Part shown: piece after piece, positions 1 to 29,512 of the stretch
Position numbering within the stretch: position 1 is the first letter of the stretch
Layout: every line of letters starts with the position of its first letter
IMG/VR virus record: IMGVR_UViG_3300017613_000950
Span: 1 to 29,512 of that record
From: a virus
Length of the DNA: 29,512 nt
Direction: 5' to 3' (one strand)
Translations under genes and position numbers: made by a program
Notes under the pieces: model-generated
What the model saw: only the letters and a program-made list of their open reading frames with translations
What the model was told of the DNA's origin: nothing
Databases searched by the model: none

Positions 1-1
1 C

Positions 2-403
2 AGTGACATGAGAACCTGTCTGAATGATATCATCAAGTACTCCCGTTCAGAGATGAAGGACATCGTTCTCGTCACAAACCAGACGGTCTTCGAGCTTTAC
101 GAAGATGTTTGCTTGGAGATGAAGATCCTTGAGAACACCATGATGGCAGATGCAGGGTTTGAGAGCATTCAGTTCAAGGGCAAGCCCATCATCTGGTGTC
201 CCTCCGCACCTTCGGGAAGCATGTACTTCATCAATCCTGAGTACCTGAAGCTGGTGTGTGACGAAGGATACTTCATGGAGATGACTGATTGGAAGCAGAT
301 CCCCGATCAGCCGTTCGACAAGGTTGCACAGATCGTATGTGCAATGAACATGGTTGTGAAACGCGCAGTATGTCAGAAGGTTCTTTCGGGTATCACTGCA
401 TAG
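2..403 (+). CDS. Major capsid protein, C-terminal part (cut by window start)
   Basis: The frame is open to the left edge of the window, so the first internal Met at position 8 is probably not the start and only the last ~134 residues are visible. The segment (an FKGKPIIW strand, then a GSMYFINPEYL strand-turn, then an acidic/aromatic stretch ending in a helix rich in Val and Ala) has the look of the C-terminal domain of HK97-fold phage major capsid proteins, where a conserved 'F+G.P....CP.G.MYF+N' pattern is common. It would form the icosahedral shell. It is followed after 47 nt by a small gene with its own Shine-Dalgarno sequence and then by a decoration-like gene, the usual order in a head module. 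The identity is by resemblance only; the N-arm and E-loop lie outside the window. Confidence 0.72.
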   Translation, partial: SDMRTCLNDIIKYSRSEMKDIVLVTNQTVFELYEDVCLEMKILENTMMADAGFESIQFKGKPIIWCPSAPSGSMYFINPEYLKLVCDEGYFMEMTDWKQIPDQPFDKVAQIVCAMNMVVKRAVCQKVLSGITA

Positions 404-450
404 GGTAGCGGTGCAATGCAGTAAACGCAGTATGCGAAAAGGAGATTGAC

Positions 451-885
451 ATGGGCAAGGCGAAAGGCGCAAAGAAGACTAAAGGTGCAGATGATGTTCA
501 ACCGGAAATCAGCTTTGAAACGGGTACTGATGAGTTATTCAAGCTGCTCAGTGGAGCAATGGGGGTAAACCTCAAAAGGCTTGTTGAAAACTCACTCACC
601 CATGATAAGGATGTTGACAATGTTGCGTTGGGTATCCTCACGGATACGAGGATGCAAGCTAATAGGCTTGTTAACAATGCTATTAGTGACGACAACCTTA
701 ACAACAAACTTGCAATTATCAAAGCCATGAGAACGGATGACATTGCCACAGATCGGCAGTGGAATGTTGATGAACAAGGCTACACCGTTGAGAAGATTCT
801 TAGTGCTATGCAAGAGCCAAATGTAGCTATGGCGATGGCTGTTGCGATTGCAGAGGCAATGAATAAAGGGAAGGACACAACTTAA
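451..885 (+). CDS. Small capsid-region protein of unknown function
   Basis: A 144-residue protein with a good ribosome-binding site (AAAAGGAG, 6 nt before ATG). The first ~15 residues are Lys/Gly/Ala-rich (MGKAKGAKKTKGADD), probably disordered. The rest looks mostly helical, with Leu/Ala/Met-rich segments (about residues 25-45, 55-75 and 110-140) and no Cys, transmembrane segment or enzyme motif. I do not recognise the family. Its position between the capsid and decoration-like genes makes a virion or assembly role plausible, for example a minor capsid or head-completion protein, but nothing in the sequence proves it. A strong hairpin follows its stop codon. Confidence 0.75.
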   Translation: MGKAKGAKKTKGADDVQPEISFETGTDELFKLLSGAMGVNLKRLVENSLTHDKDVDNVALGILTDTRMQANRLVNNAISDDNLNNKLAIIKAMRTDDIATDRQWNVDEQGYTVEKILSAMQEPNVAMAMAVAIAEAMNKGKDTT

Positions 886-890
886 CAAAC

Positions 891-916
891 CCCCACATCA
901 TTGATTTGGTGTGGGG
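891..916 (+). other. Strong intergenic RNA hairpin without U-tract
   Basis: A 10-bp stem (891-900 CCCCACATCA with 907-916 TGGTGTGGGG, one G.U pair in RNA) closes a 6-nt loop, 5 nt after a stop codon and 26 nt before the start of the next gene. No run of T follows, so it is not a standard Rho-independent terminator. It could be an mRNA-stabilising or processing element that sets the ratio of capsid-module transcripts. The reverse strand would fold less well because the G.U pair becomes a C-A mismatch. Confidence 0.6.
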
Positions 917-942
917 AACCTCACTAACCAATGGAGGATGTA

Positions 943-1704
943 ATGGCTAACGAAAGATTTGCAGAGTTCATCGAAGAAACTCCTAAGAGCTTTGTTCAGG
1001 GGTTGTTTGAAGAAAGTGTCACTCAGAAGCAACGTCTTGGAGTGGTAAGGAAGCTGTCTGATGGTCGAGAGTTTGTCTACGTCAAGAATGGCGCGGCGAA
1101 CCTTGCTGCGGGGCATCTTGTACAGAACCCTGTTGTTGATCTTGCCAACGTTGCGAACCTTGCGGTGACTGCTGCTAATGTTGGTGACAGGATAGTGAGT
1201 GTTACGCCTGTTACCCCGGTCGCTGGTTCCAACGAAGCCAATGCTTTTGCAGAGGGGTATTTGCACATCAACACCGGACCCGCAAACGGCATGGCTTACA
1301 AGATCAAGAGTCACGGTGCATTCACAGCAAACACCGCAGCGGAAATCACGATTTATGACAAGCTTCGTAGCGCAAACCTCACCACTTCGTCTAAGGCATC
1401 ACTGACGAAGGCCAAGGGCAGAGATGTGGTTGTTCATCCTTCCCCGCCGACATCTGCGCTTGTTGGTGTGGCAACGTTCCCGGTAACTGCAAACTACTAC
1501 GCTTGGTTGCAGAAGACTGGTCCGTGTGCTGTCGAAGTTGATGTATCAGTTGTTAACGGTGATGCTTTGAAAGCAAGTGCTTCAGTAGACGGTTGTGTAA
1601 CAACTATCGCAGCGAATGGTGGATTTGAAACTGAGGTGGTTGTTGGTCAGTGCCTTGCGAACAACGCAAACGATCATTGGGCATTGATTGATCTTAACCT
1701 TTAA
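943..1704 (+). CDS. Putative capsid decoration / head-surface structural protein
   Basis: A 253-residue protein starting MANERFAEFIEET. An in-frame ATG at 931 is rejected because the GGAGG ribosome-binding site (933-937) lies inside that extension and is 5 nt from the ATG at 943. The sequence is rich in Ala, Val, Thr and Asn, with many short beta-strand-like segments. It has a 'GREFVYVKNGAANLAAGHLVQ' style opening (about residues 40-60), a pattern I associate with phage capsid-associated beta proteins that follow the major capsid gene. No catalytic motif or membrane segment is seen. It is flanked by a hairpin upstream and a terminator-like hairpin downstream, suggesting separately tuned, high-level expression. 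Decoration or head-fibre function is inferred from position and composition. Confidence 0.6.
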   Translation: MANERFAEFIEETPKSFVQGLFEESVTQKQRLGVVRKLSDGREFVYVKNGAANLAAGHLVQNPVVDLANVANLAVTAANVGDRIVSVTPVTPVAGSNEANAFAEGYLHINTGPANGMAYKIKSHGAFTANTAAEITIYDKLRSANLTTSSKASLTKAKGRDVVVHPSPPTSALVGVATFPVTANYYAWLQKTGPCAVEVDVSVVNGDALKASASVDGCVTTIAANGGFETEVVVGQCLANNANDHWALIDLNL

Positions 1705-1712
1705 ATTGAGCC

Positions 1713-1740
1713 GGGGGTCAGAGATGGCCCCCTCTCTTTA
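1713..1740 (+). terminator. Terminator-like hairpin after the decoration-like gene
   Basis: Stem GGGGGTC (1713-1719) pairs with GGCCCCC (1726-1732), 7 bp including one G.U, with loop AGAGAT. It is followed by CTCTCTTT, a pyrimidine-rich but imperfect U-tract. It lies 8 nt after the stop codon of the decoration-like gene and just before the AAGGAG of the next gene. It probably acts as a partial terminator separating the head genes from the AT-rich accessory block. Confidence 0.6.
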
Positions 1741-1753
1741 AGGAGCATTAAAA

Positions 1754-1975
1754 ATGGCAACTACAAGATCACAATCCTCAACTGCATGGTTGGCAATGAT
1801 CAAGAAATCATTCAGCGGTAATCAACGAATTAAGTCGGGAAGGCCCAGATGTATTGTAAGTGCTGCGGCTCCAGATTGTGCAGCTAAAGTGGGAACACTT
1901 TGTTGGGATAAGACAAACAGTGATGGTTACATTTGCACAGTAGCATCAGGAACATGGGTGAAACTCAATGCCTGA
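1754..1975 (+). CDS. Small hypothetical protein
   Basis: A 73-residue protein preceded by TTAAGGAGCATTAAAA, a clear ribosome-binding site. The N-terminal third is basic and Ser-rich (SFSGNQRIKSGRPR). The C-terminal part has three Cys (about residues 42, 50 and 61) and ends in a short beta-like segment (DGYICTVASGTWVKLNA) of a kind seen in small phage surface proteins. The family is not recognised. It overlaps the methyltransferase gene by 8 nt, so translation of the two is probably coupled. It is the first gene of the AT-rich accessory block. Confidence 0.65.
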   Translation: MATTRSQSSTAWLAMIKKSFSGNQRIKSGRPRCIVSAAAPDCAAKVGTLCWDKTNSDGYICTVASGTWVKLNA

Positions 1976-2483
1976 ATACCAACCCCTCAATGGTATTAAC
2001 AGTGCAGTATCTAACAGTCTTTGTGAAATTCTTTTTAAACTTGCTCAAGAGATGGATTGTATTGTCGAGATTGGCTCTTGGCATGGTAAATCTGCACATG
2101 CATTGCTTAGTGGGTGCAAAGGGATTGTTCATTGTGTAGATCATTTCAATGGCAGTGCTAAGAGTTCTGATGCAACGCATGGTCAAAATGGAAAGGAGGA
2201 ATTTCTTAAAAATTGTGGCGATTTTGCAAATCTTGATCTGATGGAAATGTATTCTGACGATGCATCAATATTGTTTGGTGACAACATGGTAGATATGGTT
2301 TTTATTGATGCAGGGCATATGTACGATGAAGTGCTTTTAGATTTGCGGTGTTGGTATCCAAAGGCGAAGAAAATTATTTGTGGGCATGATTGGGGTATGC
2401 CCGAAGTAAAAAAGGCGATTGATGATTTTGGCCTTAAATGCGAAAGCCCAATAGCTGAATATTGGGAACATAGAAAGGATTAA
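1968..2483 (+). CDS. Class I SAM-dependent methyltransferase (Methyltransf_24-like)
   Basis: A 171-residue protein with a Rossmann-fold methyltransferase pattern. The SAM-binding motif I is VEIGSWHGKSA (residues 33-43), an acidic residue ends the next strand (CVDHF, D58), and IDAGHMYDEVLLDL (113-126) followed by KKIICGHDW matches the signature of the small methyltransferases often found in polysaccharide and natural-product clusters. The substrate cannot be read from sequence; sugars of a glycan or a small acceptor are typical for this group. It starts inside the previous gene (8-nt overlap, no good Shine-Dalgarno) and is followed 4 nt later by a glycosyltransferase, so a joint role in glycan modification is a reasonable inference. 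Confidence 0.85.
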   Translation: MPEYQPLNGINSAVSNSLCEILFKLAQEMDCIVEIGSWHGKSAHALLSGCKGIVHCVDHFNGSAKSSDATHGQNGKEEFLKNCGDFANLDLMEMYSDDASILFGDNMVDMVFIDAGHMYDEVLLDLRCWYPKAKKIICGHDWGMPEVKKAIDDFGLKCESPIAEYWEHRKD

Positions 2484-2487
2484 GCGA

Positions 2488-3186
2488 ATGTGGGAAAAAG
2501 CGATTAAGAAAACGATTTTTACGTTGAACATTGATAATTATGCACCGCAAATTACTGAACTTACTTATCCGTTGATCAAGCGGTATGCAGAAAAGATTGG
2601 AGCAGAATTTGTCATTATTGACAAGAGGAAGTTTGAAGGATGGCCTGTAGTGTATGAGAAGTTCCAGATTTATGAATTAGCACAAGAGATGGAAAACGAT
2701 TGGAATATTTATATTGATAGTGATGCACTACTCCATCCCGATTTGATGGATTATACGGTACTCTTGCCAAAAGATACCGTAGCACATCATGGCAGTGACT
2801 TTGCTCCTATCAGGTGGAAAGAAGATCGTTTCTTTGAGCGAGATGGTAGACATATCGGTAGTGGAAATTGGTTTACACTTGCAAGTAGCTTATGCATCGA
2901 GCTTTGGAAACCTCTTGATGATTTAACACTGGAAGAGGCTATTGCAAGAATTTCTCCTACCGTGGATGAGCGAGTAAGTGGAGTGATACCGGCTGATCAC
3001 TTGATTGATGATTTCAATTGTTCAAGGAATATTGCCAAGTATGGATTGAAATTTGTTCCTATCAGGAAATATATGGAACAATGGGGATTTCAAGGTGGAG
3101 GTCCATACTTGTGGCATCAGTACTTGACACCAATTGAAACTAAGTGTGAAGAGATGAAGCGACAAATCAAGCAATGGAGATTGTAA
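2488..3186 (+). CDS. Glycosyltransferase with DXD motif
   Basis: A 232-residue protein with the features of a nucleotide-sugar-dependent glycosyltransferase of the GT-A type, resembling the GT8/GT34 (galactosyltransferase) style. The N-terminal segment TIFTLNIDNYAP begins the nucleotide-binding domain, and YIDSDALLHPD carries the metal-binding DXD at residues 77-79. The C-terminal 'PADHLIDDFN....YGLKFVPI' and 'LWHQYL' segments resemble the conserved Asp and His ends of this fold. No signal peptide or membrane anchor is present, so it should act in the host cytoplasm. The ribosome-binding site AAGGA lies 8 nt upstream. It sits directly behind the methyltransferase gene. Candidate acceptors are the phage's own virion proteins or host surface precursors; neither is shown by the sequence. 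Confidence 0.82.
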   Translation: MWEKAIKKTIFTLNIDNYAPQITELTYPLIKRYAEKIGAEFVIIDKRKFEGWPVVYEKFQIYELAQEMENDWNIYIDSDALLHPDLMDYTVLLPKDTVAHHGSDFAPIRWKEDRFFERDGRHIGSGNWFTLASSLCIELWKPLDDLTLEEAIARISPTVDERVSGVIPADHLIDDFNCSRNIAKYGLKFVPIRKYMEQWGFQGGGPYLWHQYLTPIETKCEEMKRQIKQWRL

Positions 3187-3187
3187 T

Positions 3188-3535
3188 ATGAAACCGACTG
3201 AAGAACCAAAAAAGGCGATGGAAAAGCCAGGAACACCGCAAATAAGCGAATTGGTGCAGTTCAAGATTGTCGAAAAGCCTTATGATATAAATGTTCCAAA
3301 ATTTGTTGAGGTAACGATTGAAAAACCCGTTTATGTGAATAGGACATATGAAGTTCCGGTGATCAAAGAAGTGGAGTATGAAAAACCCGTGGTAAGCATA
3401 AAAGATGTTACAGAAGAATTGACAAGACATTGTAAGCAAGCAATAGAAGTTGCGCTTAATGAGGCGATTGCAAATCTTAAATTTACCTATGACATACCAA
3501 TGCCAAAGGTAATGAAAGTAGAAAGGAAGGAATAA
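3188..3535 (+). CDS. VEKP/EKPV-repeat protein, unknown function
   Basis: A 115-residue highly charged protein. Residues ~27-72 are a degenerate alternating repeat built on EKP and V/I pairs (VEKPYDINVP, IEKPVYVNRTYEVP, YEKPVV), which resembles the valine/proline/charged repeats of alveolin- or articulin-like proteins. A short amphipathic helix with one Cys (RHCKQAIEVALNEAIA) follows, and then a tail rich in Met, Pro and Lys. There is no membrane segment or enzyme motif. It follows the glycosyltransferase after a single base, with a GGAG site inside that gene's end. Possible roles are a rod- or filament-like virion component or a scaffold; this is inference from the repeat alone. Confidence 0.7.
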   Translation: MKPTEEPKKAMEKPGTPQISELVQFKIVEKPYDINVPKFVEVTIEKPVYVNRTYEVPVIKEVEYEKPVVSIKDVTEELTRHCKQAIEVALNEAIANLKFTYDIPMPKVMKVERKE

Positions 3536-3536
3536 A

Positions 3537-3935
3537 ATGGCAAGTTTTGTTCTAAGTGAATTTTCACAAAACCTATTGTGTGCAAATACGGGACTGAATG
3601 GTTTGCTTAGTAATTGCACAATGCAAACTAGAACAGGTGCGGCCCCCGGTCCTGAAGAATCAGCAGGTGGAACATTGCTTGTTACACATACATTACCTGC
3701 TGCTGGTGACAATACTGCTGCAAATGGTGTTGTTACACTTGATACGATTGCTAATGCGAATGGTGCAGCAAACGGTTCGGCTGGACATGTACGAATTCTT
3801 TCAGGAGCAAATGTGGTAGCTGAAGGTGATTGTGGAACAGGTAGTAATACAGTTGTGTTTGACAATGTTGTTATAGCTGTAGATCAGGTTGTTAGTATTT
3901 CAAGCGCGAACTTTACTATTCCTACAGGAACGTAG
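3537..3935 (+). CDS. Putative beta-rich virion protein
   Basis: A 132-residue protein, Ala/Asn/Gly/Thr/Val-rich, with many short strand-like segments (GTLLVTHTLP, GVVTLDTIANANGA, GHVRILSGANVVAEGDCG, VVSISSANFTIPTGT). That composition is usual for small phage surface or decoration proteins with a beta-sandwich fold. Two Cys fall near the N terminus and one in the middle. It has a GGAAGGA ribosome-binding site and lies one base after the previous stop. The family is not recognised. Several similar small beta-rich proteins occur nearby (4325-5072, 8087-8383, 9329-9658), which suggests a set of related surface components. Confidence 0.65.
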   Translation: MASFVLSEFSQNLLCANTGLNGLLSNCTMQTRTGAAPGPEESAGGTLLVTHTLPAAGDNTAANGVVTLDTIANANGAANGSAGHVRILSGANVVAEGDCGTGSNTVVFDNVVIAVDQVVSISSANFTIPTGT

Positions 3936-3947
3936 AGGAGAGCAATT

Positions 3948-4313
3948 ATGAGGCGAAAACACATTGTAATAGGGCTATTATCTTTTGGACTAATCGGTTT
4001 GGCGATGTATCTTTGGGCAGTAACCGTGACGGTTACATGGAATGAGAACACCGAAGCTGATTTAGCTGGGTATAAAGTGTTTCAACGATTGGCAGGGGAA
4101 GAGTATGATTATACAAATCCAGCAGCAGATGTAGTAGTTCCACCTGTAGAATTGCCTCCTGTACCTAGTGATGGATTAACTTATTGTTGGGTAGTTCGTG
4201 CATATGATACATCAAATAATGAATCTGGTAATTCAAATGAGGTTTGTAAAACTATGCTAGATACTATCCCACCTCAACCGCCTACAGGCTGTGATGTGTC
4301 CTTAATGCCTTAA
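3948..4313 (+). CDS. Membrane-anchored or secreted fibronectin type III domain protein
   Basis: A 121-residue protein. Residues 1-4 are basic (MRRK) and are followed by a ~20-residue hydrophobic stretch (IVIGLLSFGLIGLAMYLW) that fits a signal peptide or N-terminal anchor; there is no lipobox Cys. Residues ~28-105 match a fibronectin III-like fold: TVTWNENTEADLAGYKVF is a typical A/B-strand pattern, and YCWVVRAYDTSNNESGNSNEVC is the F/G-strand end with two Cys. The tail is Pro-rich. The ribosome-binding site is GAGGAG. An exported protein among structural genes suggests activity at the host envelope, for example adhesion or superinfection exclusion, but this is inference. Confidence 0.75.
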   Translation: MRRKHIVIGLLSFGLIGLAMYLWAVTVTVTWNENTEADLAGYKVFQRLAGEEYDYTNPAADVVVPPVELPPVPSDGLTYCWVVRAYDTSNNESGNSNEVCKTMLDTIPPQPPTGCDVSLMP

Positions 4314-4324
4314 GGAGAAACATT

Positions 4325-4699
4325 ATGAGTAATTATCATGTCATTGATTTAAATAGAACAGAAGACAAAGCAACGGTAGCATTTCATATTGCTGTACCAA
4401 GTGAAAACAATCAGCAAGGTACGGCTCTTTCTACATGTCTTGTTGAAAGAAATTCAAGGAATAATGATAATTTTGACAGTCAAATTCCTGCACATGCTAC
4501 AAACTTTGATACTGAGAATGCGGCAATTTTGGCAGGGACAGTTTATGAACATGTTGAGACAGTCCAGTTTGATGCCAAGATTAACAATGCCACAAAGCTT
4601 GCAGTGATCAAAGCACGATATACAGCAATTGTTGCTGTTGCTCCTGATTGGCTCAGAAAGGAATTAAAGTTTTGGGGTTATCATGGTGATGTAACTTAG
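4325..4699 (+). CDS. Hypothetical accessory protein
   Basis: A 124-residue protein preceded by TTAAGGAGAAACATT. The first half looks beta-rich (YHVIDLNRTEDKATVAFHIAVP). The second half has an amphipathic helix (INNATKLAVIKARYTAIVAVAPDWLRKELKFWGYHGDV). No signal peptide, Cys pair or catalytic motif is evident. It does not match a family I know with confidence. Tight packing (11 nt after the previous gene and 13 nt before the next) and good ribosome-binding sites support that it is expressed as part of the accessory operon. Confidence 0.65.
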   Translation: MSNYHVIDLNRTEDKATVAFHIAVPSENNQQGTALSTCLVERNSRNNDNFDSQIPAHATNFDTENAAILAGTVYEHVETVQFDAKINNATKLAVIKARYTAIVAVAPDWLRKELKFWGYHGDVT

Positions 4700-4712
4700 A
4701 GGAGGATAAAAG

Positions 4713-5072
4713 ATGGGATGGACAAACATTAGTGAAATTCATTCTGCAAATGCTGTTGGTAATTCGGCTGATGCTATCGAATGGACAGCAAACCAAGGTC
4801 TTAATCCTGGTGAACAGGCACATGTTCAAATTCATTGTAACCGAGCAGGAACAACGGATGATTTGAATATATATGTAAGAAGTTCTCTTGGTGCTAATGA
4901 TGATACGGAATCCATATATTCTTATACACATGAAACAGCTAATGATGCAAACAGTTTCAGTGCTATTGTTATGGCTGGTGTGTATGAATTTGCTATAGGT
5001 GTTCGATCAGCCGGTACTACGGATTTGCATGTTGTTGATATTAACATGAGAACAGATGGAGTGGATCTCTAG
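4713..5072 (+). CDS. Small beta-rich hypothetical protein, likely virion surface
   Basis: A 119-residue protein with GAGGAGG upstream. The sequence is Asn/Ala/Asp-rich with repeated strand-like segments (AHVQIHCNRAGTTDDLNIYVRSSL, YEFAIGVRSAGTTDLHVVDINMRTDG). The RAGTTDDL and SAGTTDL parallels hint at an internal two-fold repeat. No transmembrane segment is present. It sits immediately before the LamG-module proteins. I infer a small beta-sandwich structural protein; the family is not recognised. Confidence 0.65.
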   Translation: MGWTNISEIHSANAVGNSADAIEWTANQGLNPGEQAHVQIHCNRAGTTDDLNIYVRSSLGANDDTESIYSYTHETANDANSFSAIVMAGVYEFAIGVRSAGTTDLHVVDINMRTDGVDL

Positions 5073-5084
5073 GAGGTTCATTTC

Positions 5085-5864
5085 ATGCCTGTTCAAATCG
5101 TAAAACAAGGCGCACCTTACCCACCTTGGCAGAAGCCATTGAGGGGAATGGGGTTGGATCGTTCGCATCCGTTGAGTAGGGGGTTGGTTGGTGCATATAT
5201 CTTTAATGAGGGAAGTGGAAGCAAGGTATTTGATTCTGTCTCTCGGGATTTAAAAACGATTGCTGGGGTCAGCTTGTGGGATCGTGGTGGGTACTACACT
5301 GATGGCACTATCGGCAACGGAATCAATGTTGGTTCCACTCTTCAGATAACTGGCAGCTTTACTGTTTGGTCTTTTGTGCGTCCTGGTTTTGATAGGGATG
5401 CTCTCAACTCATCTCATGTTTTCCGTGTAAATTATGGGGGGAATATTGCAGGGATTCGGTGGTATGGCTATTCTACGGACGATTATAGATTGACTGTTGA
5501 AACGTCTGCGGGGTCGAAAAGTGTAACACTGGCAGAAAATGATAATTTCCAAAACGAGGACATTAAGATTTGGTGCCGATATGACGGGGCAAATATATTT
5601 CTTGGAATAGACGAGGGGCGCATCATTGGTAGTACGGCTCAGACCGGAACCCTTACCGCAACTGCTAATAGTTTTATCGGCTGTAGCGATCTTACCGCAA
5701 CGACTGATAGTTGGGATGGGCACATATATGCCACCTACTTTTGGAACCGTGCTCTTACTCCTGCTGAGATGGCATGGCTACACCGTGAACCATACTGCAT
5801 GTTCCAACGATCCCGCCCTTACCGCAAACGATGGTACAAGAAGAAGCTATGGAGGGTCCGCTAA
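5085..5864 (+). CDS. LamG/concanavalin-like virion or adhesion protein, one module
   Basis: A 259-residue protein with CTAGGAGG upstream. It holds one LamG/concanavalin A-like module: a lead segment KPLRGMGLDRSHPLSRGLVGAY (about residues 18-40), FNEGSGSKVFDS, central beta strands, a GIDEGRIIGS hairpin, and the ending FWNRALTPAEMAWLHREPYCMF typical of phage LamG-like proteins. A strongly basic tail (RSRPYRKRWYKKKLWRVR) follows. Such domains bind carbohydrates or other surface ligands, so a receptor-binding or capsid-surface role is likely. Both ends of the module recur twice in the next gene, so the two genes are related by duplication. The stop codon directly abuts the next ATG. Confidence 0.8.
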   Translation: MPVQIVKQGAPYPPWQKPLRGMGLDRSHPLSRGLVGAYIFNEGSGSKVFDSVSRDLKTIAGVSLWDRGGYYTDGTIGNGINVGSTLQITGSFTVWSFVRPGFDRDALNSSHVFRVNYGGNIAGIRWYGYSTDDYRLTVETSAGSKSVTLAENDNFQNEDIKIWCRYDGANIFLGIDEGRIIGSTAQTGTLTATANSFIGCSDLTATTDSWDGHIYATYFWNRALTPAEMAWLHREPYCMFQRSRPYRKRWYKKKLWRVR

Positions 5865-7265
5865 ATGTGGTTCCCTGGTAGCCAAAAGCCTCTTCGTGGA
5901 ACGCTGATTGATCCTAGTCATCCGTTGAGTAGGGGATTGGTCAGAGCTTGGGCCTTCAATGAACTTAGTGGAGAAACGTTACATGATAGTGTAGGTGGTT
6001 TTGGTAAAGGGACTATTTCGGGCGCTTCTTGGGAAGCAGATAGTCTTGCGTTCGATGGTAGCGATTATGTTGACCCCGCAAACGATTACAATATAATTGA
6101 TGCAATTACCGTTTTTGTCAGACTGAAACGCACAGACAATGCGTCCTACAGTCACGCTGTCGGTAGGCACCCAGACTGGTTTGTGGGTTGCGGTGGTGAC
6201 GCAAACCAGAACAAATTCCGCTTCATGATTAACAACTCCAACTCCAGCGGCTATACCGATGCCATTAACGCGAATCAAATCTATAATGTTGTTGGCAGAT
6301 ACGACCACGCGAACGTCTCAATCTGGCTGGATGGTGTTTCGATAGCCAGTGCAGCATACTCCACTAATATTGGCACAACAGGCACAACTACCATCGGTAA
6401 CTACTCAGACCACGGATCAACGTATACATGGCCTGGGAACATTTATGCAGTCTACATTTGGAATCGTGCTCTCTCAACAGCAGAAATCCAATGGCTCCAT
6501 CGTGAATCTTACGCAATGTTCGCACGTTCACGGATCGCAGTTTCCGAAGAACCCGCCGTAGTTCGCAGACAATGGTGGCCTGGATTTCAGAAGCCCCTGC
6601 GTGGGATGCAGCTTGATAAGAGTCATCCGATGGTTAAGGGCATGGTTGGCGCATGGGTGATGAATGAGGGTAGTGGTTCTCACCTTCAAAATCATGCAAG
6701 CGGATTCCTGCACGGCAGTATAAACACAAATACAAGTTGGGCACCCGGTAGTTTGGAGTTTGGCTCAGACGGCAGAGTGGATTGCGGCACAGACGACCTT
6801 GTTGGGGGTAGCGAGGGAATTACTGTTGTCGCTGGTATCAGGGATGATGGCTCTAACAGTTTTGGTCGAATTGCAGACAAATCCTATAACGGTCAGTTTG
6901 CTTTTTATATTACTGACACAAATAGACTTGGCTGTGCCTTCGTCACCGACACAGGGTCAATTGACGATTTTGCTGACCTTTCGATGTCTCAATTAATAGC
7001 GGGGCAGGAATACTCGGTTGCTTTTCGATGGTCTGGTGCTATTGACTACATTCAGTATTTCATTGATGGAATGCACGAAGCATCTGCGGATGCATCTATT
7101 GCCGGGAATACGGTGGCAACATCAAGTGCTCCTTTCTACATCGGCAACCATGTTACCTTTAATAGAGATTTTCTTGGGCGGATTCGTTTTGTTTATCTTT
7201 TTGATCGAGCATTGACCGATGCAGAAATAGCCCTCCTCCACCGTGAACCTTACTGCATGTTCGAC
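5121..7265 (+). repeat. Three paralogous LamG-like modules in two adjacent genes
   Basis: Modules run approximately 5121-5805, 5868-6520 and 6573-7265. Each opens with a KPLRG...SH-P-G-V-A segment and closes with (W/F)(N/D)RAL..AE...LHRE.Y.MF. Opening DNA is nearly identical between the first two copies: CATCCGTTGAGTAGGGG occurs at 5166 and at 5919. The pattern shows two rounds of duplication, and the stop/start between copies 1 and 2 (5862-5867) looks like either a split or an incomplete fusion of one ancestral multi-module protein. Confidence 0.8.
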
Positions 7266-8084
7266 AACGTGCGAAGGTTGGGGGTTAGTGAGGAAGAGGA
7301 AGCCGGGGATCGCAGTGTAAGTGTTGGTGGAACGCTTGCTGCAATAACAAGTTCTGAAGATGCTGAAGTTTTAGTTGATGGCGATGTAGCAGGAACGCTT
7401 GAAGCAATAACAGCTTCTATAAACGCTGTTACTGTTAATGAACGAACTGCTGTTGTTGATGGTGATCTTGCAGCAATAACAAGTGAGCAATCAGCAGAAG
7501 TCCTTGTTGATGGAGCCTTAGCAGGTACGCTTACAGCAATCACTTCTGAACACTCTGCCGAAGTCTTAGTTGATGGTAGTGTTGCTGGTACTCTCGAAGC
7601 AATTACCTCTGAAATTAATGTAGAAACACTTAACGATAGAGATGTTACTGTTGGCGGGACACTTGCTAGTATTACCTCTGAACAATCTGCTAAAGTTCTT
7701 GTAGATGGAGATGTTGCAGGAACACTTGCCGCCATTACTTCTGAAAAGTCTGCTGAAGTTCTTGTTGATGGTGTTGTTGATGGAACGCTTGAAGCAATAA
7801 CCAGTAAAATTAATGTAAATACTACAGGAGATATAAATGCTCAAGTAGGAGGAACACTCGCACCTATAACAGCTTCACTTGCTGCGGAAGTATTGGTGAG
7901 TAGTGAAGTTGCAGCAACTTTGGCAGCAATAACAGCAAATGTAAATGCTCAAGTAGAAGTGGCTGGGGTTATAGATGCAGATTTGGCAGCGTTAACGGCA
8001 CGTATAAGAGTAAACACGACTGGTTATACTAATACAGATTCACGCATAATTGATGGTGCTGGTCATTCAATTATTGGAGGATAA
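5865..8084 (+). CDS. Large two-module LamG protein with C-terminal 21-residue tandem repeats
   Basis: A 739-residue protein starting directly after the previous stop, with GGAGG 8 nt upstream. Module A (about residues 1-218) begins WFPGSQKPLRGTLIDPSHPL and ends IWNRALSTAEIQWLHRES. Module B (about 237-467) begins WWPGFQKPLRGMQLDKSHPM and ends LFDRALTDAEIALLHREP. Both are LamG/concanavalin-like and parallel the single module of the preceding gene. Residues ~483-716 are about eleven degenerate copies of a ~21-residue unit (consensus EVLVDGDVAGTLAAITSEQSA), predicted to be beta-rich and acidic. A short Gly-rich end follows. The architecture suggests a virion fibre or adhesin, with ligand-binding modules followed by a repetitive stalk. 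There are no signal peptide or enzyme residues. Repeat number may vary through recombination. Confidence 0.82.
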   Translation: MWFPGSQKPLRGTLIDPSHPLSRGLVRAWAFNELSGETLHDSVGGFGKGTISGASWEADSLAFDGSDYVDPANDYNIIDAITVFVRLKRTDNASYSHAVGRHPDWFVGCGGDANQNKFRFMINNSNSSGYTDAINANQIYNVVGRYDHANVSIWLDGVSIASAAYSTNIGTTGTTTIGNYSDHGSTYTWPGNIYAVYIWNRALSTAEIQWLHRESYAMFARSRIAVSEEPAVVRRQWWPGFQKPLRGMQLDKSHPMVKGMVGAWVMNEGSGSHLQNHASGFLHGSINTNTSWAPGSLEFGSDGRVDCGTDDLVGGSEGITVVAGIRDDGSNSFGRIADKSYNGQFAFYITDTNRLGCAFVTDTGSIDDFADLSMSQLIAGQEYSVAFRWSGAIDYIQYFIDGMHEASADASIAGNTVATSSAPFYIGNHVTFNRDFLGRIRFVYLFDRALTDAEIALLHREPYCMFDNVRRLGVSEEEEAGDRSVSVGGTLAAITSSEDAEVLVDGDVAGTLEAITASINAVTVNERTAVVDGDLAAITSEQSAEVLVDGALAGTLTAITSEHSAEVLVDGSVAGTLEAITSEINVETLNDRDVTVGGTLASITSEQSAKVLVDGDVAGTLAAITSEKSAEVLVDGVVDGTLEAITSKINVNTTGDINAQVGGTLAPITASLAAEVLVSSEVAATLAAITANVNAQVEVAGVIDADLAALTARIRVNTTGYTNTDSRIIDGAGHSIIGG
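7314..8012 (+). repeat. About eleven degenerate 63-bp (21-residue) coding repeats
   Basis: In-frame units of 21-23 codons following the pattern (E/K)VLVDG.(V/L)AGTL.AITSE.(S/N)(A/V). Copies near 7360-7610 and 7690-7800 are the most alike, and the last two are the most diverged. Some units use a shorter lead (NERTAVVDGDLAAITS, GDINAQVGGTLAPITA), giving an alternating higher-order pattern. DNA-level similarity (GTTGATGG...GGAACGCTTGAAGCAATAAC) should allow slippage or recombination. Confidence 0.85.
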
Positions 8085-8086
8085 AA

Positions 8087-8383
8087 ATGTCTTGGAAAGC
8101 TCTTAGTTCAGGAAAGCTAACGACAAGTCAAGTAGTTTACACTGGACCCTGCTTCTATTTTGGCTTTGCTTGCAGAAATGGAGGGGCGAGTTTTACTGTA
8201 ACTGCATATGATAGTCTTGCAGCAACAGGAACAGAAATTGAGGATTATCAAACTGATGCAAACAAAGAAATGGAGGGCCATGTTCACAATTCACCCATCA
8301 CTTGTAGTAATGGCATTTATCTAACATTAGGTGGAGGAACGGCGATTGTTTATTACACACCCCTACGCGAAGGAGTACAGTGA
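8087..8383 (+). CDS. Small beta-rich protein preceding the radical SAM gene
   Basis: A 98-residue protein with ATTGGAGG upstream. Strand-like segments alternate with glycine turns (VVYTGPCFYFGFACRNGGASFTVTAYDSLAATGTEIEDY, and GIYLTLGGGTAIVYYTP). There are three Cys (two near residues 23-29, one near 73). It is in tight tandem with the radical SAM gene: its TGA overlaps that gene's ATG by one base. I do not recognise it. It could be a small virion surface protein, or a substrate or partner of the adjacent enzyme; only the coupling supports the second idea. Confidence 0.65.
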   Translation: MSWKALSSGKLTTSQVVYTGPCFYFGFACRNGGASFTVTAYDSLAATGTEIEDYQTDANKEMEGHVHNSPITCSNGIYLTLGGGTAIVYYTPLREGVQ

Positions 8384-9336
8384 TGAAATCACTATGCGAC
8401 ATGGACACCATCCAAATCGAGCTTACTGATGCATGTAGAATGAGTTGTAGCAATTGTACAAGGTTTTGTGGTCATAAAAAGCCTTGGTATTTAAGCGAAG
8501 AAGATTTTAAGAATGCTGTAGATTCAATGAATGGCTATCCTCAAATGGTTGGATTTATGGGTGGTGAACCGCTATTGCATCCTAAGTTCAAAGAGTTCTG
8601 TGAGTATGCACAAACTAAAATTCCCAAGGAACAGTTAGGTCTTTGGACAGCCTTACCAAAAGGTCATGAGGATTATGCAGAACTAATTTGCCAAACCTTT
8701 GATCACATCTTTATCAATGACCATACTCGAAGTGATATTTTTCATGCTCCAATTCTTGTATCTAGTAAAGAGATTTTTAAAGACTTACGAAGAATCTTTT
8801 ATGTCGCTGATAAATGCTGGTTGCAAAATGCATGGTCAGCATCCATTACTCACAAGGGAGCATTCTTTTGTGAAATTGCTGCTTCCTTATCTACTCTGTT
8901 TGATGGTAGTAATGGCTGGAAAGTGGAACCGGGATGGTGGTGGAAAACACCGAAGGATTACACCGCGCAGATTGAAGAGTTTTGTCCTCAGTGTGGAGTG
9001 TGTGCTCCTTTAAAGCGAAGAAGAAGTGTTGAAGGAATTGATGATATTTCTCCTGAAAACTATGAGCGATTGAAGGATGTTTCGTTAAAGATCAAGCGAG
9101 GCGATTATGTCATACATGATCTAAGCCTAGTTACACAAGAAGAACTTGAAAAACAACCGATGGCAGCATACAAAGATTTTGTATTTCGCAGTCAAATTGC
9201 AGCTAAATACAACATTTCACTTTCAGTAAATGAAAAGAAGTTTGTCCGACCTCACTATGGCTGTAGTGTGAAATTACCCAATACATCAATCTTCGAAGAG
9301 TATAAAGAAAAATATGGAGGACATGTAAATGTCTAG
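8383..9336 (+). CDS. Radical SAM enzyme with extra C-terminal cysteines (SPASM/twitch-like)
   Basis: A 317-residue protein. I choose ATG 8383 over the GTG at 8380 because AAGGAG (8370-8375) is then 7 nt away. The radical SAM cluster motif CX3CX2C is C18-C22-C25 (TDACRMSCSNCTRF), and GGEP at 60-63 matches the SAM-binding motif after strand 2. C145, C163, and the closely spaced C201, C204 and C207 (FCPQCGVC) could hold an auxiliary Fe-S cluster, as in SPASM or twitch domains. The family makes 5'-deoxyadenosyl radicals to modify peptides, sugars or other substrates; the substrate here is unknown. It overlaps the next gene by 8 nt and the previous one by a base, so the three are co-translated. 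An enzyme of this kind inside a virion gene block is uncommon. Confidence 0.85.
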   Translation: MKSLCDMDTIQIELTDACRMSCSNCTRFCGHKKPWYLSEEDFKNAVDSMNGYPQMVGFMGGEPLLHPKFKEFCEYAQTKIPKEQLGLWTALPKGHEDYAELICQTFDHIFINDHTRSDIFHAPILVSSKEIFKDLRRIFYVADKCWLQNAWSASITHKGAFFCEIAASLSTLFDGSNGWKVEPGWWWKTPKDYTAQIEEFCPQCGVCAPLKRRRSVEGIDDISPENYERLKDVSLKIKRGDYVIHDLSLVTQEELEKQPMAAYKDFVFRSQIAAKYNISLSVNEKKFVRPHYGCSVKLPNTSIFEEYKEKYGGHVNV

Positions 9337-9658
9337 AACACTAACTCTTGCTATGGGTGGTCAGTCATATGGACCTACAAAGGTTGCTTCGACCAATGCG
9401 AATCAAGCCTTACCAGCAGCAGTGCTTACTAATGCTTCTAGGAGTGCTGTTCGTGTTGTGATTACTGTCGAAGATAATACTATCCGTTATGCTTTTGGAG
9501 GAATTATTCCAACACAAGGAACATTAGGACATCTTCTAACTGCTAATGAATCGCTTGTGATTGGGCATCCAGCAAGTATTGCATCTTTTAGATTTATTAG
9601 TGATGCCGCTAATACGCATGGTAATCTGCAAATTACAGGTGAATATGGAACAATTTAA
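9329..9658 (+). CDS. Small beta-rich hypothetical protein
   Basis: A 109-residue protein that begins 8 nt inside the end of the radical SAM gene, with GGAGG 8 nt before its ATG. It looks like a small beta-sandwich: repeated alternating strands (AVRVVITVEDNTIRYAFGG, ESLVIGHPASIASFRFIS, GNLQITGEYGTI) with no Cys, membrane segment or enzyme motif. I recall similar small proteins widely among tailed phages near capsid and fibre genes, where their function is unassigned. Likely a minor structural protein. Coupling to the radical SAM gene makes it another possible substrate or partner. Confidence 0.65.
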   Translation: MSRTLTLAMGGQSYGPTKVASTNANQALPAAVLTNASRSAVRVVITVEDNTIRYAFGGIIPTQGTLGHLLTANESLVIGHPASIASFRFISDAANTHGNLQITGEYGTI

Positions 9659-9685
9659 TTCAGGAGAGGTGTAAGGAAAGGGTCT

Positions 9686-10093
9686 ATGGCTGATGAAAAA
9701 GATCCCATCCATGTACAATGTTGGATGCATGAAAATCAATGTGACAATATTAAAGATACACATGGAGAGATCCAAAGAGTGAAGAAAAACTTTCATGCTG
9801 AACTTGTGAGGATGCAAACCATCATGGATAAATTCATCAAAGCAAGAACAATATTTTGGCTTCTCGGATTGACTAGCACAGGATTTTTAAGTCTGTTTGG
9901 ATATTCAGTGCATATGAATGCAACATCGGTGGAAGGATCTATTGTTCGAGATAAGAAACAACAGACAACTATAAATGAAATAGCAGGAAAACAAAATAAT
10001 GTCCTTGTTGAAATACGCGGTTTGCAAGGCACACTTCATGAAGTTCAATCTGATGTTGAAGAATTAAAAGTTGAAATGAAGGAGTTGCACTAA
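9686..10093 (+). CDS. Single-pass membrane protein with coiled coil, possible holin-like
   Basis: A 135-residue protein. Residues 1-53 are polar and charged, residues ~54-75 (RTIFWLLGLTSTGFLSLFGYSV) are one transmembrane segment, and residues ~90-135 are a heptad-like coiled coil (INEIAGKQNNVLVEIRGLQ through VEELKVEMKELH). Phage holin/XhlA-type proteins and some spanin- or fusion-type proteins share this one-helix-plus-coil layout, so a lysis role is possible but not shown. It is followed with no gap by a small metallopeptidase. The ribosome-binding site is GGAAAGGG-like and of average strength. Confidence 0.65.
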   Translation: MADEKDPIHVQCWMHENQCDNIKDTHGEIQRVKKNFHAELVRMQTIMDKFIKARTIFWLLGLTSTGFLSLFGYSVHMNATSVEGSIVRDKKQQTTINEIAGKQNNVLVEIRGLQGTLHEVQSDVEELKVEMKELH

Positions 10094-10492
10094 ATGACCT
10101 TTGGTACGGAATGGACTCCTGATAAACATGTTAGAAGCCTTATTGAACGGGCTGATCTTTCTGTTCACGGTATAGAACTTATAATGCTATATGACATTAC
10201 TACTTTCCGACTGAATAAGAAATTTTGGAAGTTAGGTATATCCTTGACAAGAAGTAAGATTGTTTTTAACCCTCGTATTACTGATTATCCATTAGAATAT
10301 CAAGCAAAGAAGATTTGCCATGAACTTACTCATGGAGCACAGCGAAGTTTTTATGGAGCTAAATTTATTTTTATGTATATTGGACAATGGATTAAAGCAG
10401 GATGTGATTACAACGAAATGAAAACATTTGGACTTGAGCGGAGAGCAATTGAAGTAGAGCAAGCTTTTGAACAATCACGAAGGGGAATGTAA
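10094..10492 (+). CDS. Small zinc metallopeptidase-like protein (HEXXH)
   Basis: A 132-residue protein whose ATG follows the previous stop directly, with AAGGAG 9 nt upstream. The zincin motif HELTH is at 76-80 (KKICHELTHGAQRS); a downstream helix GLERRAIEVEQAF supplies candidate third ligands E115, E120 or E122. The N-terminal half has beta-like segments (KLGISLTRSKIVFNP) that in zincins usually precede the active-site helix. No signal peptide is seen. The next gene starts at its stop (TAATG). Possible roles are protein maturation in virion assembly, host protein cleavage, or peptidoglycan cross-link hydrolysis beside the membrane protein upstream. Phage zincins of this size are mostly uncharacterised. 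Confidence 0.7.
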   Translation: MTFGTEWTPDKHVRSLIERADLSVHGIELIMLYDITTFRLNKKFWKLGISLTRSKIVFNPRITDYPLEYQAKKICHELTHGAQRSFYGAKFIFMYIGQWIKAGCDYNEMKTFGLERRAIEVEQAFEQSRRGM

Positions 10493-11136
10493 TGACTACT
10501 TTCGGGAGCATAAAAACTCTTGTTCATACAGGACTTGCTAGAGATACAACTGATCCTGCTGCATTGTTAGTTGTCCCGGCAGCAATTAATTGGGCAATTC
10601 AGGCAGCAGCCATTTTGTTTAAACCGAAGGAGTTAGCAACTTCTGATGATGTAACAGTACTTGCAGGAAAAACTCTTGTGGAATTTGACTATAATTTTAT
10701 TGATATACAAAGTGTTGTTCCAGTATTGTCTGTTGGTAAAGATCTCCATTTTATTCCTTATGAATCATTTAGAACTCTTGTTCCTTGGGTTACATCAGAT
10801 CCAGAATATTACACAATGTTTGGAAAATTTATTGTTATAAATGCTATAGCTGGTTCAAACATTGCCCTTCGAGTTTTTTGGTTACAGCTTCCTGATGATC
10901 TAGATGATGATGAAGATGATCTTCCATTTGTTGGGCAAGATGGCTTTATTGTTTCATTAGCTTCTGCACTTGCATTTGCTATGTTTGAAGAGGGGGAAAC
11001 AGTTGATGTATGGACAAAGATGAGTGAAATTCTTGGTATGCCATTAATACAACGAACAAAGATGCAAGAGGTAATGCAAGGTATTCCTGCTTCTCTTGAA
11101 GCAAAACTTTCCGGTACACTTGCAGGAGGTAAGTGA
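10492..11136 (+). CDS. Head-tail adaptor-like protein, first copy
   Basis: A 214-residue protein starting at a TAATG overlap. The pattern is an N-terminal helical segment (AINWAIQAAAILFKPKELAT), a beta middle (VLAGKTLVEFDYNFIDIQSVVPVL...FIPYESFRTLVPW), an aspartate-rich loop (LQLPDDLDDDEDDLPF) and C-terminal helices (IVSLASALAFAMFEEGETVDVW). The same order is found in the next gene, and it resembles phage adaptor/connector proteins that dock to the portal. It uses more A/T-ending codons than its neighbour. The extreme acidic loop DDLDDDEDD is a distinctive difference. Whether both copies go into the virion is unknown. Confidence 0.65.
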   Translation: MTTFGSIKTLVHTGLARDTTDPAALLVVPAAINWAIQAAAILFKPKELATSDDVTVLAGKTLVEFDYNFIDIQSVVPVLSVGKDLHFIPYESFRTLVPWVTSDPEYYTMFGKFIVINAIAGSNIALRVFWLQLPDDLDDDEDDLPFVGQDGFIVSLASALAFAMFEEGETVDVWTKMSEILGMPLIQRTKMQEVMQGIPASLEAKLSGTLAGGK

Positions 11137-11840
11137 TGGCGAACACTTCATACGAAGAATTTATCCGTAGAGTTATGATAAATCTACAACCCCGTGTTGA
11201 TGGAACAATTCTGTTAGCTACAAAAGAAGCTATCAACGATGCGCTATATGTAATTGCTTGTGTCAAAGACTTCGATGAGTTGATGACGTTGGATAAGACT
11301 AGCGCAGATACCGTTGATGGCACGAAAAGCTACCACATCGACAATGACTTTGGTTTGACTCGATGCAAAGATATTTATTCGATCAGGCTGATGAGTGAAG
11401 ATGAATCTCGCAAGCTCATCTACATTCCATTCAGGAAGCTTGATGAAGAAGTTCCTTACACAGAACAGACCGGAGAAGGAAAGTCGAAGTGGTACACAGT
11501 ACGTGGAAAGTACGTCGAGTTGTACCGCATTCCTGATGATGCATACGATCTCTATATTCAACACAGTCAATGGCCCTCTGTGCTTGAAGATGACAGTGAT
11601 CAGACCGAATACGAGAACATCGATTATGTGATTGTGTCATTGAGTACTGAAATGGCTCTTGCATCACTTGAAGGTGGAAATTCCAATTGGTTGCAAAGAG
11701 CACAGTACTTGCTTGGTATCTCTGTCAACGAAGAAAAGACACGCCCCGATGTTCGGTATGTAGCTGAACCGTTCGTAGCCACAAACCCCGGACCGCCGGG
11801 AGAGTATTGGAATAACCCTTGGGTTAAACACCAACCATAA
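11136..11840 (+). CDS. Head-tail adaptor protein, second copy
   Basis: A 234-residue protein. ATG 11136 is preferred over GTG 11133 because GGAGG (11125-11129) sits 6 nt away, and the stop of the previous gene overlaps at TGATG. The layout is: helical start (EEFIRRVMINLQPRVDG, TKEAINDALYVIACVKDFDEL), beta middle (YHIDNDFGLTRCKDIYSIRL, RKLIYIPFRKLDEEVPY, KYVELYRIPDDAYDLYIQHSQWPSVLEDDSD), then a C-terminal helix rich in Leu/Ser (IVSLSTEMALASLEGGNSNWLQ) and a Pro/Gly-rich tail. This is the typical pattern of adaptor proteins that join the portal to the tail in podoviruses. Its base composition is closer to the capsid and ejection genes than to the AT-rich genes around it. Confidence 0.75.
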   Translation: MANTSYEEFIRRVMINLQPRVDGTILLATKEAINDALYVIACVKDFDELMTLDKTSADTVDGTKSYHIDNDFGLTRCKDIYSIRLMSEDESRKLIYIPFRKLDEEVPYTEQTGEGKSKWYTVRGKYVELYRIPDDAYDLYIQHSQWPSVLEDDSDQTEYENIDYVIVSLSTEMALASLEGGNSNWLQRAQYLLGISVNEEKTRPDVRYVAEPFVATNPGPPGEYWNNPWVKHQP

Positions 11841-11850
11841 GGAGTAAGTC

Positions 11851-12612
11851 ATGGTTACATGGAATGCTACATTTAACTCACTTCCACAAGATACTGATGC
11901 GGCAAACAATGGTGCAAATGAAATACGGATTTTAAAGGTAGCAATTGCAAACCGTTGTAATCTTGAAATGAATTGGGAGGATGAATCTGCACCTTTGCTC
12001 AAGGCAGGGGTTGCAGCAGTCTGTTATGCCGGAAATCAAACAGACATAGATGCTCTTTCAAGTCCATCAAATGGTGCATTAGCATACAATGATGAACTTC
12101 ATGTTTTTCAAAGAGCTAATGATGACTCATTCGCAAACTTATCCATTTATCATAATGAACTTGGTAATTTATCAGGGGATATTGATGATCACCCTCAATA
12201 TTTGAAGCTTGATAAAGCTAATCAAACACTTACAGCAAATCTTAGTGTTGATACTGATATTACTATTGCAGGATCTAATGTGGCAAACCTTGCCCCCCAT
12301 GAAGCCAATGATGCTGCTACTGCCCATGCTAATGGTCTTGGGGTAATTCTTGGTACGCCAGAATTTTCAGGGTATACAGAAGGAGCTAATAATGAAACAA
12401 CTACAGATGGAATTCTTGTAACTAGAGAATATCTTGTTGCGGCAAAAACACTTTCTGTTTATCTTGATGGTGCTGTTAGAGCAATGGGTGGAGGACCACT
12501 TACAACGGCTAATTCACATGTTACACTTACTATCCCTGTACCAAAAGGATCAACATGGAGAGTTGTGGGTAATGGTGGTGCTGCAATGTACTGGTTCCCG
12601 ATAGGATCATAA
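11851..12612 (+). CDS. Putative tail fibre / tail-associated protein
   Basis: A 253-residue protein with TAAGGAG upstream. It opens with a short phage-type lead (WNATFNSLPQDTDAANNGANEIRILKVAIANR) seen in tail and fibre proteins. A central part rich in Asn, Asp and Ala follows, containing LSGDIDDHPQYLKLDKANQTLTANLSVDTDITI, a pattern common in fibre shafts. The C terminus is beta-rich and ends in ITVP-like strands (HVTLTIPVPKGSTWRVVGNGGAAMYWFP). No enzyme motif is present. Its place between adaptor and nozzle genes, and the following fibre gene, support a tail-surface role. Confidence 0.68.
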   Translation: MVTWNATFNSLPQDTDAANNGANEIRILKVAIANRCNLEMNWEDESAPLLKAGVAAVCYAGNQTDIDALSSPSNGALAYNDELHVFQRANDDSFANLSIYHNELGNLSGDIDDHPQYLKLDKANQTLTANLSVDTDITIAGSNVANLAPHEANDAATAHANGLGVILGTPEFSGYTEGANNETTTDGILVTREYLVAAKTLSVYLDGAVRAMGGGPLTTANSHVTLTIPVPKGSTWRVVGNGGAAMYWFPIGS

Positions 12613-12613
12613 A

Positions 12614-13807
12614 ATGGTTGACTGGAAAACACAAAGAACTCCGTTATTGCCTTCCATTCCTGTTGAGAGTGAGAAGGATGATTTTCAACGCTTGATTAAA
12701 TGGCGACGTTCGATGCTTGATGTAATCTCTCTTCATGCAGCGAATGTTCATGATGATCTTCGCCAATGTGTGGCAGATGTTAGTAATACCGCTGAAATTG
12801 ATTTAGATATAACAGATAATATCTTATCGGCAAATCTTAATAATGCTAACATTCCTCTCGATGCTCACGGAAAAACAATATATGTTAGTTATTTAGATGC
12901 AAATGCTGCTAATCATGGGTTGTGTCCTAAGTTAAGTGGTGATGCGAATGATTTTTTAGCTGGTAATGGAGCGTGGATCGAACGGGTGGACTCAAATGTA
13001 TCTAAGCATGGGTTATGTCCACAGTTATCAGGAAATGGAAGTGAGTACTTAGATGGAGATGGGAATTGGACTGAACCAGCAGGAGGAGGAGGAGGATACA
13101 GTAATCTTACTGAATTTGTTGATCAAACTGCACATAGAATGTTCTATTCAAATGCCGCTGGTAATGTAACAGAATTACCGCATGGTACTGTTTATAAAGT
13201 TTTAATGAGTTCAGGAGTCAATGCAACTCCTGCTTGGACACATCTTATGATGGCTCACCATTTTAATGAAACAAATTGGAGAATGTTTTATAGTAACGGT
13301 ATAGGTGATGTTACTGGTTTAGCATTTGGTTCTTCTGGAAAAGTACTTACAAGTGGTGGGGCAAATGCTATACCTACTTGGGAAACTCCTCAGGAGTTTA
13401 GTACAGATATAACTATAATGGGATGGGAGTTTAATGCCAACAACGGAACTTGGGTAAATGTACAGAACTCTTACCAATTTATCAATATGTACAAAACAAA
13501 CTATACAGCAGCCAATAATAATAATGTGATTGCTAATGCGTTTTTTGCAAACGGTACATATGAAGCACGTTTCCTTGGACGGACAACAGCAAATAGTGGG
13601 ATTTTGAAGCTTTATATAGGAGGTGTCGAGAAGGCTTCTTGGGATATGTATCATTCTACTGGGATGTGGAATGAAGATCTTGCTAACACAGGAATTAGTA
13701 TTTCAGCTGGAGCACAGCAAGTTAGGCTTCAGGTAGTAGGTAAACATGCAAGTTCTAGTGGTTATAGAGCATACATAACATCCTTAACTTTGAGGAAATA
13801 TGCATGA
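12614..13807 (+). CDS. Putative tail fibre with internal repeats
   Basis: A 397-residue protein. The N-terminal ~60 residues (KWRRSMLDVISLHAANVHDDL) may attach to the tail. Two copies of an HGLCP(K/Q)LSG...(F/Y)L.G.G.W unit lie at about 97-123 and 127-153, a repeat often seen in phage fibres. A Gly-rich hinge (AGGGGGY) follows, then a second pair of ~38-residue repeats (RMFYSNAAGNVTEL...PAWTH and RMFYSNGIGDVTGL...PTWET). The C-terminal ~130 residues look like a beta-sandwich (GILKLYIGGVEKASWDMY, GAQQVRLQVVGKH), possibly a binding head. A receptor-binding fibre is the best guess. It overlaps the nozzle gene by ATGA. Confidence 0.72.
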   Translation: MVDWKTQRTPLLPSIPVESEKDDFQRLIKWRRSMLDVISLHAANVHDDLRQCVADVSNTAEIDLDITDNILSANLNNANIPLDAHGKTIYVSYLDANAANHGLCPKLSGDANDFLAGNGAWIERVDSNVSKHGLCPQLSGNGSEYLDGDGNWTEPAGGGGGYSNLTEFVDQTAHRMFYSNAAGNVTELPHGTVYKVLMSSGVNATPAWTHLMMAHHFNETNWRMFYSNGIGDVTGLAFGSSGKVLTSGGANAIPTWETPQEFSTDITIMGWEFNANNGTWVNVQNSYQFINMYKTNYTAANNNNVIANAFFANGTYEARFLGRTTANSGILKLYIGGVEKASWDMYHSTGMWNEDLANTGISISAGAQQVRLQVVGKHASSSGYRAYITSLTLRKYA

Positions 13808-15366
13808 GAAAACAACCTTACCCAATGACTCAATTGACAGGTGGTTTAGATGTTTCTATTGATCCAATCTTTTTAATGGATAGGACTAGTCCAAATCTTC
13901 GTAATATTCGTTTGCATAAGTCAATGATTAGAAAAGAGTTGGGTTGGAAACAGTTTAGTGCTAGTGGAGCAAATGGATTACCGTTGGATTCAGAAGTTAT
14001 GTTGATTGATTCGTTTCCTATGGCAAACGGTACTTCTCATGCAGTATTTGTAACAGCTAATACCTTTTACTCTTACGATTCCGATGATGAAGAATATACT
14101 TCTCGAATGCCTGCAAATACATCATTTACATCTACGTTGGATAATCCATATAGTGCAACAATTACTGTTAACGTGGCAGGGACAGAAGTTTATGTCATAA
14201 CTAATGGTGTTGATCCTGTGTATTATTGGACAGGTGCAGCTAACCTAGCAGAACTTTCAGGATGGGAAGGGCATCCAATTGAAGGGATCATACGTCCAAG
14301 GCAAATTATACATTTTAAGAATCGGTTAATATGTGGTGGTGGAACAGAAAGTGGAAAGGCTCATCCCCGGCGAGTCAGATGGTCTGTTTTAGGTAATCCT
14401 AATGATGCAAATAGTACTGGATCAGGTTATGTAGATTTATATGATACAACAGACTGGATTACTGCTTTTGTAATTATGAAAGACCGATTGTTTATAGTGA
14501 AAGAACGTTCAATCTGGGAACTTGAATACGTTGGCGGTGATTCTATCTTTACTCCCGCTTTGAAAGTAGACGGTGTAGGTAGCTATTCTCCGCATGGGGT
14601 TATTTCATTGGATGAAGAAATGATCTTTTATGGAAGTGATAATGTTTATACGTTTGATGGATTCAGCCTTAAGCCTATGGGCGGTCAGATCTATTCTTAT
14701 CTATATGAAGCATTGGAACGCCGAGTAAATGCAAGTATGGCTCCAAGATTTCCTGCTGCTTATATTGAAGAGTTGAAATTATTTATGATGTGCCTTACAC
14801 AGAAATTTGGAACTGTTCCAGATCTAGTCTATAAGTATGATTATGATTATGATGCTTGGACAACTGTTGAACGTGAGATGACTGCTATTGGATATTGGGG
14901 TACTGAAGGTACAGGAACAACATTGTGGAATGAGCTTACTGATGATTGGGATGAACTTGATTGGGTTTGGTTGTCAAGAAACCTTGCTCCTGGTGCTCCT
15001 ACAACACTGATTGGTGATAGTAATGGATATATTTATGAAGATGATCGGCTTACTACTTCAACAGACCATATGATGTATGAAACAAAAGATTTTATTTTTG
15101 AACATGCGGTGCGTTGGGTTGAGTTTAGAATACAAGCAAAGTACGGTCCTTTTAGAGTAAGCTATTCGATTGATGGAGGAGCAACATGGTCAAATGCTCA
15201 TGAGTTTGGAGTCGTTACACAGTTCACCGAGTTCAGTTGGTTGCTAAATATTACATCACAGAAGATTCGTTTTAGAATTGAATGTGATGCTGAATCGTTG
15301 GATATCAAATGGATCGAGCCTTGGTACGTCCTGCGTAAACGAAGTAAGATATTGGTGACATCATGA
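13804..15366 (+). CDS. Tail nozzle / head-completion (stabilisation) protein
   Basis: A 520-residue protein starting in a 4-nt ATGA overlap. The opening PYPMTQLTGGLDVSIDPIFLMDRTSPNLRNIRL is the recognisable start of podoviral nozzle/stabilisation proteins (P22 gp10 and T7 gp12 type), where 'GG+D..' is followed by 'S..+.N+...'. The body has repeated strand blades (VIMKDRLFIVKERSIWELEYVGGD, IFYGSDNVYTFDGFSLKPMGG, YKYDYDYDAWTTVEREMTAIGYW) consistent with a beta-propeller. The C-terminal half continues with strands (VRWVEFRIQAKYGPFRVSYSIDGGATW). It would form the lower tail tube through which DNA passes. Nearby adaptor genes and the downstream ejection genes fit this role. Confidence 0.78.
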   Translation: MRKQPYPMTQLTGGLDVSIDPIFLMDRTSPNLRNIRLHKSMIRKELGWKQFSASGANGLPLDSEVMLIDSFPMANGTSHAVFVTANTFYSYDSDDEEYTSRMPANTSFTSTLDNPYSATITVNVAGTEVYVITNGVDPVYYWTGAANLAELSGWEGHPIEGIIRPRQIIHFKNRLICGGGTESGKAHPRRVRWSVLGNPNDANSTGSGYVDLYDTTDWITAFVIMKDRLFIVKERSIWELEYVGGDSIFTPALKVDGVGSYSPHGVISLDEEMIFYGSDNVYTFDGFSLKPMGGQIYSYLYEALERRVNASMAPRFPAAYIEELKLFMMCLTQKFGTVPDLVYKYDYDYDAWTTVEREMTAIGYWGTEGTGTTLWNELTDDWDELDWVWLSRNLAPGAPTTLIGDSNGYIYEDDRLTTSTDHMMYETKDFIFEHAVRWVEFRIQAKYGPFRVSYSIDGGATWSNAHEFGVVTQFTEFSWLLNITSQKIRFRIECDAESLDIKWIEPWYVLRKRSKILVTS

Positions 15367-15800
15367 ACTGTCTAATGAACGTTCCGTTTGACACAGTACC
15401 CAAAGAGTTGATCGACCAGTTGAATAGCTGTAATTTTACTTACGAAGAGTACATTGATTCCTGTGAGTATCTAGACCTAAATCCTTCATACTGGAATTTT
15501 GCACTCTTCGATGACGGACAATTAGACATGATTGCCTTTGTTTGGGGAATCCTTGATCCACTTGAGAACTTGATGTTCATGATTCGTGGAACTGTGCAAC
15601 CGGAGTTCAGAGAGATTGATGGAGTACACATTCTTGAACACATCTGCAATGCAATACGTGAGATTGCTCGACAGTTTGGTGCGACACATGCTGTTAGCAT
15701 CTCAGACAAGCCTGATATTTTTACAAGTAAGGTCGATGGAAAGTTGGTTGTCTCACAAAGCAGGGTCTTGGAGGTAAAACTCAATGCAGATCTACACTAA
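15363..15800 (+). CDS. Conserved small protein before the ejection genes (GNAT-like?)
   Basis: A 145-residue protein starting in an ATGA overlap with the nozzle gene. The pattern WNFALFDDGQLDMIAFVWGILDPLENLMFMIRGTVQPEFRE...GVHILEHICNAIREIARQFGATHAVSISDKPDI resembles a GNAT-like alpha/beta order: paired strands, a loop, a long helix, then a final strand. The canonical acetyl-CoA loop is not clear, so enzymatic function is doubtful. Proteins of this size near nozzle and internal-protein genes are found in many podoviruses and have no firm function. It overlaps the next gene by 17 nt, and its codon use shifts back toward the capsid-like style. Confidence 0.65.
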   Translation: MNCLMNVPFDTVPKELIDQLNSCNFTYEEYIDSCEYLDLNPSYWNFALFDDGQLDMIAFVWGILDPLENLMFMIRGTVQPEFREIDGVHILEHICNAIREIARQFGATHAVSISDKPDIFTSKVDGKLVVSQSRVLEVKLNADLH

Positions 15801-16686
15801 TGTTGTCATTGACATTGAGACAAACGAAGTCTTGGAAGAAGAAAGCTTCGAGTACAACGGGCCATTGGCACAATGCATCTCGGTTGGTGGTGGTGAAGAA
15901 AGGTCGGAGCAAAGACTAAAGAAAGTTCCTGTCTGGAATGAGGGACAAGAAAAAACCTTTGACCTTTTATACAAGGCAATCAATCAGGGATTCAATCGAG
16001 GTACACCGAAGTATCCCGGTCAGATGTATGTCCCACAAACAGACCTTGAGTCAAAGTATCTTCAAGGAAATAATATGGGTCTTGCGGATAACATCGCTCG
16101 TACTAGAACACTTGGAGAAGCATCATGGAAAAGGGCTGGTGATGCCGCTTACGAGTTGAATCCTGAAGTGTCTGCGGAGTACTTTAACAGCACAATCAGA
16201 GATCCTATGATGCATGAGTTCAGGGACACCCATGAACCATTGATCCGTGAGATGTTTGGGGATTCAAACTACTACAGTTCCGCAAGGACAAACGCACAAA
16301 CAGAACTTGCATCCAACCTAGCACGGGATCTTGCAGGTAAACGTGCCGACATCATGTACCAAGATGAGATTGCCCGAAGAGGTGCGTTGGAGTCGGCAGC
16401 AGAACGCGAAGCAACTATTGCCCCGCAGATGGCAGGGATTCTTAATCAAAGCGATCTCATGGGTGCTCAGTTTGCAGAGCAGATGGCAGCAGATAGGGCA
16501 GGATATAGTCGAACGATTGAGAACGAAAAAATGTTGGGCGAGTTGCAACAATGGATGATGGAACAGGATTCCAACAACCCGTACACGCAGATGATGTTCC
16601 AGATCTTGGGTCTACAACCAAATGTTGTTGGAACTGAAGGTGAGTCGGAAGGTTCGAATGTAAGCATGGGTATTTTATCTGGCTAA
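15784..16686 (+). CDS. Internal virion / DNA-ejection protein candidate
   Basis: A 300-residue protein with GGAGG 8 nt before ATG, overlapping the previous gene by 17 nt. After a short N-terminal strand region (~1-45), most of it is predicted helical with many Ala, Glu, Gln and Met: ESKYLQGNNMGLADNIARTRTLGEASWKRAGDAAYELNPEVSAEYF, and EIARRGALESAAEREATIAPQMAGILNQ. Helical, Ala/Gln-rich proteins in this place (between nozzle and transglycosylase) are usually ejection proteins that enter the host ahead of DNA. No enzyme motif is seen. The C-terminal segment is Gly/Ser-rich. Confidence 0.65.
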   Translation: MQIYTNVVIDIETNEVLEEESFEYNGPLAQCISVGGGEERSEQRLKKVPVWNEGQEKTFDLLYKAINQGFNRGTPKYPGQMYVPQTDLESKYLQGNNMGLADNIARTRTLGEASWKRAGDAAYELNPEVSAEYFNSTIRDPMMHEFRDTHEPLIREMFGDSNYYSSARTNAQTELASNLARDLAGKRADIMYQDEIARRGALESAAEREATIAPQMAGILNQSDLMGAQFAEQMAADRAGYSRTIENEKMLGELQQWMMEQDSNNPYTQMMFQILGLQPNVVGTEGESEGSNVSMGILSG

Positions 16687-16697
16687 AGGAGAGTAAC

Positions 16698-18203
16698 ATG
16701 CCTAGTGATCCGATGTTGGCTCTGGCAACAATGGTTGCACAGAACAGACCAAAGCAAGCTCCCACTCCATCTAGACCTGTAGTTATTCCTGGTCAGTATG
16801 GATTGGGAAAGTATGATTCCAAAAAGGTTCAGGCACACGGCAAAATAGAGATGGAACCGTTGCTCAACTATCTTGGCATGCTATCACCCGCGCAGAAACA
16901 AGAAGCCGCTCTTCGGGCTGCACAGATGTATCAGATGATGACTCCTGAAGAAAAAGAACAGGTCAAGTTTGATCCGAAGATGACAAAGTTTATGGGTAGC
17001 CTTGGTGTTCCTATGCAGGTAGATGATAGGTCATCTACAGGAGCAGATGGACCGCAACCAATGGACCCGAAGACAGGACAGGAACAAGAACGTGGAATGG
17101 TTCCTGCACGGATGCAACGTGCCGAAGTCGGTGGGCTGTCTCCTGAAAGTCTTTATGCAATGGGTGGTCAATCTGCTGATAACCTGTACGGTAGACAGCG
17201 AGGGTTGCGTGATCCAAGTCCTGAAGAAATGGATTTGATGGCAAGTCAGCAAGCATGGAATGAAAAGCGTGTTCAAACAGCACAAGACCTGCACATTGCA
17301 CAGCTTGGAGCACTCAGAACAAAGACCAATCTAGAGATAGACCATTCAAGAGAACGGCTGGCTCTTATTGAAAAAGAAAAGCTTGTCCTCGATAAAGAGT
17401 TGGAGGTATTACGAGCAGGAGGTGATCCAAGAACACGAACTGCACGAATGCAATTGGATCATAACTTCACAAGTGAATACAGTGACACCATGAAGATCTA
17501 TGCATGGAACCAACCTTCGAATTTGCAAGATTGGCTTAACCGACAGATTCGAGGTGAGGCGGTAGTACAGAGATACATCGATGGCTCTAAGAATGAGTTT
17601 GGTGAAGCCCCTGGAGCACATGCTGCAATCAACAAATGGTTCAGTGATTTGACCCCACAAGTACAGAGCCATTCTGGAAAGCTCTTTGAGTCACAGAGGA
17701 AGGGAAAGGGGCTTAGTGACAAGCTACAGCAAGACCACTTTGCAATGAAGGACATGGTTCGTCGAATGGATGGTTTGATTCGCTCGTCGGGAAGTGTCGA
17801 TGAGGTAACTGCTACGAACTTCGCCTACATGTGTGGCGCATTAGCATATCCCGCCAACGAAACAGCTTCGTATCTTAAAAGCTATGGGCTGGATGCATTC
17901 ACGCTCAACAGCATTATCAGCAGGATCTATGGACAGGGCACTTCTACCATCCAAGAAGATCAGTACGGTGAGCCTGTAGCACATCCCGGTACATCAGCGC
18001 GACCTGATAATCCATTAGCTGTAGAAGATCAGTCTGACCAAGCAGCAGGAATCATAGATCAGTACAAAGAAAGTTCTTCACACAAACCGGATGCAGGATA
18101 TATCAACGTAGATACAGAACGAATGGCTGAAGACGCAAGCTCGTGGCTCGGAAAGCGATATAAAGATGCAGACGAAAGAGAGAAGAAGCAGAGGGGGAGA
18201 TAA
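16698..18203 (+). CDS. Internal virion protein (ejection protein candidate)
   Basis: A 501-residue protein with AAAGGAG upstream. The N-terminal ~150 residues are rich in Pro, Met and Gln with short helices (SPAQKQEAALRAAQMYQMMTPEEKEQ). Residues ~185-240 form a long charged helix or coiled coil (AQDLHIAQLGALRTKTNLEIDHSRERLALIEKEKLVLDKELEVL). The C-terminal half is mixed helical and ends in a highly charged tail (YKDADEREKKQRGR). The stop overlaps the next start by TAATG. The size, the coiled coil and the place before the transglycosylase protein fit the middle member of a three- or four-protein ejection complex. Confidence 0.65.
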   Translation: MPSDPMLALATMVAQNRPKQAPTPSRPVVIPGQYGLGKYDSKKVQAHGKIEMEPLLNYLGMLSPAQKQEAALRAAQMYQMMTPEEKEQVKFDPKMTKFMGSLGVPMQVDDRSSTGADGPQPMDPKTGQEQERGMVPARMQRAEVGGLSPESLYAMGGQSADNLYGRQRGLRDPSPEEMDLMASQQAWNEKRVQTAQDLHIAQLGALRTKTNLEIDHSRERLALIEKEKLVLDKELEVLRAGGDPRTRTARMQLDHNFTSEYSDTMKIYAWNQPSNLQDWLNRQIRGEAVVQRYIDGSKNEFGEAPGAHAAINKWFSDLTPQVQSHSGKLFESQRKGKGLSDKLQQDHFAMKDMVRRMDGLIRSSGSVDEVTATNFAYMCGALAYPANETASYLKSYGLDAFTLNSIISRIYGQGTSTIQEDQYGEPVAHPGTSARPDNPLAVEDQSDQAAGIIDQYKESSSHKPDAGYINVDTERMAEDASSWLGKRYKDADEREKKQRGR

Positions 18204-19246
18204 TGTTTAAAGTTGTCAAGCATGGAGCAAAGAGACTTGCTAAGTATGGCATGGTTGTCAAAGTCAAACCCAAAGTTGAGTGGACAGAGCCACAGGTACG
18301 AGAAGCTGTTAAGCGGCAAGTGCTCAAGGTTTCAGAAGACCCAAACAAGAGAAAGCAGCAGTTGGTGAATCTTGGTGATCGACTTGTAGATCGTCAAGGA
18401 AGGATGGACCCCAACGTTGCTGGAACGATCATGGAGAACTTTGAGCCACCTGTCACGAATGTCAAAGGAAAACTTTCTACACATCCACGACCTGTTACTA
18501 CTGAAATGCAAGGAGAGCGTTTTGCTGTAGAGAAGATGAACGCAGCAGGAAAGTATATTCCTGAAATGAATGCTCCAATACGTGGTACAGCCGATATTGA
18601 TGTAGCACGTAAGGAGTTCTATGATTCACAAAAAGAAGGTATAGACAGATATCGTCCATCTACAAAGTCGCAGCATGGCACAGTCATCGAAGATGCGCCT
18701 GTTGGATCATACGGTAAGGATTGGGCAACAGATCCCAATAGCCCTGTTATCGGCCCAACCATTCCATATTTTGGTCAACGTAAACAGTTGGTAAAAGAGA
18801 AGCATGTTCCTGTTAAAACTGAGGTTGGATACGGAAACTATGTTGAAACAATTCCTTTAGCTGAGATGACTTTGTGGAAAGAACAAGCAAAAGCAGCATG
18901 GAGTTACATGGGAGCACGTTCTGCCGGTGCAAGGTTTTGGAACAGAATGCTCGAGAACCAAGCACCCAAAAAGATCCTTGCCGGGAAGGATGCCAAGGGC
19001 AATACAGTTACAGTTCTAAAGAAAGATCTCATGGACAAACCCCGTGCAGGATACAATTACTACATGCTGATGTTTCAGCGGTGGAAAGAAAACCCCGATA
19101 CCTTTGGTAAGACTGTGAAGCGTAATGTCGGAGAAAAACAACGTCCTGTAAAGAAGCCGCCTGACCATGAAGTATCAGCAAGAGGACAACTAGAACAGAT
19201 GTGGGAAAACGTGATGGAAGGTGCTGTTGATGGGGAGATAAAGTAA
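18203..19246 (+). CDS. Basic hypothetical protein in the ejection block
   Basis: A 347-residue, strongly basic protein with GAGGGGGAG upstream. The start is Lys-rich (FKVVKHGAKRLAKYGMVVKVKPKVEW) and the middle is Pro/Lys-rich and low in hydrophobics, suggesting an extended or DNA-contacting protein. A compact segment near 205-290 (YGNYVETIPLAEMTLWKEQAKAAWSYMGARSAGARFWNRML, YNYYMLMFQRWKENPDTFGK) looks helical. It starts and ends in TAATG overlaps with neighbours, so it is translated as part of the ejection operon. I do not recognise the family. Confidence 0.62.
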   Translation: MFKVVKHGAKRLAKYGMVVKVKPKVEWTEPQVREAVKRQVLKVSEDPNKRKQQLVNLGDRLVDRQGRMDPNVAGTIMENFEPPVTNVKGKLSTHPRPVTTEMQGERFAVEKMNAAGKYIPEMNAPIRGTADIDVARKEFYDSQKEGIDRYRPSTKSQHGTVIEDAPVGSYGKDWATDPNSPVIGPTIPYFGQRKQLVKEKHVPVKTEVGYGNYVETIPLAEMTLWKEQAKAAWSYMGARSAGARFWNRMLENQAPKKILAGKDAKGNTVTVLKKDLMDKPRAGYNYYMLMFQRWKENPDTFGKTVKRNVGEKQRPVKKPPDHEVSARGQLEQMWENVMEGAVDGEIK

Positions 19247-22200
19247 TGTCCAATGCACGACTTTTAGCAGAGTCCATTCGTCAGGTTGAAAGTGGTGGTA
19301 ATTATGAAGCACAAGGTAAAAGTGATGAGTATGGAGCATATCAAATCCAGTCAAATGTATGGGCTGATTGGTCTGCACGATTGAACAAAGGTCAACCGAT
19401 GGAGCCTACACCAGAGAACCAAGATCGTGTAGCGATAGCAAAGTTTGAAGAGTGGGAAAAGAAAGGATATACACCTGAACAGATTGCTGCAACATGGAAC
19501 AGTGGTAGTCCTACGGGTTGGGAAAACAAGCGTGGTACTAATAAGTATGGTGCTAGGTATGACGTTCCTGCATATGTCGATAAGGTTATGGGTGAGTTCA
19601 ATACCCGAAAGGCAAAGTTCGAACAGACTCAACCAATGGAAGGTTATCATCCGTTGAATCCATCAGATATGGAACTTCGGGAAGCTCTTGAGCCTTTGCC
19701 TACCGACCAACATCAATTGATTCGACATCGTATGGAATCATTGGGTCATCAGATGCCCACGTTGCCTACTGATACACCGAAGGCTGATTATGGTGAAGAT
19801 GAAAGTTGGGGATATATCCTTCGTGAGACTGCAATAGATGCAGCGACTTTTATTGGTGCTGGTGCGTTGGTTGCTGGTAGTGCAGCAGCAGCCGGGGTCA
19901 CGCTTCCTGCATGGGCAACGCTCGGCGTAACAGCAGGGGTCTATGCCGGTGCAAGAGAAGTCTATGAGCGTGTCTCAGGAAAACCAGAACCTACTATAAC
20001 AGAGATGATTACGGGTGATATGGAGCCAGGACTTGCAAAGGACATGACACAGTTTGCAGAGAACGTTGCTTGGTCATTGCCGATGGGTCAAGGCATCAAG
20101 CTCATTGGTGGTGTATCTGGTAAGGTGTTGAAGGGTGTTGATTACGTTAATCGAAATACCTTTGGTAAGGTTCAGGAAGTATGGGAACCTGTTGCAGACA
20201 AGGCGATCAATTTCACTGTAGACTTGATGGACAAAATCCCCACACCGATGAAGTTCAGTGGAGGTACAGAACGAAGGTCATTTGTAGAAATGATGCAACC
20301 TGCTATTGAACGTGTTGGTAGGACTGTTGATCCAGAGACACAGGCGATGTTTAGAAAAACAGAGGTGATGAAACGCCGCATTACGCATAACTTGGCTGAC
20401 TTTGACAAGGACTTGAAAGCATCGGGGTTGACTTTCAAAGAACGTATTGAAACGTTACGAGCACTTCGCAATCCCGGTAGGCTGAACATGTACAGTGTGC
20501 CCGATAAGGTACGGGATGTTGTTGCCAACTTTGATAAGCGTATCATTGATGCTGGCCTCGACCCACTGTACGAGAAAGAATTTCGTCGTGCCATTGGTAA
20601 GCAGTTGCGACAAGATATGGAAACAGAAACCGATGCGTTGCTCACGTTCTTTGATCCTTCCCTGAGTTCGTTCATGGATGGTAAGTTCACTAGGCAGGGC
20701 AAGAAAGCAATCCTTGATGTAATGGATGAGGGACTTGCATCACCTGAGATGCGAGAGTTTGCAAAAGACTTGATGACACTCCCGGCAAAGCTTCCGCGTG
20801 AAGTGTACAAAGCTGCCCGTGAAGCACAGATGGCATTCTTGAAACAAGACCTTCGAAGCACCTCAGGTATGGTTGTGCGGAGTGGGTATCAAAAAGAGGG
20901 GTATGTTGCAAGTAAGCATTTCCTTGATGGTAGTGGTCACAAGATGTGGGTTCCCCGTGATGTTGAGTTGCAATTCAACGACATGGAATATCTCCACCGT
21001 GTTGCCAACGCTTTCGGTGGTAAGCTTATGTCAATGTGGAAGAGTGGTAAGACCATCCTTCGTCCTGCATATCATGGACGTAACATGATCTCCAATGCGA
21101 TCCTTGCTGACAATGGGGGGTTTCCGATTTACCGGATGGATGTTTATCACGAAGCAATCAAGCACATGCGAGATGGCAATCCAACGTGGAAAAAGTTCAT
21201 GCATGACAATGGCGGGGCAGGATCGTTCGTGCAGGATGAGCTTACCCACTTGAGTACGATTGCCCAAGGGTCAGAGAACACGTTGGACATGGCATGGAAG
21301 ATGTTTAGGAAGGTTACACACTACCCTGCAAAGCTACAGAATGCGGAAGAAAACTTTTTCAAGTACGCGAAGTATCTGCACAGTACAAAAGAACGTGGCT
21401 TCAGTCACATGGATGCTATCATAGACTCAAACAAGCACCTCTTAAATTATGGTGAAGCTTCAGTTGCAGCAGGGTTTCTTAGGTCGAGCATTGCGGGACC
21501 GATGCCTTTCGCTACATGGTACACAAAGATCCTTCCGTTGACTGTAGAGACAGCGGTTAAGCATCCTTTGCGCTTTGGCAAGTGGATAATGTTTGGCATG
21601 GCAATGCAAGACTACGCCATCGATCAAGTAGGTATGGATGACGAAGAGTGGGACCACATCAAAGGTAAGATGCCTGAGTGGATGCGAAGCGGGGCTAGGA
21701 TCTTGATGCCTTGGCGGGATGCTCAAGACAGACTGCAAGTGTTCAATGCTACCTTCTTGATGCCGGGGATCGGTGACATCTTTGAGTTAGGACGATTGCT
21801 CAATGTGACAAGTGCGGGTGGTTTGCAACTGCACAACCCATTCATCTCTCTTGCTGCTGCATGGTCATCTCAAACGAAGTCAAGTGGAGCACCGTTGTAC
21901 TTTGATTGGGAACCGGCAAAAACGAAGATGTCGAAGACGTTGAGCTACACGCTAGAGCAACTGATGCCAGCGGTAACTCCTATGGCTGGTGTTGACTGGA
22001 AGCTTTGGGAGAAGGTGATCAATGAGGAACAGGGTGCACCTACAACCACACAAGCGATGTTGAGCAGTATGGGATTGAAGATGCAACCCATTGAGCCTCA
22101 GAAGCTTGCTTACAAGAAATACATCATGCAACAGATCCACCAACGCGAAGCCACATCCCAACTAACAAGAGAACTCCGTAATGTCAAGAACCCCGAAGAA

Positions 22201-22257
22201 CGACAAAAGATCATCGAAGAGTTTCGAGAAGTTGCGCGAGGCATTTACGAGGATTAA
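19246..22257 (+). CDS. Large internal virion protein with N-terminal lytic transglycosylase
   Basis: A 1003-residue protein. Residues ~1-115 match a soluble lytic transglycosylase/lysozyme-like domain: IRQVESGGNYEAQGKSDEYGAYQIQ holds the catalytic Glu (E15) and the GAYQIQ motif, followed by EQIAATWNSGSP. Cleaving peptidoglycan while the genome is injected is the known job of such domains in T7 gp16-type proteins. Residues ~195-238 (ATFIGAGALVAGSAAAAGVTLPAWATLGVTAGVYAG) are hydrophobic and Gly/Ala-rich, able to insert in or cross a membrane. The remaining ~760 residues are mostly helical, with further hydrophobic helices near 760-800, as expected for a DNA-translocating conduit. It is the last plus-strand gene and meets the minus-strand operon at 22254-22257. 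Confidence 0.82.
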   Translation: MSNARLLAESIRQVESGGNYEAQGKSDEYGAYQIQSNVWADWSARLNKGQPMEPTPENQDRVAIAKFEEWEKKGYTPEQIAATWNSGSPTGWENKRGTNKYGARYDVPAYVDKVMGEFNTRKAKFEQTQPMEGYHPLNPSDMELREALEPLPTDQHQLIRHRMESLGHQMPTLPTDTPKADYGEDESWGYILRETAIDAATFIGAGALVAGSAAAAGVTLPAWATLGVTAGVYAGAREVYERVSGKPEPTITEMITGDMEPGLAKDMTQFAENVAWSLPMGQGIKLIGGVSGKVLKGVDYVNRNTFGKVQEVWEPVADKAINFTVDLMDKIPTPMKFSGGTERRSFVEMMQPAIERVGRTVDPETQAMFRKTEVMKRRITHNLADFDKDLKASGLTFKERIETLRALRNPGRLNMYSVPDKVRDVVANFDKRIIDAGLDPLYEKEFRRAIGKQLRQDMETETDALLTFFDPSLSSFMDGKFTRQGKKAILDVMDEGLASPEMREFAKDLMTLPAKLPREVYKAAREAQMAFLKQDLRSTSGMVVRSGYQKEGYVASKHFLDGSGHKMWVPRDVELQFNDMEYLHRVANAFGGKLMSMWKSGKTILRPAYHGRNMISNAILADNGGFPIYRMDVYHEAIKHMRDGNPTWKKFMHDNGGAGSFVQDELTHLSTIAQGSENTLDMAWKMFRKVTHYPAKLQNAEENFFKYAKYLHSTKERGFSHMDAIIDSNKHLLNYGEASVAAGFLRSSIAGPMPFATWYTKILPLTVETAVKHPLRFGKWIMFGMAMQDYAIDQVGMDDEEWDHIKGKMPEWMRSGARILMPWRDAQDRLQVFNATFLMPGIGDIFELGRLLNVTSAGGLQLHNPFISLAAAWSSQTKSSGAPLYFDWEPAKTKMSKTLSYTLEQLMPAVTPMAGVDWKLWEKVINEEQGAPTTTQAMLSSMGLKMQPIEPQKLAYKKYIMQQIHQREATSQLTRELRNVKNPEERQKIIEEFREVARGIYED

Positions 22258-22457
22258 GCCTTCGCATTTTCTTGCTGTCTCATCTTTAAGCATAGCGATG
22301 TTCGTCCACATCTTCCTTCTGTTAATTTGGATATGGCTTGCATACTCAGTCCTTCTTGTTTGTTTAGGTATTCTACCATCTCTTTGAGTTGCCATTCGAC
22401 TGCTTCTGGTGGACAGTGCTTGCGTAATGCGGTGCGAACGTCTTTCCAGTAGATCAT
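22254..22457 (-). CDS. Small 67-residue protein, last gene of the minus-strand operon
   Basis: I choose the ATG at 22457 (MIYWKDVRTALRKHCPPEAVEW), which overlaps the TGA of the DUF3987-type gene as ATGA and has GGGAG upstream; the 5-residue longer TTG start is less likely. The protein is helical and basic, with KEMVEYLNKQEGLSMQAISKLTEGRCGRTSLCLKM, which might be a helix-turn-helix-like segment. There are three Cys. The family is not recognised. Its stop codon overlaps the stop of the plus-strand transglycosylase gene by 4 nt (TTAA), so the two operons collide here. Confidence 0.6.
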   Translation of the reverse strand: MIYWKDVRTALRKHCPPEAVEWQLKEMVEYLNKQEGLSMQAISKLTEGRCGRTSLCLKMRQQENAKA

Positions 22458-23797
22458 TCTTTTTTCTCCCAAAGTTTTCGCTCTGCTTCTTCATCGATGC
22501 ATTTTTGTGTTAGATTGTGCGGAGAACCTCCTTGTGTTAAGCATCGTGGGATTCTGCAAACTTCTTCTTTCTTTTTCTTCTTGTCTCTCCGATGATAGAC
22601 GTACTCTTTTCGTTCAGGATGCATTACAGGGATGATGAGTCCTGCTTTTTTCATGACACTCAACGCTTCGTAGAATTGGCGTTCGCCTTGTGAAAGACTT
22701 CTGTAGACCATGTTCATCAAAACGCTTTCGGGCAACTCTTCGTAATGGTCAAAGAGTTCTTTCATCTCTTGGATCAAGTGCATCCGTGGATGCGTAGTCA
22801 ATGACTTAATCCTAGATCGCGTTTCTGGCAGGATGGCACGTAGGATGTTCTGTGCCTGTTGAATTGTATCAGTATGGAGAATCATGCTCTGTTTGTTCAA
22901 CTCAAGAGCCATAGCGAGTTTGAGGGCTTGTTCACATTCAGCTTCCACGTATGCATCGTACTGTTCATCTCCGGTGGGTGTGAATGATTCATAGTACAGG
23001 CGGTAGTGCTCCTTGCTCTCGTCAGTCCATTCCATCTGACCATCAAGAACACGAAGCTCACCCATCGACTCTACAAGCTTGTCCCATGACGAACCTCCCG
23101 GTTTCGTAGGGTCGGCGTTGCGAACGTTGTAGGTGATAGGCATCTCTACCAAGATGAACCTACGCATGAAGCCACCTGTGAATGCGTCTTGCGGGATCAT
23201 TGATTGAAGCCACTTTGGAGTGCTACCTGCGATGATTGACAAACAATTGCGTCTTAGTATCTCCTTTCCTCTTCCAATAGTTTCACTACGCCATTCCTCC
23301 CTGTAATCATAGAGGTCTGTAATAAGGCTGACCATGCCTGTATTGTACTGTTGCTTACCAAACAGAACAGACATCTCAGGGGCTTTGATAAGTCCAGTGG
23401 CATCTCTAGGACCAACTCTAACTGTTTCCTTTGGAGTAATAGGAGCAGCCAATGCATGAACGATAGCCTCCGGTGTAAGTTTATCGGCTAGGATTCTTGC
23501 TTCGGGAAATGCTTCTACTAGGCAGTTTACTGCCATGTTGATTGTTGATGTTTTGTGTCCACGGTACGGAGGTGCGAGTAATGTTACCCATAGATTGGGC
23601 ATCAGGGGTGGCAACAAGCCTGTACTTCCTCGTTGCAACCACACTCGATTGTTTACTGCTGCACCTAACGCACAAACGGCTGAGAAAAACTTGAACCGTG
23701 GACATGCCTCTAGGTTGTTGGTGAAGTTTAAGTAGTCACCTAACCAACCCTCTTGAGGCAGGAAGTCTGTGACTGCATCAAACATCGGTCCTTTCAT
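22454..23797 (-). CDS. DUF3987-like ATPase, putative replicative helicase/primase-associated
   Basis: A 447-residue protein. It has a P-loop-like segment APPYRGHKTST (residues 75-85); the residue before the invariant Lys is His instead of Gly, as in the looser P-loops of DUF3987-type proteins. Other matches include SVLFGKQQYNTGMVSLITDLYDYREEWRSETIGRGKE and CLSIIAGSTPKWLQSMIPQDAFTGGFMRRF, the pattern of this family around Walker B and sensor regions. A C-terminal ~110-residue winged-helix-like part (VYRSLSQGERQFYEALSVMKKAGLIIPV) and a basic tail follow. Such proteins are often next to phage polymerases and are thought to unwind or load at forks. It starts one base inside the polymerase stop (TAATG). 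Confidence 0.7.
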   Translation of the reverse strand: MKGPMFDAVTDFLPQEGWLGDYLNFTNNLEACPRFKFFSAVCALGAAVNNRVWLQRGSTGLLPPLMPNLWVTLLAPPYRGHKTSTINMAVNCLVEAFPEARILADKLTPEAIVHALAAPITPKETVRVGPRDATGLIKAPEMSVLFGKQQYNTGMVSLITDLYDYREEWRSETIGRGKEILRRNCLSIIAGSTPKWLQSMIPQDAFTGGFMRRFILVEMPITYNVRNADPTKPGGSSWDKLVESMGELRVLDGQMEWTDESKEHYRLYYESFTPTGDEQYDAYVEAECEQALKLAMALELNKQSMILHTDTIQQAQNILRAILPETRSRIKSLTTHPRMHLIQEMKELFDHYEELPESVLMNMVYRSLSQGERQFYEALSVMKKAGLIIPVMHPERKEYVYHRRDKKKKKEEVCRIPRCLTQGGSPHNLTQKCIDEEAERKLWEKKE

Positions 23798-26010
23798 TAG
23801 TTGATCTCTTCCAAGTCATACCAGTTGTTGCCTATAGCGGCGTTAACAGGGAAAGACATTCCATCCAGTTCAGCGATAGGTTGTTCCATAATGCGTTGCA
23901 TCTCTTTAGCCACATCGTGCTTATCTTTTTCTGGAGCCTGGAGTGTGATCGAGTCATGGACGGTGAGGCGAAGATCGAATCCTGCCTTGTGCAGATCTAC
24001 GATTGCTTTCAAACACACATCACTTCCTGCTGATTGGATGGGAGTGTTATATGCTTGAGTCACCGAAGTAATCAAACGTCCTCGACCAAATGGGTTGAAT
24101 GCTTTGTTCGTCTTGCGGAAGGTTGCTTCTTGGTTCTTGTGGTAAGTAGTGAACTCAGGGTATTTTCGCAAACACAGTTCTTGCCAGCGCGTAGCTTCTT
24201 TAATCGTGCAACCGAACTGACGAGAGATAGCGGTGGGGCCTCTGCCGTAGGCAGTACCGAACACAACGTTCTTCGTCCATACCTGTTGCTTGTCGGTCAA
24301 GCGTTCCCATTTCTTGCCGAAGATGATCTTGCACATCTCGTGGTGTACATTAAGACCACCTGCGATCTCCTTCAACATCAACGGTACTTGAGCCACGACA
24401 GCAAGGACTCTAACTTCGAGTTGTGAGTAGTCAGCATCAACGAAAACGAATCCGTGGTCGGGTACATACATCGCTCTGAGACTTTTCGGAACATTCTGTA
24501 AGTTTGGGTCAACACTGGAGAGCCTTCCCGTTCCTGCACCACCAATTTTGAAATGAGTGTGTATACGACCATCCTCCAACCTGTCCAACACACCATCAAC
24601 GTACACACTGAGCACCTTCTTCGCAGCCCGATAGTCAAGCACATCTTGCATTACCTCTTTCTGTTCATGGTCCTGTTTGATACACTTTTTAAGGGTTTCT
24701 TCATTGCTTGACGCGACACCAAAAAATTCTTTGAGTTGCTTTGAACTGTTTGGATTCAAATCTAATGGATCGAAGACCTCTTCAATGAATCGGTCCACTG
24801 TAGGTTGGTGTTCTTTCTTCAGTACAGCGAGTTTCTGTTGATCTACAAGAACTCCCTTTTTCTCCATTGCATTGATTGCATGCACCAATGGGATCTCAAT
24901 CTCTTCCATCACTGTTAGATTGCCGGTGTCCATGTCGTTCATTTGTTCTTCGTAGACAAGGAACGTCACCAACGCATCCTTACAAGCGTATTCGTTCCTG
25001 CGTTCCGCAGACCATGAAGAGATGACTTTCATTTCTGCTTTGGTTGGCTTGTAAGGCTTAACGTAAGTATACTTTGATCTAAGGAAATCGAGACTGGCAG
25101 GGAGGTTGCTGGTAAGAAGATGTTCTGCGAGGCGTGTATCAAAGATAAGTCCCTCAGTGTTGATATCATGGTTGCCAAGCATTGCACAATCGAATTGGGC
25201 GTTCTGCATAACTTTGTGGGCATTCTTGTCCTCCGACCATCTCTTTAGAGGTTCCCAAAGTGGGGAGTTGTCATTCAGGTCAAACGCAACTGCACGATTT
25301 TTCTCATAGCACAATGAAGCTCCGATTACCCGATCTTTGCGTGGATTCAATCCAGTTGTTTCGGTGTCGATTGCTGTGACTCGCTTCGATGCTTCTTCAA
25401 GGTAGCGTTGTAATTGATACTCATCAAAGTCGGTGATGAACTCACAGTGCTCTGCTACTTCGACCTCTCCGGTTGCCATGTACCTTACTGCTTTCATGTG
25501 ATCCTGAATGGCAATCTGTATCCATTGACGTTGACGCATGCAGAAGCTTGGGTGTAACGAGTACAAGACCATGCAATCGTATTCGAAGAAAGGGTCGAGG
25601 GGGTCCATTGTTCCACGTATGGATTGAATGCTTCCTTTGCCTGTAAGTGCTTTTGAAGCTGTATCACCTAAGGCAATGATCAAGGTAGGTTCGGAACGAT
25701 GGATGTCGTCTTTGAGAAAATGTCTACAAAGAGCGACTTCTTTTGGGGAGGGTTTACGGTCTAGTGGGGGAGCACATTTTGCGGTGTTGGTACTGTCTAC
25801 CTTTCGTTTGTCGATCCCGGCCTCCTTCATGATCCTCCATTCCATCTTACCAGCAGGACCGCTGAAGACTTGTCCGGTGATCGTTTCTACATCGCCGGGA
25901 GCTTGACCTACGAACAACATGTCATACTGCTTGTGTGGTGTGAAGTACGGTCTGACGTATGTACAATCCTTTAGCCCACACTCAATGCAAACCTGCTCGC
26001 CAGGTTTCAT
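23797..26010 (-). CDS. Uracil-DNA glycosylase (family 4) fused to family A DNA polymerase
   Basis: A 737-residue fusion. Residues 1-~185 match a family 4 uracil-DNA glycosylase: GQAPGDVETITGQVFSGPAG (35-54), HPS (153-155), and Fe-S ligands C8, C11, C79 and C95 with family-like spacing. Residues ~190-370 are the 3'-5' proofreading exonuclease, with D215/E217 (AIDTETTG), NAQFD and YACKDALVT all present. Residues ~370-737 are the polymerase: motif A DADYSQLE with D527; motif B K580..F584..Y588G (TKNVVFGTAYG), where F584 aligns with E. coli Pol I Phe762; motif C VHDS (684-687), with Ser in place of the usual Glu. AAAGGA lies 5 nt upstream. The enzyme would replicate phage DNA and recognise or excise uracil. 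The 5'-nuclease domain is absent, as is normal for phage enzymes. Confidence 0.93.
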   Translation of the reverse strand: MKPGEQVCIECGLKDCTYVRPYFTPHKQYDMLFVGQAPGDVETITGQVFSGPAGKMEWRIMKEAGIDKRKVDSTNTAKCAPPLDRKPSPKEVALCRHFLKDDIHRSEPTLIIALGDTASKALTGKGSIQSIRGTMDPLDPFFEYDCMVLYSLHPSFCMRQRQWIQIAIQDHMKAVRYMATGEVEVAEHCEFITDFDEYQLQRYLEEASKRVTAIDTETTGLNPRKDRVIGASLCYEKNRAVAFDLNDNSPLWEPLKRWSEDKNAHKVMQNAQFDCAMLGNHDINTEGLIFDTRLAEHLLTSNLPASLDFLRSKYTYVKPYKPTKAEMKVISSWSAERRNEYACKDALVTFLVYEEQMNDMDTGNLTVMEEIEIPLVHAINAMEKKGVLVDQQKLAVLKKEHQPTVDRFIEEVFDPLDLNPNSSKQLKEFFGVASSNEETLKKCIKQDHEQKEVMQDVLDYRAAKKVLSVYVDGVLDRLEDGRIHTHFKIGGAGTGRLSSVDPNLQNVPKSLRAMYVPDHGFVFVDADYSQLEVRVLAVVAQVPLMLKEIAGGLNVHHEMCKIIFGKKWERLTDKQQVWTKNVVFGTAYGRGPTAISRQFGCTIKEATRWQELCLRKYPEFTTYHKNQEATFRKTNKAFNPFGRGRLITSVTQAYNTPIQSAGSDVCLKAIVDLHKAGFDLRLTVHDSITLQAPEKDKHDVAKEMQRIMEQPIAELDGMSFPVNAAIGNNWYDLEEIN

Positions 26011-26012
26011 AG

Positions 26013-26168
26013 TTATCCTTTCTTTGCTGTCTTTTGTGCGTTCGCCTGAACAGCAAGGAAGCGTTTGTACATCTGATCAACCGCATCTACAACAGTTTCC
26101 CATTTAGTCTTTCCCGATACTTTCCTCATCTTTTTTATCTGCTCGTCGGTCTTTTCTGGAAGTGTCAT
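26013..26168 (-). CDS. Hidden 51-residue gene overlapping the end of its upstream neighbour
   Basis: Read in the frame ending TAA at 26013-26015, 2 nt before the polymerase ATG. The ATG at 26168 has GGAGAG just upstream; an in-frame ATG at 26183 has none. The protein, beginning MTLPEKTDEQIKKMRKVSG and ending QANAQKTAKKG, is a basic amphipathic helix pair with a plausible protein-like pattern (KTKWETVVDAVDQMYKRFLAV). It overlaps the last ~22 codons of the 87-residue gene in the other frame. The good start, clean fit up to the polymerase start and sensible sequence support a real gene. The family is not recognised; position suggests a polymerase accessory or regulatory peptide. Confidence 0.55.
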   Translation of the reverse strand: MTLPEKTDEQIKKMRKVSGKTKWETVVDAVDQMYKRFLAVQANAQKTAKKG

Positions 26169-26367
26169 AAGCTCTCCGGTCATCGGCAAAGATGTTGATT
26201 GTGCCCTGATATCGCCCTAACCAACTTACAAATTCATAAGGTGATCGTTGGTATTCATCTGCAAGCATCCTTATAGTAACGCTTACGATCTTGTTCAGGA
26301 AACGTTTTTGAATGTATGGTATATACTTATGCACTTCATCCTTAATGTAGCGAGATTGTATGCTCAT
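26104..26367 (-). CDS. Small hypothetical protein, first gene of the polymerase sub-cluster
   Basis: An 87-residue protein with GAGGGG 8 nt before ATG. The first ~65 residues look like a compact helical protein (YIKDEVHKYIPYIQKRFLNKIVSVTIRMLADEYQRSPYEFVSWLGRYQGTINIF). The last ~22 (DTSRKDRRADKKDEESIGKD) are only charged residues, where the overlapping 51-residue gene is read in another frame. It is the first gene after a terminator-like structured intergenic region. Not recognised; a helical DNA- or protein-binding role is possible. Confidence 0.6.
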   Translation of the reverse strand: MSIQSRYIKDEVHKYIPYIQKRFLNKIVSVTIRMLADEYQRSPYEFVSWLGRYQGTINIFADDRRAYDTSRKDRRADKKDEESIGKD

Positions 26368-26372
26368 GTGAT

Positions 26373-26402
26373 TTACCCCTCAGACGTATGGAACTGGCCC
26401 AT
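26373..26402 (-). CDS. Possible 9-codon leader peptide
   Basis: A very short reading frame (MGQFHTSEG, then TAA) with an excellent AAAGGAG upstream (26420-26414), although 11 nt or more from its ATG. It ends 5 nt before the ATG of the 87-residue gene, with its last codons covering that gene's GAGGGG ribosome-binding site. This arrangement would let its translation open or block the downstream start. It may instead be chance; there is no homology support possible at this length. Confidence 0.25.
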   Translation of the reverse strand: MGQFHTSEG

Positions 26403-26445
26403 TTTTGAGGGATCTCCTTTCTGGGTGTTCAGGGATGTGTTGACG

Positions 26446-26521
26446 AAAAAAGGCCCTTGCCGGGGTGATGGCTCTGCTCACGGAGGGCCGATTGAGTGGG
26501 AACCACCCTACCCCGACAAGG
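26446..26521 (-). terminator. Branched terminator-like RNA upstream of the polymerase sub-cluster
   Basis: Read on the minus strand: CCTTGTCGGGGT (26521-26510) pairs with ACCCCGGCAAGG (26466-26455), 12 bp with one U.G pair. Inside are a 6-bp hairpin with triloop (26508-26494) and a weaker hairpin (26489-26470), forming a three-way junction. The 3' arm is followed after GCC by six Ts (26451-26446). Both wobble pairs become C-A mismatches on the plus strand, so the functional strand is minus. An alternative stem GGCCCT (26489-26484) with AGGGCC (26457-26452) abuts the T-run directly and would break the long stem. It lies in a 167-nt gap after the 95-residue gene. Terminator activity is likely; a switch is speculative. 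Confidence 0.65.
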
Positions 26522-26534
26522 ACCAATTCAAACT

Positions 26535-26822
26535 CTACTCTTTACGCCACACGTTGAAACCATCGGCATCAACAGCGGTCACAACCTTGACATTGAACCT
26601 CCTGGCTGCGCCTAGAATGGCACGTTTCAGGATCTCATGGTCAACGTTGACTTCACCGGGAGGAATGCAAACGCACTCACCGATTGCCATCGACGACAAG
26701 AACGCATACTTTGCGCCTTTGCCGAGGTTCTCAGGCATGGCCTTTTCCATCTTGTTCATCGTGTGGATCTTGACGTTGCTCTTGGGAGTGGTGCTTTTCT
26801 TCGCAGTCTTCTTGTCAACCAT
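26535..26822 (-). CDS. Conserved-looking small hypothetical protein
   Basis: A 95-residue protein with AAAGGA about 9 nt before ATG. The N terminus is Lys/Thr-rich (VDKKTAKKSTTPKSNVK), probably flexible. The rest looks like a compact alpha/beta domain: AFLSSMAIGECVCIPPGEVNVDHEILKRAILGAARRFNVKVVTAVDADGFNVWRKE. Its IPPG.....ILKRAI..AARRF...V...DADG segment suggests a small nucleic-acid-binding regulator or assembly factor. I recall similar proteins in phage early regions without assigned function. It precedes the structured intergenic region. Confidence 0.65.
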   Translation of the reverse strand: MVDKKTAKKSTTPKSNVKIHTMNKMEKAMPENLGKGAKYAFLSSMAIGECVCIPPGEVNVDHEILKRAILGAARRFNVKVVTAVDADGFNVWRKE

Positions 26823-26856
26823 TGTAGTGATTCCTTTCTTGTATAATAGTTATTCG

Positions 26857-27282
26857 CTAACCAATGTAGGTACGCTCAGTCACTTCGGTACGCTCATCTG
26901 TGGATGATCCGTCACCGGGGATCACCAGTTCAAGCACAAGTGAGAACTCTTTGCCTACAAGGGCTTCTTCGAGAAGTTCCATGAAACCGTTGAGGTCGAA
27001 GTCACCCTGCGGGATGCGCTCACCAGTAGCCTGTTTGTACAAGCCGTTGATCTTCCACAACGCTTGCGGTTGGAGACTGAACGTTTCCAGTACAGGTTCG
27101 CCAATCGTTGATGCTTCGCCATCAGCAATGCCATCCATTTCATCAGTGATGATGTACTTCACTGTTGCCTTAGGATGACCGGCCTTGCTCTTTCCGGGCA
27201 TGACCGCATCGATCTGCGCCTTCGCAATACCTTCCAGTTTTCGAAGATCACTTCCAAGATCCTCAGGGACTACAATCTGCAT
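26857..27282 (-). CDS. DUF669-like putative single-stranded DNA-binding protein
   Basis: A 141-residue protein with ACAAAGGAG 6 nt before ATG. It opens with beta-like MQIVVPEDLGS and has KATVKYIITDEMDG, followed by LETFSLQPQALWKINGLYKQATGERIPQGDFDLNGFMELLEEALVGKEFSLVLE. That last block is the pattern of DUF669-type phage proteins ('LQP.ALW....+......+P.G.FD+..+...++GK'), which are found with recombinases and are thought to bind ssDNA. An acidic C-terminal tail is not obvious, but the protein is acidic overall. Its neighbours, a Cas4/RecB-like nuclease and a Sak4-like ATPase, fit a recombination or fork-repair module. Confidence 0.7.
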   Translation of the reverse strand: MQIVVPEDLGSDLRKLEGIAKAQIDAVMPGKSKAGHPKATVKYIITDEMDGIADGEASTIGEPVLETFSLQPQALWKINGLYKQATGERIPQGDFDLNGFMELLEEALVGKEFSLVLELVIPGDGSSTDERTEVTERTYIG

Positions 27283-27311
27283 AGCTTGCTCCTTTGTTGT
27301 GTAGGTTTGTT

Positions 27312-27329
27312 CGCTTGCTTCGCTTGCTT
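27312..27329. repeat. Two perfect copies of a 9-bp unit in an intergenic gap
   Basis: CGCTTGCTT occurs twice in tandem, preceded by the partial match GTTTGTT and followed by CGCC. The 50-nt gap lies between the nuclease stop and the ribosome-binding site of the DUF669-like gene, so the transcript reads AAGCAAGCG twice. Probably slippage in a short non-coding spacer. It ends 3 nt from the upstream gene's stop codon. Confidence 0.7.
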
Positions 27330-27332
27330 CGC

Positions 27333-28169
27333 CTAAGCTTTCTTTACCTGATTACCATTTTCCTCCTTTCTCTTCGTGAAGAAGTTGTCTCGCGCTGCTT
27401 GTGAGTCGAACGTACACAACACTCGATAAGGACATTCAGAGTTATACCTGAAACATGAGTTCGGATCGGGGTACAAGTTTCGCTCTTTGATGTCCTTAAC
27501 CACACCTTCGAGGCATCGTTTCATCAGGCTTATCGAAGTGCGGTCACATTTGGTGAACGTTCGGGGGAACTTCGGCTCTTTCGTCTTTACTAGCATGTCG
27601 TAGATCGTTCCTTGCAGCGGTTCCTTGAACAGCGTTTCAGTTATGTGGTCATAGATTGCTCCCTGTAGCCCTCCTTTCAACCCATTGAGGTAGTAGTTAT
27701 CTATCTTTGCCGATGTCTTGCGTTCAAGCCTGAACAGCTTACCATCTTCGGGCCTTGCCCATCCATCAGGGATTCCCAACAAGATGTAATCGTCGTACTC
27801 GATCTCAAGCATTGTCTCACCGGGAATAATTGTTACGGTATCATCCTTGTGTGCGTACAGATATCCAGTACACAAAGTGATCGACTGTTCGGTGAGCTTC
27901 AACAACTCATCGGGTTCTTCGTCGGGATACCGTTCATTGACCATCTCAAAGACTTGTTCAAAGTCCTGTACCCAATCAACATCAATCTCTTTCTGGTCGT
28001 GCATGTGTAATATATGGTGAACGATGTCGCCAAGCTTTAGCGGGTAGGATTTCTCCTTAGGTATCAATCCCTCTTCGTACTTCCAGATGTACTCTTGACC
28101 ACATCTACGAATGGTATTGACCTTGCTGTACGATAGGCGTAGCTTATCCGTCACTTCTGTTTGAGTCAT
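27333..28169 (-). CDS. Cas4/RecB-like PD-(D/E)XK nuclease with Fe-S cysteines
   Basis: A 278-residue protein with an ATGA overlap to the upstream ATPase gene. It has the nuclease motifs in order: H51 (GDIVHHIL), D135 (LGIPDGW), E149-x-K151 (LERKTS), and Q169-x3-Y173 (LQGAIYDH), which is motif IV/V in PD-(D/E)XK exonucleases of the RecB/Cas4 group. Four Cys in the right places (C23 near the start, and C239, C246, C252 near the end) match the Fe-S cluster of Cas4/AddB-type nucleases. It likely degrades or resects DNA, perhaps for recombination-dependent replication or DNA processing. It lies directly downstream of the RecA-like ATPase. There is no Cas1/Cas2 or CRISPR array nearby, so a CRISPR role is unlikely. 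Confidence 0.87.
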   Translation of the reverse strand: MTQTEVTDKLRLSYSKVNTIRRCGQEYIWKYEEGLIPKEKSYPLKLGDIVHHILHMHDQKEIDVDWVQDFEQVFEMVNERYPDEEPDELLKLTEQSITLCTGYLYAHKDDTVTIIPGETMLEIEYDDYILLGIPDGWARPEDGKLFRLERKTSAKIDNYYLNGLKGGLQGAIYDHITETLFKEPLQGTIYDMLVKTKEPKFPRTFTKCDRTSISLMKRCLEGVVKDIKERNLYPDPNSCFRYNSECPYRVLCTFDSQAARDNFFTKRKEENGNQVKKA

Positions 28170-28936
28170 ATCGCTTCCTCCTTGAAGATCTCTGCGAAGT
28201 CAGCTTTGACGGTGGTTTCTATTTCACGACTTGTACGAGCATGAAGCTTGCCTACGGGTTTTGTAGTGACAAAATACTGCGCGGGTCCAGTAGATTTGAC
28301 CTCACACGAAGTCACGTATACCTCTTCGAAGTACTTCGCAGCTTTGTAACGCATGGAACCTTTGATCTGCGGTAGGATGTCGAGAACACGACCGGAGGTT
28401 TCATCCTTTTCAGTCTGTTCGTGGGCAATGATGATTACGTGCTTGAACAAGTTCTGAAGACGCATCATTGTGTAGAAGAAATCTTCGAGGTTGGTCAACA
28501 GGATTGCCCATTCATCGAACGTCCAGTGTTCTCTTTTCTGAAGATGACTGATCAAACGGTCGAGGTGTTCTAACAGTGCGGTGAGTGAATCAATGACTAA
28601 GACCGAACATTCGTGAGGTGTGCCGGAGAAGCAGAGATCGTCTGACATCTTTTCAAGAGCACTGATCATATCACAGAACTCAAGATAGCCTTTGGGTTGC
28701 TTGACGATAGCGGCTTTAGGAGTCAAGATACGTTTCCTAAGATCTGTCTCAGCGAGTTTTGCAGAGATGGTTTGAACCTGTATCTGACCGGATTCAAGCA
28801 ACTTTTTTAAGTTTACCATCTTTTCTACCTTCTGGTCAAGGTCTAAAAATAATACCTTATGACCGAGGTTCGTCATTGAACTCGCCAGAGTCGTCTTGCC
28901 GGTCCCTGGTTTCCCATAAATAAGAATGAAGCTCAT
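28166..28936 (-). CDS. RecA-like P-loop ATPase (AAA_24 / Sak4-like)
   Basis: A 256-residue protein with GGAGG 7 nt before ATG. Walker A is GKPGTGKT (8-15), Walker B is SVLVIDSLT (111-119, D116), and a later HVIIIAHEQTEKD segment is the usual sensor-like strand. This is the compact RecA-fold ATPase often annotated AAA_24 or Sak4 in phages, where Sak4 is a single-strand annealing or recombination protein. The C-terminal part has a beta-like region (YVTSCEVKSTGPAQYFVTTKPVGKLHART). The neighbours, a DUF669-like protein and a PD-(D/E)XK nuclease, are the classic partners. The upstream coiled-coil gene overlaps its first 80 nt. Confidence 0.87.
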   Translation of the reverse strand: MSFILIYGKPGTGKTTLASSMTNLGHKVLFLDLDQKVEKMVNLKKLLESGQIQVQTISAKLAETDLRKRILTPKAAIVKQPKGYLEFCDMISALEKMSDDLCFSGTPHECSVLVIDSLTALLEHLDRLISHLQKREHWTFDEWAILLTNLEDFFYTMMRLQNLFKHVIIIAHEQTEKDETSGRVLDILPQIKGSMRYKAAKYFEEVYVTSCEVKSTGPAQYFVTTKPVGKLHARTSREIETTVKADFAEIFKEEAI

Positions 28937-29066
28937 AGTATTTCCTCCTTAACAGTTTAAGTTCTTGTCTAAGTTCATTGATGCTCTTTTGGATGTCGCG
29001 TATATCACGTTCTAGTTTTGCGATTCTTCTTTCTATCTCTGATTCAGCATACGACATTGGGTACAT
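28857..29066 (-). CDS. Small coiled-coil protein overlapping the ATPase gene
   Basis: A 69-residue protein with AGGAGG 8 nt before ATG (29066). Residues ~8-45 form a heptad-like coiled coil (SEIERRIAKLERDIRDIQKSINELRQELKLLRRKYYEL). The last ~24 residues are hydrophilic and are read out of frame over the start of the ATPase gene. The 80-nt overlap is large, but the strong ribosome-binding site, the gap of 12 nt from the upstream stop and the clear coiled coil make it credible. It may be an oligomerising adaptor; no family is recognised. Confidence 0.6.
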   Translation of the reverse strand: MYPMSYAESEIERRIAKLERDIRDIQKSINELRQELKLLRRKYYELHSYLWETRDRQDDSGEFNDEPRS

Positions 29067-29078
29067 CAGACGATCCTC

Positions 29079-29510
29079 CTATGCAGCAAGGCGTTGATAG
29101 TCATTAGCAAATACATTCAAGCTTCGCGTGGTCTGTTGGATGTTGAACAACGAACTGTCTCTGACCAACCGCGTTACGCCTCCATAGAACGAATACAGAT
29201 TGTTCCCGTGTAAGACACGTTCTTCTTGATGGCATTCGAGGAACTTGTTGAACTTCGATGGAGGAAATACGCCTGCTTCCATAGCATCGTAGGTCAGAAC
29301 CTTTTGTTCTTTGTAGGTCAGTTCTGTGTCCCTTAGATCACTATGCCAATCAGCGAAGTCTTCCATCTTACCACCTATGGCGCGAAAACCATTTCTTGTG
29401 AGGCGAAGCAGTTCTTCCATGTCAAGTCCATTGGTATGTTTACGAAACTCAACGAACTCACCACTGAATTGCATATTCGAACAGACGATGATGAACATCC
29501 CCGCGCAGAA
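29079..29510 (-). CDS. DUF932-like phage protein, partial (start outside window)
   Basis: The frame is open to the right edge (FCAG before the internal Met at 29498), so the real start lies beyond the window; ~143 residues are visible. The pattern 'VCSNMQFSGEFVEFRKHT' matches the DUF932/DUF945 block ('+VC+N..FSG.....RKHT'), and the later 'YDAMEAGVFPPSKFNKFL' and 'TTRSLNVFAND' segments also match the family end. These proteins are common in phages and plasmids near replication genes; their biochemical role is not established. It is the first visible gene of the minus-strand operon and is 12 nt from the coiled-coil gene. Confidence 0.78.
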   Translation of the reverse strand, partial: FCAGMFIIVCSNMQFSGEFVEFRKHTNGLDMEELLRLTRNGFRAIGGKMEDFADWHSDLRDTELTYKEQKVLTYDAMEAGVFPPSKFNKFLECHQEERVLHGNNLYSFYGGVTRLVRDSSLFNIQQTTRSLNVFANDYQRLAA

Positions 29511-29512
29511 GC

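Follow-up and report, generated by a model that had tools for sequence, protein, structure and literature searches.

The window, a 29.5-kb IMG/VR virus record, encodes major-head, tail and replication genes. It opens with the C-terminal end of a major head protein (8–403, + strand), 76–80% identical to the protein of two related loci, L003 and L005, that matches the PHROG family 'major head protein'. On the same strand follow, in order, a methyltransferase gene (1968–2483), a GT-A glycosyltransferase (GT) gene (2488–3186), a 5.2-kb stretch in which some genes are lectin-like (Laminin_G_3), and a radical SAM gene (8383–9336). The last is flanked by two small + strand genes, encoding proteins of 98 aa (8087–8383) and 109 aa (9329–9658), and a virion structural protein lies further downstream (13804–15366, + strand; phrog_3287, E = 5 × 10−37). 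The lectin-like genes include two adjoining Laminin_G_3 (concanavalin-like) proteins (5085–8084), the second with two domains and C-terminal repeats like VDGDVAGTLEAITSE. Two adjacent genes of one family (10492–11840), resembling a tail-gene tandem duplication, are also adjacent in the closest relative of the window, L002. On the minus strand (23797–26010), a DNA polymerase A carries an N-terminal uracil-DNA-glycosylase domain (PF03167 and PF00476), fusing a repair glycosylase to a replicative polymerase.

The radical SAM reading frame starts with ATG, with an in-frame GTG just before it at 8380, and encodes 317 aa. Its sequence places the product, an oxygen-sensitive enzyme, in the radical SAM superfamily. 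The CX3CX2C motif is present as C18, C22 and C25 (8434–8457, + strand), the predicted ligands of the SAM-binding [4Fe–4S] cluster, and is kept wherever aligned in 99 relatives. A GGEP motif occupies residues 60–63, and Pfam Radical_SAM (PF04055) matches at E = 3.2 × 10−8 and 34.4 bits (cut-off 29.5), as it does all 18 aligned members of the family. This agrees with the first-pass annotation, which had recognized a radical SAM enzyme from the CX3CX2C and GGEP motifs. An NCBIfam search returned many core matches, all below threshold, and domain-family searches found no SPASM family above cut-off for the enzyme or its 18 aligned members.

A first scan with the radical SAM sequence of the window returned one relative, L002, at 70% identity. 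A second scan returned L003, in which the radical SAM start overlaps the stop of a GT-like gene homologous to window positions 2488–3186, and a scan with the GT gene picked up 27 phage loci, with the radical SAM enzyme encoded alongside in 21. With an 18-member radical SAM alignment as the query, 210 viral stretches were confirmed and the 80 best retained; the same query gave 142 confirmed matches in bacterial and archaeal genomes, with 77 loci kept. The gene is thus not a chance reading frame, given its 70% identical homologue and the 58 distinct phage-clade sequences (window included). Searching phage and plasmid sequences by tblastn gave core-domain matches only, so the family assignment rests on metagenomic relatives.

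Beyond the N-terminal motif, five further cysteines had been taken as evidence of a SPASM/twitch-type enzyme. All five are present in the window, and four of them are conserved: C145 (8815–8817), C163 (8869–8871), C201 (8983–8985) and C204 (8992–8994), together spanning 8815–8994 on the + strand, are kept wherever aligned across 99 phage and bacterial sequences, whereas C207 (9001–9003) is replaced by Ala in 58 of 74 viral and 18 of 25 bacterial rows. The core barrel of the AlphaFold2 model (pLDDT 91.7) starts at residue 9; C145 precedes and C163 follows a β-hairpin (152–161), and a later helix (194–203) has C201 at its end and C204 beyond it. The twitch arrangement of BtrN and SkfB likewise places a cysteine on either side of a β-hairpin and two cysteines after the next helix (PMC6231123). 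The modelled enzyme shows this twitch pattern, with one predicted auxiliary cluster. By contrast, the seven-Cys SPASM motif, CX9-15GX4C-gap-CX2CX5CX3C-gap-C, which serves two auxiliary clusters (PMC6231123), is absent from the 99-sequence alignment, where both the CX5CX3C element and the last cysteine are missing. The four conserved extra cysteines and the likeness of the model to SpeY and BtrN therefore indicate a twitch enzyme with one auxiliary cluster, resembling sugar or aminocyclitol alcohol dehydrogenases, and speak against a peptide enzyme of the seven-Cys SPASM type; the twitch half of the earlier assignment stands, on cysteine pattern and fold, and the SPASM half falls.

Comparison of the model with the PDB in Foldseek gave five matches with E ≤ 10−3, namely four SpeY chains and BtrN. 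SpeY (PDB 7wzv, 7wzx and 7x0b), a bacterial enzyme of the spectinomycin pathway, is of the twitch type like the phage enzyme, and the title of its PDB entry describes a twitch radical SAM dehydrogenase. It is the top match (E = 3 × 10−7, ~250 columns, 15–16% identity, TM ~0.5); we know of no phage glycosyltransferase partner for it. BtrN (PDB 4m7t and 4m7s) follows with E = 4.8 × 10−4 and 14% identity. It catalyses the two-electron oxidation of an aminocyclitol alcohol and has a single auxiliary cluster, fully ligated by four cysteines (PMC9012708), recalling the four conserved cysteines here; it belongs to butirosin synthesis and differs in being shorter (~250 aa) and in acting on a free aminocyclitol. 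The enzymes SkfB, CteB, PqqE and SuiB gave E > 10−3, mostly with ~100 core columns aligned (SkfB, E = 1.9 × 10−3 over only ~100 columns), and a viral fold library gave weak matches only. The first-pass annotation had expected a peptide-modifying enzyme; the best matches are instead to enzymes acting on sugars or small molecules, an outcome that the annotation had itself named as counting against it. At the distance of SpeY and BtrN (TM ~0.5, 14–16% identity), the exact reaction is something we infer, and radical SAM clustering does not tell the substrate (PMC6231123).

The gene neighbourhood supplies a partner. The GT (232 aa, with a DSD motif) has no Pfam match and is assigned from its linkage to the radical SAM locus, its model (pLDDT 95.2) and its top PDB match, the PBCV-1 capsid glycosyltransferase (E = 3 × 10−7, 12% identity); as GT-A folds are widespread and the identity is this low, the match is a resemblance and not proof of homology. 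Among 57 distinct phage-clade loci recovered by the radical SAM query alone (phage-clade score of at least 400 bits, GT tallied on all forward frames), the GT lies upstream of the radical SAM gene in 56. The sole exception, L146, is cut by the contig end 643 nt upstream of that gene. The GT stop and radical SAM start are at most 60 nt apart in 31 listed loci (a few of them the same contig twice), mostly with a 4-bp overlap. The GT-linked phage enzymes group in a single clade (59 rows, support 94/97) together with L032, from a GT-bearing MAG contig, and the truncated L146, and pairwise distances of GT and radical SAM sequences correlate (r = 0.54, 0 of 2,000 permutations). Spacing between the two genes reaches 5.2 kb in the window, and L002 carries a similar but shorter insertion of 3.2 kb; the insertion in the window hid the true partner from the first-pass annotation. 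One phage contig (L132:5094–8456) has two GT copies, one on either side of the radical SAM gene. The only GT relative in the annotated phage collection, in Marine virus AG-345-E08 (L186), had no radical SAM or methyltransferase gene of the module families within the 11.5 kb around it, so the GT can occur without the radical SAM enzyme. The radical SAM enzyme, for its part, nearly always travels with this one GT, and hence quite probably acts on a sugar and not on its two small neighbours.

Other genes join the pair in some phages. The class I SAM methyltransferase of the window (Methyltransf_24, PF13578, E = 6.4 × 10−13) is an optional member: 18 of 58 phage-clade loci have one, and equally 18 of the 58 have an NAD epimerase no more than 6 kb away; no nucleotide-sugar pathway was seen in the window itself. 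Several of these activities also occur fused in single proteins: radical SAM with methyltransferase in L113, radical SAM with a galactosyltransferase domain in a viral contig (L177:1484–4465), radical SAM with GT8 in a bacterial Methylomirabilis MAG (L081:3068–5545), and GT with methyltransferase in L131 and in the 410-aa reading frames of L017, L019, L020 and L021.

The bacterial twitch relatives (L033, L034, L039, L058 and others) are ~34–54% identical and share the same four auxiliary cysteines. They differ in often reaching 430–600 aa, with a C-terminal extension, and in lacking the phage-type GT, which accompanies only L032, the MAG contig that groups with phages. Within four genes of the bacterial enzymes (65 loci, one representative per cluster matched to families) we found GT2 (35), NAD epimerase (22), FkbM methyltransferase (13), DUF4422 (10), nucleotidyltransferase (8) and WavE (5). 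The bacterial relatives thus lie among glycan genes, with no constant protein partner. Glycan genes also surround a distant cyanophage relative, whose cluster includes glycosyltransferases and an annotated inosamine amidinotransferase gene.

The siting of the gene inside a virion block, already claimed on first inspection, is borne out and extends well beyond the window. Of 57 GT-bearing loci, 29 have a head, portal, scaffold or tail gene nearby that is homologous to a reference protein. In the other 28, not all of which were classified protein by protein, module-adjacent proteins include other major head families (phrog_617, 10, 4523, 267 and 1328), many families of tail fibres and a terminase. 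Several unrelated head lineages thus carry the module next to capsid or tail genes, and the recurrence of this siting makes it a repeated feature of the module and no accident of the window. A phage GT is linked here to virion genes; that its glycan is placed on the virion is what we infer from this linkage.

On balance, we favour a reading in which the twitch radical SAM enzyme and the phage GT-A, in some phages with a methyltransferase or NAD epimerase, build a modified glycan, most likely on a virion protein. The N-terminal [4Fe–4S] cluster would cleave SAM, and the resulting 5′-deoxyadenosyl radical would abstract a hydrogen from a carbon of a free, nucleotide-linked or already attached sugar. 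Much as BtrN and probably SpeY do, the enzyme would pass the second electron to its four-Cys auxiliary cluster and so yield an oxidized (keto) sugar. The GT-A, in some phages together with a methyltransferase or NAD epimerase, would work with the radical SAM enzyme on building the glycan. Whether this chemistry is a dehydrogenation we regard as an even call. Since capsid and tail genes border the module in several unrelated lineages, a virion protein is the most likely carrier, and the virion as target is somewhat favoured. Counting against the reading as a whole are the distant SpeY and BtrN matches, the generic nature of the GT-A likeness, the lack of a visible nucleotide-sugar pathway in the window, the 5.2 kb that part its GT and radical SAM genes, and the integrases of some carriers. 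A more specific proposal, that several unrelated head lineages share a module whose radical SAM enzyme oxidizes a sugar to give the virion an unusual glycan coat, is tentative and falls a little short of even.

The same GT and radical SAM module could instead act on the host, altering LPS or capsule glycans of its surface during lysogeny or in the late stage of infection and so blocking re-adsorption by progeny or competitors. Bacterial relatives in surface-polysaccharide-type clusters are consistent with this, and host-surface modification is conceivable given that 4 of 18 carrier records encode an integrase. Most carrier records, the window included, show no integrase, although records may be incomplete, and the module lies inside capsid and tail blocks in several unrelated lineages; we therefore consider a host target unlikely. 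Less probable still is direct alteration of a virion protein side chain, for example to make a glycan attachment site that the GT then glycosylates. Peptide-acting twitch enzymes such as SkfB exist (PMC6231123) and the module adjoins head genes, but with its barrel starting at residue 9 the phage enzyme has no N-terminal peptide-recognition domain, the SkfB alignment is confined to the short core given above, and the bacterial relatives have glycan genes around them in place of a constant protein partner. DNA hypermodification, with the GT glycosylating a modified base and the radical SAM enzyme altering base or sugar, has a precedent in phage glycosyltransferases that act on modified DNA (cited in PMC12619734). 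It is highly improbable here: none of 18 carrier records encodes a thymidylate-synthase-family hydroxymethylase (PF00303), none gave a TET/JBP match (PF12851) in a search that had no working positive control, and the module genes stand among structural and not replication genes.

The first-pass annotation had proposed the two small neighbours as translationally coupled substrates. The overlaps are real in the window: the stop of the 98-aa gene (8381–8383) overlaps the radical SAM start, and the 109-aa gene starts at 9329, inside the radical SAM end. Coupling on the upstream side is not conserved, as a 36-codon reading frame (MQAKCTHKRSFF...; L002:7895–8005) that is missing from the window intervenes between the 98-aa gene and the radical SAM gene of L002. 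Neither small protein has a domain-family match. Among the fetched contigs, L002 and L005 alone encode a homologue of the 98-aa protein, which in L005 lies more than 4 kb from the radical SAM gene; the 109-aa protein has one in L002 alone, and a scan with it confirmed nothing. Set against a GT in 56 of 57 loci, both proteins fall outside the conserved module, and as general substrates of the enzyme they are not plausible. Nor did we find the features of a RiPP maturase, namely a conserved precursor peptide or an N-terminal extension of RRE size. A SPASM-type peptide maturase acting on these two proteins, which their overlapping frames and joint presence in L002 might suggest, is hardly credible and was rejected, since the proteins are missing from nearly all other carriers, a reading frame intervenes in L002, the seven-Cys motif is absent and the fold matches sugar and cyclitol enzymes.

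For glycan building on the virion, the reading we favour, the nearest known systems each share a part. A064R of chlorovirus PBCV-1 adds rhamnose to the major capsid glycan and also methylates it (PMC7826918, PMC5408694). Like the fused proteins of some phages here, it combines GT and methyltransferase in a single chain; it differs in its chlorovirus setting, its early-expressed genes and the absence of a radical SAM step from the available text (PMC7826918). In the mycobacteriophages Che8, Corndog and Myrna, phage-encoded GTs decorate capsid and tail tube; the available part of that source mentions no radical SAM enzyme, and we liken those GTs to the present one by role and not by homology (PMC12363180). 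A search of open papers, with subscription literature mostly outside its reach, returned no description of such a phage radical SAM–GT module. If correct, our reading would add a radical-chemistry step to virion glycosylation, without precedent found in the open literature, and would join two hardly overlapping fields, the radical SAM sugar chemistry of antibiotic pathways and the virion glycosylation of mycobacteriophages and chloroviruses. An uncharacterized radical SAM family (210 viral and 142 bacterial or archaeal matches) would gain the hypothesis that it acts on glycans, with the GT partner as a handle, and, given the fused radical SAM–methyltransferase and radical SAM–GT8 forms, single proteins would suffice to test the pathway.

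A separate observation concerns the major head gene of L002, which is split (L002:1700–2560). Its frame departs from the family sequence past 'MEMTD' and returns at 'WKQIPDQPF' ~650 bases on. The insert matches no Rfam family at threshold and has no Pfam match. It contains a reading frame with a LAGLIDADG-like stretch, AYLAGFLDGEGSF, and the arrangement resembles an intron that carries a homing endonuclease.
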